From Fimbriiglobus ruber (lineage in GTDB: Bacteria; Planctomycetota; Planctomycetia; Gemmatales; Gemmataceae), in NCBI RefSeq assembly GCF_002197845.1, contig NZ_NIDE01000001.1:620001-684000 (forward strand): a stretch of DNA of 64,000 nucleotides, written 5' to 3'. Under the pieces are notes generated by a model. That model did not search any database. It was given only the letters and a program-made list of their open reading frames with translations, and was not told the DNA's origin. The translations under genes and the position numbers were made by a program. Positions 1 to 64,000 of the stretch are shown piece after piece; the first letter of the stretch is position 1, and each line of letters begins with the position of its first letter.

Positions 1-106
1 TGATCGGTCCGCGTCCCGCCAACTTCGCGACGCCTCTATAAGTTGAAACGAACGCTGACACCCGGACGGTCGGGTGTGGGAAGTGCGTTTGCCGAGGGTG
101 TCGCCT

Positions 107-1102
107 GTGAAAGCCGTCGTATTCGACCAGCCCGGTCCGCCGGAGGACGTTTTGCACGTGCGGGACGTGCCTCAACCCGCACCGGGCAGGGGCGAGGTGC
201 TGGTGCGGATGATCGCCAGCCCGATCAACCCGTCCGACCTGATGTACGTTCACGGCAACTACGGGCTCAAGCCCAAGTGCCCGGCGACACCCGGGTTCGA
301 GGGGGTGGGCGTGGTCGAGGCGTCCGGCGGCGGGCTGCTCGGGCGGTTCCTGCGCGGCCGTCGCGTCGTGGTGATGAACGACCGGCGCGGCAACTGGAGC
401 GAATACACGGTCGCCGCGGCCCGCCAGTGCATCCCGGTGCCGGCCGACCTGTCCGACGAGCAGGCGGCCTCGTTTTTCGTCAACCCGGCCACCGCCGTCG
501 CGCTGACCCGCCACGTACTCGCGGTGCCGCCGGGCGGGTGGTTGCTCCAAACCGCAGCCGGTAGCGCGCTCGGCAAGATGGTCATCCGGCTCGGCCGGCG
601 CGATGGCTTCCACACCTTCAACGTCGTCCGCCGTCGCGAACAGGTCGCGGAACTGAAAGCCCTCGGCGCGGACGAAGTCGTTTGCGAAGACGATCCCATC
701 GAAGACCGGCTCCACGCCGTCACGGGTGGCCTCGGGGCGGCCCACGTCATCGATCCGGTCGGCGGGGCGACTGGGACGCGAGCCATTCGCTGTCTGGCGC
801 CGGGCGGCCGGGCCGTGTTGTTCGGCCTACTCTCGGGGGAATCGGTCACGCTGGACCCGCGGTTTCTGATCACAGGCAGCAAGTCCGTCCAGGGGTTCTG
901 GCTCGCGGACTGGGCGAAAAAGCAGGGGATCCTCAAGAAACTCAAGCTCATCCGCCAGATCCGCGGCTTGCTTCGCGAGGGCGTCCTGACCTCCGACATC
1001 GCGGCCACCCACTCACTCGACGAGGTCCGTACCGCCGTCCGCGAAGCAGCGGTCCCGGGGAAGAAGGGAAAGATCCTGCTCCGGATCGCTGCCGGACGGT
1101 AG
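107..1102 (+). CDS. Zinc-independent MDR oxidoreductase (quinone/enoyl reductase-like)
   Basis: Medium-chain dehydrogenase/reductase of about 331 residues. The N-terminal GroES-like half carries the family signature around PINPSDLMYVHGNYG and PGFEGVGVVEASGGG. The C-terminal half is a Rossmann fold with an AAGSALGKMVIRLGR nucleotide-binding loop and a second ALGADEVV segment. The Cys/His catalytic zinc ligands of alcohol dehydrogenases are not apparent, so it belongs with the NADPH-dependent quinone or trans-2-enoyl-CoA reductase branch; the substrate cannot be told from sequence. The reading frame opens at a GTG at 74, but GTG at 107 is preferred because it gives the usual MKAVVFDQPG opening and has GAGGG at 94-98, eight bases upstream. 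It is a monocistronic-looking gene at the window edge, followed by a 665-base gene-free stretch. Confidence 0.85.
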   Translation: MKAVVFDQPGPPEDVLHVRDVPQPAPGRGEVLVRMIASPINPSDLMYVHGNYGLKPKCPATPGFEGVGVVEASGGGLLGRFLRGRRVVVMNDRRGNWSEYTVAAARQCIPVPADLSDEQAASFFVNPATAVALTRHVLAVPPGGWLLQTAAGSALGKMVIRLGRRDGFHTFNVVRRREQVAELKALGADEVVCEDDPIEDRLHAVTGGLGAAHVIDPVGGATGTRAIRCLAPGGRAVLFGLLSGESVTLDPRFLITGSKSVQGFWLADWAKKQGILKKLKLIRQIRGLLREGVLTSDIAATHSLDEVRTAVREAAVPGKKGKILLRIAAGR

Positions 1103-1189
1103 AGCACTCACCGGGTCGTTGTCCGTTTTGAGTCCCGGCCGTCAGTGCGTACTCTCCTACTGCACTTGTGCCCTTGTCCGTGTTCTCAT

Positions 1190-1228
1190 AAAAAACGCGG
1201 TATTCGGCGCAATAAGCGCAAAAAATCC
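1190..1228 (-). repeat. Dispersed element, copy 1 (TTTTTTGCGCTTATTGCGC type)
   Basis: Read on the minus strand this gives TTTTTTGCGCTTATTGCGC followed by a GAATACCGCG segment and a T run. That closely resembles the two plus-strand copies at 46047-46182, which read TTTTTTGCATTTATTGCGC then GGAAACCC.CGTTTT. A more diverged plus-strand relative lies at 45929-45973. The function is unknown. Confidence 0.5.
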
Positions 1229-1268
1229 GAGCCTTCTCGTTGGATACGGCATCCCGGTATGGGCGGCT

Positions 1269-1394
1269 ATTTGGAGTGCGGCGCTGTATCGCCGCTTTTG
1301 TTTTTTGGCATTCGGCCCCGAGTCGGCCGTCGTTCCAGACATCAGTGCCTGACCAGAAGAAACAAAAGCGGCGATACAGCGCCGCACTCCAAAT
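1269..1394. repeat. 35-bp perfect inverted repeat with nested palindromes
   Basis: The arms 1269-1303 and 1360-1394 are exact reverse complements over 35 bases around a 56-base spacer. Each arm contains its own small palindrome, GCGGCG-ctgtat-CGCCGC, so the RNA could fold as one long hairpin or as two short ones. The outer ends begin ATTTGGAGTGC. The structure looks like a REP/BIME-type or MITE-like element rather than a simple terminator. Confidence 0.75.
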
Positions 1395-1767
1395 GACGAC
1401 CGGCCGCGGGGAGAACAACGCCTGGAGAAGGAGCCGTGAATACCCGTTTCGCCGCGAATTCTCGTGCCATCAGCTGACATATCGACCACACCTTTGCGGC
1501 GTGAAAATATCGACCAGCATGCGGAAAATCCGGGCTGCGTTCTTCCCGATTCTCGTTGTCCCTAATGCCAACGAGACGATTCGCGCACATTTTCACGACC
1601 CGACCCGGCAAACAACCCGCCTCTCTCTGCGGGCGGCGCCTGTCTTCCCCGGGGCCGTGCCACTATGATTTTCCGTATCGGGTTCGCGCTGCTCCCGCCG
1701 CGGAACCGTCCAACGCCGAAACCGGCCGCCGCCGGACTCCCGCCTCCTTAGTTCTCCGAGACATCCC

Positions 1768-2916
1768 ATGAGCAGTGAACCCGAATACCGCCCCGGCCTC
1801 GAAGACGTTCCGGCCGCCAAGTCGGCGGTGAGTTTCATCGACGGCAAGCGGGCGCGGCTGGAGTACCGGGGCATCCCGGTCGAAGTTCTGGCCCGGGAAA
1901 GCTGCTTCGAAGAAACGTCCTGGCTGCTCCTCAAGGGCGAACTCCCGACCCAGCGGCAACTCGCCGAATTCGACCACGGCCTGCGGACCCGCCGGCGGCT
2001 CCACTTCCGGCTCAAAGATCTGATCCGGTGCATGCCCGCCGACGGCCACCCGATGGACGCGCTCCAGGCCAGCGTGTCGGCCCTCGGGATGTACGCGCCC
2101 ACCCGGGCGGTGAACAACCAGGCGGCCAACTGGGACGCCACCCTCAAACTGATCGCCGCCCTGCCGACGCTCGTGGCCGCCTTCTCCCGCGTCCGCCGCG
2201 GCGAAGAAATCCTCGACCCGCGGAGCGACCTCGACCACGCGGCCAATTTCTATTACATGCTGTTCGAGAAGGAACCGACCACGGCCGTCCGCAAGGTACT
2301 CGACGCGGCCCTAATCACGCACGCCGAACACACGATGAACGCCTCGACGTTCACCGCCCGGGTGACGGGGTCGTCGCTCGCCAGTCCTTACGCCGTGATC
2401 GCCTCGGCGATCGGCACCCTGTCCGGCCCGCTGCACGGCGGGGCGAACGAAGAAGCGCTGGCGCAGCTCGAGCAGATCGGCGGCCCCGAAAACGTTAAAC
2501 CGTGGCTCGACGCGAAACTCGCGGCCGATCCCAAGTTCAAGGTCATGGGCCTCGGCCACCGGGTTTACAAGGTGAAGGACCCGCGGGCGAACGTCATCCA
2601 GGAGTTGGCCGAGCACGTCTTCGCGGAAACCAGCCGGCCGAAGAATTACGAGACGGCCCTCGAACTCGAACGAGTCTGCGCCGGCATTTACGGCGCGAAG
2701 GGCGTTTACCCGAACGTCGATTTTTACTCGGGCGTGGTCTACCACTCGCTCGGCATCCCGACCGACCTGTTCACGCCGATCTTTGCCATCTCGCGGGTGG
2801 TCGGCTGGCTCGCCCACTGGACCGAGCAACTCGTCGGCAACCGGATCTTCCGCCCTGAACAGGTCTTCGTCGGTAAGACCGACGTCCCGTACGTGCCGCT
2901 CGAAAAGCGCCCGTAA
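1768..2916 (+). CDS. gltA: Citrate synthase
   Basis: Condenses acetyl-CoA and oxaloacetate to citrate at the entry of the TCA cycle. The 382-residue length fits the short citrate synthase type. All three catalytic residues are visible: His223 in GPLHGGANEEAL, His264 in GLGHRVYKVKDPRA and Asp318 in YPNVDFYSG. Their spacing of 41 and 54 residues is typical of the family. The C-terminus (TPIFAISRVVGWLAHW) is also characteristic. 2-Methylcitrate synthase has the same fold, but no prpB/prpD neighbours are present, so citrate synthase is the better call. The ATG start follows a C/T-rich stretch with no strong Shine-Dalgarno sequence. The DinB-family gene begins 15 bases after its stop. Confidence 0.93.
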   Translation: MSSEPEYRPGLEDVPAAKSAVSFIDGKRARLEYRGIPVEVLARESCFEETSWLLLKGELPTQRQLAEFDHGLRTRRRLHFRLKDLIRCMPADGHPMDALQASVSALGMYAPTRAVNNQAANWDATLKLIAALPTLVAAFSRVRRGEEILDPRSDLDHAANFYYMLFEKEPTTAVRKVLDAALITHAEHTMNASTFTARVTGSSLASPYAVIASAIGTLSGPLHGGANEEALAQLEQIGGPENVKPWLDAKLAADPKFKVMGLGHRVYKVKDPRANVIQELAEHVFAETSRPKNYETALELERVCAGIYGAKGVYPNVDFYSGVVYHSLGIPTDLFTPIFAISRVVGWLAHWTEQLVGNRIFRPEQVFVGKTDVPYVPLEKRP

Positions 2917-2931
2917 GCTCTGGAAGCTAGA

Positions 2932-3432
2932 ATGTCGCGCACTCAAACCTTGATCGCGAGTATCGTATTCTCGCGGTCCTACACGTTGCGGCTCGTGGAG
3001 AGCATCCCCGTCGGCGAGTGGTTCAAAATACCACCCGCCGGGGTGTCGCACGTCGCCTGGCAGGTCGGCCACCTGGCGATGGCCCAGTACCGCCTCGCCC
3101 TTCAGCGCATCCGCGGCGAGCGACCGGACGACGCGGCGTTGATCTCCCCCGAATTCCTCAAGACCTTCGGCCGCGATTCGGTCGCCGATCCCGACCCGTC
3201 CCGGTTTCCGTCGCCCGAAGAGATCCGGGCCGTTTTCGAGCGTGTCTACGCCCGCTTAATGTCGGAACTTCCGTCGCTGGAAGATGCCACCCTCGACCAG
3301 CCGGCCGCAACGCCGCACGCATTTTGCAAGACGAAGTTCGACTGCCTACACTGGTGTTCTCATCACGAAATGCTCCACGCCGGTCAAATCGGCCTACTGC
3401 GGCGACAACTCGGTCATAAACAGCTGTGGTAA
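2932..3432 (+). CDS. DinB-family protein
   Basis: A 166-residue protein of the DinB/YfiT four-helix-bundle superfamily, whose members are metal-binding and often thiol-related enzymes or stress proteins of unknown reaction. Histidines sit where the family places its metal site: HVAWQVGHLAMAQ near residue 40 and WCSHHEMLHAGQIGLLRR near the C-terminus. The specific role is unknown. It follows citrate synthase by 15 bases and could be cotranscribed. The gene ends directly before the long hairpin at 3435-3520. Confidence 0.8.
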   Translation: MSRTQTLIASIVFSRSYTLRLVESIPVGEWFKIPPAGVSHVAWQVGHLAMAQYRLALQRIRGERPDDAALISPEFLKTFGRDSVADPDPSRFPSPEEIRAVFERVYARLMSELPSLEDATLDQPAATPHAFCKTKFDCLHWCSHHEMLHAGQIGLLRRQLGHKQLW

Positions 3433-3434
3433 TA

Positions 3435-3520
3435 GCCACGGATGAACACGGATCGCACGGATCAGAAAAGAATCGGTCGAATTCGATTTCTGATCCGTGC
3501 GATCCGTGTTCATCCGTGGC
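3435..3520. repeat. Long intergenic hairpin, CGGATGAAC family, copy 1
   Basis: The perfect 34-base arms 3435-3468 and 3487-3520 surround an 18-base loop. The arm carries GATGAACACGGATC and ATCAGAAA, which recur with changes in the hairpins at 8595-8698 and 10062-10172. It starts three bases after the DinB stop, so it will be transcribed and may act as a 3' stabiliser or terminator. Confidence 0.85.
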
Positions 3521-3625
3521 GAATTCTCTCACGCGGCGGTAACTGGTGCTAGGATTTGACGGACGCTGCGTGCCGTTCGACCCCCGGACGACACGCGGTT
3601 GCTTCTTCCCCCGTTGACTCGCACC

Positions 3626-4342
3626 ATGTCCGCGCCATCTTTCACGAGCAAGTTCGTCGCTGTCGCCCTCGGCTTGTTCGTGGGGTGGGAGTTTCTGTAT
3701 GTACCGTTGAGCTGCATGCTCGAAATGGTGCCGCAAACGCCGCCGGTCGTGCGGGCGCGTGACGGTATGGACGCGTGGAGCGAACTGTCCGGCCACGTGC
3801 AGTCGTGGGACATGTTTTCGACGGGGAACTTGCCCGCCTCGGTGTTTCTGGAAGTGGATATTCGCTTCGCGAACGGCGACATCGTCACCGTTCGCTCGCC
3901 GTTCGAGCCGCAAGACCCCGTATCGGCCGTCCGACCGCCGGTGATCTACAACCGCGTCTTCAACTACGAGATGCGACTCGGGCTCCTGCATCAGTTCATG
4001 CTCGCGGAAGCGATCCCCAAGGACGCGGACGAGTGGCGGAAAACGGCTTTTAAATTCGTGCGGCAAAACAACTGGTACATGCGCGCGTATCTGAAGTGTG
4101 TGTGGGCCGATTACCGCGCCGCGCACCCCGACGCGCCGGAAGACGTCGAACTCGTCCTCAAAGCTCGCCAACATAGAAATTTTCGCGACCGTGTCCGGTC
4201 CGCGGAGGAAATAACGCCGACCGTTTGGCCGTCCGCGCGGTGGTTGCCGGCGCGGGCTGAAGACCCGGCGTTCCTGCCGATCGAGGCATACGATCCGGTC
4301 GATCGAGTGTTCGTGCGGCTCCCGGCGGGGGAGCAGCCGTGA
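3626..4342 (+). CDS. Membrane-anchored protein of unknown function, partner of the HTTM protein
   Basis: About 238 residues, taken from the ATG at 3626; an in-frame TTG lies at 3599 but gives an unnatural leader. Residues 8-35 form a single hydrophobic segment (FVAVALGLFVGWEFLYVPL), followed by a soluble, extracytoplasmic-looking domain rich in aromatic residues (SWDMFSTGNLPASVFLEVD). No known family was recognised. Its stop overlaps the GTG start of the downstream HTTM gene by four bases, so the two products are probably made together and may form a complex. Confidence 0.7.
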   Translation: MSAPSFTSKFVAVALGLFVGWEFLYVPLSCMLEMVPQTPPVVRARDGMDAWSELSGHVQSWDMFSTGNLPASVFLEVDIRFANGDIVTVRSPFEPQDPVSAVRPPVIYNRVFNYEMRLGLLHQFMLAEAIPKDADEWRKTAFKFVRQNNWYMRAYLKCVWADYRAAHPDAPEDVELVLKARQHRNFRDRVRSAEEITPTVWPSARWLPARAEDPAFLPIEAYDPVDRVFVRLPAGEQP

Positions 4343-5307
4343 GTAGCGAACCGGTCACAGTCGTGGGCCCGGTTCCCTGGTTGCCCGGCAGCCTGGGGTG
4401 GGCGATCGTCGAGCCCGTTCCGGCTGAACGGCTGGCGGCGCTGCGGATCGGGGCGGGTCTCGTTCTGCTGGCGGATGTCTGCCTGACGTTCCTGCCATTC
4501 GCACGCACGCTGGTCGGCCCGACCGGGTATACGCCGTTCGCCGGCAGCGGTGCCGATCCGCTTCCGGGCGCCCAATGGTCGGTGTGTCGCCTGTTGCCGC
4601 CGGAGTGGGGCGGGTACGCGGTTCTCGCCGCGTTGGCTGCGGCCGCGATTTGCTTGATCGTGGGGTGGAAGCCGCGGGTTGCGGCTCTGGTGGCGTGGGT
4701 CTGCGTCGTTTCGTTGTTTTGGGGGAACCCCCTCGTTCACAACGGCGGCGACCGCATCCGCACCTTCATCCCGATGCTGCTGATCTTCTGCCCGTCCGCC
4801 GCGGTGTGGGCGGTCGGAGTGCGGGTGGCGGGGCGGGTGTACGTCTCGGGGTGGCCGTGTCGCCTCGCGCTCGTGCAACTCTGCTGCATTTACGGGTTCA
4901 CGGCGTGGTACAAACTGTTCGACTCGTGCTGGCAGAACGGCACGGCGCTCGCGTACTCGTGTCGCAACATCGAGTGGTGCAACGCACCGGGCTTGCTGGG
5001 TGCCACTCCTGACGCTCTGCTCCGGCTGGGGACGTGGTTTGCGGTCGCGTGGGAGATGTCGTTTCCGGTCCTCGCCGTGTTGCCGCGGGCTCGAATGATC
5101 ACGTTGGCCATCGGCGTCGTGTTTCACCTGATGACGTTCGCGATGTTTGAAGTCGGCATGTTCCCGTTTTTCACGCTCTGCTGTTACCTCCCGCTCTTCC
5201 CGTGGGAAAAAATTCGGCGCCGGGCCGTGGAACCAGCGAGCAAGGGAGATGTCGAAACCGCGGATGCTTCGGACTCGCGACGAGCCATGACGGGATCTAC
5301 GGCGTGA
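4339..5307 (+). CDS. HTTM-domain (vitamin-K-dependent carboxylase-related) membrane protein
   Basis: A 322-residue polytopic protein with several hydrophobic helices. The motif NPLVHNGGDRIRTFIPM and the early ERLAALRIGAGLVLLAD segment are typical of bacterial HTTM-domain proteins, distant relatives of gamma-glutamyl carboxylase. The bacterial function is mostly unknown. Translation starts at a GTG that overlaps the upstream stop codon. The 3' end overlaps the convergent selA gene by 11 bases. The family call is fairly safe; enzymatic activity is not established. Confidence 0.78.
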   Translation: MSSEPVTVVGPVPWLPGSLGWAIVEPVPAERLAALRIGAGLVLLADVCLTFLPFARTLVGPTGYTPFAGSGADPLPGAQWSVCRLLPPEWGGYAVLAALAAAAICLIVGWKPRVAALVAWVCVVSLFWGNPLVHNGGDRIRTFIPMLLIFCPSAAVWAVGVRVAGRVYVSGWPCRLALVQLCCIYGFTAWYKLFDSCWQNGTALAYSCRNIEWCNAPGLLGATPDALLRLGTWFAVAWEMSFPVLAVLPRARMITLAIGVVFHLMTFAMFEVGMFPFFTLCCYLPLFPWEKIRRRAVEPASKGDVETADASDSRRAMTGSTA

Positions 5308-6709
5308 CCGGATGACTGGCTGCGGCCGCGCGGATGGCGGCGACCAGGTCGTCTTCCTGGCGGTCGAAGACCGTCCGCAAATCGAGCAACACTTCCTGGT
5401 CTTTTACGCGACCGACGACCGCCGGCGTACCGCTTCTGAGCCGGGTAGAGAACGCGGTTTCGCCCAGGTGTCGCGCGACGAGGGCGACAACCACCGTGGG
5501 GAGCGCCTGGTCCGGGAGCGAGCCGCCGCCCACATAAGTCGTATCGTCGCGCACGGTCACGGACGCCAATGCCTCAATATCTCGAAGTCGTCCAGCCAAC
5601 CGCTCGCAGCGCTCCCGCAACGCCGATACGGGCGTCGAAATGCTACGAAGGGTCGGAATCTCGCGGACGGCACGGGCCGGATCGCGGTAGAGGCGGAGCG
5701 TTGCTTCCAGTGCCGCCAGCGTCATCTTGTCGAGGCGAAACGCTCGCATCAGTGGGTCGCGCTCGATGCGTTGGATGAGCGACGCCCGACCGGCGATGAT
5801 TCCGGCCTGTGGCCCGCCTAATAGCTTGTCCCCGCTGAACATAACGAGGTCCGCGCCGGCCCGGATGCCGTCCGAGACGAGCGGTTCGCCGGTCAGGCCG
5901 AACGCGGAAAGATCCACCGCCAGCCCACTCCCCACGTCGTCAACCACCGGGATTTGGCAGCGCTTGCCGATTGCGACGAGTTCGTCGATGCCGACGGATT
6001 GGGTGAACCCGCTCACGCGGAAATTGCTCGCGTGAATGCGCATGATGAGGCCGGTATTCGGGCCGATGGCGGTCTCGTAGTCCCTGGCCCGGGTAATGTT
6101 CGTGGTGCCCACTTCGCGAAGAATGGCCCCGCTCGTCGCCATGATGTCCGGGATGCGGAAGCTGCCGCCGATCTCGATGAGCTGCCCGCGCGAAACGATG
6201 ACTTCTTTGCCCTGTGCGAGTGTCCGCAGCACGATCACCGTGGCGGCCGCACAGTTGTTGACCGCGGTGGCCGATTCGGCGCCGGTCAATGCCTGGATGC
6301 CGGCGCGAATACCGTCCTGCCGCGACGACCGCGACCCGGTGGCCAGGTCCATTTCCAGGTTGAGATAGCCCCGAGCCGCTTCGTAAGCCGCGAGGGCCGC
6401 GGTTTCGTGTACCGGCGATCGGCCGAGGTTCGTGTGCAGAATGATGCCGGTCGCGTTGATAACGGGGCGGACGGTGGGGATGGCTGCGTCGGCGAGCCGC
6501 GCGAGGACGCGCGTGGCGAGCGCGTTGGGAGTAAGTCGTTCGTCACCCAGAGCTTGACCGGCTGTAACGACGGCCCGGAGTTGATCGACCTCGTCCCGAA
6601 CGGCAGTAGCCACCGCTTCGTGCCCGAATCGCGCGCTGGCGGCTGCGATCTCGGGGAGGGCGAGAACTTTGGACACGGCCGGGATGAGGTGGTACGGGCG
6701 GTCACTCAT
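5297..6709 (-). CDS. selA: L-seryl-tRNA(Sec) selenium transferase
   Basis: Converts Ser-tRNA(Sec) to Sec-tRNA(Sec) using selenophosphate and pyridoxal phosphate. The 470-residue length matches bacterial SelA. The PLP lysine is Lys295 in MFSGDKLLGGPQAGII. The N-terminal domain has TNLGRSP and the GVGSGL-type loop appears as DDVGSGLAVDL. Its ATG lies inside the stop region of the upstream small membrane protein (4-base overlap), implying one transcript. selB, selC (tRNA-Sec) and selD were not found in this window. Some archaeal and bacterial homologues are not selenocysteine enzymes, but the sequence here looks like full-length bacterial SelA. Confidence 0.92.
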   Translation of the reverse strand: MSDRPYHLIPAVSKVLALPEIAAASARFGHEAVATAVRDEVDQLRAVVTAGQALGDERLTPNALATRVLARLADAAIPTVRPVINATGIILHTNLGRSPVHETAALAAYEAARGYLNLEMDLATGSRSSRQDGIRAGIQALTGAESATAVNNCAAATVIVLRTLAQGKEVIVSRGQLIEIGGSFRIPDIMATSGAILREVGTTNITRARDYETAIGPNTGLIMRIHASNFRVSGFTQSVGIDELVAIGKRCQIPVVDDVGSGLAVDLSAFGLTGEPLVSDGIRAGADLVMFSGDKLLGGPQAGIIAGRASLIQRIERDPLMRAFRLDKMTLAALEATLRLYRDPARAVREIPTLRSISTPVSALRERCERLAGRLRDIEALASVTVRDDTTYVGGGSLPDQALPTVVVALVARHLGETAFSTRLRSGTPAVVGRVKDQEVLLDLRTVFDRQEDDLVAAIRAAAASHPVTP

Positions 6710-6993
6710 CCGGCGCGGGCCGCGGTGCCGTGGGACACGGATGACGGATCGCTATCGCCCGTGCCGGCGGCGATGACGCGGACGATCTCGTCGGCCGTGA
6801 AGCCGCGTTCGATCATCTGTTGCTTCAGGACCGCGTTCTGCTCGGCGATGCGATGGGCGTACCAGTAATGAGAAAGGATCGGTATCGCGACGAACGCGAC
6901 CACGGCGGCGACGCCGATGCAGCACAGATAAAAGATTTGTTGACCTTCCACGGCAGCCTCGGGATCATTGCGTGGGGCGAAACGTCCACTCAC
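6706..6993 (-). CDS. Small single-pass membrane protein coupled to selA
   Basis: A 95-residue protein with one transmembrane helix at about residues 20-45 (YLCCIGVAAVVAFVAIPIL). A short amphipathic/coiled stretch follows (AHRIAEQNAVLKQQMIERG), then FTADEIVRVIAAG. This resembles small membrane proteins annotated as hypothetical in planctomycetes. The start is a GTG at 6993 with only a weak upstream ribosome-binding site. The stop overlaps the selA start by four bases. The function is unknown. Confidence 0.65.
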   Translation of the reverse strand: MSGRFAPRNDPEAAVEGQQIFYLCCIGVAAVVAFVAIPILSHYWYAHRIAEQNAVLKQQMIERGFTADEIVRVIAAGTGDSDPSSVSHGTAARAG

Positions 6994-7017
6994 GGACCGC
7001 AGCGGTTTCGTCGCCGT

Positions 7018-7077
7018 GCGTTAGTCCTTAATGCGTTAGTCCTTAATGCGTTAGTCCTTAATGCGTTAGTCCTTAAG
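7018..7077. repeat. 15-bp tandem repeat, four copies
   Basis: Four head-to-tail copies of GCGTTAGTCCTTAAT at 7018, 7033, 7048 and 7063; only the last base of the fourth copy differs. The array lies 25 bases upstream of the small membrane protein/selA pair. It could be a slippage-prone minisatellite that alters promoter spacing. Confidence 0.95.
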
Positions 7078-7140
7078 GCGTACTTCGCCCGGGATGCCTT
7101 GATATTCAGGTTCCGGCTCGGAATATTTTGAAATTCCGCG

Positions 7141-7944
7141 TCACCCCTGTTCGCCTACGAAACGGCGGAGGAACCGTACCCCGGCTGTCACATCGGCGAA
7201 GCGGTGTTCGCTGGCTTCCCGGTCGACGGTCAGATAGCCACGGTATTCGATCGATTCGAGGGTAGCGATGTAGAGCAGCCAGTCGATGTCGCCGGAGCCG
7301 ACTGCGACCTCGCGGGGCCCGCCGGCGGGCGACGCGGTGCGGCCGTCGCGGGCGTGCGTGTGGACGATCTTACCGGCCAGGGCGGTCAGACCCGCGAGCG
7401 GGTCGAAGCCGTTGAGCAGCAGATTGGCCGGGTCGAAGTTGATCGCCAGGCTGCCGATGTCGAACGAGTTCAGGTAGTCGCGGACTTTGTCGCCTGGGTC
7501 GAGCCCGGGTTCCAGGGCGACGAGTGTGCCGACGCGGTCGCCGTACTGGCCGAGGGCGGTGATCGATTCCCGGGCGGTGGTGGCGCGGGGCGACTGACTC
7601 TCTTCCGGGCCGGGCAACTTCGGCAGCGGCGCCACGATCTTCCGCGCCCCAAGGTCGAAGGCGAGTTGCATGACCTTTCGCAAGTGGTCGATCCGCGGCT
7701 GCAAGTTTTCGGCCAGGTCCAACCCGCGGCGGAGCGGACAGTTCAGCGCAGTCAGCTCCAGGTTGTACGAGCGAAGCAGGGTGCGAAACTCGCGGCGGCC
7801 GGTCTCGGTGAGTTTGTCCGGCGAAAGATCTCCGACAGCGTCGATCTGTACGCCGTTGACACCCAACCGTGACGCCTCCTGCAACGCACGCCGCGGGGGT
7901 AGGCCGGTGGTCTCCAACGCGATACCGAGCTTAAAGCGATTCAT
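7141..7944 (-). CDS. Sugar phosphate isomerase/epimerase family protein (TIM barrel)
   Basis: A 267-residue protein of the xylose-isomerase-like/AP endonuclease 2 TIM-barrel superfamily. Signatures include ASRLGVNGVQIDAVGDL near residue 25, LAFDLGARKIVAPLPKLP mid-protein, SLAINFDPANLLLNG, and the metal-site-like HTHARDG with a late GSGDIDW. The last motifs match the family of predicted sugar isomerases and epimerases that are abundant in planctomycetes. The substrate is unknown. It is on the same strand as the upstream HYExAFE gene, with a 39-base gap, so cotranscription is possible. Confidence 0.82.
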   Translation of the reverse strand: MNRFKLGIALETTGLPPRRALQEASRLGVNGVQIDAVGDLSPDKLTETGRREFRTLLRSYNLELTALNCPLRRGLDLAENLQPRIDHLRKVMQLAFDLGARKIVAPLPKLPGPEESQSPRATTARESITALGQYGDRVGTLVALEPGLDPGDKVRDYLNSFDIGSLAINFDPANLLLNGFDPLAGLTALAGKIVHTHARDGRTASPAGGPREVAVGSGDIDWLLYIATLESIEYRGYLTVDREASEHRFADVTAGVRFLRRFVGEQG

Positions 7945-7983
7945 GGCAAGAGGTACTGCACGCGCGGGATACCGGTAATCGGA

Positions 7984-8571
7984 TTATTCGATTATAGCCG
8001 CTGGCGTCATTCGCCGCGCCCCCGCGTCCGCCCCAGCGAGATACGTTTCCGGATGTGGTCGAAGAAATTGCCCGAACGGCCGGACGACGCGCCGAAAATC
8101 CCCGGTACTCAGGTGAACGGTTCCCCAGCGGGAACTCCGGGGCCGCATGTGGGCGCAGTAGTCGTCGGCGGCCACTGCGCGGATGAGGTAATGGCGGTCG
8201 CGGAACGTGAACGAATCCGGCGTGCCGTCCGACAATCGGAACGGGGCGACGACGTGGTAAACGAACGCGAGAATGCCGCGGAACTCGGACCCGAAATGCG
8301 ACGCCCATCGCGCGACCGAGGCGGCGTCTTCTTGCATCGTCCACGTCTGCCAGATCTTCCGGGGGTTTTGGCTCGACCCGCCCGGGAAGCGTCGCCCCTT
8401 CACGTCGACGACCAGCTTCGCCGACCCCTCGCCGACGACGATGAAGTCGGCACTCTTGACGCCCGCGCCGCCGAGGACCGATCGTTTCCCCTCGTCCACC
8501 GGAACGCACCCAACCCCGCGGCCCCGCAGGTACGCCTCGAACGCGGCCTCGTAGTGATTGGAACGGTCCAT
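7984..8571 (-). CDS. HYExAFE-family protein, possible nuclease fold
   Basis: About 195 residues starting MDRSNHYEAAFEAYLRGRG, which contains the HYExAFE signature for which this planctomycete-associated family is named. The ATG at 8571 is preferred over one 36 bases upstream because it places the signature at the N-terminus. The segment KSADFIVVG...LVVDVKGRRFPGG has the D...(D/E)xK pattern of restriction-endonuclease-like folds, but nuclease activity is inference. The middle and C-terminal parts (TMQEDAASVARW, FLRPHPETYLAG) have no further recognised domain. It sits between the isomerase-like gene and the hairpin that separates it from hisS. Confidence 0.8.
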   Translation of the reverse strand: MDRSNHYEAAFEAYLRGRGVGCVPVDEGKRSVLGGAGVKSADFIVVGEGSAKLVVDVKGRRFPGGSSQNPRKIWQTWTMQEDAASVARWASHFGSEFRGILAFVYHVVAPFRLSDGTPDSFTFRDRHYLIRAVAADDYCAHMRPRSSRWGTVHLSTGDFRRVVRPFGQFLRPHPETYLAGADAGARRMTPAAIIE

Positions 8572-8594
8572 ACGTTCACATCTTTTGGCATTTT

Positions 8595-8698
8595 GCCGCA
8601 GATTCACGCGGATGAACGCGGGTCAGAAAAGAGATCAAACAAGAATTCGATTCTCAAATCTCTTTTCTGACCCGCGTTCATCCGCGTGAATCTGCGGC
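8595..8698. repeat. Long intergenic hairpin, CGGATGAAC family, copy 2
   Basis: The perfect 41-base arms 8595-8635 and 8658-8698 surround a 22-base loop. They carry CGCGGATGAACGCGGGTCAG, related to copies 1 and 3. The right arm ends inside the hisS stop codon, so the structure fills the whole gap between hisS and the HYExAFE gene. Both genes read on the minus strand, so it will be transcribed. Confidence 0.9.
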
Positions 8699-10029
8699 TA
8701 ACTCATCAAAGTTTTGACGCGGGATACCAGTTCGTCGGTCGAGACCGTAACCTCTTCTCGCTTCGCCAGATCTTTGATCTTCCACACGCTCTTGGCGAAT
8801 TCGTCCGCCCCGGCGATGAGCGCGAATCGAAAGCCCCGCTTGTCCGCGTACTCGAACTGGGCCTTCGGCTTCTTCGCCGCGTCCGGGTAGACTTCGGTGG
8901 CGATCCCAGCCGCGCGGAGTGAGCGGGCGGCCCGCTGGTAGTCGCCCAGGCGGCTGCCGTCGAACTGGATGACCAGCACCTGAGCGGGCGTGGTTTGCCC
9001 GGTCAGCCAGGGGTGTTTCAGGGTCTCCATCGCGGCGAGCAGACGGTCGACACCGAGCGACGCCCCGACACCGGGAAGCACGGTTTTTGTGTATAGGCTA
9101 GCCAGGTTGTCGTACCGGCCGCCGGAACACACACTACCAATCGTCGGCAGGTCGAGCAAGAAGGTCTCGTAGATGGTGCCGGTGTAGTAATCGAGGCCGC
9201 GGGCAATACTCAGGTCGATCTTGATCCGCTCAGCCGGTACGCCCGCGATCTCGGCGACGGCCAACAACTCGCGGAGCCGGCGGACGCCCTCGCGGGTCTT
9301 CTCGTTCGCACCAGACCTGGCCTCGACTTCGTCCAGAACGGCCGTGTTCGACCCGGATACGCCGGCGAGCATCAGCACCCCCGCGGCCTGATCCGCCGTC
9401 ACCCCGGCCTCGCGGACCATCTCTTCAATGACTTTATCGCGGCCGATTTTCGCCAGCTTGTCGAGCGAGCGGAGCAGGGGGACGGCTTTGTCCGCCACGC
9501 CGAGCGATTCGAGCAAGCCGTTCAAGACCAACCGGTTGTTGACGCGGATTTCGTACCGCTCGAAACCGAGCGCGGCGAACAGGTCGTTGATGACCAGTAC
9601 GGCCTCAATGTCGGTGGCGTTGGCTGTGGTGCCGATGGTGTCGAAGTCACACTGCCAGAACTCGCGGTATCGGCCGGCGGCCGTATTTTCGCCCCGCCAC
9701 ACTGGCCCCATCGCGTACCGTTTGAACGGTGTACCGAGTTGGGGAACGGTTTGGGCCGCGAACCGGGCGAACGGTACGGTCAGGTCGAATCGCAAGGCCA
9801 CGTCGCGGTCGCCATGATCTTTGAACCGATAAACGAGCCGGTCGGACTCTTCTCCGCCTTTGCCCAGTAGCACCTCGGCGTATTCCAGCGCGGGCGTGTC
9901 GATCGGGGCGAAGCCGTACGAGCGGTAGACCTCGCGGGCGGTTTGGAGGACGCGCTCGCGCGGGATCATGAGATCGGGTGGGTAATCGCGGAAACCTTTT
10001 AAAGTCCGCGGTTCGATCAATCGGCTCAC
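8698..10029 (-). CDS. hisS: Histidyl-tRNA synthetase
   Basis: Class II aminoacyl-tRNA synthetase that charges tRNA(His). The 443-residue length is usual. Class II motif 2 appears as RYREFWQCDFDTIG, and the histidine-specific motifs as ARGLDYYTGTIYE and SVCSGGRYDNL. The N-terminus RTLKGFRDYPPD matches the family, and the C-terminal anticodon-binding domain runs from about residue 345. The ATG opens MSRLIEPRTLKGFRDYPPD, so the start is secure. It is flanked on both sides by related long hairpins. Confidence 0.95.
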   Translation of the reverse strand: MSRLIEPRTLKGFRDYPPDLMIPRERVLQTAREVYRSYGFAPIDTPALEYAEVLLGKGGEESDRLVYRFKDHGDRDVALRFDLTVPFARFAAQTVPQLGTPFKRYAMGPVWRGENTAAGRYREFWQCDFDTIGTTANATDIEAVLVINDLFAALGFERYEIRVNNRLVLNGLLESLGVADKAVPLLRSLDKLAKIGRDKVIEEMVREAGVTADQAAGVLMLAGVSGSNTAVLDEVEARSGANEKTREGVRRLRELLAVAEIAGVPAERIKIDLSIARGLDYYTGTIYETFLLDLPTIGSVCSGGRYDNLASLYTKTVLPGVGASLGVDRLLAAMETLKHPWLTGQTTPAQVLVIQFDGSRLGDYQRAARSLRAAGIATEVYPDAAKKPKAQFEYADKRGFRFALIAGADEFAKSVWKIKDLAKREEVTVSTDELVSRVKTLMS

Positions 10030-10061
10030 ATCAACACCTCAGGCCCGAAAACCCAACATTT

Positions 10062-10172
10062 TAGCCGCAGATGCACGCGGATAAACGCGGATAAACGCGG
10101 ATCAGAAAAATCAGACGGATTCCGTTTCTGATCTTTTTCTGATCCGCGTTTATCCGCGTGCATCTGCGGCTA
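10062..10172. repeat. Long intergenic hairpin, CGGATGAAC family, copy 3
   Basis: The arms are about 10062-10111 and 10131-10172, sharing GCCGCAGATGCACGCGGATA and a GATCAGAAA end. The left arm has one extra copy of the 10-base unit ATAAACGCGG, so it bulges against the right arm. It occupies the gap between the M50 protease gene end and the hisS start. Confidence 0.85.
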
Positions 10173-10205
10173 AAGATACTGATTTGTCGGTACAGGTTCG
10201 CCCGG

Positions 10206-11366
10206 CTACGAGCGGTTGCGGTACCGTTCGCTGACGCGGGACATAAAACGGCGTTCCTCGTCGGTCAGGGCGTCCTTCCCGTCCCTGGCGATCTTTTCCA
10301 GAAGTTGGTCCATGCGCTCGTCTTCCCGCTGACGCTCCTCGATCTCGCGCTGGAGTCTGCGAATCGTCCGGGCCTGCAGCCAGCGCTTGAGTACGTTTTG
10401 GCGGCGCGGTCGGGGCGGCGGGTCGTCCCGCTCCAGACTCATGTACCCCTGGGAGAAGTCGCCGTAGCCTCCGTCCTCGGTTTCCAACTGCTGGAGTTTG
10501 ACCCAGGCCGACAAAATCATGAAGAAGCCCAAGAAGACCAAAAACGATTCGTTGACCGCGAACGAGACCAGGAAGAACAGCAATGCCACGACGAAGCCGG
10601 CGTAAGCCGCGATGGTCGTTCCCTGGCGGTAGCCGGAGCGACGCCAGATGAGCCCCTGAAGGATTTGGCCGCCGTCCAGCGGGTACGCCGGCAGCATGTT
10701 GAGCAACAACAGAACCCAACTCATCCAGAACGCCCGGTTGACCCACGCCAGCCACCCGGGCAGGAGTGCGCGTTCGGCCGGTACGGTCACCTTGGCCGCA
10801 TCCTCGGCCATGTCGGCCGGCTTGCCGTAATGCACCGGCATGATTTCTTCCGCGGTCCCGGGCTTGTACATCCGCAGGCCGTAGCCGCTGGTAAATGTTT
10901 GGCCGGTGCGGTAGTTCTTCATCTCGCATTCGTAGGGGTAGTAAATCGGGTTGATGGCGGGGAAGAACCCCGCGGCGAGAATCACTACCCCGGTCACCAC
11001 GCAGAGTCCGAGATTCACGAGCGGCCCGCCGGCGGCCGTGATCGTGTGCGCCCGCCAGTTCTGCGGCGTGTCCACCATCGCCAGTCCGCCGAGCGGCCAG
11101 ATTAATATTTCCGTGGCCTCGCCGCCGACCGACCGGCCGGCGAAACAGTGGCCGAACTCGTGGATCAGGATGATGCCGAACAGGAGCAGGATCGTGAACG
11201 CGAAGACGTCTATGGGGTGGTAATAATTGCCTTCCCGCCCCACTTGCCGGAGGAATAAGCCGAGGGTGACGAGGAAAAAGGTAACGTGAATTCGGACCGG
11301 GATACCGAACATCCGCGGCAGCGGAACCGCCCATCGCATGGGATCGCGCATCATCCCCACCTGCAC
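10206..11366 (-). CDS. M50-family site-2-type membrane protease
   Basis: A polytopic intramembrane metalloprotease of up to 386 residues. The zinc motif HEFGH is at residues 69-73 of the longest reading. The second conserved motif is LLLNMLPAYPLDGGQIL, where the Asp supplies the third zinc ligand. Hydrophobic helices cover the N-terminal two thirds. The C-terminus is a charged, probably cytoplasmic region of about 90 residues with coiled-coil character. Starts at 11366, 11354/11351 and 11339 are all possible; GGTGGGG lies right before the 11354/11351 pair, which leaves the start open. Substrates are unknown; relatives cleave anti-sigma factors and other membrane proteins. Confidence 0.85.
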   Translation of the reverse strand: MQVGMMRDPMRWAVPLPRMFGIPVRIHVTFFLVTLGLFLRQVGREGNYYHPIDVFAFTILLLFGIILIHEFGHCFAGRSVGGEATEILIWPLGGLAMVDTPQNWRAHTITAAGGPLVNLGLCVVTGVVILAAGFFPAINPIYYPYECEMKNYRTGQTFTSGYGLRMYKPGTAEEIMPVHYGKPADMAEDAAKVTVPAERALLPGWLAWVNRAFWMSWVLLLLNMLPAYPLDGGQILQGLIWRRSGYRQGTTIAAYAGFVVALLFFLVSFAVNESFLVFLGFFMILSAWVKLQQLETEDGGYGDFSQGYMSLERDDPPPRPRRQNVLKRWLQARTIRRLQREIEERQREDERMDQLLEKIARDGKDALTDEERRFMSRVSERYRNRS

Positions 11367-11456
11367 TGCGGGCCTCCGAATTGTCGGCCCGGCCGTCTTA
11401 TCTTATCATCGGCCCTTGTGACCCGCAACGAACCTCACGGCGCCAGGATCGCACGC

Positions 11457-11978
11457 ATGCCCCGCGAACTCGTTCATACCGGCCGGAAGATCCGCGTCTA
11501 CATCGATACCACCGAGGGCAAGAACGGGCCGCCGATCCGCCGCGACGTGATCGTTCACCCCGGGGCGGTCGTCATCCTCCCGGTGATCGACGCCGAACAC
11601 GTCTGCTTATTGAGGAATCACCGGTGGGTGATCGGCGAGACGCTCTGGGAAATTCCGGCCGGGACTCTGGAACCGGGAGAAGACCTTGAACCGGCCGCCC
11701 GCCGGGAACTGGAAGAAGAGACCGGCTACCGGGCCGCGGCGTGGCAATCGCTCGGCTACCTGTACGCTTCGCCCGGGGTGATGGACGAGAAACTGCACCT
11801 CTTCGTCGCCCGAGACCTCACCCCCGGCCCGAACCGCCCGGAGGCCGACGAAGAACTTGAGCCGGTTACCGTCCGACTGGACGAAGCCATCGCGATGTGC
11901 CTGGACGGACGGATCAAGGACGCGAAAACGGTGACCGCCCTCTTTCTTTTGGAACGGATGAACCGATCGCAGACGTAG
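11457..11978 (+). CDS. NUDIX hydrolase, ADP-ribose pyrophosphatase-like
   Basis: About 173 residues with a complete NUDIX box, GTLEPGEDLEPAARRELEEE followed by TGY. The extra YLYASPGVMDEKLHLF segment downstream is typical of the ADP-ribose/GDP-mannose pyrophosphatase branch. It probably hydrolyses a nucleoside diphosphate linked to another moiety. The ATG at 11457 (MPRELVHTGRK) is preferred; an in-frame GTG at 11418 would add 13 residues. It is divergent from the M50 protease gene, whose 5' end is about 90 bases away. Confidence 0.85.
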   Translation: MPRELVHTGRKIRVYIDTTEGKNGPPIRRDVIVHPGAVVILPVIDAEHVCLLRNHRWVIGETLWEIPAGTLEPGEDLEPAARRELEEETGYRAAAWQSLGYLYASPGVMDEKLHLFVARDLTPGPNRPEADEELEPVTVRLDEAIAMCLDGRIKDAKTVTALFLLERMNRSQT

Positions 11979-11981
11979 GTT

Positions 11982-12021
11982 GAGTGTTGGAGTCCCGGCT
12001 AAAGCTGGGACTTCAGCACTC
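11982..12021. terminator. Bidirectional hairpin between convergent genes
   Basis: The 19-base arms 11982-12000 and 12003-12021 pair with two mismatches around a two-base loop. The hairpin starts right after the NUDIX stop and ends 7 bases before the stop of the convergent membrane protein gene. There is no clear U tract. Confidence 0.6.
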
Positions 12022-12028
12022 GACACAA

Positions 12029-12427
12029 TCATCGCCCCAGCAAGATCGGTAAGGCGAAGGGAAGAATCGGGATGAGCGGGCAGGAGCCGATGATCATAAG
12101 AAGCCGGCCAATCTTTTTTGCGTTACCCAAATAGAGCAATGCCCCAAGTGCGATGATACAGCCGCTTTCCAGAAACACCGCGGTCAGGAATCCTTTTGGG
12201 ATCGATGCCACGAAATACAGAAAAAGGCCCAGTTGGACGATCATCCCGAGTGCCAACAAGTCGTGTTCTCGATGAAAATGCGGGCGGGCCGTCGGGACAT
12301 CCGTGGCAGGAGGGGCAGTGGTGTCAACACTCGGCTGCACGGGCAAGGCGGCGGCCACGTCCTGCCGAACTCGCGACGGAGTGTCGGTAGCGCGCGGGGC
12401 CGGAGAATTGACCAGGAGAGCGTTCAC
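12029..12427 (-). CDS. Small membrane protein, function unknown
   Basis: About 132 residues from a GTG at 12427. An extension to 12523 is possible but reads into low-GC sequence and is less plausible. The N-terminal 60 residues are Pro/Ala/Thr-rich and probably disordered. Three hydrophobic segments follow: LLALGMIVQLGLFLYFVAS, FLESGCIIALGALLYLG and LLMIIGSCPLIPILPFALP. No family was recognised. Confidence 0.6.
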   Translation of the reverse strand: MNALLVNSPAPRATDTPSRVRQDVAAALPVQPSVDTTAPPATDVPTARPHFHREHDLLALGMIVQLGLFLYFVASIPKGFLTAVFLESGCIIALGALLYLGNAKKIGRLLMIIGSCPLIPILPFALPILLGR

Positions 12428-12888
12428 GGTGGGGAGTCTCCAATGAAACGGGTAGCCGATTGATAAATGACAATCGCTTCTCTCAATGACTTGTCGCGAA
12501 TTCCTTGCACAACAGAGAAACAAGTAAATCCATCAAAATACGATTCGATATCCGAATCGAAATGTGAGAAGCAACTCATGTTCCGAGGCCAGTTTCGACC
12601 CGGGATTTGCCGTAAACATATGCTGATTCGATAATTGAAGAGTTTGGCAGGTGTCGCGAATCGATTTGCCATGACGCTTGTTTACGCACGATTTGCTCAG
12701 ATTTTGTCCGCTGCCGCACGCCGAGAGGATTCTTGAAATCATCAAGTTGCAACGATTTACGCCGTAAATTGATATCGTTGATGAGAAGAATGAGATGATC
12801 TCCTGTATTCGTATTCGCTGATCAAATTGACGTTGTGCGTTCTCGCGCCCGGCATAGCGTCTCTCACCACCGGATTCGGAGTCAGTTC
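12428..12888. other. Low-GC gene-free stretch
   Basis: About 460 bases that are visibly richer in A and T than the flanking genes. No gene was recognised. It must hold promoters for the divergent genes on either side. The drop in GC could mark a regulatory region or a remnant of foreign DNA. Confidence 0.5.
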
Positions 12889-14100
12889 ATGAGAAGGCCG
12901 ATCGTAGCGATCATCGCTCTGCTTTTGCTGAGCCCGGTCTGGGGCCGTGCCGATTCGACTGGGTCGTCGACCGGCCCGTGGGATGTCAAAGCACTTCAGA
13001 CCGCGAATGTGACACTGGTCTGGGGGGCAGATGTCCCGGCCGGTCGAGCGCGCGAGGTCTACTACCCCGGGGAACCCTTTCAAGGGAAGCCGACGCGTGT
13101 TTTTGCGTATTACGCCCGACCGGCGGGCGACGGTCCGTTTCCCGGCATGGTCCTCGTTCACGGTGGCGGTGGTAAAGCATTCCCCAAATGGGCGGAGCAC
13201 TGGGCCGAGCGGGGATATTGTGCCCTGGCGATGGACCTGGCCGGGAACGGCCCCAGCGGTCGACTGCCCGATGGCGGCCCCGATCAATCGGACGACGTGA
13301 AGTTCCGCGAATTCGACGCGAAAACCGAACGGGACATGTGGACGTACCACGCCGTGGCCGCCGCGATTCGTGGTCACACCTTGCTCGCCGGGTTGCCCGA
13401 AGTCGACAAGAAGCGGACGGCCGTCACCGGCATCAGCTGGGGCGGTTACCTGACGTGTATCGTGGCGGGTCTGGACGACCGCTTCAAAGCGGCGGTGCCC
13501 GTGTATGGGTGCGGTTTCCTCAACGAGAGCAGTTACTGGAAAGAGCCGCGGTTCGACAAAATGGGCGCCGAGCGAGCAATGAAATGGGTCAACGCGTTCG
13601 ACCCGTCACGATATCTGCCGGCGGCAAAATGCCCGATGCTCTTTTTGAACGGCACCAACGATTTCGCATACCCGCTCGACAGTTACAAGAAGTCGTATCA
13701 GTTAGTAAAGAGCCCGGTCGCAATTTCCGTCCGGGTCCGCCTTCCTCACGGGCACATCTGGACGTTCGGCGAGGTCGACGCATTCATCGACAGCCGGATT
13801 AAGGTGGGCAATCCGCTCCCTTCGTTGGGTGAAATCCGGCGGGAGGGGGACAAGGTTAGTGCGACCGTCGCCTCGAAGGAGAAGTTGAAGGATGGTCGTC
13901 TGTGCTACGCGACTGCCATCGGACCTTGGCAAAAACGTGAGTGGAAGTCGGTTCCGGCCGACCTGACCGAGGGTCGGGTTGTGGCAAAACTCCCCGCGGA
14001 GCACCCGCTCGTATACTTTCTAACGGTGACGGACGCCCGCGGTCTCGAAGTCAGTACGGCACACGACGAAATCCCTCTGGGGGGTGATGGCTCGAAATAA
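12889..14100 (+). CDS. Secreted alpha/beta hydrolase (acetylxylan esterase/dienelactone hydrolase-like)
   Basis: A 403-residue exported serine hydrolase. The ATG at 12889 opens a clear signal peptide (MRRPIVAIIALLLLSPVWGR, then AD). The oxyanion region is VLVHGGGGKAFPKW. The nucleophile is the Ser in VTGISWGGYL, the acid probably the Asp in FLNGTNDFAYPLDSY, and the base the His in LPHGHIWTF. The last 90 residues form a beta-rich appendage. Relatives deacetylate polysaccharides or act on other esters; the substrate is not determinable. It appears monocistronic, with gene-free DNA on both sides. Confidence 0.82.
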   Translation: MRRPIVAIIALLLLSPVWGRADSTGSSTGPWDVKALQTANVTLVWGADVPAGRAREVYYPGEPFQGKPTRVFAYYARPAGDGPFPGMVLVHGGGGKAFPKWAEHWAERGYCALAMDLAGNGPSGRLPDGGPDQSDDVKFREFDAKTERDMWTYHAVAAAIRGHTLLAGLPEVDKKRTAVTGISWGGYLTCIVAGLDDRFKAAVPVYGCGFLNESSYWKEPRFDKMGAERAMKWVNAFDPSRYLPAAKCPMLFLNGTNDFAYPLDSYKKSYQLVKSPVAISVRVRLPHGHIWTFGEVDAFIDSRIKVGNPLPSLGEIRREGDKVSATVASKEKLKDGRLCYATAIGPWQKREWKSVPADLTEGRVVAKLPAEHPLVYFLTVTDARGLEVSTAHDEIPLGGDGSK

Positions 14101-14763
14101 AGGAAGGACATGACTTTGCTCCGAATCGCCCGTATCAGATCTCGCACGGCGAGACGAATAAAGGCGTCGGACGATTTATAGGAAACGATTTTCTTCGGAG
14201 AAATCAGCCGACCGAGCGAAATTTGGTCGGGAGACCGTGTGGAGAAGGATTTTGACAACAGACGACGTTTTGTAATTGTGGTGGGAAAAGACCGCGGAGG
14301 CTTTTCCGTTGACCGGCAAGATTGGTCCCACGCATAATGATCGCTATTCCTCTCCTGACAGGGATGTCAGGCTTGATCCGGCGACCGGGTGGCGACTCGG
14401 TCCGTGGTTCACGACGAACCACCATAAGTTCGCCATAATATAAATTCTGACGCCCGTCAGTCCTCGGACCCGCGCTGCGGGGATGGATATCGAGCGGCGC
14501 TCGCACGCCGTCGAATGAGGGAGCGAACCCGTGCCGCGGCGGCCGGAGTTCGCACGCCTCTCGGCACGTGTTCGCTCATATTGAGTTCGCGGTCGAATAT
14601 TGCTCTTGTACGGTTGACGATTTTGCGATCGTTTGGCCTAATTCGGGAGTGTATACGTTCCGCGGGCGCTCCGACGATCCCGCCGGTCCGGGCCGCACGC
14701 CCGGGCGGCGGTGTTGTCGAAGGTTCCGAGAGACCCGGACGGGCCGGTGAAAGGAACGGCCGT
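14101..14763. other. Gene-free stretch upstream of RNase Y
   Basis: About 660 bases with no supported gene. An open frame upstream of the RNase Y start continues to 14515 but has no family-like sequence. The stretch includes a short hairpin (CCTGACA-ggga-TGTCAGG, 14357-14374) and an AT-rich CCATAATATAAATT tract near 14433 that could be a -10 region. The rest is featureless to the eye. Confidence 0.45.
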
Positions 14764-16386
14764 ATGCCCGAGTCCAGTCTTTATTTGCTCATCGGCGGGC
14801 TCGTCGTGCTCGCCGTTTTCATATTCGTCGGCTGTGTGCTATTCGTCCGCACGACCGCCCGCTCCCGGCGGCCCGACGCCCTGATGATGCCGGCGGTCGG
14901 CGAGTACGACGCCGTCCGCGTCGCCGAGACCCGCGCGGCCGAGATCGTTGAGCAGGCGCGGCGGGACGCGGACCGGTTCTTGAAAGACGCCGAGTTGCGG
15001 TCCAAGGACGAAGCCCTCCGCGCCCGGGAGGAGCAGACCCGCGAACTCGACGCGGCCCGGAACGAACTCCGCGAACACGAGCGGCGGGCCCAGAAGCGTG
15101 AAGACGCCGCGGCCGATAAACAAAAAGAGGTCGCCAAAAAAGAGCGCCAGCTCGAAAATGTCCAGAAAAAGCTCGTCGATCGCCGCGATTTGATCGAGAA
15201 GAAGACGAAAGAACTGGATGCGCTCATAGAAGAAGAAACCCGCCGGCTGCACGAAATTACCGGCCTGTCCCGCGAGGACGCCGAAAAGACGCTCCTCGCC
15301 CGCCTCGAGCGCGAGCTGTCCGCCGAACTCGCGGCCCGAATCACCAAGCACACCGAGCAGGTCAAGGCCGCCGCCGAGACCCGCGCCCGCGAGATCGTTT
15401 CCATCGCAATTCAAAGGTACGCGGCGGTCCACACGACCGACACCACGGTCAGCACCGTGGACATCCCGGACGATAACATGAAGGGGCGGATCATCGGCCG
15501 CGAGGGCCGGAACATCCGCACTTTCGAGAAGTGTACCGGCGTCGACGTGATCGTGGACGATACGCCGGGCGTGGTCGTCGTCTCCGCGTTCGACAACATC
15601 CGCCGGGAAACCGCCCGGCTCGCGTTGACCAAACTGATCCAGGACGGCCGCATCCACCCGACCCGGATCGAAGAAGTCGTTGCCGAGACGCAACAGGAGA
15701 TGGAGAAGCACATTCTCGAGATCGGCCACAAGTCGGTCCTGGATGCGGACGTGGTGCCGGTCCCGCACGAAAAGATTATTCATCTTCTGGGCCGCCTGAA
15801 ATTTCGGACCAGTTACAGCCAAAACGTCCTCCAGCACTCGCTCGAAGTCGCCCACCTCTGCGGGTTGATGGCGGCCGAACTCGGACTGAACCCGGCGCTC
15901 GCGCGGCGGTGCGGGCTCCTCCACGACGTCGGTAAGGCGGCCGACCACGAGATGGAGGGCGGCCACCCGAAGGTCGGGGCGGAACTGGCCAAGCGCTACG
16001 GGGAGACGAGTCGAGAAGTGCTGCACGCGATCGCCGGCCACCACGACGACGTGACCGTGGACAACGTCTACACGGTCCTGGTCGCGGCGGCCGACGCGAT
16101 CAGCGCGAGTCGCCCCGGTGCCCGGCGGGAGACGCTGGAGAAGTACGTCAAGCGGATGGCGGACCTCGAAGCCGTGGCCTGCGGCTTCCCCGAGGTCGAC
16201 GCCGCGTTCGCGATCCAGGCCGGGCGGGAACTCCGGGTGATCGCCAACTCCAACCGGACGTCCGACGCCGACGCGGTCCGGGTCTGCCGCGACATCGCCC
16301 GGGCGATCGAGCAACAACTCGACTACCCCGGAGAAATCAAAGTCACCGTGATCCGTGAGACGCGGGCGCTGGAAGTGGCGAAGTAA
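14764..16386 (+). CDS. rny: Ribonuclease Y
   Basis: Membrane-anchored endoribonuclease that initiates mRNA decay. The domain order is complete: a transmembrane helix at residues 5-28, a long charged coiled coil to about 210, a KH domain with [19 protein letters not shown] near 240, and an HD domain with [11 protein letters not shown] near 357 and [12 protein letters not shown] near 385. The 540-residue length fits. The ATG at 14764 is chosen because it gives the membrane anchor at the N-terminus and has AAGGA about ten bases upstream. The YmdB-like phosphoesterase gene follows after about 100 bases; the same pair is adjacent in Bacillus. Confidence 0.95.
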
Positions 16387-16485
16387 CTCGTGTTAATGAA
16401 GCCATTGAGAGTTGCAGGCGTGCCAATGAGCCTGCTTCTACATTACGCGACTCGTCGGTGCCCCGTATCTCCATAGCGATTTTTC

Positions 16486-17277
16486 ATGCGCATCCTCTTC
16501 ATCGGCGACATCGTCGGCACGTCGGGCGTCGGGTTCGTGCGGAAGGCGGTGCCCCTCCTTCGCGCGTCGGAAAAGCTCGATCTCGTGGTCGCCAACGCCG
16601 AGAACGCCACGAATGGCGCGGGGCTGTCCCCTAAAGATTATCGACTCATTCGCGCCGCCGGGGTCGACGCGGTCACGCTCGGCGATCACATCTACAAGAA
16701 GTTCGACATCGCGGACGTGCTAAACAACCCGGCCGAACCGGTCTGCAAGCCCGCCAATTTTCCTCCGACGGCGGCAGGCCGGGATCACGTGGTCGTGACC
16801 GCGGCAAACGGGGCAGATGTCGCCGTCGTGTCGCTGATGGGCCGGACGTTCATGAAGCCGGTCGATTGCCCGTTCGCCGCCGCCGATCGGGTGTTGGCAG
16901 GATTGGCTGGCCGGGCCAAAGTGATCGTCGTGGACGTCCACGCCGAGGCGACCGCGGACAAATACCTGCTTGCTCACCATTTGAACGGGCGCGTCTCCGC
17001 CGTGTTCGGAACCCACACCCACGTTCAGACGGCGGACGAGCAAATCCTAGCCGGTGGCACCGCGTTCGTGTGCGACGTCGGGATGACCGGGCCGTATGAG
17101 AGTGTTCTGGGCCGGCGGGTCGATCGCGTTCTACGAACCGCGACGACGTTCGAGCCGACCCCGTTCGACGTGGCGACCAACGACGTCCGCCTGGGTGGGG
17201 CGATCGTGGACGTAGACCCGGATACGGGGAAAGCGACCGCGATCCGTCGGGTGATGCTGCGAGAAAACGAACTCTGA
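16486..17277 (+). CDS. YmdB-like metallophosphoesterase (TIGR00282 family)
   Basis: A 263-residue calcineurin-like phosphoesterase; Bacillus YmdB hydrolyses 2',3'-cyclic nucleotides and affects RNase Y activity. The N-terminal MRILFIGDIVGTSG motif supplies the first metal ligands. Further ligands appear in VVANAENATNG, VVDVHAEATADK and FGTHTHVQTADEQ, and FVCDVGMTGPYESVLG is a family hallmark. The usual GNHTW motif is replaced by GDHIYKK, so the metal-binding Asn is an Asp. Position after rny supports a shared role in RNA turnover. The ATG start is unambiguous. Confidence 0.88.
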   Translation: MRILFIGDIVGTSGVGFVRKAVPLLRASEKLDLVVANAENATNGAGLSPKDYRLIRAAGVDAVTLGDHIYKKFDIADVLNNPAEPVCKPANFPPTAAGRDHVVVTAANGADVAVVSLMGRTFMKPVDCPFAAADRVLAGLAGRAKVIVVDVHAEATADKYLLAHHLNGRVSAVFGTHTHVQTADEQILAGGTAFVCDVGMTGPYESVLGRRVDRVLRTATTFEPTPFDVATNDVRLGGAIVDVDPDTGKATAIRRVMLRENEL

Positions 17278-17304
17278 AGCGACGAAGGCAAGCACTCGTG
17301 GCCG

Positions 17305-18219
17305 TTACTTTTCGAACAGTGCCGCCACGAAACTATCCGGGTCGAACGGTTCGAGGTCGTCCATTTGCTCGCCGACCCCGATGTATTTGACCGGCAGCCC
17401 GACTTTCTGTTTGATCGCGAAGACGGCCCCGCCTTTCGCCGTACCGTCGAGTTTGGTCAGGATGATGCCGGTACACTTGACCGTCTTGGTGAACTGCTCG
17501 GCCTGCGCGATCGCGTTCTGGCCGTTCGTGCCGTCCAGTACCAAGAACACTTCGTGCGGGGCCCCGGGAATCTGTTTTCCGACGACGCGGTGAATCTTCT
17601 CCAACTCGCGCATGAGGTGGGTCTGGGTGTGCAACCGCCCGGCGGTGTCCACGATGAGAATGTCGTACCCGCGGGCCTTGGCCCGTTCGCAGGCGTCGTG
17701 CGCCACGGCCGCCGGGTCGGACCCCTGCTGCTGCTTGACGATGTCGACCCCGATCCGGTCGCACCAGACTGTGAGCTGTTCGACCGCGGCCGCCCGGAAC
17801 GTGTCGCACGCGGCGACGAGAACCTTCTTCCCGTCCAGCTTCAAGCGGTTCGCGAGCTTGGCGATCGAGGTCGTTTTCCCCGACCCGTTCACCCCGGCGA
17901 TCATGACCACCGTCGGTCCGGTCTCGACGTGGTGGATGCCGGCGGACGGGTCGATGAGCATCTCGCGGAGTTGCTGGCGCACGAACAGCTTGACGTCCTC
18001 GCCCACTTCCCGGTCGAGGAACCCCTGCCGGACGCGGTCGACGATCTGCGCAGTCGCCTGGACGCCGACGTCCGCTAGGTAGAGTTGTTCTTCGAGTTGC
18101 GTGAGGAAGGCTTTGTCCACACGCCGGTTGCTGGTGAACAGGTCGAGAACGCCGGAAAACACGTTCCGGGTCTTCGTCAGACCCTGTTTAATCTTGGTGA
18201 ATATCCGCCCGAGTACCAT
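17305..18219 (-). CDS. ftsY: Signal recognition particle receptor FtsY
   Basis: SRP-family GTPase that docks ribosome-SRP complexes at the membrane. The 304 residues lack the long acidic A domain of E. coli FtsY, as in many bacteria. The N domain occupies residues 1-90. The P-loop is GVNGSGKTTSIAKLA near 108. Further motifs are DTFRAAAVEQL, DTAGRLHTQTHLM and TKLDGTAKGGAVFAI, with a C-terminal GVGEQMDDLEPFDPDSFV. It is convergent with the YmdB-like gene (27-base gap). Confidence 0.95.
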   Translation of the reverse strand: MVLGRIFTKIKQGLTKTRNVFSGVLDLFTSNRRVDKAFLTQLEEQLYLADVGVQATAQIVDRVRQGFLDREVGEDVKLFVRQQLREMLIDPSAGIHHVETGPTVVMIAGVNGSGKTTSIAKLANRLKLDGKKVLVAACDTFRAAAVEQLTVWCDRIGVDIVKQQQGSDPAAVAHDACERAKARGYDILIVDTAGRLHTQTHLMRELEKIHRVVGKQIPGAPHEVFLVLDGTNGQNAIAQAEQFTKTVKCTGIILTKLDGTAKGGAVFAIKQKVGLPVKYIGVGEQMDDLEPFDPDSFVAALFEK

Positions 18220-18418
18220 AACAAGGCCGCCCTTATGAACGCGGTGTCATCCCGGCAGTTGCGGTTATTCTATACGACGTTCGCGGCCGACCGTTCCCGT
18301 TGACCGTGTACGACCTCAGTCCTATCATCAACCCAATCTGAAAGATCGGACCGGTAGTGCCGACCTTTCCGAATACGACGGCTCGCCGGCCGCATCCCCC
18401 GGCCACCTCGGAGAGCGC

Positions 18419-19453
18419 ATGAAGGCGGAACACCGCAAGGAATTGGAGACGAACTCGCTGGCCGAGGGCGTTAGCACCTTCGTCGACCGGGCCAAGACCG
18501 GCAAGCTCTGGGATTACCGGGCGATCGCCCTCGTCCTCGCCCTGGTCGCGATCGGCGGGGTCTGGTGGTATGCGATCCGGGCGAGCCGGAAGGCGAACTC
18601 GATGATGTGGTCGTCGTTCGAGGAGGTCAAGAACCCGTCCGATTTGAAAGCCTTCGCGGACGCCCACAAGGACACCGTGGCGGCGAAACTCGCCCGCGTG
18701 GAGTACGCCCGGACGCTGCTGGGTGCCGACGGCCTCGGTCGCCTCGCGAGTCAGAAGACGGAAGACCGAACCAAGGGCGTCGAAAACATCGAAGCCGCTC
18801 GCGAGGAATTCCTCAAGCTGGCAGACGAGTTCAAGAAAGATACGACTTTACAAGCCACCTGTTTGACCAGCGCGGCCGAGGCGGAATTGGCTCTTGTCGG
18901 GTATCCCAAAGGCGCGACCCTGGAGACTTCCGAACCGCGCGGGTCGGTCGATAAGGCGGCAGAACTCTATCGTAAAACGGCCAAAATCGTGGGCGAAAAG
19001 ACGACGCTCGGGGAGAACTTCCTCCGCCGGGCGACGGAACTGGAAGAGAAGAAAAAAGCCGTTGTCGAAGCCGAATCGGCCCTGACCAAGTTACTGCCTG
19101 AGAAAACCAATCCGCGCGATACGACGCCGGCCCCAAAGGCTCCGGAAGGGCTGTTCCCTTCGCCGAAACTACCCGACGTGGTAAATCCGGCTGATTCGCC
19201 CAAGGCGCCGGCTGGTCCGGTAACGGTTCCCCCAGTTCCGACGCCTCCGGCAACACCGGCTGCCGCTCCGGGAACGCCAGTTCCTGCCCCGACGCCCGCG
19301 GGTTCCACGGCACCCCCCGCTACTCCTGCTCCCGCGCCGAAATCCCCGGCCACGCCGCCGGCGGCTGCGGCGCCACCGACTCCGGCTACTCCCGCACCGC
19401 CGCCACCCGCTCCCGCGGCGCCGCCAAAAGACAAAGACTCCGGCAAGAAATAA
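18419..19453 (+). CDS. Membrane protein with helical repeat domain and Pro/Ala-rich tail
   Basis: A 344-residue protein. The N-terminal 40 residues are cytoplasmic, followed by one membrane helix (AIALVLALVAIGGVWWYAI). An alpha-helical domain of about 160 residues resembles TPR-like proteins of the YfgM/Ybgf sort. The last 120 residues are almost only Pro, Ala and Thr, a low-complexity tail that may span or bind the cell envelope. No enzyme motif is visible. It is divergent from ftsY and closed by a strong terminator. The function is unknown. Confidence 0.72.
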   Translation: MKAEHRKELETNSLAEGVSTFVDRAKTGKLWDYRAIALVLALVAIGGVWWYAIRASRKANSMMWSSFEEVKNPSDLKAFADAHKDTVAAKLARVEYARTLLGADGLGRLASQKTEDRTKGVENIEAAREEFLKLADEFKKDTTLQATCLTSAAEAELALVGYPKGATLETSEPRGSVDKAAELYRKTAKIVGEKTTLGENFLRRATELEEKKKAVVEAESALTKLLPEKTNPRDTTPAPKAPEGLFPSPKLPDVVNPADSPKAPAGPVTVPPVPTPPATPAAAPGTPVPAPTPAGSTAPPATPAPAPKSPATPPAAAAPPTPATPAPPPPAPAAPPKDKDSGKK

Positions 19454-19464
19454 CCCTAACCAAT

Positions 19465-19497
19465 CGAACGGCCGCCTCGGGCGGCCGTTCGGTCTTT
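19465..19497 (+). terminator. Rho-independent terminator
   Basis: An 11-base stem (19465-19475 with 19481-19491, CGAACGGCCGC) has a five-base loop and is followed by GTCTTTATT. It ends the upstream membrane protein gene just before the pseudouridine synthase start. Confidence 0.85.
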
Positions 19498-19502
19498 ATT
19501 CC

Positions 19503-20612
19503 ATGGTCACTGAGCCCTTCACTGAAGACGAAGATCTGTTGCCTTCCGATGTGGACGGTCTGTCGTTACGTGGCCCCACGCCGGACGCCGCCGACGGCGT
19601 ACCGCACCCCGCCTACGCGCGGTCCCGCGACCCGGTGGAGTTGCTCGTTCGCATCAAAGCCGAGGGAATGCGGCTCGACCATTACCTGCAAATCTACTTT
19701 CACGACTTCAGCCGGTCCGAGTTGCAAAAGGCGATTACCGGCGGTCACGTGCTTGTCAACGGGAAGCCGTCGAAGCCGAGCCATAAGGTCCGCGACGAAG
19801 ACAAGTTGTACGTCACGTTACCGGAACCGATTCACGACGTCATTGTCCCGGAAGACATCCCGCTCGACGTGCTGTACGAAGACGAGTGCGTCGCCATCAT
19901 CAACAAGCCGGCGGACATGGTCGTCCACCCGGCGCGCGGGAACTGGACCGGGACGCTCGCGAACGCCCTGGCCTTTCGGTTTAAGGACCAACTCAGCCGG
20001 GCGAACGGGACGTTTCGCCCCGGCATCGTCCACCGGCTCGACCGGGACACGAGCGGCGTCATCCTGATCGCCAAGGACGAAATCACGCACCGCGAAGTGG
20101 CGATGCAGTTCGAGACGAGGAAGGTCCACAAGGAATACGTCGCGCTGACGGCCGGGGAACTGGACCGGGACAGCGATTACATCGAAGCCCGGCTGAAACA
20201 TCACCCGCACATTCGCGAACAGATGGTCGCGACTCTCGACCAGAGCGACCCGGGCGCGAAGGACGCGTGCAGTTACTACGAAGTGTTAGAGCGATTTCGC
20301 GGGCACACGTTGGTGAAGGTCCAGCCGAGGACCGGCCGCACGCACCAGATTCGTGTCCACTTGGCGTTCGTGAACTGTCCGGTGATCGCCGACAAGCTTT
20401 ACGGCAGCCGCGACCGGCTGCTGCTCTCGGATGTCGTTTCCGGCGTCGCCCGGGCGGACGACGAATTACTCATCGCGAGACAGGCACTTCACGCCTTTCG
20501 ACTCCGCTTTCGCCATCCCAAGAAAGGGGCGTGGGTGGAGGTCGAAGCCCCCCTCCCGGCCGACATCCGCAAAGCGCTCGAAGCACTTCGCCAGCACAGG
20601 CCGCATCGATGA
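19503..20612 (+). CDS. RluD-family rRNA pseudouridine synthase
   Basis: Converts uridines of rRNA to pseudouridine. The 369 residues contain an N-terminal S4 RNA-binding domain (RLDHYLQIYFHDFSRSELQK) and the catalytic motif HRLDRDTSGVILIAK, whose second Asp is the nucleophile. Further motifs are NKPADMVVHPARGNWTG and VQPRTGRTHQIRVHLA. Which of RluA/C/D it equals cannot be settled by eye; RluD-type is likeliest. The ATG at 19503 is used. Its stop overlaps the ATG of a possible 84-residue reading frame. Confidence 0.92.
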   Translation: MVTEPFTEDEDLLPSDVDGLSLRGPTPDAADGVPHPAYARSRDPVELLVRIKAEGMRLDHYLQIYFHDFSRSELQKAITGGHVLVNGKPSKPSHKVRDEDKLYVTLPEPIHDVIVPEDIPLDVLYEDECVAIINKPADMVVHPARGNWTGTLANALAFRFKDQLSRANGTFRPGIVHRLDRDTSGVILIAKDEITHREVAMQFETRKVHKEYVALTAGELDRDSDYIEARLKHHPHIREQMVATLDQSDPGAKDACSYYEVLERFRGHTLVKVQPRTGRTHQIRVHLAFVNCPVIADKLYGSRDRLLLSDVVSGVARADDELLIARQALHAFRLRFRHPKKGAWVEVEAPLPADIRKALEALRQHRPHR

Positions 20613-20863
20613 ATCCCGACCGCGAGGCCGCGTCGAAAGCGCCGCCATTATCGGTTTTCCCGATCGTACACGATCAGTCGGCTGGCAATAGTCCGGATGA
20701 AGGACCGGTTGGGGACACCTGCTCCTGTTTTTCACAGGAGTTTGTCGAGACCGTCCCGATGGTTGACGATAAATGGGTGGAATGGTTCGTTCTGGTAGGT
20801 TGCCGCGGAATATACGACATCGGCCCGTTCCGGTTAGTAAAATGGACTCCGCGGTTTGGGTAA
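20609..20863 (+). CDS. Possible small hypothetical protein coupled to the pseudouridine synthase
   Basis: An 84-residue reading frame whose ATG overlaps the upstream stop (ATGA). The product starts MNPDREAASKAPPLSVF and ends with an aromatic stretch (WVEWFVLVGCRGIYD). Third-position GC is lower than in its neighbours and no family was recognised. The ATGA overlap is the main support. It may simply be intergenic sequence. Confidence 0.35.
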   Translation: MNPDREAASKAPPLSVFPIVHDQSAGNSPDEGPVGDTCSCFSQEFVETVPMVDDKWVEWFVLVGCRGIYDIGPFRLVKWTPRFG

Positions 20864-20938
20864 AATGAGACGACTGGCCCGTTCGTCGTCGCGAACCTCC
20901 AAATGAAGGAATCAGGACCGGGTTCCTGGGGGCTCACC

Positions 20939-23900
20939 ATGCGTTTCAGCGTTGTCATTAACACGTACAACCGCGCCAAATCTCTCAGGAAGACGCTCCT
21001 ATCACTGCGCCACCAAACCTATTCCGATTTTGAAGTGCTCGTCGTCAACGGTCCCTCGACGGACGACACCGACGCCGTCCTGGCCGAGTTCACCGGTTCG
21101 ATCCGGGTGTACCGCTGTGCCAAAGCCCGGCTGTCCGTGTCGCGCAACATCGGCCTCGCCGAAGCGAGCGGCGACGTCGTGGCCTTCATCGACGACGACG
21201 CGATCCCGACGCCTCATTGGATGGAAGAACTGGCGGCCGCTTATTGCGAGCCGGGCGTCGGGGCCGTCGGCGGGCTGGTTTATGACCAGACCGGCGTGAA
21301 ATTGCAATACCGGTTTGCCGCGTGCCATCGCGACGGGCGGCCCACCTACCAAATCGAGCCGCCCCTGGACCAGTACCTGCGACCGTACGCCGACCCGGTC
21401 GCGTACCTCCAGGGCACCAACATGTCGTACCGCCGCACCGTCCTCCGGGAGATCGGCGGGTTCGACGAGAATATTCTGCACTATTACGACGACGTCGACA
21501 CGTGCCTCCACGTCGTCGACAAGGGGCACAAGTTGATCGCCCTGGAAGGGGCGGCGGTCCACCACAAGTTTCTCGCGAGCCACATCCGCAACCACAACCG
21601 GATCGTCCTCGACCCGTTCAACCAGTTGAGCGACCGCATCTACTTCGCGTTCCGCCACGGGCGGGCCACGCGGACGCTGCGGGAACTGATGGACGGGTTG
21701 CTCGCCGAGGCCGACCAGTTGCGGAAAGAAGCCGACAACCACGTCGCCTCGGGCGCGATGACGGCCGCCCAGCAAGAGGTTCACCACCGCCGGCTGGAAG
21801 AGGCGCTGGAAGTCGGGTTGAATAAAGGTCTGTCCGTCAACCGCGCCGGCCGGGAGGTTCCGCCCGCGCGGGCGTCCGCTTTCCTTCCGTTCCCGACCGT
21901 CCGTCCGACCGGGTCGCGGCTCAAACTCTGCTTCATTTCCAACGGACACTCCCCGTCGGTCGGCGCGGGGGAACTCGCCCGCCACACGCACGAACTGGCG
22001 ACCGGCTTGGGGAACGTGGGGCACGAAATCCACGTCGTGACGCGGTCACCGGACATTTACCGCCTGGATTTCGAACACGACGTTTGGGTCCATCGGATTC
22101 CCGACCCCGACCGGTTTGCCCCGGAACTCGACGGCATCGCGTCGAAAAATCATCTATTCGGCACCGTTGGCGTGTACCACGAGGTTTGCAAAATCCACGC
22201 GAACCGGCCCGTCGATCTCGTGTCCACCCCGCTCCTGACGGGTGAGGGTTTGGTCTGCGGGTTCGACAACCGATTCCCCACGATTACCACCTTCGCGACG
22301 GGGCCGAAAGCCTTCGGGCGTAAGACTCCGGCCGGTGACGTGCCGGCGGGCTGGCAAGGCGTCGCCGTTGGAGACGAACTCGCGACCGCGGCGCGGGCGC
22401 TTCGGGAGATCGATCCGGCGAAGTCCGACGGTATCGGGGCACTTTACCCGGCCGAGCCCTCCAAATCATTCGTCGCCGGCATCGGGCTCCGCGACCGGTT
22501 TGCCGATTTTCCCCGCCGCAGGACTGCCGACGGGCGGGTGCGCGTTCTTTGCGTCTTCGGGTCCGAGACCGCCGTGGATTTGGTCATGGAGGCCGCAGGC
22601 CAAATTGGCCACAGCCTTCCGAACGTCGAGTTCGTCATCGCGTCCCGGCACGCGGTTGCTGATTTTGTCGAATCGTATCACTCCCGTGTCGAGGATCGGT
22701 TCGCGACCGACCCCGGTGTCCGCGAACGGGTGACGATCAGCAACCCCCGATCTTCCGACGAACTCTACCAAGAGTACGCGGACTGCGATGTCGTCCACAT
22801 CGACCCCGCGTGCGAATCGTTCGGGCAGACGGTCGCCGAGGCGACGATGTTCGGTAAACCGGTCGTGAGTGCCCGGAACGAGTTGGCGGCAGCGGTCTTG
22901 ACCCACGGGGAACAGGCGTACCTGATCCCGTCGGATGAGATCGCGTCACTCGCGGATGCGCTTCGGGAACTTGTGTCGTCGCCGGGCCTCCGCAGGCAGT
23001 ACGGCGAGCGGGCCCGAGAACTTTACCGTCAGCGGTTTTCCCGGCCGGTCCTGATCGCGCGATGCGAGAGACATTTCCGGGCGATGATCGCGCACCACCG
23101 GCGGTCGCCCGGGTGGAATCCGACGAACCCAGTCCCGCCCGGCGCGGTTTCGGAGGGCTTCACCGCGGCCCTGATCCGCGCCGGCCTGCCACCCGAGCGG
23201 GCGGGAGCGGCCGCATCGCGCCTGCTCGACGCCCGCCACCACCCGGTAGATTTGCCCCTCCAGTTCGGCAAATTCTGGCACCTGCCGGCCGCCGAGTTTA
23301 TTGCCGAAGCGTTCCGCTTCTTGTTTAACCGGGCCGCCCGTCCGGACGAAATCACCGAATGGCTAGGGGAGGTTCGCCGGGGTCTGCGGCGGATTGATCT
23401 GATCCGACTTTTCATCGAATCCGCGGAAGGTCGCCGGGCATATTCGACGGACTGTATCCAGGGCGTGGCCGACGTTTGCGGTGCCGGTGAATTCGTTCTC
23501 GAACGCACGAAGGAAGTCGTCCCCCCCGCCCCGCCACTCCGCCCGACTTTGCGACACAGACTTTCCGGTGCGCTCTACGTTGGGATGGTTCTAAGATATT
23601 GTCGTCGCGCACTTTACCTCCCGTGGAACTTTCACAAGTTTTACCAGGAGTTCGAGAACAGCGCGCAAATCATTCAAGCCACGCGCGACCGGCAGGCCGC
23701 CATTGAGCGGCTGATCACGGCCGAAATTCTGCCAATGTTGCAAACACTGGCGGTGGCGCAAGAACAGTTACGCGCTTTGATCCGGGCGAACGAAACGGCG
23801 GTCGTGGTTGGGCACGAGCGGATTCAGTCCGCGATGGACGTCCAGACCGCCCGCATCGGAGAGGCGATCGGCATGGTCGTCGCGGAAATGACGTTGTCGG

Positions 23901-23959
23901 ACCTCGACGAGGATATTCCCCAACCGCGGCACGTCGAAAGCCTGCGTCGGGCCGGTTGA
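20939..23959 (+). CDS. Bifunctional GT2-GT4 glycosyltransferase with DUF4214-like region
   Basis: About 1006 residues. The N-terminal 270 residues are a GT-A glycosyltransferase 2 domain: FSVVINTYNRAKSL, then the metal-binding-like AFIDDDAIP, then GGFDENILHYYDDVDTCL. Residues about 315-720 form a GT-B/GT4 domain (CFISNGHSPSVGAGELARHT at its start; the DPACESFGQTVAEATMFGKP donor-site motif later). A roughly 60-residue segment with FGKFWHLPAAEFIAEAFRFL resembles DUF4214, and the tail is helical. The ATG at 20939 has GGGGG seven bases upstream and gives a natural GT2 start; an ATG at 20903 would add 12 residues. It probably builds a surface glycan or modifies proteins. Confidence 0.85.
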   Translation: MRFSVVINTYNRAKSLRKTLLSLRHQTYSDFEVLVVNGPSTDDTDAVLAEFTGSIRVYRCAKARLSVSRNIGLAEASGDVVAFIDDDAIPTPHWMEELAAAYCEPGVGAVGGLVYDQTGVKLQYRFAACHRDGRPTYQIEPPLDQYLRPYADPVAYLQGTNMSYRRTVLREIGGFDENILHYYDDVDTCLHVVDKGHKLIALEGAAVHHKFLASHIRNHNRIVLDPFNQLSDRIYFAFRHGRATRTLRELMDGLLAEADQLRKEADNHVASGAMTAAQQEVHHRRLEEALEVGLNKGLSVNRAGREVPPARASAFLPFPTVRPTGSRLKLCFISNGHSPSVGAGELARHTHELATGLGNVGHEIHVVTRSPDIYRLDFEHDVWVHRIPDPDRFAPELDGIASKNHLFGTVGVYHEVCKIHANRPVDLVSTPLLTGEGLVCGFDNRFPTITTFATGPKAFGRKTPAGDVPAGWQGVAVGDELATAARALREIDPAKSDGIGALYPAEPSKSFVAGIGLRDRFADFPRRRTADGRVRVLCVFGSETAVDLVMEAAGQIGHSLPNVEFVIASRHAVADFVESYHSRVEDRFATDPGVRERVTISNPRSSDELYQEYADCDVVHIDPACESFGQTVAEATMFGKPVVSARNELAAAVLTHGEQAYLIPSDEIASLADALRELVSSPGLRRQYGERARELYRQRFSRPVLIARCERHFRAMIAHHRRSPGWNPTNPVPPGAVSEGFTAALIRAGLPPERAGAAASRLLDARHHPVDLPLQFGKFWHLPAAEFIAEAFRFLFNRAARPDEITEWLGEVRRGLRRIDLIRLFIESAEGRRAYSTDCIQGVADVCGAGEFVLERTKEVVPPAPPLRPTLRHRLSGALYVGMVLRYCRRALYLPWNFHKFYQEFENSAQIIQATRDRQAAIERLITAEILPMLQTLAVAQEQLRALIRANETAVVVGHERIQSAMDVQTARIGEAIGMVVAEMTLSDLDEDIPQPRHVESLRRAG

Positions 23960-24050
23960 GCGGTTGCCGATATGTGCATCAGGCTCGGTTTCTGAGTAAC
24001 AAATGTCGCAATGCCTGCGGCCTGTCGCGACTTTACATTTCGTTCAATGC

Positions 24051-24080
24051 CGACCTGTCCATCGCGCGATGGACAGGTCG
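24051..24080. repeat. Perfect 30-bp palindrome
   Basis: The 30 bases equal their own reverse complement, centred on GCGC (half-site CGACCTGTCCATCGC). There is no loop, so it would work better as a dimeric-protein site or cruciform than as an RNA terminator. Confidence 0.9.
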
Positions 24081-24227
24081 TGTGAATTTTACGTGGGGCC
24101 AAATGACCGGCCGATGGAGCTTGCCTTGCGCTGAACGCCGACTGTCCATTCGCCTAAAGCACTTTTACTCTCAGCCTGGCGGACCAACCTTGATCTTGGA
24201 GGCTGACGATCACGGATCCGTGCACTA

Positions 24228-24392
24228 ATCTTTACCCCGGAGGCGTGGCAGCGATTAGCCGGTGGTTGAGCGCAGCGACACCACCGGTTCGCGATGGCCG
24301 TAACCCACGACCCCGATCGGGGTCGCCGTGAACCGGTGGTGTCGCTGCGCTCAACCACCGGCTAATCGCTGCCACGCCTCCGGCGTAAAGAT
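24228..24392. repeat. 63-bp inverted repeat
   Basis: The arms 24228-24290 and 24330-24392 pair over 63 bases with one mismatch (ACCCC against ACGCC). The 39-base loop contains its own short palindrome, CCCCGATCGGGG. Arm sequences include GCGATTAGCCGGTGGTTGAG. It may be a MITE-like element or a very strong RNA hairpin. Confidence 0.92.
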
Positions 24393-24532
24393 CGAAAGCA
24401 AGTGGGGTCGGCCGTGGCACTTGACGGCCAACGATTACGGGTCAGCCGCCAGATTGGAAGTGAAAATGCTCTAAAGTAGTCGGAAGCGATCTGAAACGGA
24501 CCCGCAACTCTTTCAGTTCCCGAGGCCACAAC

Positions 24533-25665
24533 ATGTCTTCCAACTCTCCTTCCCAACCCTCGCCGAATCGCGTGCGTTTCCCGTTTCTCTGGATCTCGCT
24601 GTGTGTGAACCTCGTGTTGGTGACGGTGTTCGCGGTTTATCTGTTCTGGCCCTCGGACAGCGAGTCGAGCGAGCGATCCCTGGTCGAACGACATTACAGC
24701 GGCGAAAACGGGGCGGCGGACAAGGTCGCGGTCGTGCGCATTTCCGGCTTGCTGATTGAAACGGGAACCGAGTTCGCCCACAGGCAAATTGAACGGGCCG
24801 CGAAGGATAAGTCGGTCAAGGTCGTCGTCGTGCGGATCGACAGCCCGGGGGGACCATCTCGGCGAGCGAACGGCTCCACGCCGATTTAGTCCACCTGCGC
24901 GACAACACGAACCCCCGCTACGCGGGGACCGGACCGAAGCCGCTCGTCGCGTCGATGGGAAGCATTGCCGCTTCCGGCGGGTATTACGTCGCCATGCCGG
25001 CCGGGAAGGTGCTGGCGGAATCGACGACGATCACCGGCTCCATCGGTGTGTTCGCCGCCCTGCCGAACGTCTCCGAATTGGCCCACAAGAACGGCGTCCA
25101 CCTGGAACTCATCAAGGCGGGGTCGATCAAGGGCGGTGGATCGCCGTTTCAGACGCTCTCTCCGGAAGAGCGACAACCCTGGCAAGAAATGGTGGACCAC
25201 GCCTACGACCGATTTCTCGAAGTCGTGGCGAACGGACGTCCGGGCCTGACCAGGCAGCGTTTGGTGAGCGAAACAATTGAAAAGCAAATTTTTACTTACG
25301 ACGAAAAAGGTGTTCCCATCAAGGGGCCCGACGGAAAACCTGTTACCGTGAAAGCCGTCCGCTACCGGGCTGACGGGGGCAGTTACACGCCCCCTCAGGC
25401 AAAGGAATTGGGGTTGATCGACGGCCTCGCTGATCTGCCGACAACCATCGCGACCGCGGCGGAAATCGCGAAGTTATCCAAGTACCGCGCTGTTGTTTAC
25501 GAGCGACCCAAGGGCTTGGCCGAACAATTACTTGGAGTCGAACTTCACCAGCCAAATCATCCTTTGGGGGTCGAGACTTTGGGTCACGCGTTGACGCCCA
25601 GACTCTGGTATTTATCGCCCCAATTCGAACTGGCCGGGAGCCTTTCGGCCGTCACAACTCCATGA
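24533..25665 (+). pseudogene. sppA: Signal peptide peptidase SppA (S49), frameshifted at a G6 run
   Basis: Membrane serine protease that degrades cleaved signal peptides. The first part (24533-24889) has a transmembrane helix (FLWISLCVNLVLVTVFAVYL) and ends VVVRIDSPGG before going out of frame. The second part continues in the -1 frame with TISASERLHADLVHLRDN, then MGSIAASGGYYVAMPAGK with the nucleophile Ser, and the Lys in IKAGSIKGGGSPF. Moving back one base at the six Gs at 24847-24852 restores an uninterrupted S49 protein of about 377 residues. The run reads as the slippery heptamer G GGG GGA in the zero frame (24847-24853). It may be a real mutation, a sequencing error in the homopolymer, or -1 ribosomal frameshifting. 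Everything else about the protein looks intact. Confidence 0.85.
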
Positions 25666-26347
25666 TTGATAGGGATTTCCCCTCAGGACCAGGACGCGGA
25701 AGTTCTCAGCCGATCAGGAAGAAAGCAAGTCACATGTGCTGGTCAATACTGGAAAAGTAGCCCGATTTACAGCGACGATTCCGCAACCGGCTAGCCTGAC
25801 TGTTGGCGGGGTGTTAGTGTTTTCCATGGTATTTGGTTTACTCCTGTACCCCTCCTCGAACCCCATAAATGACCCAAACGAACGGACACTTGGTCGCGTA
25901 AAGTAAAGGGAAAAGTTTCGTAATTACTGACTGAAAATATACTTGTGGCAAATCGAAGGCAAGCCTTTGGCTTTATCAATTGATTTTGTCGCAGGTTGAG
26001 TCGGGCCGTTCAAGTTTTTTTTGCCATGTTTCCGAACCTCAATTCCGGTTTGAACCGTCTAAGGTTGCGTGTAGTGGGCGGTGTTCAAGTGCGGTGAGTT
26101 TCCGGTGAAATAATGGGTTTAGCCCGGTTACCCGTCTGAATCGGGAGAAAGTTTTCAACGGAATTTGGAAATCCGAATCTGGGTTGATCCGCACTAACGA
26201 TTGAAACAAGTGGGGCGTTTTACCTATAAAGCAATGCCCTGGCATCCGGGGTGGACCAGTTTTTGCTAGCTCCTTCAACACAAAAAAGAAAGGGACTCCC
26301 ACGGCGATGGCCGCGCGGAAGCGCCCCACTTTGAAAGGTGGTGTACC
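25666..26347. other. Long low-GC gene-free stretch upstream of the DksA/TraR-like gene
   Basis: About 680 bases with markedly lower GC than the genes, and no coding potential that can be supported on either strand. It may contain a long 5' leader, an unrecognised small RNA or both. A candidate promoter is noted at 26201-26230. Confidence 0.5.
26201..26230 (+). promoter_or_regulatory. Candidate sigma-70-type promoter
   Basis: TTGAAA at 26201-26206 and TATAAA at 26225-26230 with an 18-base spacer, about 120 bases upstream of the DksA/TraR-like start. The pair matches the general bacterial consensus; planctomycete promoters are poorly defined, so this is tentative. Confidence 0.4.
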
Positions 26348-26803
26348 ATGGCCCGACGCGAAGCACTGTTAACAATGACGAAAGCGTTAGTTTCCCGAAG
26401 AGCGGAACTGCGCAAGCGTATGGGCATGGAACTCGACGGCCTGGGGCTCTCCGCCCCGGCGGCCTCCGGGGATTCGGCGGACGCCGCGTTCGGTAACTCA
26501 GGTGAGGAAGTCGCGTCCCAGCTCGTCGAGTTGGAAGGGAAGGAACTGGCTCAGATCGAGCGGGCTCTAACCCGGATCAAGCAGGGATTGTACGGCGTGT
26601 GCGACGGCTGTGCGTGCAAAATCCCGGTCGCCCGACTCAACGCGCTGCCGTACTCCACCCTCTGCGTGAAATGCCAGCGGGAGTCCGAGAACGATTCCGG
26701 TTGGCTGTCTTCCCATCAGCTCGCCGGTTGGGACAAGGTGCGCGATTCCGGTGAAGATCGCGATATCGACCTGGCGGACCTGGAAATCGATCTGAGCAAG
26801 TAG
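26348..26803 (+). CDS. DksA/TraR-family zinc-finger protein
   Basis: A 151-residue regulator that in better-known members binds the RNA polymerase secondary channel and modulates rRNA and stress transcription. The C-terminal zinc finger is CDGCACKIPVARLNALPY followed by CVKCQRE, a C-x2-C...C-x2-C arrangement. The N-terminal region is helical with EGKELAQIERALTRIKQG. The acidic tip residues of DksA cannot be confirmed. The ATG start has AGGTGG about seven bases upstream. It is monocistronic, with a terminator directly after. Confidence 0.9.
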   Translation: MARREALLTMTKALVSRRAELRKRMGMELDGLGLSAPAASGDSADAAFGNSGEEVASQLVELEGKELAQIERALTRIKQGLYGVCDGCACKIPVARLNALPYSTLCVKCQRESENDSGWLSSHQLAGWDKVRDSGEDRDIDLADLEIDLSK

Positions 26804-26839
26804 CCCGCAATCATTTCGATCTCGTGATCCGTCTCCTCG

Positions 26840-26869
26840 GAGCCCGTCTTACGACGGGCTCTTTGTCTT
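26840..26869 (+). terminator. Rho-independent terminator
   Basis: A nine-base stem, GAGCCCGTC at 26840-26848 with 26853-26861, has a TTAC loop and is followed by TTTGTCTT. It lies 37 bases after the DksA/TraR-like stop. Confidence 0.88.
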
Positions 26870-27190
26870 GATTGTTACCCGTCTTCGACACGTCCAACAC
26901 GATACAGCGTGTAGCAGAACTGAACAACCGGCTGTTTTTTCGAGGATTCAAATTTAGGCTCGTTTGAGGCAGTTTTATTCTCGGAAGATGGCAGCTGGTC
27001 CATCTGCGCGGGTGCGCCGGCTGCACAAGTTACGGGATATTTTCGGCTTATGCGGCCCCGAGATTCGCGAACCGGATGAACGAGTTGTTTTTCGCTCAAG
27101 GCGCGAAACGTGGGGTGAGTAGAGTGGTAGTGATCACGCCGTGTGTCTGGTCGCGATCGCATTCTCATCCCGCACAAATGCCAGAATCCC
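26870..27190. other. Gene-free stretch upstream of the Deg protease
   Basis: About 320 bases between the terminator and the htrA-type gene. No gene, repeat or clear promoter was recognised. Confidence 0.4.
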
Positions 27191-28345
27191 ATGACACGAC
27201 GCTTGCTTTGGGCCGCCACCGTGATCGGCGGGTCGTTCGCCGGAGGCATGGTCACCAGCGCGTTATTCGACACGCACGGGGTCGTGCATGCGCGACCCGA
27301 TTCGCCGCTTCCGCCGCCACCGGCCGCCGCGACTGTTGTGGAACGAGATCACGCTGGATCGCCCGCGCCGGACCGCTTTGAACAGGTGATCCAACAGATC
27401 GCGCCAGCCGTCGTGTCGGTCGACGCGGTCAAGCCGGCCACGACCCCGTCGCCGACGGGAAAATCCAAGCCGACGGAGGAGTCCGGGTCCGGCGTCATCG
27501 TGCGCCTCGACGCCGCGCGGGGTTACTACGCCGTAACGAACAACCACGTCGTCGGGGGGGCTCGACCCGGTGAAATCACCGTCAACTTGGCCGACGGCCG
27601 GATCATTCAGCCCGACCGCGTCTGGACCGACCCGGAGTCCGACATCGCGGTGTTGCGGCTGCCTGCCGAAAACCTGCCATTCGCGGAACTCGGCGACAGC
27701 GATCGCACCCGCCGCGGCCAGTGGGTGCTCGCGTTCGGCAGCCCGTTCGGGTTGAACCAGACGGTCACTCACGGGATCATTTCCGCCCGCGACCGCGGGC
27801 AAATCAGCCTGGGCACGACGATCCGCATCAAGGAATTTTTGCAGACGGACGCGGCGATCAACCCCGGGTCGAGTGGCGGACCGTTGGCGGACATGTCCGG
27901 TGCCGTGATCGGGATTAACACCGCTATCGCGTCCAACAACGGGAACAATAGCGGCGTGTCGTTCAGCATTCCCGCGAATCTGGTCAAGCGGGTCGCCCGG
28001 GAATTGTTGGAGAAGGGGGCCGTCTCGCGCGGCTACCTCGGCTTACAACTCGCCCCGACGATCGAACCGGCCGCCGCACTCCGACTCGGTTTGAGCCGGT
28101 CGTGGGGGGCGCTCGTGGAAGGCGTTCACCCGGACGGCCCGGCTGCGGCCGGCGGGCTCCAGAAAGGGGACGTCATCCTCAAACTCGACGCGGTCGAAAT
28201 CCGCGACGAAAATCACCTGATTAACTTGATCAGTGCGCTGCCACCCAACCAAAAGATCCGCGTCTCGGTCTGGCGCGACCGCCAGGACCGCGTCCTCAAC
28301 GTCGTCGTCGGAGATTGGGCAGTAGTCGCGGTTCGAAGCCGGTAG
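27191..28345 (+). CDS. HtrA/Deg-family serine protease with one PDZ domain
   Basis: Envelope protease and chaperone of about 384 residues. The ATG at 27191 gives a signal-anchor-like N-terminus (MTRRLLWAATVIGGSFAGGM); an upstream ATG at 27143 would put charged residues before it. The catalytic triad is His119 (VTNNHVVGG), Asp151 (ESDIAVLRL) and Ser228 (INPGSSGGPLADM). The PDZ domain spans about residues 275-370 (GVHPDGPAAAGGLQKGDVIL). One PDZ rather than two suggests a DegS/HtrA-like type. It is followed by a very stable hairpin. Confidence 0.93.
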   Translation: MTRRLLWAATVIGGSFAGGMVTSALFDTHGVVHARPDSPLPPPPAAATVVERDHAGSPAPDRFEQVIQQIAPAVVSVDAVKPATTPSPTGKSKPTEESGSGVIVRLDAARGYYAVTNNHVVGGARPGEITVNLADGRIIQPDRVWTDPESDIAVLRLPAENLPFAELGDSDRTRRGQWVLAFGSPFGLNQTVTHGIISARDRGQISLGTTIRIKEFLQTDAAINPGSSGGPLADMSGAVIGINTAIASNNGNNSGVSFSIPANLVKRVARELLEKGAVSRGYLGLQLAPTIEPAAALRLGLSRSWGALVEGVHPDGPAAAGGLQKGDVILKLDAVEIRDENHLINLISALPPNQKIRVSVWRDRQDRVLNVVVGDWAVVAVRSR

Positions 28346-28372
28346 GATGGTCCGGAGTCTGCGACTAAAAAT

Positions 28373-28428
28373 GCGCCGGGCCGCCCGGGACTTTCACTTA
28401 GTGAATCGAGTCCCGGGCGGCCCGGCGC
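28373..28428. terminator. 20-bp GC-rich hairpin after the Deg protease
   Basis: The perfect 20-base arms 28373-28392 and 28409-28428 surround a 16-base loop that itself contains TTCACT-AGTGAA. No U run follows on either strand beyond TTTC, so it may be a stabilising hairpin as well as a terminator for the two convergent genes. Confidence 0.8.
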
Positions 28429-28465
28429 GTTTCATCCGTTCACAAGCCGTCGAGTCCGGCCCGCA

Positions 28466-28576
28466 TCAATCGTCTTCGTCTTTCTTCTTCATGCGCATGA
28501 AAATCATCACACCGACAAGGGCGAGAAGAATCAGGAACATGATGCCCATGCCCAAGTAAGAACTCAGAAACTCCAT
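28466..28576 (-). CDS. 36-residue single-pass membrane protein
   Basis: A very short gene whose product is one hydrophobic helix, residues 4-28 (SYLGMGIMFLILLALVGVMI), ending in a charged tail KKKDEDD. An ATG at 28576 is preceded by AAGGA at 28585-28589 with an eight-base spacer, which decides the start. The frame remains open upstream to 28765, but that sequence is polar and composition-unlike. It resembles small membrane regulators or assembly factors by form only; the function is unknown. It is convergent with the Deg protease gene. Confidence 0.7.
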   Translation of the reverse strand: MEFLSSYLGMGIMFLILLALVGVMIFMRMKKKDEDD

Positions 28577-28584
28577 GGTTCTCG

Positions 28585-28589
28585 TCCTT
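28585..28589 (-). promoter_or_regulatory. Ribosome-binding site of the 36-residue gene
   Basis: On the minus strand this reads AAGGA (in GAAAGGACGAG), eight bases before the ATG at 28576. It supports translation of the short form. Confidence 0.7.
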
Positions 28590-28915
28590 TCGGAAATTGT
28601 GGAAATAAAAAACTGAACGCTCGAGTCGACCACCGCGACCGTTTCTATCGTGTGACACGAGCCGACCGACTCGATACTGGGAACAGTTCTACTTTTCACC
28701 TCAGGCGGCTGCAAGGTGTCGTGGGTAAAAAATTGTGGAGTGGAATCGCCACGGATCTGAGCCAAACTTTCGTAGCCGACCGGTTCATCTTTTCTTCACA
28801 TCTCTTTGCGCGAGTTTACCCAAATTCGCGCCGTCCGTTGCTCTGTATGCCGTGTCAGAGTAATTTAACACTCTCCTCTCATTGAGTTTAGTCCCGCACC
28901 GGGGGTGCAAATCCG
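28590..28915. other. Gene-free divergent promoter region
   Basis: About 325 bases between the 36-residue membrane protein and gltB, which point away from each other. It should contain both promoters; no clear operator was recognised. Confidence 0.4.
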
Positions 28916-31900
28916 ATGAGGACGAAAGCGTTGGTCGAGAGCGGTGCCCTGCTCTACACGGACTATGTGGGAAAAGACGCCTGCGGCATCGGCGGTGTCG
29001 CGGCGAAGGGGGGGAAACCGTCGACCGAAGTCGTTCGCAAGGCGTTGATCGCGCTCAAAGCCATGGAACACCGGGGCGGCGTTTGCGGCGACGCCGGGGA
29101 CGGGGCAGGGTTAACTGCACAGCTGCCTCATGCCTTTTTCCGCGAAGAAGCCAAGCGGCTCGGCCTCGACGGCGCCCGCGACTTGCGACCCGAACACGTA
29201 CTCGCTGTCGGCGTGTTTTTCCTCCACGAGGCGGAGCCCGCGAAGCACGACGTCTACCGCGGAATCGTCCGCGGCGTTCTCGGCGCAGCCGGTGCGCCGA
29301 TCGAGTTCCTCGGCTTCCGGTTAGTCCCGACCCGCGACGACTGCCTTCCGCCTAGCGCCCGCGCGAGTCGGCCCGGGGCGATCGAGCAGGTGTTGATGCG
29401 CGTGACGGGCGAGGTCGCCGACGCGGAGCGCTGGCTTTATCGCGCGCGGCTCGACCTGCGGCACCGGTTCCGCCAACACGGGCTCTCGGTTTACATCGTG
29501 TCGCTGTCCGCCCGGTTGGTCGGCTACAAGGGGCTCTTGACCAGCCACCAGTTCGCGGATTTCTACCCGGACCTCTCCGACGATATCTTTGAATCCGGGA
29601 TCGCGTTCTTCCACCGCCGGTATTCCACCAACACGTTCCCGAACTGGAACCTCGCCCAACCGTTCCGCACCCTCTGCCACAACGGCGAAATCAACACGGT
29701 TCGGACGAATCGCAACGCCGTTCACGCCCTCGCGCGGGGGCTGAACCCGCCGCTCCCCGGCGACGACCTGCTCAGCCCGGCGATGAGCGATTCCGCGAGC
29801 CTCGACGAGTGGCTGGAGTATCTGGTCTGCGCCCGCGATTGGTCGCTTCTCCGGGCCATGCGGCTGTCCGTGCCGCCGGTGTGGGACACCGAGGCGGACG
29901 TGTGGGGGCAGGAAGCCGTCGACCTCTTTTCGTACTGCCGCCGCAAGTACGGCAGCCTCAGCGCGTGGGACGGCCCGGCCGGGCTCGTCGCGTCCGACGG
30001 CCGGGTGTTGGTCGGCCTGGTGGACCGGATGGGGCTGCGGCCGGTCCGTTGGTGTTCGGACCAGCGCGGGTGGCTGTACATCGCCTCCGAATCCGGGGTG
30101 TTCGGCCTAGACACGTCCACGATCGTCGCGAGCGGGCAACTCCAGCCGGGTCAGATGATCGCGCTTGACACCGAAACGGGTGAGCGGCTCGACAGCCACC
30201 AGATTCTTGCCCGGGTGGTGAGCGAGGCAAAAGACGAACTGGGCGACGTCCACGAACTCAACAAGCGGCAGGTCGTACTCACCGAGGGGTTCGATTTCAC
30301 CCGCCAAACGGAAGACATCGTCGGGGCGCTGCTGGCCGACCGCGACTGGACGCTCGAAGTTCTCCTTCAAGCGGAAGGGTGGGACTTCGAGCGGGCCTCG
30401 TTCGTCAAGGACATGGCCAAACTGTCCAAGGAACCGCTCAGCTCGATGGGGCACGACCGCGTCTTGACGGTCTTCTCCGCCCACCATCCGACGCTGTTCA
30501 AATACTGCCAGCAGACGTTCGCCGAGGTGACAAACCCGCCCATCGATCCCTACCGCGAGGGCGGGGCGATGTCGCTCATGACGTATCTGGGGCGGGCGGC
30601 GACTGAGAAGGAAAACGAGGTCGATTCACTCCCCATCAAGCAGATGGAGTTGTCTTCCCCCGTTATCAGCGACGCCGTCATTGAGGAAATTCGGCAGAAC
30701 GAATTGCTCGGGTATAAGGTGCTCGATGCGACGTTCCGCCTGGGCGGTGGCGCGGAGGCGCTGCGGACCGCCCTCGAAGCACTCCGCGCCGCGGCCGAGA
30801 AAGCCGTCCACGCGGGGTTCCATGTGCTTTGCATCAGTGACAAGGAAGCCTGTCGGCGGGGCATCGACCCGATCCCGTCCCTCCTCGCGCTCGGGGCCGT
30901 CCACAACTATCTCTGCCGGCAGGGCCTCCGCGACCGCTGCTCGTTGATTGTCCAGGCGGGTGACATCCAGGAAGGGCACGACGTCTGCGTCCTCGTCGCG
31001 TTCGGGGCGGACGCCGTCCACCCATACCTGATGCTACGGCTCGTGAAGGACGGGTTGGTCTGGAAGCACCCGGAGTCCAAGCAGGAGTTGCGGCTCGAAC
31101 CGCACGAAGCCCTACGAAATTTGTTCTACGCGCTGGAAGACTCGGTCCTCAAAGTGATCTCCAAGATGGGCATCACGACGATCGAGGGCTACCGCGGGGC
31201 GATGCTGTTCGAGGCGGTCGGGTTCGGGCCGGAGTTGATGGAGTTCCTGGGCGATTTCCCCTCGCGCGTCGGCGGGATTGGCCTGGCGGACGTGGTGGAC
31301 GACGCCCGGTGGCGGGTCGAGCAGGCCGAGAAGATGGCCGCCCAGAACTCACCGCTCGGTCGCAACCGCGACTACCACGCCTTCAACGCGAAAGTCCGAA
31401 TGGCCCTCCGCGAGGCGGTCAAGGAGGCTCACCCCGAACCGGAAGAAGGCGGCGGGGAAATGGCCTACACCGCGCCGCCGGAGACACCGAACCCGGATGC
31501 CCGGCTCAACGTCGGGCTCAAGTTCGAGAAGTTCTCGGAGATGATCAGGACGCGCCCGCCGACTGTCCTACGCGACCTCTTCCGTGTGAAGCTGTCCGGT
31601 CCTGCCGTGCCGGTCAACGAGGTCCAGCTTGGGGTCGACCTGATCCGCAACCACTTTCGCGGGGCGGCCATGAGCCACGGCGCCTTGACCGGCGCCTCGC
31701 ACATGACAATCGCGGCCGCCTTGAATGAACTCGGCGGGTTGAGCAACAGCGGGGAGGGCGGGGAAGCCCGGTGGCGGAACGACGTACCACCGATGGCGTG
31801 GGGCGAGTACTGGGACAAGGTCATGCTCCAGCGGCAAGACCATCCCACGGTCTACGCCCTCGACCCCGCCAACCTCCGCGCCAGCCGCTTCCGCAGCCGC

Positions 31901-33631
31901 ATCCGCCAGGTGGCGTCCGGGCGGTTCGGGGTGGAAGCCGAGTATTTGGTGAACGCGGACGAACTCCAGATCAAGATGGCCCAGGGGGCGAAGCCCGGTG
32001 AAGGCGGGCAGCTCATGGGCAAGAAGGTGACGGCCGAGATCGCCGAGATCCGGTTCGCGAAGCCGGGTACGGACCTGATCTCGCCGCCGCCACACCACGA
32101 CATTTACTCGATCGAAGACCTCGCACAACTGATTTACGACCTGAAGGCTGTGAAGCCGGGCGTCCAGGTGTCAGTCAAACTCGTCGCGGTGGAAAATATC
32201 GGGACGATCGCCGTCGGCGTGGCCAAGGCCGGTGCGGACGTCATCGAGATCGACGGCATTGATGGTGGGACCGGGGCCGCGATGGTGTCGAGCAAGGAAC
32301 ACGCCGGGTTGCCGAGCGAGATGGGGCTCGCCGAAGCTCATCAGGCGCTCACGGTGAACGGGCTGCGCACGTCGGTCAAACTCCGCGTCGGCGGGGGGAT
32401 CAAGAACGGGCACGACGTCATCAAGTACGCACTGCTCGGCGCCGACCAGTTCAGCTTCGGCCAGGGGCTGATGGTCTCGGTCGGGTGTATCGTCTGCAAA
32501 TCGTGCCACATCCCGAACTGCCCGACCGGGATCACCGGGTCGCCCGAAATCTTCAAGGGGCACCCGGAGCATACCAAGGCGTACCTGCACGCCGTCGCGG
32601 ACGAAGTCCGCCACCTTCTGGCGGCGATGGGCTTCCGCCATATTTCGGAAGCAACCGGGCGATGCGACTTGCTGGAGAAGCGGCCAGACTTACAAGGCCG
32701 CCCGGCGAGTCTCGACGTTAGTCGATTCCTCCGGCCCGACATGGCTCTCGTCGGGCTGGAGCGGACGTACCCGCAACACGCCCCGCGTGCCGGTATTTGC
32801 ACGCCGGACGGCCCGTCGATGAACGAAAAGATCCTCTCCGCGTCCCACGACGCGATCGACGCCGGGCAGGACGCGGCCCTCGTGTTCCGGGTCCGAAACA
32901 GCGACCGGTCGGTCGGCGCGACGGTCGCGGGGAAGATCGCCCAGCTCTACGGCCGCGAGGGAATGCCCTATAGTCGCGTGATTCGCGTCCGCATGACCGG
33001 GCAGGCCGGGCAGAGCTTCGGGGCGTGGTGCGTCAACGGCCTCGACCTTGAATTGAACGGCTTTGCCCAGGATGGCGTGGCGAAGGGCATCTCCGGCGGC
33101 ACCGTCGTCGTCACCCTCGATTACGCGAATGCGGATTACGGCGGGCAGATTCAGAGCGTGGCCGGAAACAACGTCGGGTACGGGGCGACGGGCGGCCAGG
33201 TTTTCGTCGGCGGCCGGGCTGGGCACCGACTTGGCATCCGCAACTCGGGCGCGACGATCGTGGCCGAGGCCGCCGGCAAGTACGCCTGCGAATACATGAC
33301 CCGCGGCCGCGTTCTCATTCTGGGGCCGATCGAAAATGAGATCGGGTCCGGGATGACGGGCGGGGAACTGTTCGTCTTCGACCCCAAGAACGAGGCACCG
33401 GCCAAACTCCACGGCAAGAGCGTGACCGTCATCAACAGCACCTATGTCGACTACGAGTGGATTCACCCGCTCGTCGTGAAGTACCACGCGCGGACGGGCA
33501 GTCGGCAGGCCGCACACATCCTCAAGAACTGGGCGGACGTCCGTCGCGGCCACCGACTCCGCAAGGTGATTCCGCTGGCCGTCGCGCGGGCGATGGAAGA
33601 CTTCAAGACGGTCGGGACGAACGCGGGGTGA
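28916..33631 (+). CDS. gltB: Glutamate synthase, large subunit
   Basis: Transfers the glutamine amide to 2-oxoglutarate. The 1571 residues show the full order: a class II amidotransferase domain to about 430 with the nucleophile at Cys23 (DACGIGGVA) after a 22-residue propeptide, a central domain, an FMN/synthase domain at about 800-1230, and a GXGXG C-terminal domain. The [3Fe-4S] ligands are Cys1191, Cys1197 and Cys1202 in GCIVCKSCHIPNCPTG, with an extra Cys1194 between. The EIDGIDGGTGAA motif is the expected FMN-site segment. No gltD (small, NADPH-binding subunit) is adjacent, so electrons may come from ferredoxin or a GltD encoded elsewhere. Confidence 0.95.
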   Translation: MRTKALVESGALLYTDYVGKDACGIGGVAAKGGKPSTEVVRKALIALKAMEHRGGVCGDAGDGAGLTAQLPHAFFREEAKRLGLDGARDLRPEHVLAVGVFFLHEAEPAKHDVYRGIVRGVLGAAGAPIEFLGFRLVPTRDDCLPPSARASRPGAIEQVLMRVTGEVADAERWLYRARLDLRHRFRQHGLSVYIVSLSARLVGYKGLLTSHQFADFYPDLSDDIFESGIAFFHRRYSTNTFPNWNLAQPFRTLCHNGEINTVRTNRNAVHALARGLNPPLPGDDLLSPAMSDSASLDEWLEYLVCARDWSLLRAMRLSVPPVWDTEADVWGQEAVDLFSYCRRKYGSLSAWDGPAGLVASDGRVLVGLVDRMGLRPVRWCSDQRGWLYIASESGVFGLDTSTIVASGQLQPGQMIALDTETGERLDSHQILARVVSEAKDELGDVHELNKRQVVLTEGFDFTRQTEDIVGALLADRDWTLEVLLQAEGWDFERASFVKDMAKLSKEPLSSMGHDRVLTVFSAHHPTLFKYCQQTFAEVTNPPIDPYREGGAMSLMTYLGRAATEKENEVDSLPIKQMELSSPVISDAVIEEIRQNELLGYKVLDATFRLGGGAEALRTALEALRAAAEKAVHAGFHVLCISDKEACRRGIDPIPSLLALGAVHNYLCRQGLRDRCSLIVQAGDIQEGHDVCVLVAFGADAVHPYLMLRLVKDGLVWKHPESKQELRLEPHEALRNLFYALEDSVLKVISKMGITTIEGYRGAMLFEAVGFGPELMEFLGDFPSRVGGIGLADVVDDARWRVEQAEKMAAQNSPLGRNRDYHAFNAKVRMALREAVKEAHPEPEEGGGEMAYTAPPETPNPDARLNVGLKFEKFSEMIRTRPPTVLRDLFRVKLSGPAVPVNEVQLGVDLIRNHFRGAAMSHGALTGASHMTIAAALNELGGLSNSGEGGEARWRNDVPPMAWGEYWDKVMLQRQDHPTVYALDPANLRASRFRSRIRQVASGRFGVEAEYLVNADELQIKMAQGAKPGEGGQLMGKKVTAEIAEIRFAKPGTDLISPPPHHDIYSIEDLAQLIYDLKAVKPGVQVSVKLVAVENIGTIAVGVAKAGADVIEIDGIDGGTGAAMVSSKEHAGLPSEMGLAEAHQALTVNGLRTSVKLRVGGGIKNGHDVIKYALLGADQFSFGQGLMVSVGCIVCKSCHIPNCPTGITGSPEIFKGHPEHTKAYLHAVADEVRHLLAAMGFRHISEATGRCDLLEKRPDLQGRPASLDVSRFLRPDMALVGLERTYPQHAPRAGICTPDGPSMNEKILSASHDAIDAGQDAALVFRVRNSDRSVGATVAGKIAQLYGREGMPYSRVIRVRMTGQAGQSFGAWCVNGLDLELNGFAQDGVAKGISGGTVVVTLDYANADYGGQIQSVAGNNVGYGATGGQVFVGGRAGHRLGIRNSGATIVAEAAGKYACEYMTRGRVLILGPIENEIGSGMTGGELFVFDPKNEAPAKLHGKSVTVINSTYVDYEWIHPLVVKYHARTGSRQAAHILKNWADVRRGHRLRKVIPLAVARAMEDFKTVGTNAG

Positions 33632-33675
33632 GCGGAACGGCTTGATCCCGGGGAAGGCTGGGCTGTCGAAGCGGT

Positions 33676-33738
33676 CGCCGGCGGGCTTCGACCCGCCGGC
33701 GGGCTTCGACCCGCCGGCGGGCTTCGACCCGCCGGCGG
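33676..33738. repeat. 18-bp tandem repeat, three and a half copies
   Basis: Three perfect copies of GCTTCGACCCGCCGGCGG (33685-33702, 33703-33720, 33721-33738), preceded by a half copy. The repeat lies between the gltB stop and the convergent lipoprotein gene, outside both. Each unit is close to self-complementary (GCCGGCGGGC) and could fold. Confidence 0.93.
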
Positions 33739-33750
33739 CCACCAAATCTG

Positions 33751-34839
33751 TTATGGCTGCGTCACAGTCTTCTGAATCGCGGGAATGGCGTTGGAATCCT
33801 TCTTCGGGCCGGAGCCCTGAGCAGTAGCGGGGGGGCTGATCGACGAGTCGAAATGCTCGAGGAGTTCCTTTTGCAGCCGATCTGTCTGCTCTTTGAATCG
33901 ATCTTTCTCAGCCTTCGGTGCGTTCGTGGCTTCGAACGTCTTTGTGGCGCGGTCCACGAACTGTTGCATGTTGCCGACGAATCGGTCCCGCTTGTCGGGT
34001 TGATTGCTGTACAGGCTGGCGAGCCGCTCGAATTCGCCGTACATCCGCATTTGCACGAGGAGATGCTCGGCCTTTTGCTGATCGTCCGCCGGTTCCGGTA
34101 GCGCCGTATAGACGTCCGCAATGACCCGAATCTGATCGATGGGCGCTTTAGTCTGCACGGTCTTGCCGGCAACCGCAGTCGGGCCTCGCGGGTGGAGCGA
34201 AGCGGTCGAGATCTCCGAAATTGCGCGTGTAAATTGCGCCAAATTCTGCGCGTCCTCGGGCATCACCCAGACGGACACTTTGCCGTAATGAGCGACGTGT
34301 GCGGCTCGGGCGGGCACGTCGTACGGCGTCCCCATGTGAACCCACCCCGGGTTCATGATCGGCGCGAGCACCTGCGGCTCGGGCTTGAACATCTCGGCCA
34401 GTGTGATGTTGCAGGCTTGGTCCGCGCACTGATAACCGAGTGCCTTCTGATACGCGCTCCGCACCAACTGGACCCGATCCGGATCGAGGGTACTGGCGGT
34501 GGTCGAGGCCGGGACGATCGGTTGGGGGAGTCTCGGCCCCGGGGATAAAACGTCCGCCGGGTTCAGCAACATACTCCCGGCTCCGAAGGAGGCGAAATCC
34601 CGGCTCATCGCGCCGACCAGCGTCGGGTTCTGCGGAACCGTGTTGGGGGTATTATTCGGGAGGGAGGGGCTCGCCACCGCGTCGGGCGCGACGGCGAACG
34701 TCGCGAAGTTCTGCATGACCTGCTGATAGGGCGATTCGGGCTGGGGCGCGTTTTCGAGTGCGACGGGGTTCCGGAACTGCACCGACTGGCAACCGCTCCC
34801 TATGGTGAGTACGCAAAACACAAACACGAAGAGCCTCAT
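33751..34839 (-). CDS. Putative lipoprotein of unknown function
   Basis: A 362-residue protein with a lipoprotein signal peptide: MRLFVFVFCVLTIGSGC, with the modified Cys at residue 17. The mature N-terminal 120 residues are rich in Pro, Asn and Thr. A helical C-terminal half includes EHLLVQMRMYGEFERLASLY and ends in a charged, probably coiled region. A two-Cys segment YQCADQACNITLAEM lies mid-protein. No family was recognised; it is probably an outer- or inner-membrane anchored envelope protein. Confidence 0.75.
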   Translation of the reverse strand: MRLFVFVFCVLTIGSGCQSVQFRNPVALENAPQPESPYQQVMQNFATFAVAPDAVASPSLPNNTPNTVPQNPTLVGAMSRDFASFGAGSMLLNPADVLSPGPRLPQPIVPASTTASTLDPDRVQLVRSAYQKALGYQCADQACNITLAEMFKPEPQVLAPIMNPGWVHMGTPYDVPARAAHVAHYGKVSVWVMPEDAQNLAQFTRAISEISTASLHPRGPTAVAGKTVQTKAPIDQIRVIADVYTALPEPADDQQKAEHLLVQMRMYGEFERLASLYSNQPDKRDRFVGNMQQFVDRATKTFEATNAPKAEKDRFKEQTDRLQKELLEHFDSSISPPATAQGSGPKKDSNAIPAIQKTVTQP

Positions 34840-35209
34840 CGCATTGCTCCCCTCTCCCGTGGAGAAGATAAGGGTTACGCCGAATTCGCGGACTGAAACG
34901 ATGTATCGGCACGACGGGAAATCGTTACGGAAGGATTAACCGGCGGGTGCTGCCATTCGGTCCGCCGCGGTTCACTTTGTGCTAGTCAGAACGAATAGTG
35001 TGATTTTGCGGGTAATCACGAATGTGTCGGTTGCGACATGGGGTGGATCCCGATTTACGGGAAACCGCGCGATTCTCTTCAAGTCGCGTGTTGCGGCAAT
35101 GCGGGCGGCGGTAACTGAGATGCTGCGAAGTGCTATTTTGCCGGCACCGAATTGCCGGGCCGACCAAACGCAACCACGCGGATGCGCTTCGTCGGCATTC
35201 CGAAATGCG
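34840..35209. other. Gene-free stretch
   Basis: About 370 bases upstream of the lipoprotein gene and after the XRE regulator gene, both on the minus strand. No gene, hairpin or repeat was recognised. Confidence 0.4.
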
Positions 35210-35809
35210 CTACACCCGGGCTGCTTCTCGCGCCCGGTTATTCACCTTTTCAAACATCAAAGTGACGATCTGCTCGAGTGAGTCCATGTACTCGGACCCG
35301 GCGATCGCCCGGACCTGACAGAGTAGTCGTCGTCGGCGCTCGATCGTCTCGACGACATGCTCGACGCCGAGTCGCTCCAACTCGCCGCCCGGCTCTTGCA
35401 GCGCGAGTAGCTCGTGGATCTCGTCCGTGCGTAGCTCGATGGCCCGATCCTGGTGGCGCTCTAGCCAGCTGCGCAACTCCGGAAGGGCGGCCTGCGCGTA
35501 CAGCGTCTTGAGCGCTTCCTCGTCCACCGGCACTTTGCCGTGGATGCGTAAGAGCAGTCGTTCGAGCGGGAGCGTGCGGAGTTCGTTGACCGTCAGGTCG
35601 AACGCCTTCGCGCACTGCCCCACGGTCGCGTTCCGCAACTGCCGTTTCGGGCCCCCGTGCAAGATCTGCCGGACCGTGTGCCGGTTCAGCTTCGTCGCGC
35701 GGGCAAAGTCTTCTTGGTTCCAGCCTTTTTCTTCGACCAGCTTCGCGATCTTGTGAGCAAGATCCCCGTCCGCCCCCGGCCCGGTTCCCCCGGGCACGCC
35801 CGTAGTCAT
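35210..35809 (-). CDS. XRE-family helix-turn-helix regulator
   Basis: A 199-residue DNA-binding protein. Residues 15-75 form a Cro/CI-type HTH: IAKLVEEKGWNQEDFARATK then LNRHTVRQILHGG, then a third helix near VGQCAKAFDLTVNELRTL. The C-terminal 110 residues are helical with ELRSWLERHQDRAIELRTDE and no recognised ligand domain. The ATG at 35809 gives a Gly/Pro-rich leader of about 14 residues. The target is unknown; no palindromic operator was found next to the gene. Confidence 0.82.
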   Translation of the reverse strand: MTTGVPGGTGPGADGDLAHKIAKLVEEKGWNQEDFARATKLNRHTVRQILHGGPKRQLRNATVGQCAKAFDLTVNELRTLPLERLLLRIHGKVPVDEEALKTLYAQAALPELRSWLERHQDRAIELRTDEIHELLALQEPGGELERLGVEHVVETIERRRRLLCQVRAIAGSEYMDSLEQIVTLMFEKVNNRAREAARV

Positions 35810-35928
35810 AACCCCCCCGCCGTTCCGATTTCCCCCGCGGCTCCGTCCCTGGGTGAATCCTATATTCGAATCGCCCGCCTGTCAGGTCGCGGCGCGAGGT
35901 TCTTTCGACTGCAAGACGGAAATGCAAC

Positions 35929-35958
35929 GGGCCGATCGGAATAAAATCCGACCGGCCC
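35929..35958 (-). terminator. Hairpin after the Cys-rich protein gene
   Basis: The 12-base arms 35929-35940 and 35947-35958 pair with one G-U and six loop bases. It lies 37 bases downstream of the Cys-rich protein stop on the minus strand. The U tract is poor. Confidence 0.65.
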
Positions 35959-35994
35959 ATCGGGAATGTTTAGGAACACCCGCACGGCGCGGGC

Positions 35995-36690
35995 TTAGAA
36001 CGGGGTCTTGCTCCCGCCGACCGTCGGCACAGTCGGGGTAATAGGAGCGTAGGCCGGGTTGACTTCGGCCGGGGGGATGATGACTTGCGACGTCTTCGGG
36101 ACGGTCGAATCGGCGGCCGGCTTCTTCGGGGGATTAATCGGGTTCGGGGCGTCCGACGACGGTTCGACCGGCGTCGGCATTTGGGTCGGGGCGGCACCCA
36201 GAACCGGAGCGGCGGCGCCCGGGAGCGGGGGCAGGGCACACCCGGTCACGGCCGGCGCGCCGACCGGCCCGCAGCTAGCGCACCCGGTCGAAACCGGTAC
36301 CGAATAGCCCGAGTTCCCGCACGACGACCCGCAGGAGAACTTGGACTTGATCCGGCTGAAAAGGCCAGGGCTGGACACGCCTCCCCCGCAGGGGTCGCAG
36401 GCGGACGTCGTGAACCCGGTGAACACCGGGCTGGAACACTTGCTCTTCAAGCGGGACAACAATCCCCCGCAAGAGGACGACGCACAGGACGGGGCGTACG
36501 ACGCGCCGCAAGTGGAACATCCGCAGTCGGCGGCGGGCGCGGCGTAAGCCGGGGCCGCGTAAGCCGGGTTTGCGTAGGCCGGTGCCGCAATGACGGGGGC
36601 GGCTACGGCGGGCGCCGCGGGTGCGGCCGGCGGCGGAGTGTCCGCACCGGCGATCAGGGCCGAGGTCATGAGTAGGAACGTTGCATTCAC
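35995..36690 (-). CDS. Secreted Cys/Pro/Ala-rich protein with internal repeats
   Basis: A 231-residue protein with a short signal peptide (MNATFLLMTSALIAGA). It then has a Pro-Ala stretch with repeated AYAxPAYA units and a Cys-rich middle. Two copies of a module are visible: GGLLSRLKSKCSSP and PGLFSRIKSKFSCGSSCG. The CGCSTCG, ACDPCGG and GCASCGPVG clusters make about 16 cysteines in 100 residues. The C-terminus is again Pro-rich. No enzyme domain is present. The cysteines may crosslink it into the cell wall or bind metal; this is inference from composition. Confidence 0.7.
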   Translation of the reverse strand: MNATFLLMTSALIAGADTPPPAAPAAPAVAAPVIAAPAYANPAYAAPAYAAPAADCGCSTCGASYAPSCASSSCGGLLSRLKSKCSSPVFTGFTTSACDPCGGGVSSPGLFSRIKSKFSCGSSCGNSGYSVPVSTGCASCGPVGAPAVTGCALPPLPGAAAPVLGAAPTQMPTPVEPSSDAPNPINPPKKPAADSTVPKTSQVIIPPAEVNPAYAPITPTVPTVGGSKTPF

Positions 36691-37223
36691 GCGGTGTCAC
36701 CTCCAACATCAGACGGTGGGACGATATCCAGCCGGACCGATGACCGGGACGATACCCGATACCGGATCGACCTTTTCCCCCCGAACCCAAAGTCCTCCCG
36801 CGTCACCGCGTCCGGCGCCGCGACAGGGTACGGAGTCTCACCCGTCCATCGACTACCATCTTGATCCCGCGTGAGTGGCCGCCAACGAATTTCGGCCGGC
36901 CGCGTCGACCCGCGTTCGCGATTTACGGGTCGTATTTTGGACGCGATTCCCACCGCTTTCGCCCATAATCGCAGCCGCATCGCGTGGCACGATCGCATCG
37001 CGGGCGTGGCCGAAATTCGATCGATTCGCGAGCCCGCGGGCTTGGATTTCGGCGAAAGCGCGGGCCGGACAACCGCGGACCGGCCGAACGATTTCGCTGG
37101 TGAACAGATCCTTTCCGTCACCACCTCCAGACGCGCACCGTCCCCGCCCTTGTCGGCGCGGGTCGGTCGGGCGTAAGCTGTACCCGTCGCGACTTATGAA
37201 CACCTGTCAACGTCCGGTGACTA
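36691..37223. other. Gene-free divergent region
   Basis: About 530 bases between the Cys-rich protein (minus) and recJ (plus). No gene was recognised. Open frames here are GC-rich artefacts with arginine-rich translations. Confidence 0.45.
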
Positions 37224-38984
37224 TTGCCCTCCGCCGTTAAAAGCTGGCACCTGCGGCCGCACGACCCGGACGCCGCCGCCCGTCTCGCCGCGGCCGCCAA
37301 AACCACACAAGTCGTCGCCCAGCTATTGCTCAACCGCGGAATCCGCGAGCCGGCCGAGGCCCGGCTCTTTCTCGACACGCCCTTGACCGCCCTACACCCG
37401 CCGCAGCTCCTGCCCGGCATTCCCGCTGCGGTCGAGCGCATCATCCGCGCGGTGAAAGACGGCCGCCGGATCTGCGTGTACGGCGATTACGACGTGGACG
37501 GCACGACCGGCACCGCCATCCTCCTCGGCTTGTTCGCCTTACTCGGCGCGAAAGCCGAGTTCTACGTCCCGAACCGGATGGACGAGGGCTACGGGCTTAA
37601 TGTGGACGCGATTCGCGAACTGGCCAAATCGGGCGTCTCCCTGCTGATCACCGTCGATTGCGGCATCACGAGTACCGCGGAAGCCGACGAAGCCCGGCGG
37701 CTCGGGCTCGAACTGATCGTCACCGACCACCACGAAATGAAGGACCGTCTCCCGGCGGCGGACGTCCTCGTCCACCCCCGGTTGCCCGGGTCGCAATACC
37801 CGCACGGCGATCTGTCCGGGGCCGGCGTCGCGTTCAAACTGGCGTGGGCAATCGCGCAGGCGGCCAGCGGCAGCGACAAGGTCGCCCCACAATTCCGCGC
37901 GTACCTGATGAACGCCCTCGGCCTGGCTGCCCTTGGACTGGTCGCGGACGTGGTCCCGTTGCGGGACGAAAACCGCGTCTTCGTCCGCCACGGGCTCGAC
38001 CGCCTAACGAAAACCCCGTCCGCCGGGATCAAAGCCCTCATCGCGGCTTCCGGGTTGGCGGAAGGGACGGTTTTGAAAGCCGAGGACATCGGCTTCCGCC
38101 TCGGGCCGCGTCTGAACGCGGCTGGTAGACTCGAATGCGCCCGGCTGGCCGTCGACCTGCTCACCACAACTAACCCGCAAAGAGCGAGAGAACTTGCCGA
38201 ATACCTGGAAAACCTGAACCAGAAACGACAGGCCCAAGAGCGGCGGGCGGTCTCCGAGGCCCGCGAGATGGTCGAGGCGGCGGGCTACGACCAGCACGCC
38301 GGGATCGTCCTCGCTTCGACGGAATGGCACCCTGGGGTCATCGGTATCGTGGCCGCGCGGATCGCCGACCGCTACGGCCGGCCGGTCTTGCTCGTGGCCC
38401 TGAAGGAAGGGGACGAGCCGTGTGCGGGGTCCGGGCGATCGATCCAGGGGTTCCCGCTCCACGAGGCGCTCGCGGCCTGCGCGGGGGAACTCGTCGCCCA
38501 CGGCGGGCACGCCGCGGCGGCCGGGTTCAAGGTGCTGCCGTCCCGGGTCGACGCCCTTCGGGAGCGGTTCGTGGCACACGCGGCGGGTCACTTCGGCGGC
38601 GCCCCGCCCCAATCCCGGCTGGTACTCGATGCCGAAGTACCGCTCGCCGCTTTAACATTTGGCTTGATGAAAGAACTGGATAAGCTCGAACCGTTCGGGG
38701 CCGAGAACCCGCGGCCCCGGTTTCTCGCCGCCGGGTTGAAGGTCGAAGGCGTACCCCGGCGGATCGGCACCGGCGAGCGGCACCTCGCGTTCCGGGTCCG
38801 CCAGGGGAACACACTCGTCCGCTGCGTCGCTTTCGGCATGGGCGAGCGACTGGACGAATTGATGTCAGCGGGCGGGGAATGTTGTCTGGCGTTCACGCCC
38901 AAAGTCAACGAATGGCAGGGGCATCGAACCGTTGAGATGGAATTGATGGATTTTCGCCCCGGCGCGAATCCGGATTTGGCGTAA
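37224..38984 (+). CDS. recJ: Single-stranded-DNA-specific exonuclease RecJ
   Basis: A 5'-3' ssDNA exonuclease for recombination and repair. The 586 residues carry the DHH motifs YGDYDVDGTTGTA (near 91), TVDCGITSTAEADEA and VTDHHEM. The LNAAGRLECARLAVDLL segment and a DHHA1 domain with GSGRSIQGFPLHEAL and GGHAAAAGF follow, then a C-terminal OB-fold. The start is a TTG at 37224 (reads MPSAVKSWHLRPHD) with GGTGA close upstream; downstream alternatives would remove conserved N-terminal residues. It is isolated from other recombination genes here. Confidence 0.94.
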   Translation: MPSAVKSWHLRPHDPDAAARLAAAAKTTQVVAQLLLNRGIREPAEARLFLDTPLTALHPPQLLPGIPAAVERIIRAVKDGRRICVYGDYDVDGTTGTAILLGLFALLGAKAEFYVPNRMDEGYGLNVDAIRELAKSGVSLLITVDCGITSTAEADEARRLGLELIVTDHHEMKDRLPAADVLVHPRLPGSQYPHGDLSGAGVAFKLAWAIAQAASGSDKVAPQFRAYLMNALGLAALGLVADVVPLRDENRVFVRHGLDRLTKTPSAGIKALIAASGLAEGTVLKAEDIGFRLGPRLNAAGRLECARLAVDLLTTTNPQRARELAEYLENLNQKRQAQERRAVSEAREMVEAAGYDQHAGIVLASTEWHPGVIGIVAARIADRYGRPVLLVALKEGDEPCAGSGRSIQGFPLHEALAACAGELVAHGGHAAAAGFKVLPSRVDALRERFVAHAAGHFGGAPPQSRLVLDAEVPLAALTFGLMKELDKLEPFGAENPRPRFLAAGLKVEGVPRRIGTGERHLAFRVRQGNTLVRCVAFGMGERLDELMSAGGECCLAFTPKVNEWQGHRTVEMELMDFRPGANPDLA

Positions 38985-39145
38985 CGGCTGATCGCGACAA
39001 GTTCTCGGGATGGACATTTTCACTCTGGGACCAGCATACTTTGTGTCCTACCATGTCAACCTGCTACTTCGGTGACACCGCGATCGTCCCCGAGCGATGA
39101 GTGTGTGACGATGGCGGCATTACGCCCTCTTCCCCCGCGACACCC

Positions 39146-40057
39146 ATGCCCGAAAAAACACCCGAAAAACCCGACGACGTTCTTGCCACGTTACCGGGGC
39201 TCTCGATCAAACGGCCGACCACCGGACCGCTGGACGCCTGCCTGGTGTACATCTACCCGACCGGGCCGGAGATGGGCCGGCGGTATCCGCTCGGGTTTTC
39301 GACTTTCGTCGCCGGGCGCAACGACGATTGCGACATCCGCCTCCAGGACAACTCGGTCTCCCGGCGGCACGCCCGGATCGACCCCGCCCCCGACGGGTAC
39401 CGCGTCTCCGACCTCGGCAGTACGAACGGGACTTTCGTGAACGACGTCGAAGCACGGGGGCCCCGACCCCTCAACGACGGCGACTATTTGCGGGTGGGCA
39501 ATTGCATCTTCCGGTACCTGACCGGCGGCAACGTCGAGGCCGATTACCACGAGGAGATTTACCGCCTGACGATCATCGACGGCCTGACCCAGGTCAACAA
39601 CCGCCGATACCTGACGGAGTTTCTGGACCGGGAACTCGCCCGTTCGAACCGGCACCAGCGCCCGCTGTCCCTCATGTTGCTCGACCTGGATTCGTTCAAG
39701 GCGGTAAACGACACCCACGGGCACGTGACCGGCGACGTCGTTCTCCGCGAATTGAGTGAGCGGGTCCGGCCCGGTGTCCGCCGGGAGGACTTGTTCGCGC
39801 GGTACGGCGGCGAGGAGTTCGCGATCGTCCTCGTCGAAACGCAACTGGCCGGGGCCGTCGAGATGGCCGAGCGGATTCGCCAGTCCGTGGCCTCCGCGCC
39901 GTTTCTGGCCGCCACGCTCGCCCTGAACGTGACCGTGAGTATTGGGGTGGCGTGTACACAAGGGGAGCGGGCGATCGCCCCTTCCGAACTCCTCCAAAAC
40001 GCCGACGAAAAGCTGTATGCGGCTAAGCGATCGGGACGCAATCGCGTCGTCTCGTAA
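39146..40057 (+). CDS. FHA-GGDEF diguanylate cyclase
   Basis: A 303-residue cyclic-di-GMP synthase. The FHA phosphothreonine-binding domain lies at about residues 50-115 (VAGRNDDCDIRLQDNSVSRR then LGSTNGTFVND). The GGDEF domain is C-terminal, with LLDLDSFKAVNDTHGH and the active-site loop YGGEEF (GGEEF from residue 221). An RRED I-site five residues ahead of it indicates product inhibition. An FHA input suggests activation by a Ser/Thr kinase. The ATG at 39146 (MPEKTPEKP) is preferred over one 45 bases upstream. Soluble, with no membrane segment. Confidence 0.93.
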   Translation: MPEKTPEKPDDVLATLPGLSIKRPTTGPLDACLVYIYPTGPEMGRRYPLGFSTFVAGRNDDCDIRLQDNSVSRRHARIDPAPDGYRVSDLGSTNGTFVNDVEARGPRPLNDGDYLRVGNCIFRYLTGGNVEADYHEEIYRLTIIDGLTQVNNRRYLTEFLDRELARSNRHQRPLSLMLLDLDSFKAVNDTHGHVTGDVVLRELSERVRPGVRREDLFARYGGEEFAIVLVETQLAGAVEMAERIRQSVASAPFLAATLALNVTVSIGVACTQGERAIAPSELLQNADEKLYAAKRSGRNRVVS

Positions 40058-40183
40058 CGAGATCCTTGTTGGCGGATAGTATTCGGATTTTGCGAACGAC
40101 CTCGTTAGATTTCATACGCGGTGCGGGACACTACAACAAATCCGTCGCGCGATCCTCCCGTACTTTTGGCCGGAACGGATTCC

Positions 40184-41503
40184 ATGTTTCTTGTCCTCGA
40201 TGCGCTGTACTCGTTCGCACTCCTGCTCTTGTCTCCCTGGCTCGTCTGGCGGGCGGCGACGACGGGGCGGTATCGGCACGGGCTGGCGGCCAAGTTGCTC
40301 GGGCGGGTCGCCGTATCGAACCCGAACGGCCGACCCGTTGCCTGGTTCCACGGCGTGAGTGTCGGTGAAATCCATTTGCTCGTCACGCTCGTTGCCGCGT
40401 TCCGCGAGCGACACCCGGACTGGCACGTCGTCGTGTCGTCGACCACGGATACGGGGCTGGCGGAGGCGCGGGTGCGGTTCGCGGACGCGACCGTGATCGC
40501 GTACCCCTTCGATTTCTCCTGGGCAGTGTCCGCGGCCCTGGATGCGATCCGGCCCAGGATCGTTGTGCTTGCGGAAAGCGAATTGTGGCCGAACTTCCTC
40601 GCGGCGGCCGCGAACCGGCGGATACCGGTGGCGGTGGTCAACGCGCGAATGAGCCCGCGGAGCTTTGCCCGGCTCCAACGGGTCGGCGGACTGGCCCGCG
40701 CGCTGTTGTTCCGGCACGTCGCCGCGTTTGCCGTTCAAGCCGAGGAATACGCCGACCGGATGCGCCGGCTCGGCGTCGGACGAGAGACGGTCTTAACCGT
40801 GACCGGGTCGGTCAAATACGACGGGGCGGCCGGCGACCGCGATACTCCGAAGGCGCGGGAACTGAAACGCCTGGTGGGTCTGCCCGAAAATGGTGCGGAC
40901 CGGCCGCCCGTCTGGGTCGCGGGAAGTACGCACGCGCCGGAAGAGGCGATCGTTCTGGACGCCTACGTCAAGCTGCGCGAGCGATTCCCCCGGCTCCGGC
41001 TCGTACTCGTTCCCCGGCACCCGGACCGGTTCGCGGAAGTGGCGCAACTCGCCGAACGGACCGGGTTGGCGGTCGCGCGGCGGAGCCGGCTCACGTCGCC
41101 GCTGAGCGCGATGCCGCCCGTCGTCTTGCTCGACACGGTCGGCGAACTCGGCGCGGCGTGGGCTCTGGCCGACGTGGGCTATACCGGCGGGAGTTTGGAC
41201 GGGAAGCGCGGCGGGCAGAGCATGATCGAGCCCGCCGGGTACGGGGTGCCGACGGTGTTCGGCCCGTACGTCTGGAACTTTCGCGACGCCGCCCGGCGGC
41301 TCGTCGACGCGGGCGGCGCGGTCATGGTGGCTGACGCCGCGGGCGTGGAAACCGCGGTCGCGGAACTGCTCGCCGACCCCGCGAAGCGGGAGCGGATGGG
41401 GGCTGCTGCCCGGCAACTCGTCCGCGATCAACAGGGCGCGACCGGCCGCACCCTGGACGTACTCGACCGCCTGATCGTGTCTGCCGTGCGGACTGATGGC
41501 TAA
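40184..41503 (+). CDS. waaA: 3-deoxy-D-manno-octulosonic acid transferase
   Basis: Transfers Kdo from CMP-Kdo to lipid A precursor in lipopolysaccharide synthesis. The 439 residues start with a membrane-binding helix (MFLVLDALYSFALLLLSPWL). The GT30 domain has AWFHGVSVGEIHLLVTLV, SSTTDTGL, LAESELWPNF and VNARMSPRSF. The C-terminal donor domain has VAGSTHAPEEA and LVPRHPDRF. The ATG at 40184 is chosen over one 63 bases upstream because it gives the family N-terminus. It supports an LPS-bearing outer membrane. It is convergent with the LysM protein gene, five bases apart. Confidence 0.93.
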   Translation: MFLVLDALYSFALLLLSPWLVWRAATTGRYRHGLAAKLLGRVAVSNPNGRPVAWFHGVSVGEIHLLVTLVAAFRERHPDWHVVVSSTTDTGLAEARVRFADATVIAYPFDFSWAVSAALDAIRPRIVVLAESELWPNFLAAAANRRIPVAVVNARMSPRSFARLQRVGGLARALLFRHVAAFAVQAEEYADRMRRLGVGRETVLTVTGSVKYDGAAGDRDTPKARELKRLVGLPENGADRPPVWVAGSTHAPEEAIVLDAYVKLRERFPRLRLVLVPRHPDRFAEVAQLAERTGLAVARRSRLTSPLSAMPPVVLLDTVGELGAAWALADVGYTGGSLDGKRGGQSMIEPAGYGVPTVFGPYVWNFRDAARRLVDAGGAVMVADAAGVETAVAELLADPAKRERMGAAARQLVRDQQGATGRTLDVLDRLIVSAVRTDG

Positions 41504-41508
41504 AGCGA

Positions 41509-44500
41509 TTACGGCTTTTTCGCCTTCGCGTCCGACGGGAGCTTCAGCTTCGTGCCCGCGGGCAGGTCGTTCGGATCGAAGCTCGGGTTGAGTTCCCACA
41601 GGCGCCGCCATTTGCTGCGGTCGCCGAGTGTCTCTTCCGCCACGTCCCACATGGTCATGCCGGTTTTGGAAATCGTGTAAGTCGCGGCCGACTCACTTTC
41701 GGGGGTCACGCGTCCGCTGGCGGGCGTCCATTCCGTGCGGTCGGTCGTCGGGGCCGGGGTGCGGACCTGGTCTGCGGTTCTGGACACGGGTTGCGCGCCG
41801 CCTTTGCGGAGTACGTACATCGGCGGCACCTGGATGTTGTCGGTCCGGCCCAGTTCGGCTCCCTTGTTGAACGTCCGCAACGCTGCCGCATACTTCGCGT
41901 CACCGTAGTGCAGCTTGCTGATCGACTCGTAAGTGTCGTTGGCTTTCGGCTGGTAGAAATCCACGTCGAAGGTCGATCGCGTGTCGCCCGTAGCCGCGGC
42001 CGGTCGGACGTTCGCGTCGCCCGATGACGATCGCCCGGCTGTACTCCCCGACGGCGTATTAGAGGCCGTCGCGGGGGGGACGGGCAGGAGCATGGTCGGT
42101 GCGGGTTGCGCGGCCGGTTGGGAAGTCGTTCGCTCCCGGAGAATGCCGGTGTTCTCATTTGGGGTGACCGCCGCCGGCGCCTCGATCGGTTTCGGTCCCG
42201 CGGGCGTCACGACGGCCGGGGCCGGTGGAATCACAGCCGGGGCCGGCGGTGCGGGTTGCAAGCCGTGTACGCCCGGAGCGGGTGGCGGTAATGCAAGACC
42301 AGGAATGCTTACGTTAGTCGCAGGAGGTTCAACCTTTACGGGCGCGGGCGCAGAGGGTTCGACCTTCGGCGATGGTTCCACTCTGGGCACGAATGCTGAA
42401 GGCTCCGCATTCGGGAGTGGCGTGGCATTCACTTTCGGTGTGGGCGTGTTCGGAACATCCACTTTTGCGGGCAGTGCGCCCGGCAATTCCACCTTGGGTA
42501 CGGTCGGTGTCGCAACATCGTTCTTGGGCGTCGCAGGGATATCGAGAGCTTTCGGAGCGGGGATCTCCACCTTCGGCGTGGGCGGTGGACTGGGGACCGG
42601 AACGCCGGGTGCTTCGGCCCCCGCAGGTACGAGAACCGGGGCCGGAACTCCCCCGCCCGGAGCCGTCGTTTGGCCTTCGGCCGGACGCGTGGCCGAGGAG
42701 GGAAATAGCGCCGGTGCCGGTGTCGGGATGACCGGTATCGCCGATGGTGCCTCAGTGTCTTTCTTGGGCTGCTCGACCGCGGCAGGCGGAGGTACGTTTG
42801 GAATCGCGATAGGATTGGCGGGTGCCGCGGCTGCGGACTCACGCTCGTTTTTGCGGTGAGGGGACGGGTCGACCGGCAAGGCAAGTCCCGCGATGTTGAC
42901 GCCGCCTTGCGTGGAGTCGTCCTTCTTCTTCGGATGATGGCCTGCACCTGCGGGCGCATCCGACGGGGCGGGAACCGCGGGAGCTACCTCGGGCACTTTG
43001 ACCGGCTGGACTCCCGCTCCCGCTCGCACCTCTTCCGGACTGGCGGTGGCAACGGGCAGGGCTGCGGGGATAGATATCTCATTGCCCGAGCCCGTGTTGA
43101 TTGGCTTTTCCTTCTTGTTCGGATCGATAACCGGAACTGTTAGAGCGAGTCCCGCGACGACCGCATCCTTTTGTTGTACCGAGTCACTTTTCTCGGCCGG
43201 TTGACGACCTGCCGTGGGGGACACCGGTATCACGGGGGTGGGCGCGCTCGAGGTCACATCCGGGATCATAACGGGCGGGCCGCTTCGCTCGTCGGTTCTC
43301 GACTTCGACTCTTGTGGGGTGGCGATGGCGACGGGTAGGGCCGCGGGAATCGCTATCGCGGGGCTGGCAGGAGTGTCTGCCGGTTTTGGGTTGCCTGGCG
43401 CAGGAGCGATGGCGGGAACCGGTACGTCGAGCCCGACCGGGGTGACTCCCGTACTCATGGGCGCCGGCGGAGCGCTGGCGGCTTCAGAAGGCTGGGTCTT
43501 GTCTTCCGTGTCATCGTCCGGCGCAGTTGACGGTTGGGCAGGTTCTGATCCCGGCTCGGCCCCCCGGGCCACGCTCGTGGCCAAAAGCCCGTTGCGCTTG
43601 TTGGAAGCGTGAGCATGTTGGTCCGCAGCCGGCTCCTTTTCCAGGGACGCAAAGGCGGCGCGGGTTTGGGCCATGCCCGTGAAGTAGCTTCTCAGGAAAT
43701 ACCCGCCGCCGACCACGCCGACGAGCGCCAACACCAATAACCCTTTTCGCCGTGTCGACGAGACCGCGTTCAGGACGGCTTCCTTGACCCAGCGCGGCTT
43801 GGGAGCCGGGGTCGGGGCCGCGTGCTGGTGGTCGTGTCCGGGCGCCGGAGCCGGAACAGTGTGTTGGTGGTCGTGCCCGGGTGCCGGTGTCGAACCGCTC
43901 GCCGTCGAGAGAGGGACTGCGGCCGGCGCTCTCGGCGTTTCAACAGACGGCGCGGGCGAGTGGGGTAGGGGGGAAGAGGCTGCCCCCGTGATAGGGAGCT
44001 TCGCCGTTTCGCCGGGGCCGGGTAGCAACGTCCTCACCACCGAGGGCGCGGCTCTGAACGCTTCCGGCGTGGGTCTTTCTCCCGCGGGTGAGACACCCGA
44101 ACTCGTGCCGGGTGTGGACGCGGAAGATGGCTGTAGCGGTGGCGCCGGCGGGATGGCAGGCAGCCGGGGCACCGGTAGGAACGAGGCTCCGGTCGGCACG
44201 TCGCCCAGAGTTCCACCGGGACTGTAAGCCCCCGGCACGCGCGACGCGAAGGATTTCGGGTCGTTAAACTTGTTGAGGTCCGTCGCCGACGCACCGGGAA
44301 TCGTGGCGGCAGGCATTCCCACCCCGCCCGGCGCGGTCGAAGAAAGGCCCGGCGTGCCGTGAGATGGCGTGTCCGTCGGAGTCCGACTCGGCGCAGACGG
44401 GGGAGATAAAGTCGGACCGGCGGGAGGCATACTGATGCCCCCCAGTGCCCGGGGCGGGATCGGTGCGAGGGCACCCGGCGTCGGGGTGTTTGCTGACGGC

Positions 44501-44697
44501 GGCGCTTCCGCCGACGACCCGTGCGGGTGTGTGCTGTGCGGGTGTGTAGCGTGTGGGTGTGCCGCGTGTGTACGGGTATGGGGCGCGTGCGGCGCACTCT
44601 CGGGTGCTATGCCGGCCGGGAGAGGAGCCGGGGGAGTCGCGGGCTCGTGGTCGTGGTCGTGGTCGTGGTCGTGCGGCAAGTCGTTCGTCTCGCTCAT
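41509..44697 (-). CDS. Giant His/Pro-rich membrane protein with LysM-like C-terminus
   Basis: About 1062 residues. The ATG at 44697 is chosen because GGAGG sits seven bases upstream; the frame runs open to 45150 but only over rsmH on the same strand. The N-terminus is histidine-rich (SETNDLPHDHDHDHDHEP, then repeated THPH/AHPH units). After 200 low-complexity residues comes a doubled GHDHQH motif, then a membrane helix (GLLVLALVGVVGGGYFL). The outside part is about 650 residues of Pro/Ala/Val-rich sequence. The end has one degenerate LysM-like segment (YQPKANDTYESISKLHYGD) and one clear LysM (WDVAEETLGDRSKWRRLWEL then AGTKLKLP). It probably binds peptidoglycan or glycan; histidines may bind metal. 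Confidence 0.8.
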   Translation of the reverse strand: MSETNDLPHDHDHDHDHEPATPPAPLPAGIAPESAPHAPHTRTHAAHPHATHPHSTHPHGSSAEAPPSANTPTPGALAPIPPRALGGISMPPAGPTLSPPSAPSRTPTDTPSHGTPGLSSTAPGGVGMPAATIPGASATDLNKFNDPKSFASRVPGAYSPGGTLGDVPTGASFLPVPRLPAIPPAPPLQPSSASTPGTSSGVSPAGERPTPEAFRAAPSVVRTLLPGPGETAKLPITGAASSPLPHSPAPSVETPRAPAAVPLSTASGSTPAPGHDHQHTVPAPAPGHDHQHAAPTPAPKPRWVKEAVLNAVSSTRRKGLLVLALVGVVGGGYFLRSYFTGMAQTRAAFASLEKEPAADQHAHASNKRNGLLATSVARGAEPGSEPAQPSTAPDDDTEDKTQPSEAASAPPAPMSTGVTPVGLDVPVPAIAPAPGNPKPADTPASPAIAIPAALPVAIATPQESKSRTDERSGPPVMIPDVTSSAPTPVIPVSPTAGRQPAEKSDSVQQKDAVVAGLALTVPVIDPNKKEKPINTGSGNEISIPAALPVATASPEEVRAGAGVQPVKVPEVAPAVPAPSDAPAGAGHHPKKKDDSTQGGVNIAGLALPVDPSPHRKNERESAAAAPANPIAIPNVPPPAAVEQPKKDTEAPSAIPVIPTPAPALFPSSATRPAEGQTTAPGGGVPAPVLVPAGAEAPGVPVPSPPPTPKVEIPAPKALDIPATPKNDVATPTVPKVELPGALPAKVDVPNTPTPKVNATPLPNAEPSAFVPRVEPSPKVEPSAPAPVKVEPPATNVSIPGLALPPPAPGVHGLQPAPPAPAVIPPAPAVVTPAGPKPIEAPAAVTPNENTGILRERTTSQPAAQPAPTMLLPVPPATASNTPSGSTAGRSSSGDANVRPAAATGDTRSTFDVDFYQPKANDTYESISKLHYGDAKYAAALRTFNKGAELGRTDNIQVPPMYVLRKGGAQPVSRTADQVRTPAPTTDRTEWTPASGRVTPESESAATYTISKTGMTMWDVAEETLGDRSKWRRLWELNPSFDPNDLPAGTKLKLPSDAKAKKP

Positions 44698-44704
44698 CCG
44701 TGAA

Positions 44705-44709
44705 CCTCC
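44705..44709 (-). promoter_or_regulatory. Ribosome-binding site deciding the LysM protein start
   Basis: On the minus strand GGAGG, part of GGGGGAGG, lies seven bases before the ATG at 44697 and 12 bases after the rsmH stop. It rules out the much longer open frame. Confidence 0.8.
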
Positions 44710-44720
44710 CCCGGTCGGGC

Positions 44721-45635
44721 CTAAATGCGAACCGCAACTCGAAGTTTGGCGCTCCGGGCCCGCGGGTTCCGGGCCGTTTCGTCGTCGCCGGCTTCGACCG
44801 GCTTCTTGGTCGCCGGCGTCCACACGTCCGGCGACCGAAAAAGAACCTGTTTCACCCGCCGGTCTTCCAGCGAGTGAAAACTGATGAATCCGGCCCGTCC
44901 TCCCGGCCGGATCAGCTTCGGCAGGGCCGCGAGCAACCGGTCGAGTGCCCCGAGTTCGTCGTTCACCGCGATCCGCAGCGCCTGGAACACGCGGGTCGCG
45001 GGGTGAATTCGGAACGAGTCGGGCGACCGGGGCACGCACCCGCGAACGAATTCCGCGAACTCGCGGGTCGTCTCGAACGGCTTCTCGGCCCGCCGCTCGA
45101 CCACCCGCCGGGCGACCCGCCGGCTGTGTCGCTCTTCGCCGTATTCCCAAATCACGTCGGCCAGCGCCCGCTCGCCCATCGTGTTCACCAGGTCGGCGGC
45201 CGTTTGTCCGCTGGTGGGATCGAGCCGCATGTCGAGCGGCCCGTCGTCCCGGAAGCTCAGCCCCCGGTCCGGGTCGTCGAGCTGGTCCGAGCAGAAGCCG
45301 AGGTCGGCGAGTAAGCCGTCCACGCGCTCAAGACCAAGTCGTTCGAGGACTTCCGGCAGTTGATCGAAGTTCGCCCGGACCAGAGTCACGGGCAGCCCGT
45401 CTAATCGCGGCCGGGCGAGCGCGAGCATTCCCTCGTCCTGGTCCAACCCGATGACCCGCCCGCCCGGGCCGACGCGGTCGGCGATCAATCGCGCGTGGCC
45501 GCCGGCGCCGGTCGTGCAATCGACCCAGGTTTCCCCGGCTCGCGGATCAAGTAACCGGAGGACGTCGGCTGCCAGCACGGACACGTGCCGCGGCTCGGGA
45601 TGTGGGGTCATACGCTGTTTGGCGAAAGCGGTCAA
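44721..45635 (-). CDS. rsmH: 16S rRNA (cytosine(1402)-N(4))-methyltransferase
   Basis: Methylates C1402 of 16S rRNA with SAM. The 304 residues contain VDCTTGAGGHARLIADRV (SAM loop), GLDQDEGMLALAR, GLLADLGFCSDQLDDPDRGL and FHSLEDRRVKQ, all typical of RsmH/MraW. The start at 45635 gives MTAFAKQRMTPHPEPRHVSV; an ATG at 45611 is equally possible. In most bacteria rsmH opens the dcw cluster before ftsL and ftsI. Here no mraZ precedes it, and a giant LysM protein follows instead. Confidence 0.95.
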   Translation of the reverse strand: MTAFAKQRMTPHPEPRHVSVLAADVLRLLDPRAGETWVDCTTGAGGHARLIADRVGPGGRVIGLDQDEGMLALARPRLDGLPVTLVRANFDQLPEVLERLGLERVDGLLADLGFCSDQLDDPDRGLSFRDDGPLDMRLDPTSGQTAADLVNTMGERALADVIWEYGEERHSRRVARRVVERRAEKPFETTREFAEFVRGCVPRSPDSFRIHPATRVFQALRIAVNDELGALDRLLAALPKLIRPGGRAGFISFHSLEDRRVKQVLFRSPDVWTPATKKPVEAGDDETARNPRARSAKLRVAVRI

Positions 45636-45928
45636 GGGCGACAGCCGACTGGATGCGTCGGTTTAGTCATCCTACCGGGGCGGAGGAAAACGTGCCCGAT
45701 TATGCTTTCCGCAGCCGGGAGCGAGGGTGCGTTCGTCTCTCCCGCAGGCGCGAGCGGGGTCCGTTCCCGACCGGACGGCACTCGGAGTCGCTATGGTCGA
45801 CTTCCCGGAATGGATGTGCTGTTGGGCGCGCGAACGACTCGGCCCACTGACCACAGACTAACCCGGGTGCGAATCGGGCTCCGGCTGCGGTGTATTCATC
45901 GGAGTGGGTCGTGTCGTCTAGCGGGGGA

Positions 45929-45973
45929 GGGTTTTTGCGCTTTTCGCGCCTTACAGCGTGTTTTCTGATTGAG
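45929..45973 (+). repeat. Dispersed element, diverged copy
   Basis: Reads GTTTTTGCGCTTTTCGCGCC then AGCGTGTTTTCTGATTGAG. It matches the minus-strand copy at 1190-1228 in layout (T run, GCGC, GCGC, GCG plus T run, TGAG). Homology is suggestive rather than sure. Confidence 0.35.
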
Positions 45974-46046
45974 TACCGACAACGACACGCGTACATGAGG
46001 GGTTTGCGGGACGGTCGTCTGGAAGGCCTTACCACGACGCCATCGA

Positions 46047-46182
46047 GCCGTGGCCGACGCGGGGCATTTTTTGCATTTATTGCGCGGAAACCCCCGTTTT
46101 GAGACCGGCGCGTTTTCGCGACTGTAAGCCGTGGCCGACGTGGGGCATTTTTTGCATTTATTGCGCGGAAACCCACGTTTTG
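46047..46182 (+). repeat. Two direct copies of an 81-bp-period element
   Basis: Copy one begins at 46047 and copy two at 46128. Both read GCCGTGGCCGACG, then GGGGCATTTTTTGCATTTAT, then TGCGCGGAAACCC and CGTTTTG, over about 55 shared bases with few differences. The remaining 26 bases of the period are not repeated. It belongs to the same element family as 1190-1228. Two copies with non-unit spacer sequence do not fit a CRISPR array. Confidence 0.9.
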
Positions 46183-46261
46183 TGATCAGCGTGTCGCCAC
46201 GGTTATCGAGGCAATCGGGATGGGTAAAGTATGTGCTGCCGAACGCGTAACTAACATGATT

Positions 46262-46690
46262 TCAGGGATGAGAAAGCCACCGGCTGCAATCGGCGAGCTG
46301 GTTGAGGAGTACTTCGAGAGGGGCCGCCTTGGTCAGGTGGACGTCGAAGCCGGCTGCTTTTGTCCGCTGGCGGGCGTAGTCGTCGCTGACGCCGGTCATG
46401 GCGATCAAAAACAAGGGGGAAGGGCCGTGGGAGCGGATGCGCCGCGCCAGTTCGCACCCGTCGAACCCGGGCATGTGGATGTCGAAGATCCCGACCTGGG
46501 GTGAGAAGTCCTCCGCCTCTGTGAGCGCAACGATCCCGTCATAACAGACGCGGACGTCCGCCCCGTATATCCGGAGGATTTCCGCGAGGGAGTCCGCCGC
46601 GTCGTGATTGTCATCGACGCAGAGAATCCGCATGTGCAAGGGGGCCACGGCGTCCAATATTGTTTCAGGGTTTTCCTGGATGACAGTCAT
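46262..46690 (-). CDS. Single-domain response regulator
   Basis: A 142-residue receiver domain without an output domain. Acidic residues Asp26-Asp27 (ILCVDDNHDAADSL), phospho-acceptor Asp70 (GIFDIHMPGFDG), Thr99 (IAMTG) and Lys121 (HLTKAAP) are all present. The ATG at 46690 has AGGA upstream; the frame continues open far upstream but crosses the 249-base inverted repeat and cannot be coding. Its histidine kinase is not nearby. Receivers with this CVDDNHDAADSL pattern are often part of hybrid phosphorelays. Confidence 0.88.
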   Translation of the reverse strand: MTVIQENPETILDAVAPLHMRILCVDDNHDAADSLAEILRIYGADVRVCYDGIVALTEAEDFSPQVGIFDIHMPGFDGCELARRIRSHGPSPLFLIAMTGVSDDYARQRTKAAGFDVHLTKAAPLEVLLNQLADCSRWLSHP

Positions 46691-47382
46691 GGCTGATCCT
46701 ACTCGTGAGTCAACCAGATGTAACAGCAACCTGCGTGCCGCCGGGCGAGGAAGTGCGAAAGCATGCAGAAGGTTGGCGGCGGAAATAGCCAGGATGCTTT
46801 CCACCGTCAAGACAGTCGACGGCGATATCCAGACAAGGGTTGTGTGAAGATTTTTGTGGAGCCGACTGATTACCAGTAATTCCGCATTAACTCGTGCGAC
46901 CAGACCGAGATCGGCTAGTGGATTACGCCGCGCGGCAAGAATTCGGCCATGCCTGATGGCGGAATGGAATACCGATCGTCCGGCACATCTCGACTCACGC
47001 TTCACTGTATCGAAGCGAATTTCACGGCAAATCGTTGTTGGCTTATGAGGCGGCAGAGGTGGAAGTAAACATCCCGCCGTAATAGCCCCCGCACCGGCGC
47101 TCGGCGCGGGTCTCCGACCCCGCCGTTCGGCCCGACCGCAGGTCTCCCGTCCCACGGCGCGTGCTCCTCCGGTCGGTGTCCCGTGCGGCGTGCGGGGAGA
47201 CCTGCGGTCGGGCCGAACGGCGGGGTCGGAGACCCGCGCCGACTGCGGGAGTGAACATTCCGTCGAAATGGCACTCCTCACACCTCTGCCGCCTCACTAT
47301 TATGTCACAACTGTCGAAACGATATCTTGTCCAATACGCTTGACCACCCAATTACTTTTCAAACTCGCGTCCACGCTTGCCC
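46691..47382. other. Gene-free stretch with a large inverted repeat
   Basis: About 690 bases between the divergent response regulator and TPR protein genes. The inverted repeat 47047-47295 occupies a third of it. Nothing else was recognised. Confidence 0.5.
47047..47295. repeat. Nested inverted repeat, 47-bp and 15-bp arms
   Basis: The inner arms 47102-47148 and 47195-47241 pair perfectly over 47 bases. The outer arms 47047-47061 and 47281-47295 (GAGGCGGCAGAGGTG) pair perfectly over 15. The unpaired intervals between outer and inner arms are about 40 bases on each side, giving a symmetric element of 249 bases. This organisation suggests a mobile MITE-like unit. Confidence 0.92.
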
Positions 47383-50370
47383 ATGTCTGGTTCGTCAGTT
47401 AATGTTGTCCCGTCCCCAACCGCCCCGGAGATGACGATGAACGACGAGTTGCGCCGCCGGTTCCCCGACATGACCCCGATCCAGTCGGCCCCCGGGTTAT
47501 CCTCAATCAACGGGATCGGGACGACGATCGTCGGTCAACGGGACCATGATGCGGAAACTGGGACGTATGTCAAAACTCACTGTTTCTGCGTTTTGTTCGT
47601 CCCACTCATTGCTCTGGGGGCGTACCGGGTGGCGGACGCCGAGCGGGGCTGGTATTTCATCGGCCGCGTCCCGCTCTCCAAGTTCGCCCGCAGATGGAAC
47701 CTGGCACTACTCCTGATCTGCATCGCGGCAGCTGGCGGCATCGGGTGGACAGTCCACACCAATTCGCCGGAATACCAGGCGGGGCGGAAGATCGATGAAG
47801 CGGACCGTCTCGCGGCCGCGGGCCAGCACGGGAAGGCGGCCGGTATCTATCGGGACGTGCTAACCGGGCCGACCCCGAAGGCCGCCGCCGACGCCCGCGG
47901 GAAACTGGCCGCCCTCTTCGACGACCCGGGCCCGCCGGCAGACCAGGCCCCCGAGGTGTTTCGGGTCGCGCTCGATCTCGGCCGGCGGAACCAGTCGCCG
48001 GTCCCCGACCTGTACGACCGCGGCGTCCGGCTGGCCCAATCACGCGCGGCCGACGACCCCTCGGCCGCCCTGGACCTGTTGGAGACCGTCAGTCCGCTCG
48101 CTCCCAAGCCGGCGGACATCCTCGCACTACGCCGCGAACTTCTGGAGAAACTGGTGGCCTCCCGGCCGACCGATCCGGCCGCCGCGTCCCGGCTCGCCGT
48201 GGTCTACGAGGCGACCGGGCAGCGGGACAAGTGCGAGGCGCTGCTCGTTCCCCACGAGACCCAACTCGGCGTTCTGGAGGGGGCGGCCGTCCTCGGTCGG
48301 ATCTACGCCGAACGAGGGAAATTCGACCGGGCCGTCACCTTGCTGAAACCTTACGTGGACGCCAAACTGCCCGCCCTGCGAACCGCCGAGTCCCGGCTCC
48401 AGGCGGCCGGCGACGGGGCCGAAAAGCGCGTGATCGAACACCTCAAGTCCGGCCACGCCCCCGGTTTCGACTACCAGGCCCACAAGCGGGCGCCACAAGC
48501 CCAGCAGGGGGTACTCGTCAACAACTTTGTCGAGGCCGCCCTGAAGGACGATCCGGAAATCCGCGACGCCCGGCAAGCGATGGTGGCGGCCGCGGGCGTA
48601 GTGCCCGCCGCCCTCGACCTCGGCATGGTCCAACTCCAGCGCGGCCAACAAGCGACGGACCCCGCCGTGCGGGAAGCCAACCTCAAGGCGGCTGAGCAGA
48701 CGTTCTTATCGGTCCGCGGTTTCGCCCAGCAATCCGACACGTACCGGCTTTCACTCGGGCAGGTGTACTACTGGCTCGGCAAACACGCCGACGGCAAGAA
48801 GCAGTTCGACGACCTCCTGGCCGCCCGCGGCCGGACGACCGAAACGCTCCTCCTGGTCTCCGGGGTACTCCGTGAGGTAGGCGCGGTCACGGACGCACGA
48901 GCCATCAGCGAAGAGGCTTACAACAAAGAACCCGATATTCAGAAGAAATACCTCGCGGCCCGACACCGGGCGCTTCTGTTTACCGAACTGGACGACGAGA
49001 TCACCTGGCTCTCCCGGTCGGACCCGTCAGATTCGTCCGTCAAGGCCAGCCTCGCGTCCACCAAAGGACATAAAGCCGCCCAGAGCGGCCAGACGACCGA
49101 CGCGGTCGCCCACTTCAAGACCGCGATCGGCGTGTACGCCGACCAGCCCGAAACGGCTTCCACCTTGAACAACTCGGCCCTGTGCCATTTCGACGTGTAC
49201 CACTTGACCGGGGACATCGCGGAGTTCACTCGGGGGACCGAGAAACTCGACCGGGCCATCGCCCTCTTGCCGAGCGACACCATTCTGCTCCACAACGCGG
49301 CCAACGTCGTCCTTGATGGGGCGATTCGTGATACGGCCGGAGCCGCGCTCAACATGACCGCCCTGAAGCGGCAGGCCGGTTGGCACGTGTTGCCGTTCCT
49401 CTACGCCGATTCCGAAGGTCGTAAGGCTCTGGCGAAGAAACTCGCGGCCCACCCGGGGCTCGTGAAGGCCCGGGCCTACTACGAGAAGTTGATGGTGCTC
49501 GCCCCACGCGGCGGTGACGCGTATGAACAACTCGACACCATGCATACGTGGACGAAAGACGTCGCCGCACTCCGGGCCGTGGCCGACCGGGTCGACAAGG
49601 CGGATCTGGATTTGTCTCACCAAAACCAGGAATACCGCGACTATCTGGCGGGCAAGAAGGACGCCAAGCTCCTCTCCGACCTCAAGCAAGGGGCCGACCG
49701 GGCCCGGGAGACGATGGCGGCGACGGCAGGGAAGAAAGACGCGACATACGCCGTCGCGGTGGCCGATTACGTCCGCTGTCGCTCGACCGCGGCGTTGTTC
49801 GGGCAGGCGGTCGACGCCGACGAACTCGTCACCTTGGCCGAACAGGCGGACGCGGCCGGGAAATCCGAGGGGTCCGCGACAACGCTCCGGCAAACCCTCG
49901 CCCTCCGCGCTCACCTCAGACTGATCCGCACCGTGCCGGAATACGGTCGTGTGGCCACCCCGGCTGTGACCCGCCTGCTCGGACTGATCGTGCCCGATCT
50001 GATTCTGTTCGAGGGCGGTCCGCTGGCCGCTCAAATCGGCGCGGATCCGGACATGCGACGGCGGCGGGAGCTGCTTCGGGCGGCCGTCACGGCTGGGGTG
50101 GAAGACTTCGGCCCGGCGAGTTGGGCGTTACTCGTCGGGTGGAACGATCCGGCGGCCGGCCGGATTGCCGAGCGGAACCGGGCCGACGAAATTGACTTGC
50201 TGTCCCGCCGGATCGAACGGAAGACCACTCCGGAAAGTGTGTCGGCGCGGCTCAAGGAGTACCTTGCCCAGCGGATGGCCGGCCGGACCGAGTTGGCAGA
50301 CGCCGAGCGAAAGGCGATGACGGCCGCCGGCGTTCCGGCTCCGTACATCGCTCCGGCGAAAGCGCCGTAA
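47383..50370 (+). CDS. Large TPR-like membrane protein
   Basis: About 995 residues. The first 100 residues carry a module seen in planctomycetes: GIGTTIVGQRDHDAETGTYV then FVPLIALGAYRVADAERGWY. A transmembrane helix follows (LALLLICIAAAGGIGWTVH). The rest is helical, with repeated TPR-like units such as EADRLAAAGQHGKAAGIYRD and LDLGMVQLQRGQQATDP. No catalytic motif is visible. The ATG at 47383 is preferred to a TTG at 47377. A strong terminator follows, so it is probably not in one transcript with the vWA gene, though both point the same way. The role is unknown, possibly assembling a membrane complex. Confidence 0.78.
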   Translation: MSGSSVNVVPSPTAPEMTMNDELRRRFPDMTPIQSAPGLSSINGIGTTIVGQRDHDAETGTYVKTHCFCVLFVPLIALGAYRVADAERGWYFIGRVPLSKFARRWNLALLLICIAAAGGIGWTVHTNSPEYQAGRKIDEADRLAAAGQHGKAAGIYRDVLTGPTPKAAADARGKLAALFDDPGPPADQAPEVFRVALDLGRRNQSPVPDLYDRGVRLAQSRAADDPSAALDLLETVSPLAPKPADILALRRELLEKLVASRPTDPAAASRLAVVYEATGQRDKCEALLVPHETQLGVLEGAAVLGRIYAERGKFDRAVTLLKPYVDAKLPALRTAESRLQAAGDGAEKRVIEHLKSGHAPGFDYQAHKRAPQAQQGVLVNNFVEAALKDDPEIRDARQAMVAAAGVVPAALDLGMVQLQRGQQATDPAVREANLKAAEQTFLSVRGFAQQSDTYRLSLGQVYYWLGKHADGKKQFDDLLAARGRTTETLLLVSGVLREVGAVTDARAISEEAYNKEPDIQKKYLAARHRALLFTELDDEITWLSRSDPSDSSVKASLASTKGHKAAQSGQTTDAVAHFKTAIGVYADQPETASTLNNSALCHFDVYHLTGDIAEFTRGTEKLDRAIALLPSDTILLHNAANVVLDGAIRDTAGAALNMTALKRQAGWHVLPFLYADSEGRKALAKKLAAHPGLVKARAYYEKLMVLAPRGGDAYEQLDTMHTWTKDVAALRAVADRVDKADLDLSHQNQEYRDYLAGKKDAKLLSDLKQGADRARETMAATAGKKDATYAVAVADYVRCRSTAALFGQAVDADELVTLAEQADAAGKSEGSATTLRQTLALRAHLRLIRTVPEYGRVATPAVTRLLGLIVPDLILFEGGPLAAQIGADPDMRRRRELLRAAVTAGVEDFGPASWALLVGWNDPAAGRIAERNRADEIDLLSRRIERKTTPESVSARLKEYLAQRMAGRTELADAERKAMTAAGVPAPYIAPAKAP

Positions 50371-50386
50371 CCCGGCTCAATAGCAC

Positions 50387-50427
50387 CACCCGGGAGCCGG
50401 TCGCCGATAGCCGCTCCCGGGTGTTTC
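50387..50427 (+). terminator. Rho-independent-like terminator
   Basis: An 11-base stem, CACCCGGGAGC at 50387-50397 with 50413-50423, has a 15-base loop and is followed by TTTCC. It closes the TPR protein gene. Confidence 0.75.
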
Positions 50428-50665
50428 CGTGACCACGGCCAACGGTTTGCTACCCGTTTCGTTCTGCCTGTACGGTCCGGACTCTCGCCCGCCCCGGTCG
50501 TTCTTTCACGAACCGCTAAAAGCGGCTAACAAAGTGACACTCCCGGTACAAATGCTCGTGTAGCAATCCGCCGCATCCGGTATAGTGTTTCTTGTGACCC
50601 GCCTGACTGAACAGCCCACCACCACACGGTCTGGAGCAGTCGACCGCTGCCGCCCTGAGGGGTGT

Positions 50666-51505
50666 ATGCCTTACGCCGCCGAAATCAGTCGCACCAACCC
50701 CGCGTGCTTCATCCTTTTGATCGACCAATCGGGGTCGATGGACGACCCGTTCGCCGGTGAGCCGGACACCAAGAAATCGGTGGTCGTCGCGGACGGCGTG
50801 AACAAGATGCTGCAAAACCTCGTCCTGAGGTCGGCCAAGGCGGACGGGGTACGCGACTACTTCCACGTGGCGGTGATCGGGTACGGTAAAATGACGCATG
50901 CCGGCCTCGGCGGGCGGCTCCCGACGGACGCGCTGGTCCCGATCAGTCGCCTGGCCGACTCCCCATTGCGGATCGAGACGCGGACGAAAACCGTGTCGGA
51001 CGGGGCAGGGGGGCTGCTCGAAAAATCGGTCAAGGTGCCGGTCTGGTTCGATCCGGTGGCGAACGGGCGGACGCCGATGTGCGAGGCGCTTTCCGCCGCG
51101 TGGCTGACCGCGCGGGAGTTCATCGAGCGATACCCGACCGCGTACCCGCCGATCGTGTTGAACCTCACGGACGGCCGCCCGAGCGACGGGAACCCGCAAG
51201 ACACCGCGAAGAATCTCCGGCGGTTGGCCACGGCCGACGGAAACGTCCTACTCTTCAATCTGCTCCTGTCCACCGAGCCGAAGCCGCCGATGTATTTCAT
51301 TTCGGACGGATCGTTGCTCGTGGACTTGTACTCGAAGTTGTTGTTCGTGATGTCCAGCCAGCTGCCGCCGCGAATGCTCCAGGGAGCCCGCGCCGAGGGG
51401 TTCGACGTCGAGGAGGGGGCTCGCGGGGTGGTTTTCAACGCCGATCCGGCCGCGGTCGTCCGCTTTTTGGACATCGGAACGCGTGTCGCGTCCGTCTACA
51501 AATGA
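50666..51505 (+). CDS. TerY-like von Willebrand A protein
   Basis: A 279-residue vWA domain protein. The MIDAS metal site is D20-x-S22-x-S24 in FILLIDQSGSMDDPF. The later NGRTPMCEAL Thr and LNLTDGRPSDGNPQD Asp complete it. The ATG at 50666 has GAGGGGTGT just upstream; an upstream in-frame start at 50585 is unlikely. The stop overlaps the PP2C start as ATGA. Placement before a PP2C phosphatase and a kinase matches the TerY-P triad described in tellurite-resistance-associated systems. No signal peptide, so cytoplasmic. Confidence 0.87.
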   Translation: MPYAAEISRTNPACFILLIDQSGSMDDPFAGEPDTKKSVVVADGVNKMLQNLVLRSAKADGVRDYFHVAVIGYGKMTHAGLGGRLPTDALVPISRLADSPLRIETRTKTVSDGAGGLLEKSVKVPVWFDPVANGRTPMCEALSAAWLTAREFIERYPTAYPPIVLNLTDGRPSDGNPQDTAKNLRRLATADGNVLLFNLLLSTEPKPPMYFISDGSLLVDLYSKLLFVMSSQLPPRMLQGARAEGFDVEEGARGVVFNADPAAVVRFLDIGTRVASVYK

Positions 51506-52269
51506 GTGGGGTCACAACAGCAGGCCCGGTCGTATGGGGCGCCGCTTCCCTACCCAAAATCGGCAACCGGGCTGATGAGAACGAGGACGCGATCGCGGCC
51601 GCGCCAGCCGGGTTACGCTTCGCCGTCGCCGACGGGGCGACCGAGGGGTGGCACTCGAAGGCGTGGGCGGACCGACTGGCGCGGGCGTTCGTCGTCCGGC
51701 CCCCGGCGCCGTCTGATTTCGCCGGTTGGCTGACGGAAGCCCGTACCGGATGGGATCCGCCCGCCCGGTCGGGGCCGGCGTCGTGGTACGCCGAGGAAAA
51801 AGAAATTCAGGGCGCGTACGCCACGTTGCTCGGGGTTCGCCTGATACCGCGGGCGGCGGGCGGGTGGGCGTGGAAAGCGGTCGCGGTCGGCGACAGCTGT
51901 CTGTTCGTCGTCCGCGGCGAGCGGCACACGCACGCCTTCCCGATCGACAACCCGGAAGTATTCGGTTCCTCCCCGCTGCTCGTGGCGAGTACGCCGGCCG
52001 GGTCCGGCGAGCCGGACTGGATGGCCGGCCAAACCCTCCCCGGCGATCTCCTCGTACTCGCGACCGACGCGGTTGCCGCCTGGCTGCTGCAGACTGCCGC
52101 GGACGCAACTCCCGCGTGGCCTCGGGTGCGAACGGCCCTGAACGAACCGGACGCGCCCGCCCGCGCCGCCGGCCTCCGAGAATTGTTGGGCGACGCGCAA
52201 GCTGCTAAAAACGACGATGCGTCGATGGTCGCTGTTCTGGTCCCCGAGCCCGCGGAGCCACCCAGATGA
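51502..52269 (+). CDS. PP2C-type protein phosphatase
   Basis: A 255-residue PPM/PP2C-family phosphatase. Metal-binding acidic residues are visible in GNRADENEDAIA, FAVADGATEGW, AVGDSCLFVVR, LATDAVAAWLL and NDDASMVAVLV. The Asp of the VADGATEG motif and the C-terminal NDDAS are hallmarks. The ATG at 51502 overlaps the vWA stop and the gene's own stop overlaps the kinase ATG, giving tight translational coupling. It probably reverses phosphorylation by the neighbouring kinase. Confidence 0.88.
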   Translation: MSGVTTAGPVVWGAASLPKIGNRADENEDAIAAAPAGLRFAVADGATEGWHSKAWADRLARAFVVRPPAPSDFAGWLTEARTGWDPPARSGPASWYAEEKEIQGAYATLLGVRLIPRAAGGWAWKAVAVGDSCLFVVRGERHTHAFPIDNPEVFGSSPLLVASTPAGSGEPDWMAGQTLPGDLLVLATDAVAAWLLQTAADATPAWPRVRTALNEPDAPARAAGLRELLGDAQAAKNDDASMVAVLVPEPAEPPR

Positions 52270-55200
52270 GTTGGCCACTCCCGCAAGAAATCAATGAAGC
52301 CATTCAATCCCCGAGCGTCTCGTTCGCCGACCCGGACCTCAAGGCCGGCGACCCGGTGGTCGGGGCGACCGGGCTGCCGCTCCCGCGGTCGGGCAACTTC
52401 GCGGACGTTTACCAGATCCGCGGGGCCGACGGCCGCGATTGGGCAGTCAAGTGCTTCACGCGCCCCGTCGTCGGTCTGGACAAACGCTACGACAAGATCG
52501 GCACGGCACTGGCCGACGCGAAGCTCCCTTTTACGATCGGTTTTACGTTCCTGAAAGACGGCATTCGGCACGCCGGACATTGGTATCCGGCGGTCAAAAT
52601 GGAGTGGGTCGAGGGGCTTCAACTCAACCAGTTCGTCCGCGAGAACGCCGGCAAGCCGCACGTTCTGAACGCCTTGCTCCAGATGTGGACCAAGGTGGCC
52701 AAGCGCCTCCGCGACGCGGGACTGGCCCACGCCGACCTCCAACACGGCAACGTGCTGCTGGTCGCGGGTTCAAAGCCCGGATCGTTCGGGCTGAAACTGA
52801 TCGACTACGACGGCATGTACCTCCCGGCGCTGGCCAACCAGCCGTCCGGGGAACTCGGGCACGCGGCGTACCAGCACCCCCAACGGGCGGAGACGCGAGT
52901 TTACTCCCAGGATCTGGACCGATTCCCGCACCTCGTCGTGGCCTCGGCGCTCAAGGGACTGGCCGTCGTCGGTAAGGAGCTGTGGGACCGGTACGACACC
53001 GGAGACAATCTCCTCTTTACCGAAGCCGACCTGAGAAACCCGGCCGGGTCCAAGCTGATCCACGAGCTATGGCAGACCGGTCACCCGGAAGTTCGCGCGC
53101 TGGTCGGGCGATTGGCCGTGTCGGCCCGCAGACCGCTGACCCAGACGCCCTGGCTCGATTCGATCGCGCCGGACGGCGCGCCGACCCTGCTGACCCCGGA
53201 AGAAGACTACGACGCCGCGGTCGCGCTCGGGTTAGCCGCGCCGCGGTTCGCGGCCGTCGTTCAATCGATGCCCTCGACTGCTACCGTCGCCGCACTGCCG
53301 ACCGTGGTGGCGCCGGCGCTCGCCGCGCCCGTTAACGCACTGGATTTCGGTGACGACGACGACCGCGCCGCCGAGTCGGACGAGCCGCGTAAGAAAAAAT
53401 CGAGCGTCCCCATCCTGATCGCCGCGGTCATCGGGATGCTGGTCATCGGCGGCGGCGCGATCGGGGCGCTCGCGCTGATGTTCGGCAAAACACGCGACGT
53501 GACCCAGGTTTCAACTCCCCCCGAGGGAACCTCGCAGACGAACGTACCGAAAGTTGACAGCCCGCCGACGAAGAAAGACCCCGCGGATAAAAACCCAGCC
53601 AAGCCGGGTGACGACACCAAACCCCGCACGCAACCAGCCGGGAGCGGGACGAATCCGCCGCCACAGAACACTGTGACCGGTCCGGTCCAGAACCCGTTCC
53701 AGGTCAAGGTCGAAGAGCAGGAGCCTAATCCGATCCAGTATCCGGGAAACCTTCGGGTACTCAACGCCCGCTGGGTTGCAAACCCGACGGCCGTGGGTTC
53801 CAACCGGTGGCCGGATTGGATGGGCGTAACTTCGGATTCGCTTGCCGTCCTGTTTCGGTATTACAACGAGCGCTCGATCGGCATCCTCGACACCGCCACT
53901 GGCTCGCCCGTCGGTGGGTTTTCGGGCCCCGAGTTCGGCAACCTGGCCGCCGAACCGGTGCCGCTCGCGGGCGGCAAGCTCGTTACGCAATCAATTGGTT
54001 CGGACGAGGCCGTTGTCTGGGACGTCAAGACCTGGCAGGTCGTCCGGCGGTTCCCCTCGCGCACGTTTCCCGGCGCGGTGAGGCTTCCCTGGCTACTCGG
54101 AATGACGAAGGACGGCCGGTATCTGGCCGTCGGCGTTCGTGGCTTACTGGGGATCAAACCCACGCCCGAACCGGGGGAAAACTTGCCCGCTTACGCCCGC
54201 GGGTCGGTTGTCGTGGTCGACACGCGCGACAACCGGGAAATCGCCCGGACGGAGTTGTGCGGCGGGTTATTTAGCTTTACCGACGATGATTCCGCCCTGA
54301 TGATTGCGGACGATTACGGGCGCGTGTCGAAAGTGGTGCTTGAATCCGGCTCGGTTACGTCCTCGAACGCCGACTTGAAGAACCGCTGCCCGGTACTCGC
54401 GATCACTCCGAAGGGCGATCGCGTTTACTACGAAGTGCCGACGCCGGACGGTAAACTGGCACACATATATGACGCCGCGACCGGTCAGTTGGTCAGTGCG
54501 TTGCCCTCCGTATATCGGAATCGCGGTTTGGCGCTGACCCCGGACGGTAAATGGCTACTAACGTTCGCGATGTTAAATATTGGCAAGAATCCGGTCGGAT
54601 TGCACGTCGCGATTGACGACGCAAACACGCTCGCGAATGTCGCCTGGATTAAAGTGCCTGGTGCTACTGGTGCAGCTCGCATGCGGCTCACGCCGGACGG
54701 AACCGGCATTCTCTTGTCGCGGCAGACCAGCAGCACATTCGCGTACTACACGATCCCGGGCGACCTGGTGGCGTCCGGCACGCGTCCCAAACCTCCCACT
54801 CCTACGCCCCCGCCGGGTACTCCCGCCAAGACCGCCGTCGTGGAGAAAAAGAGTCCGGTCCCGGACGACGAGGCGGCCGCGAAGAGTGACGCCGACATCA
54901 AGGCCGTGTTTAAAACCGAGTATGCCAAGAAATCGGCGGCCGATAAGAAAGTGTTAGCCAAGAAACTGCTCGAACTGGCGGACAAGACGCCGGACGACAT
55001 GACGGCCCGGTACGTCATGCTGAGAAGCGCCAAGGATTTAGCGATCGACGGGCTCGACGCGACGATGGCGGTCCAGTCGATCGAGAAACTGGGTACGCTG
55101 TACGAAGTCGACGCCAATGAACTGAAAGTGACGGCGCTGGAAAAAATCCTGGCTGCGGGGAGTGGGGCGACCCTCTACCGCGCGATCATCGACGCCGCCA

Positions 55201-56195
55201 CTTCGGCCACCGACGCGGCCGAGGAGCAGGATTCGTTCGACCTCGCCATCCGGTACGCGACGATGATCGTGACCGCGAACCGGAAGGGCAACCTTGCCCC
55301 GACGGACGAATCCGAGGCCCGGGTCGCGCAACTGAAGAAACTCCGCGACCAGTACGGCAAAGTGAAGGCGGCGATCGATTCGTTGAAAGACACCCCGAAC
55401 GACGCGGAAGCGAATCTGCTCGTCGGTCGGTTCCGTTGTTTCACGTTGGGCAAGTGGGCGGACGGGGCCAAGAACCTGGCGAAAAGCAACAACGCCCCGC
55501 TCAAAGAACTCGGCGAGCAGGAAGTCGCGCCGCCGACCGACGCGGCCGGCATGGCCAAACTCGGCGACACCTGGTGGGAATTCGCCCACGACGGGAGCGC
55601 CGACGCGAGCGAAAAGAAGATGGCCGAGGCCCGGGCACGGCACTGGTACAACACCGCCCTGCCCGAACTGACCGGTCTCGCTCTGGCCAAGGTCCAGGGG
55701 CGCCTCGATTTGACAGTCGGGATGAACGTCTACAAGCCCGGTCTGATTCTCGAATTCGTCAAGCTGCCGGACAACATTCAAAAGAAGCCGCGGATCGAAC
55801 CGCGGCTCCTGCACGACGCCACCGAATTCTCCCCCCCGCCCGGCAAGGCCGCCGGCACCTACACGGTCCGCTGGACGGGGTACGTCGTTCCGCCCAAACC
55901 CGGGCGGTATCGATTCGTCGTGTCTCCGAGTAACAACAGTCTCGGATTTAAATTCCAGGTCGGGAAACACCCCTTGATCGCCGACCGGGTGACCGCGCGG
56001 GGCAACAAGCCCGAGATCGTTGTGACGCTCACGGACAAGCCGACCCCGCTGGCTTTTGAACACCAGGGTTTCACGTTCAACGGCGAGCAAGTCAAGATTC
56101 TTTGGTCCAGTGCGAACTCGAAGGAAGGCACCGAAGAACTGGTCCCCGCGGAATGTCTGTTTCACGACAAGAAGGCCGAAATTCTTTTGAAGTGA
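52266..56195 (+). CDS. Membrane protein kinase-like protein with propeller and PA14-like ectodomain
   Basis: A 1309-residue protein. Residues 25-290 form a divergent protein-kinase fold: a degenerate Gly loop RSGNFADVYQI, Lys62 in WAVKCF, a catalytic loop H155-A-D157-L-Q-H-G-N162 and D180-Y-D-G in place of DFG. A Pro/acidic linker leads to one membrane helix near 380-402 (ILIAAVIGMLVIGGGAIGAL). The outside part has a WD40/YVTN-like propeller at about 490-835 (LALTPDGKWLLTF, MRLTPDGTGILLS), a helical section, and a PA14-like domain from about 1165 (TYTVRWTGYVVPPKPGRYRF). The kinase core residues are present, so it may be active. Confidence 0.85.
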   Translation: MSWPLPQEINEAIQSPSVSFADPDLKAGDPVVGATGLPLPRSGNFADVYQIRGADGRDWAVKCFTRPVVGLDKRYDKIGTALADAKLPFTIGFTFLKDGIRHAGHWYPAVKMEWVEGLQLNQFVRENAGKPHVLNALLQMWTKVAKRLRDAGLAHADLQHGNVLLVAGSKPGSFGLKLIDYDGMYLPALANQPSGELGHAAYQHPQRAETRVYSQDLDRFPHLVVASALKGLAVVGKELWDRYDTGDNLLFTEADLRNPAGSKLIHELWQTGHPEVRALVGRLAVSARRPLTQTPWLDSIAPDGAPTLLTPEEDYDAAVALGLAAPRFAAVVQSMPSTATVAALPTVVAPALAAPVNALDFGDDDDRAAESDEPRKKKSSVPILIAAVIGMLVIGGGAIGALALMFGKTRDVTQVSTPPEGTSQTNVPKVDSPPTKKDPADKNPAKPGDDTKPRTQPAGSGTNPPPQNTVTGPVQNPFQVKVEEQEPNPIQYPGNLRVLNARWVANPTAVGSNRWPDWMGVTSDSLAVLFRYYNERSIGILDTATGSPVGGFSGPEFGNLAAEPVPLAGGKLVTQSIGSDEAVVWDVKTWQVVRRFPSRTFPGAVRLPWLLGMTKDGRYLAVGVRGLLGIKPTPEPGENLPAYARGSVVVVDTRDNREIARTELCGGLFSFTDDDSALMIADDYGRVSKVVLESGSVTSSNADLKNRCPVLAITPKGDRVYYEVPTPDGKLAHIYDAATGQLVSALPSVYRNRGLALTPDGKWLLTFAMLNIGKNPVGLHVAIDDANTLANVAWIKVPGATGAARMRLTPDGTGILLSRQTSSTFAYYTIPGDLVASGTRPKPPTPTPPPGTPAKTAVVEKKSPVPDDEAAAKSDADIKAVFKTEYAKKSAADKKVLAKKLLELADKTPDDMTARYVMLRSAKDLAIDGLDATMAVQSIEKLGTLYEVDANELKVTALEKILAAGSGATLYRAIIDAATSATDAAEEQDSFDLAIRYATMIVTANRKGNLAPTDESEARVAQLKKLRDQYGKVKAAIDSLKDTPNDAEANLLVGRFRCFTLGKWADGAKNLAKSNNAPLKELGEQEVAPPTDAAGMAKLGDTWWEFAHDGSADASEKKMAEARARHWYNTALPELTGLALAKVQGRLDLTVGMNVYKPGLILEFVKLPDNIQKKPRIEPRLLHDATEFSPPPGKAAGTYTVRWTGYVVPPKPGRYRFVVSPSNNSLGFKFQVGKHPLIADRVTARGNKPEIVVTLTDKPTPLAFEHQGFTFNGEQVKILWSSANSKEGTEELVPAECLFHDKKAEILLK

Positions 56196-56220
56196 CGGCG
56201 GATTGTAGGCATAAACACGG

Positions 56221-56302
56221 AAACGGGTTCGTTTCGTAAAAACCGATGCCGAAGTTGAAGGGAACCGGGGCCGGGCAGAAATGGGTTCGTTTTGTAAAAA
56301 CC
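56221..56302. repeat. 24-bp direct repeat, two copies 58 bp apart
   Basis: AAACGGGTTCGTTTCGTAAA plus AACC at 56221-56244 and AAATGGGTTCGTTTTGTAAA plus AACC at 56279-56302, two differences in 24. Each copy is weakly self-complementary (GGGTT/AACCC). It may be a regulator site or a short dispersed repeat. Confidence 0.8.
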
Positions 56303-56471
56303 CAGGTCGGGGTGTCCGGCTGTCAGGTCGATCGGCGCAACCCCAGACGTCAGGTCTCGTTGTCTCGTTCAGCGTGAAGTGGCAAAATATCTCTGCAACA
56401 GCGGGGCGAATTCTGCATATAGTTCAGCAAGCCGATCAACAAGCATTGCATCGGTCTTCCGTATTTTCCCT

Positions 56472-56486
56472 CTGTTGGTACAACAG
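56472..56486. promoter_or_regulatory. Candidate operator upstream of the reductase
   Basis: The palindrome CTGTTG-gta-CAACAG lies about 70 bases before the reductase ATG and directly before a possible -10 (TATTAT). The position suits a repressor or activator; the protein is unknown. Confidence 0.35.
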
Positions 56487-56555
56487 TATTATCGCGCTTT
56501 CCCCGGCCGGTCGTGCCGGACGGGCCGCGCCCTCTAGCAACGGATTTTCCACGAA

Positions 56556-58283
56556 ATGTCCACGGACACCACTACCGCTCCCGCAACGGCTCCCAAGCTG
56601 TCGCCGGTGGAGGGGATCAAGGAAAGTAGCCAATACCTCCGCGGAACTTTGCCGGAAGAAGTCGCCGCTAACACGGACCACTTCTCCGAAGACGCGAAGC
56701 AACTGATCAAGTTCCACGGCAGCTACCAGCAGGAAGACCGGGACGCGCGAAAGAACCGGCCCAAGGGCGGGGCCACCGGCAAGGCGTACATGATGATGAT
56801 CCGCCTCAAACTCCCCGGCGGGGTGCTATCGGCGGGCCAGTACCTGGCGATGGACGACCTCGCCGGCCAGTACGCGAACTCCACGCTCCGCTTCACGACC
56901 CGGCAGAGCATCCAGTTCCACGGCATCCTGAAGTCGAACCTCAAGGCCACGATCGCCGGCATCAACGAGGCCCTCGTCACCACCCTCGGCGGCTGTGGGG
57001 ACGTGAACCGGAACGTCATGACTTGCCCGGCCCCAACCGGCGACCCGGTCCGCACGCAGATGAGTGACCTGTGCGGGAAGATCGCCGAACACCTCGCGCC
57101 GAAGAGCGGGAAGAAATCGTACTACGAGATCTGGCTGAACGGCGAGTCGGTGACCCCGCCTGATACGGCCGAGGAAGCCGAGCCGATTTACGGGAAGGTC
57201 TACTTGCCGCGGAAGTTCAAAATCGGCTTCGCGATGCCCTACGACAACTGCACGGACATCCACGCGCAGTGCCTCGGCTTCCTCGCGATCACCGAGAACG
57301 GCAAGCCGGTCGGGTACAACCTGATGGTCGGTGGCGGGCAGGGGCAGACGAACAGCATGCCCGACACGTATCCCTTGCTCTCGCAGTCCGTCGCGTACCT
57401 CGATCCGGACGAAGTGGTGATCGCCGCCGAAGCCGTGGCCAAACTCTACCGCGACCACGGCAACCGGGCGGACCGGAAGCGGGCGCGGTTGAAGTACGTG
57501 ATGCACGACTGGGGGGTCGAGAAGTTCCGCGCGGTGTTCGCCCGCGACTACTGGGAGAAGCCGCTGCGGATGCCGAAGGACGCCCCGATCACCGAACTCG
57601 ACCTGCACCACGGCTGGCACCCGCAGGCAGACGGGAAGTGGTTCCTCGGCCTGAGCGTCGAGAACGGGCGCGTCAAGGACGAGGGGAACTACCGCCTCCG
57701 GTCCGGCCTGCGGGCGATCGTCTCGAAGGTCAAGTGCAGCGTCCGTCTGACGCCGCAACAGGATGCCTTGTTGTGCGACATCGACCTGGCGAACAAGGCC
57801 ACAGTCGATTCACTACTCAACGAGTACGGCATTCCGCGACCGGAGAACCTGTCGCTCGTCCGCAAGTGGAGCATGGCCTGCCCGGCTATCCCGACCTGCG
57901 GCCTGGCAATCACCGAGTCTGAGCGAAGTCTGCCGGGCCTCGTCGATAACCTGCACACGGCTCTGACCGATCTCGGCCTGGACCGGGAGCCGATCAGCGT
58001 GCGGATGACCGGGTGCCCGAACGGGTGCGCTCGGCCGTACCAGAGCGAGATCGGCCTCGTCGGCCGCGGCGGCACGAAATACACGGTGTACATCGGCGGT
58101 GACCGAATCGGCCGTCGGTTGAACGCCGAGGTCGAAGACTCGGTCCCGATCGACCAGATCGTCCCGAAACTCTCCTCCGTCTTCCGCGCGTTCAAAGACG
58201 AGCGGACGAACGGCGAGGACTTCGGCGGGTACTGTGATCGGATCGGCCTCGAACGTCTGAAGTCCCTTTTCAGCACGAAGTAA
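56556..58283 (+). CDS. Sulfite/nitrite reductase hemoprotein (siroheme, [4Fe-4S])
   Basis: Six-electron reductase of about 575 residues. The siroheme/FeS Cys residues are in MACPAIPTCGLAITESE (two Cys) and MTGCPNGCARPYQSEIGL (two Cys). The substrate-side TLRFTTRQSIQFHGILKSN and a first-half GGCGDVNRNVMTCPAP match the family. By overall similarity it looks like the assimilatory sulfite reductase beta-subunit type often found in planctomycetes, but sulfite versus nitrite use cannot be decided. The ATG at 56556 opens a short Thr/Pro leader. No flavoprotein subunit is adjacent; ferredoxin is a likely donor. Confidence 0.88.
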   Translation: MSTDTTTAPATAPKLSPVEGIKESSQYLRGTLPEEVAANTDHFSEDAKQLIKFHGSYQQEDRDARKNRPKGGATGKAYMMMIRLKLPGGVLSAGQYLAMDDLAGQYANSTLRFTTRQSIQFHGILKSNLKATIAGINEALVTTLGGCGDVNRNVMTCPAPTGDPVRTQMSDLCGKIAEHLAPKSGKKSYYEIWLNGESVTPPDTAEEAEPIYGKVYLPRKFKIGFAMPYDNCTDIHAQCLGFLAITENGKPVGYNLMVGGGQGQTNSMPDTYPLLSQSVAYLDPDEVVIAAEAVAKLYRDHGNRADRKRARLKYVMHDWGVEKFRAVFARDYWEKPLRMPKDAPITELDLHHGWHPQADGKWFLGLSVENGRVKDEGNYRLRSGLRAIVSKVKCSVRLTPQQDALLCDIDLANKATVDSLLNEYGIPRPENLSLVRKWSMACPAIPTCGLAITESERSLPGLVDNLHTALTDLGLDREPISVRMTGCPNGCARPYQSEIGLVGRGGTKYTVYIGGDRIGRRLNAEVEDSVPIDQIVPKLSSVFRAFKDERTNGEDFGGYCDRIGLERLKSLFSTK

Positions 58284-58292
58284 TTGGCTCCT

Positions 58293-58327
58293 CGCGGGGC
58301 GGACGTTCGATCCGCCCCGCGGTTTTT
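58293..58327 (+). terminator. Rho-independent terminator
   Basis: An 11-base stem, CGCGGGGCGGA at 58293-58303 with 58311-58321, has a seven-base loop and is followed by GTTTTTACT. It closes the reductase gene. Confidence 0.92.
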
Positions 58328-58352
58328 ACTTTCGACTGTCGGCAGTGCTTAC

Positions 58353-59150
58353 ATGACCGACACGCCTTCTTCCGGCCCGAACCCCACCCGTCAAGTGAAG
58401 CAATACCTCGCCGCGCTCCGCGCGGCCGGGGTTGAGTACGTCCCGATTGCTCCTCCACTGGTTATCGAGCAAGCCGCGCCGGAAGAATTGACGGGACCGA
58501 CTCTTGCCACCCCCGCGGCTTTGTTTGACGCCGCCGAAGGCCTTCCGACCACTTTGGAAGGGCGGCGGAAGGCGCTCGAACTTTTGGCCGCCGAGGTGGA
58601 GCAGTGCGAGAAGTGTCCGGAAATGTTCTCGACACGCACTCAAACCGTGTTCGGAGTCGGGAATATCGTGCCCGAATTATGCTTCGTCGGGGAAGCGCCC
58701 GGGGCGGACGAAGACCGCCAGGGCGAGCCGTTTGTCGGGGCAGCCGGTCAGTTGCTCAACAAGATCATCGCGGCGATGGGTATGTCCCGCGAGGAAGTAT
58801 TCATCTGCAACACAGTCAAGTGTCGTCCGCCGTGCCGGACTGGTAACGTTCCACCGACACCCAAGCAGCGCGAGAACTGCCGCCCGTTTTTCGAGCGACA
58901 AATTGAACTCCTTCAACCCAAATTCATTTGCTGTCTCGGTGCCACGGCCGCACAAAACGTGCTGAATACGACGATGGGGATTTTTAAACTTCGCGGCCGG
59001 TTCCACGAATACAAAGGCATTCCGGTGCTGTGTACACTGCACCCGTCCTTTTTGTTGCGGGAGCCGGGAGCCAAGAAAGACTGCTGGGACGATATGAAGA
59101 TGTTGCTTCGACGGATGGGTCGCCCGATTCCCGGCCCCGGCGGGAAGTGA
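58353..59150 (+). CDS. Type-4 uracil-DNA glycosylase
   Basis: Removes uracil from DNA, starting base excision repair. The 265 residues show CFVGEAPGADEDRQGEPFVG, the family-4 active-site motif, and the later LHPSFLLREPGAKK. Iron-sulfur cysteines are CEKC near residue 90, plus the KCRPP and ENCRP cysteines. The N-terminal 60 residues (TDTPSSGPNPTRQ onward) are an extension found in many bacterial members. The ATG at 58353 (MTDTPSSGP) is preferred; the open frame to 58284 overlaps the terminator. It is convergent with the DUF1501 gene, 14 bases apart. Confidence 0.9.
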   Translation: MTDTPSSGPNPTRQVKQYLAALRAAGVEYVPIAPPLVIEQAAPEELTGPTLATPAALFDAAEGLPTTLEGRRKALELLAAEVEQCEKCPEMFSTRTQTVFGVGNIVPELCFVGEAPGADEDRQGEPFVGAAGQLLNKIIAAMGMSREEVFICNTVKCRPPCRTGNVPPTPKQRENCRPFFERQIELLQPKFICCLGATAAQNVLNTTMGIFKLRGRFHEYKGIPVLCTLHPSFLLREPGAKKDCWDDMKMLLRRMGRPIPGPGGK

Positions 59151-59164
59151 CAACCCGGGCCCGG

Positions 59165-60556
59165 CTAGATGATCGCGCGGATCACCTCACCTTTGCTCAC
59201 CGCGAGCGGCCGCCCCAAAGTATCTCGGATTTCTGTGTGAGGCTCGTAGCCGAGGCAATGTAATACGGTGGCCGTCAAATCCTGCGGCGTAACCCGACCT
59301 TCGCTCGGCTGACCGCCGTGCTTGTCCGACGAGCCGTAAACCTGTCCGCCCTTGATCCCGCCTCCAGCCAACGCAACCGAGAAGACGTGACCCCAGTGGT
59401 CCCGTCCACCGCGGCCGTTCAACCGCGGCGTCCGTCCGAACTCGGAGGCACACACGACCAGTGTTTCGTCCAGTAGACCCAACTGAGTCAAATCTTCGAG
59501 CAGTACCGCGATCGCCCGGTCTGCCGTCGGCGCGAGTACGGTTTTTAGCCGCTGGCTCTCGTTCGCGTGGGAATCCCAGCACGGGGCGTCGGATGGTTCG
59601 TCCGGACCGCGGAACCAGTTGACGTGAACCAACCCCACCCCGGCTTCGATCAGCCGCCGGGCGAGCAAGCAGCTTTGGCCGAAGTGGGTCCGCCCGTACC
59701 GGTCACGCATCGCCGGTGATTCTCGCCCCAGATCGAACGCCGCTCGCGCCTTCGCGGACCCGAGGAGGTCGAAGGCCCGGTCCCTCAAGGGGTCGTAGCC
59801 ATCCCACGAGAGGCTGTGTGTTGTTGCGGCAAGGCTGCGGTCGAGTCGATGGAGCAGGCCGCGGCGGTCGCCCAAGCGGTTTATGGGAACGTCCGCCGTG
59901 AGATTGAATTCCGGGATGCGAAAAGCGGGCGCGGCCGGTTCGCAGCGGAAGAGCCACGGGTCGCTGGCGCGGCCGAGGAACCCGGCGTCCTGGCCCGGCC
60001 AGACGGAGTTGTCCGTGTTGAAAATGTGCATGGGTAGGCGGACCGCGGACGGCAGTCCGCCGCTGTCGCCGCGGAGTCGCCGAACGACGGCCCCTATCGT
60101 CGGCCAATCGTTCGGCGGGCCGGGGTTGACGTTCTCGGCGTTCATCGGGGAATGCGGCACGCCGGTCAGCATGTAGTAGCCGCTGGACGAGTGGGCGTTG
60201 TCGCCTGTGGAAACGGCTCGGAGGAAACATAGTTTGTCCGCGTGGCGAGACACAAGAGGGAAGAGGGAGCAGATCCTGACGCCGGGCACGTTAGTGTCGA
60301 TGGGGCCGAACTCGCCGCGAACCTCCGCCGGTGCGTCCGGCTTGGGGTCCCAGGTCGAATGCTGTGGCGGTCCGCCCATCAGAAACAACACGATGCAATT
60401 CTTCGCCCGTTTCCCGCCCCCTTCCGAGCCGGCCGCTCGCGCGCGAAACAACTCGGGCAACGACAGGCCGAGAGCAGACAAGCCGCCCGCGCGGAGCCAT
60501 TCCCGGCGTGTTGACCCGAAGGAGGATCGGTGGCTTGTGTCGCGGAGACTTAACAT
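59165..60556 (-). CDS. DUF1501-domain protein with twin-arginine-like leader
   Basis: A 463-residue protein of a sulfatase-like family very abundant in planctomycetes. The N-terminal STRREWLRAGGLSALGLSL resembles a twin-arginine signal. Typical segments are FLMGGPPQHSTWDPKPDAP, RAVSTGDNAHSSSGYYMLTG, LVHVNWFRGPDEPSD, VVCASEFGRTPRLNGRGGRDH and a C-terminal DLTATVLHCLGYEPH. It is usually encoded beside a DUF1549/DUF1553 (PSD1) cytochrome-like partner, which is absent here. It is probably periplasmic; the activity is unproven. Confidence 0.92.
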   Translation of the reverse strand: MLSLRDTSHRSSFGSTRREWLRAGGLSALGLSLPELFRARAAGSEGGGKRAKNCIVLFLMGGPPQHSTWDPKPDAPAEVRGEFGPIDTNVPGVRICSLFPLVSRHADKLCFLRAVSTGDNAHSSSGYYMLTGVPHSPMNAENVNPGPPNDWPTIGAVVRRLRGDSGGLPSAVRLPMHIFNTDNSVWPGQDAGFLGRASDPWLFRCEPAAPAFRIPEFNLTADVPINRLGDRRGLLHRLDRSLAATTHSLSWDGYDPLRDRAFDLLGSAKARAAFDLGRESPAMRDRYGRTHFGQSCLLARRLIEAGVGLVHVNWFRGPDEPSDAPCWDSHANESQRLKTVLAPTADRAIAVLLEDLTQLGLLDETLVVCASEFGRTPRLNGRGGRDHWGHVFSVALAGGGIKGGQVYGSSDKHGGQPSEGRVTPQDLTATVLHCLGYEPHTEIRDTLGRPLAVSKGEVIRAII

Positions 60557-60800
60557 CGGCTTTCTCGACCGGCGGGTGGGCAGTCAACAAATGCAGGCGT
60601 GGCAGACCGCGAGGAGTTGACCCATCATCCCGCCAAATCAGAAATTCGGCAAGGTTCAATTTTGGTCAAAATGAAATCGCGCGCCGACCCACTGGCCTGT
60701 GATGTGGCCCGGTCGCCGACAGGCAATAGCTTGACTGACGTCGGCTGCCGACGAGCCCAACGCGAGAAGTGGTTTCTTGACCCGTTGATGGAGACGATTC

Positions 60801-61922
60801 GTGGTGCGAACCATCAGTGTGTTAGGGCTCCTCGCCTCGACCCTTGCAGGGATCATTCCTATGCCCGCCACCCATTCGGCCGAGCCGACCCCCGCGCCCA
60901 AGCAAGCCGGTTCGCTCACCAAGGAGCAGGCGTCGGCGTTCGCGCGGCTCGCCCTCAAGGGGATCGACAAGGAATACCCGCACAAGCCGGGTGTGGTCTG
61001 GGCCGCGGCTGCCGACATCAAGAACCCGAAGGCTCTCCACCCGGCGTTCCACGGCTGCTACGACTGGCACTCCTCCGTCCACGGGCACTGGCTGCTCGCC
61101 AGCGTGTTGAAGCGCTTTCCCGACATGGCTGAGGCGAAACAAATCCGCACAATCCTCGGTCAGCACCTCACGGCCGAGAACCTCAAAACCGAGGCGGCGT
61201 ACTTCACGCGAGCCGACGCGAAATCATTCGAGAGGCCTTACGGCTGGACCTGGCTGCTGAAGCTGGCCGAGGAACTCCACGACTGGGACGACGCGGACGC
61301 CCGCAACTGGTCGGCCAACCTGAAACCGCTCGCCGAACTGATCGCGTCGCGATATGTCGAGTTTTTCCCCAAGCAAACTTACCCGATCCGCTCGGGCGTC
61401 CACTCGAACACGGCTTTCGGGCTGTCGTTCGCTCACGACTATGCCCGCACGGTCGGCGACAAGAAGCTACAAGCCGCGATCGAGAATCGGGCGCGGGCGT
61501 ATTTCGGCGCAGACGAAAACGCACCGGCACGCTGGGAACCGGACGGGGCGGACTTCCTTTCGCCGAGTTTGTGCGAAGCCGACTTGATGAGGCGGGTGCT
61601 GCCGGCCGCCGAGTTTCGGGTGTGGCTGAGTAAGTATCTTCCGGGCGCGGCAAAGGGCGAGCCCGCGTCACTCTTCGCGCCCGCCACCGTCACCGACCGA
61701 ACCGACCCGCAACTCGTTCACCTCGACGGGCTAAACTTGAGTCGAGCCTGGTGCATGAAAGGCATCGCGTCGGTTCTGTCGGTCGACGACCCTGTACGAA
61801 CGAAACTGCTCGAATCCGCGTCGAAGCACGCTGAGGCTGGATTAAAGCACGTCGCGAGCGGCGACTACGCTGGCGAACACTGGCTCGCCTCATTCGCGAC
61901 GCACATGCTATCGGTCGAGTGA
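60801..61922 (+). CDS. Exported DUF2891-domain protein
   Basis: A 373-residue protein. The N-terminus (VRTISVLGLLASTLAGIIPM then PATHSAEPTP) is a signal peptide, and GTG at 60801 or ATG at 60861 could start it. The body matches DUF2891: LHPAFHGCYDWHSSVHGHWL, AYFTRADAKSFERPYGWTWL and GVHSNTAFGLSFAHDYA. Conserved His and Trp residues suggest a carbohydrate-active or (alpha/alpha)-barrel fold, but the reaction is unknown. It is followed directly by a perfect 41-base-pair hairpin. Confidence 0.83.
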   Translation: MVRTISVLGLLASTLAGIIPMPATHSAEPTPAPKQAGSLTKEQASAFARLALKGIDKEYPHKPGVVWAAAADIKNPKALHPAFHGCYDWHSSVHGHWLLASVLKRFPDMAEAKQIRTILGQHLTAENLKTEAAYFTRADAKSFERPYGWTWLLKLAEELHDWDDADARNWSANLKPLAELIASRYVEFFPKQTYPIRSGVHSNTAFGLSFAHDYARTVGDKKLQAAIENRARAYFGADENAPARWEPDGADFLSPSLCEADLMRRVLPAAEFRVWLSKYLPGAAKGEPASLFAPATVTDRTDPQLVHLDGLNLSRAWCMKGIASVLSVDDPVRTKLLESASKHAEAGLKHVASGDYAGEHWLASFATHMLSVE

Positions 61923-61923
61923 T

Positions 61924-62016
61924 CGCGGGCGTCATAAGTTGTGGCGGCACGTTTCCAACGTGCCGGAGGAAGATCGGCACGTTGGAAACGTGCCGCCACA
62001 ACTTATGACGCCCGCG
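61924..62016. repeat. Perfect 41-bp inverted repeat
   Basis: The arms 61924-61964 and 61976-62016 are exact reverse complements with an 11-base loop. The inner half has GGCACGTTTCCAACGTGCC, itself nearly palindromic. It begins two bases after the DUF2891 stop, between convergent genes, and may act as a bidirectional terminator. Confidence 0.92.
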
Positions 62017-62064
62017 GCAAAACCTCCGCTTCTCGCAGTACGCAATTGCGTGCCCCACATCCGG

Positions 62065-63783
62065 CTAGCACATCAACGATCGCGATTCCAACTCGTCGCC
62101 CCGCCACGGGGCGAGCGGTTCCTGGGCGAATTTGAGGGTCGGGAATTGTCGCTTGTCGGACTGCACCCGGTCGCCGAGCCGGTCGTAGATCAGGAGTGCG
62201 TGGTCGCGGTAATTGGCCAGGAATCGGGCATACGGGTTGAACGCGCGCAGGAACGGCTGGACGCCGACGAACACGCGTGCCGCTTCTTCCCGAGACATCC
62301 CGCTCGATACCTCGTAGCCCCACCGACCGCCGGTCGAGGTGTCCTTAATGAGCCATTTCTTGGTAATCCCGAACTTCTCCGGGTGTTCAAAAATTGGTGA
62401 TTCCGGCTCCAGGCCGAACGTACCCCGGTGGATCGCGTAAATGTAATCCTTGTGGTCGTCCAGGAACTTGATCGTCTGGGCGAATTCGCCTTCCGTCTCG
62501 GTCGGGAACCCGCAGATCATGAACACGTGGTTGGCGATCCCGGCCGCGTACGACCGCTTCATCAACCGCGACACGTCTTCGATCTTGCTCCCCTTGTCCA
62601 TCAGATCGAGAACCCGTTGGTTGGCACTTTCCAGGCCCCACAACAGGTATTTGCACCCGCTCTCGGCCACCTCCAAGAGCTTTTCGGACGTGAATTCCTT
62701 GGTCGGCTTGGTCAGGGCGTAGTACGCGATGTCGAGTTCGGCTTCCTTGATCGCCCGGGCCAGTTTCTCGAAGTGCGGCGGTGAAATCATCTCGTCGATG
62801 AACGCGAAGTGCCGGATACCTTGGGCCACGAAGCCCCGGAGCATCTTGATGGTGAAATCCATCGAGTGCATCCGGTACGTCAAGCCGGCCGACCGGTAGT
62901 GGACGCAGAAGGTACACCGCCGCCAGTAGCACCCACGCGACAGCAGTAGCGGGATGACCGGCGACGGCGAGAAGTATTCTTTCGGGTTGGTGTCCGAGAA
63001 GTCCGGTACGCCGTAATAATCGATCCCCTTCGAGTACGCCTTCTCGACCTTATTGACCGAGCCGTCCTTCTCGAAGTAGACCGCCCCGGGCACCTTCTCA
63101 GGCGCGGACGGGTCGGACAGAAATTGTTTCAGCGCGTCTTCGCCTTCGCCGGCCACGACGATGTCCGCGGAGTCCGGATACCAGCGGAGGAAGTGTTCGG
63201 CCGAATCCGCGAAGCAGCTTCCGCCGAACAGCACCGGCAGCCCGTACTCTTTCCGCAGGATCTTTCCGAGGAGTGCTCCAACCGGTAACTGGTTGGAAAA
63301 GATCATCGAGAATCCGACCACGTCCGGCTTTTGGGCCAGAATGGCGTCGAGAAAATCTTGAATCAGCGGAGACCGCGGGCCGCCGTTGTGGTGGTGGCTC
63401 TCGCACGCCTCGGTTAGCGCCTTGGTGTACGTCTCGGTGAAATGAAGGAAGATTTCCCCATAGCGGTTGTACAATTCCGGGCGGTTGTAGAATTCCTCGT
63501 CATTCTTGCCCCGGAAGGCGTCGGCCGCGTTGAGCAAGTCGGCTGCGTCCAGGGTGCCGCCGGGGAACGCAGTGGGGTCCAGCCGAAACTGCCCGCGCGC
63601 CAGGGCCGTGAGCAATCGGTCGAAGGTCCACAGGTTCAGGTCGAACACCTTGACCCGCCAGTCGGACAATTCGCGTTCGACGAACCCCTTGAGCATGGCC
63701 GCCCCGAGCGGCGGGGAGGTGGGTGTGTTGAACGGCGGGAAAACGATGAGGGCCGTTTTCTCGCGTACCATTTCACGCACCAT
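62065..63783 (-). CDS. B12-binding-domain radical SAM protein
   Basis: A 572-residue enzyme. The N-terminal 180 residues form a cobalamin-binding-like Rossmann domain (ALIVFPPFNTPTSPPLGAAM; KPDVVGFSMIFSNQL). The radical SAM core follows, with the cluster Cys in SRGCYWRRCTFCVHYRS, a C-x4-C-x2-C rather than the usual C-x3-C-x2-C. Later segments are FAFIDEMISPPHFEKLARAI, LLWGLESANQRVLDLMDKG and MICGFPTETEGEF, all typical. The ATG at 63783 has GAGGA seven bases upstream. The product could be a methyltransferase or other modifying enzyme; the substrate is unknown. No biosynthetic partner genes are within the window. Confidence 0.87.
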   Translation of the reverse strand: MVREMVREKTALIVFPPFNTPTSPPLGAAMLKGFVERELSDWRVKVFDLNLWTFDRLLTALARGQFRLDPTAFPGGTLDAADLLNAADAFRGKNDEEFYNRPELYNRYGEIFLHFTETYTKALTEACESHHHNGGPRSPLIQDFLDAILAQKPDVVGFSMIFSNQLPVGALLGKILRKEYGLPVLFGGSCFADSAEHFLRWYPDSADIVVAGEGEDALKQFLSDPSAPEKVPGAVYFEKDGSVNKVEKAYSKGIDYYGVPDFSDTNPKEYFSPSPVIPLLLSRGCYWRRCTFCVHYRSAGLTYRMHSMDFTIKMLRGFVAQGIRHFAFIDEMISPPHFEKLARAIKEAELDIAYYALTKPTKEFTSEKLLEVAESGCKYLLWGLESANQRVLDLMDKGSKIEDVSRLMKRSYAAGIANHVFMICGFPTETEGEFAQTIKFLDDHKDYIYAIHRGTFGLEPESPIFEHPEKFGITKKWLIKDTSTGGRWGYEVSSGMSREEAARVFVGVQPFLRAFNPYARFLANYRDHALLIYDRLGDRVQSDKRQFPTLKFAQEPLAPWRGDELESRSLMC

Positions 63784-63905
63784 TGGCCGATCCTCACGTA
63801 GTAGGGACCAGACGATCCGCGGACTTATCCGAACATTGGCCCCAAGAACACGAAAGCCCCGGTTCGACGAAAAATATGGCGAAAATCAACAAACGACCGG
63901 AAGCG

Positions 63906-63933
63906 CTACGGCAGCACATAAGTGCTGCCGTAG
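63906..63933. repeat. 12-bp hairpin near the window end
   Basis: A perfect 12-base stem, CTACGGCAGCAC at 63906-63917 with 63922-63933, has an ATAA loop. It lies in the gene-free last 217 bases and may belong to the next, unseen gene. Confidence 0.75.
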
Positions 63934-64000
63934 CTCCCCGTTTAATGATCTTGTAAGTTAGACTTCTCTCGAAAACCGAAAAAGCGGGCGCGGAAACTCT

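Follow-up and report, generated by a model that had tools for sequence, protein, structure and literature searches.

TerY-P triads, comprising a vWA protein, a PP2C phosphatase and a kinase, are familiar chiefly from tellurite stress and phage defense and have already been described with either a zinc ribbon or an OB fold behind the kinase (PMC11090510). According to the passages of later papers that deal with them, the STK-zinc ribbon triad is found in Ter and CoCoNuT loci (Anantharaman et al. 2012, via PMC11090510), and the STK-OB triad is a stand-alone antiphage system (Gao et al. 2020, via PMC11090510 and PMC7699616). Protection by TerY-P has been described for T7-like phages (PMC7699616) and for Autographiviridae, where most cells survive (PMC10889362). 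In GAP1-N2 GTPase systems, a kinase, sometimes with TM helices, likewise lies beside a PP2C gene and a standalone vWA gene, and this kinase-PP2C-vWA theme in GAP1-N2 loci is said to be limited to actinobacteria (Kaur et al. 2020, PMC7159879). As for the Planctomycetota, PMC11032199 describes single-TM Ser/Thr kinases with periplasmic WD40, TPR, sulfatase-modifying or DUF1080 domains as common in the phylum.

We analyzed a 64,000-nucleotide stretch of Fimbriiglobus ruber DNA (the window), in which a vWA gene, a PP2C gene and a long kinase gene follow one another on the same strand, with the features listed here.

50666..51505, + strand: TerY-type vWA gene, 279 aa (PADLOC TerY E 3e-92; MIDAS residues invariant)
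51502..52269, + strand: PP2C-type phosphatase gene, 255 aa (PADLOC PP2C E 1.9e-24; Pfam PP2C_2 24.4 bits; acidic residues invariant)
52266..56195, + strand: receptor-type kinase gene, 1309 aa, a single open frame (PADLOC STK_OB E 2.7e-62, residues 1-298 only)
52266..53159, + strand: kinase domain, residues 1-298 (pLDDT 92.5; Foldseek E 7e-8; catalytic residues kept)
53406..53462, + strand: transmembrane helix, residues 381-399 (hydropathy 2.46 over 19 residues; K/R 5 before, 2 after)
53742..54764, + strand: WD40-type beta-propeller, residues 493-833 (VIA-align Z 24.5; Foldseek E 1.6e-13)
54867..55703, + strand: alpha-helical solenoid, residues 868-1146 (predicted helices, pLDDT mostly near 90)
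55710..56168, + strand: PA14-like beta domain, residues 1149-1301 (Pfam PA14 22.6 bits; strands in model)

PADLOC profiles place all three proteins in the TerY-P triad. With the STK-OB triad, the locus shares the same three proteins and the same type of kinase, the vWA protein being matched over its full length and the kinase half of the STK_OB profile being matched whole; however, the window kinase covers positions 1-291 of the 562 in this profile and leaves 292-562 unmatched, indicating that the OB half is absent, and carries a TM helix, propeller, solenoid and PA14-like domain in its place. The core of vWA, PP2C and kinase is also common to the STK-zinc ribbon triad, and in the window kinase protein we found neither a Pfam match to a zinc ribbon nor, on reading the sequence, a paired CxxC. 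With respect to the Ter stress system, the preliminary description of this DNA had remarked on the absence of terB, terC and terD nearby; the terD part of this remark holds for the entire genome, which had no match to the TerD family in a search that covered TerD and was positive in control genomes. The kinase-PP2C-vWA set is shared with the GAP1-N2 systems too, but a GAP1 gene is lacking beside the window triad, as clustering of neighbor ORFs yielded no GAP1 relative at 44-62 kb of the window (the GAP1-like group comprised L108, L114 and L120).

The window kinase also has the layout of planctomycete receptor kinases, i.e., a kinase, one TM helix and a presumably outer WD40-type propeller. Its inferred topology is that of the kinases in PMC11032199, with a similar palette of outer domains; in contrast, the latter are Hanks-type kinases collected by PF00069, to which the window kinase has no match, and dedicated vWA and PP2C genes, which form part of the window triad, go without mention in the portion of that paper drawn upon here. 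We found no description of a TerY-P core combined with a receptor kinase and swapped ectodomains; since Anantharaman et al. 2012 and Gao et al. 2020 are known to us via citing papers, this is not proof that such a combination is unreported.

Gene layout and catalytic proteins

Both junctions of the triad are ATGA overlaps, at 51502-51505 (vWA/PP2C) and 52266-52269 (PP2C/kinase), and re-reading of coordinates, overlaps and motifs agreed with the preliminary description on this point. Third-position GC is 0.79-0.86 in the three genes and is the highest among the codon positions in each, as coding sequence here should show. The triad arrangement is confirmed as real and not due to chance, because the same arrangement recurs widely in other loci. 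No promoter or terminator consensus was found upstream of the triad. Directly upstream lies a gene for a TPR-repeat protein with an N-terminal hydrophobic segment (window 47431-50370), which had no homologue beside other triads upon clustering of 385 neighbor ORFs.

The vWA protein is matched by the TerY profile at residues 1-276 and weakly by Pfam. Its MIDAS, made up of DQSGSM, T136 and D169, is invariant in 11 homologues, in keeping with the MIDAS-type protein proposed earlier. In the phosphatase, for which the Pfam PP2C_2 score is just above the cut-off of 24, E28-D29, D44-G45, D189 and D238-D239 are retained without exception by 10 homologues, in agreement with the acidic metal residues already pointed out. 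None of the three proteins was assigned to a family by NCBIfam.

In a rival reading, the kinase would be a pseudokinase scaffold, with the ectodomain governing assembly and not catalysis. In favor of a scaffold, the window kinase does not match PF00069 (Pkinase) up to E 1, has weak similarity to ABC1/RIO in Pfam and harbors a degenerate glycine loop (SGNFADVY). However, K62, H155, N162, D180 and D182 do not vary across 18 diverged homologues, 17 of which keep D157, so the loss of catalytic residues that might have overturned the preliminary description did not occur and, among the four positions it had singled out (Lys62, Asp157, Asn162 and Asp180), only Asp157 varies, in a single homologue. 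Moreover, several homologues of the window kinase do reach PF00069 (e.g., L166 at 1.5e-10 and L086 at 3e-8), a profile of the kinase family finds PAK, ULK and StkP in the PDB by sequence, and the confidently predicted fold of residues 1-298 retrieves protein kinases from the PDB with a Foldseek probability of 1.0. We thus consider a pseudokinase very unlikely; judging from conserved residues and the predicted fold, the active site of the kinase is intact.

Membrane helix and C-terminal modules

The preliminary description had placed a TM helix, a WD40-like propeller and a PA14-like domain behind the kinase. Hydropathy locates the helix at residues 381-399, and the predicted structure agrees with the propeller (rmsd 3.5 over 302 residues in VIA-align), with a low-confidence linker between the two. 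For the PA14-like domain, the window protein is just below the Pfam cut-off of 24, and homologues score 27-32 bits. Between propeller and PA14-like domain, we recognized a helical solenoid that had been absent from that description. Based on hydropathy, a weak positive-inside bias and the context of the modules, we infer that the C-terminal part of the kinase lies outside the cytoplasmic membrane. This placement is supported by relatives of two modules that carry apparent signal peptides: the solenoid has relatives in other proteins of the same genome, one of which (L027) starts with such a peptide, and a cytochrome-type protein (L030) to which the PA14-like part is similar seemingly has one as well. 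The data support the preliminary view of a TerY-P core with a transmembrane anchor and an outward sensor module.

The membrane anchor had been thought unusual for such a kinase, a notion that our survey contradicts. A TM helix was present in all 52 close-clade kinases having a C-terminal part, the lengths of which ranged from 93 to 1703 aa (median 879), some of the shortest possibly being clipped at contig ends. Beyond the planctomycetes, 29 of 39 sampled kinases had a TM helix, with shorter C termini (median 388); these 39 were picked by similarity to the window kinase and do not constitute a census. Pfam analysis of 43 C-terminal parts disclosed propellers in at least 20 and PA14 in 9. Other members bear a C-type lectin (L084), 3-keto-disaccharide hydrolase plus LamG-like domains (L082), FGE-sulfatase plus HEAT repeats (L083), PEGA plus WD40 (Thiomargarita L167) and weak helix-hairpin-helix matches (L175, L202). 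The kinase of Runella (L191) reaches into the OB-type region, with STK_OB matched to position 423.

The kinase domain is far better preserved than what follows it. Among kinase pairs that are 65-85% identical, ectodomains could be aligned over 70% of both members in 20%, and 31% had no detectable similarity. The kinase domains of L063 and L066 are 83% identical vs. 33% for the ectodomains, and the two kinases of L064 are 90% identical, one having an ectodomain of 1387 aa and the other one of 99 aa. In contig JACRIH010000486.1 (L141, L145), at least 6 tandem kinases come after a single vWA-PP2C pair; their kinase domains are 64-87% identical and their C termini mostly unrelated. As gauged from these comparisons, the ectodomains either diverge far faster than the kinases or are unrelated; such rapid change could also reflect relaxed constraint instead of new specificities. 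A near-constant kinase next to unrelated ectodomains, with several kinases per vWA-PP2C pair, amounts to a natural domain-swap setup.

Occurrence of the triad across genomes

Within the family, 61 of 95 genomes contain a homologue of the kinase (E 1e-15 or better) and 45 of 95 a vWA match. When restricted to close homologues (kinase E <=1e-65, vWA E <=1e-85, cut-offs that were set after a gap in the lists had been seen), 30 genomes had both kinase and vWA, 2 kinase only, 2 vWA only and 61 neither, with a Fisher p of 5e-20 that is optimistic because the genomes are related. A failure of the genes to co-occur in other planctomycetes, which would have spoken against the preliminary description, was thus not observed. 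The four single-gene exceptions look like assembly gaps: in G002 and G019, the kinase is on a contig of 4-6 kb and has a PP2C gene shortly before it, and genome completeness is 75% for G003 and 69% for G030. In a phylum-wide search, which covered up to 6 candidates per genome in 392 genomes, the vWA protein was found in at least 3 apart from the home genome, a lower bound given this cap and the family-centered profile.

Reading of the loci revealed vWA and PP2C genes just upstream and on the same strand for 27 Gemmataceae kinases and for 31 in the comparison set, with the usual gene order in homologous loci being vWA-PP2C-kinase. Within the clade, kinase, vWA and PP2C show correlated pairwise distances (Mantel r 0.73-0.84); the kinase tree, many forks of which are weak, served solely to place close relatives. 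The triad is not always complete, as evidenced by 11 stand-alone kinases. Eight Gemmataceae kinases were scored with vWA alone; one of these, L071, owes this score to a start-codon artefact in ORF calling, leaving 7 loci. In L074, L075, L081, L088, L089 and L096, the kinase adjoins a vWA gene and no PP2C gene was found nearby. The clustering of the 385 neighbor ORFs revealed no fourth conserved partner or effector; the widest group reflects, we think, shared repeat domains, and the next-widest groups are generic planctomycete proteins.

Proposed mechanism and possible outputs

Taken together, we think it probable that the locus is a stand-alone triad of the TerY-P type in which the kinase acts as a single-pass membrane receptor feeding a shared vWA/PP2C core. 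In this scheme, the C-terminal part outside the cytoplasmic membrane would bind a ligand, and binding would alter the activity or oligomerization of the kinase, which may then phosphorylate itself, the vWA protein or a client brought by the vWA protein. The latter might accordingly serve as substrate, scaffold or client-binding adaptor, with the PP2C phosphatase resetting the phosphorylation state. The finding of several kinases with one vWA-PP2C pair suggests that the pair provides a shared output for which the kinases serve as interchangeable inputs; the pair would then form an output core that stays constant while various receptor kinases connect to it, their ectodomains presumably being swapped and diversified to read different signals. 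Compared with the known TerY-P triads, in which the kinase is followed by an OB fold or a zinc ribbon, the membrane-anchored branch adds identifiable outer domains and, being common among the sampled homologues, offers a direct route to the trigger of the triad and the role of the vWA protein.

What this receptor would report on may be viewed in two ways, both hypotheses on the output that are compatible with the receptor architecture and can both hold. The locus may act against phages in the manner of the TerY-P systems tested so far, with the ectodomain sensing phage adsorption or damage to the envelope, upon which the triad would start a phosphorylation-dependent block of infection. The protection by TerY-P against T7-like phages and Autographiviridae makes defense a serious possibility, to which PADLOC defense profiles matching all three proteins, the patchy spread of the vWA gene in the family and the fast-changing ectodomains would conform. 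However, no conserved effector or defense neighbor accompanies the triad, the OB kinases of the tested systems are cytoplasmic, and the palette of outer domains is common to ordinary planctomycete kinases (PMC11032199); we therefore regard defense as possible and would not presume it.

The same resemblance in outer domains to ordinary planctomycete kinases renders it at least equally likely that the receptor senses the envelope or polysaccharides to guide growth, adhesion or development, defense playing no part. PA14, C-type lectin, LamG-like, 3-keto-disaccharide hydrolase and PEGA domains among the C-terminal parts are in line with such a sensor, a reading that we find quite plausible while stopping short of calling it probable. 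Speaking against it, about half of the family genomes are without the system, arguing that the function is not a core one, and no wall or glycan gene is conserved next to the triad. Going beyond the receptor triad itself, we tentatively speculate that a constant phospho-core is served by diversifying, swappable and tandemly multiplied TM sensor kinases that recognize variable outside threats or partners, analogous to the receptor-kinase repertoires of eukaryotes, an idea we hold to be possible.

Other triads in the same genome

The genome of the window harbors additional sets. A third triad (L006 7077-10862; G000 contig C8, ~415-419 kb) is formed by vWA, PP2C and a kinase of 701 aa, whose TM helix lies at 469-487 and whose short outer part had no Pfam match. 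A second TerY-P set (L005 9816-17884 and L114 9937-12699; G000 contig C20, ~409.8-421 kb) contains a vWA-like/PP2C fusion, a TerY vWA, a kinase lacking a TM helix and a GAP1-N2/GAP1-M protein (Pfam 4e-10 and 7e-7). In L108 and L120, too, the kinase has a GAP1-like protein in its vicinity, with GAP1-N2 confirmed by Pfam at C20 only. The GAP1-N2 protein in the C20 set lies outside the actinobacteria, where Kaur et al. (PMC7159879) placed the theme.
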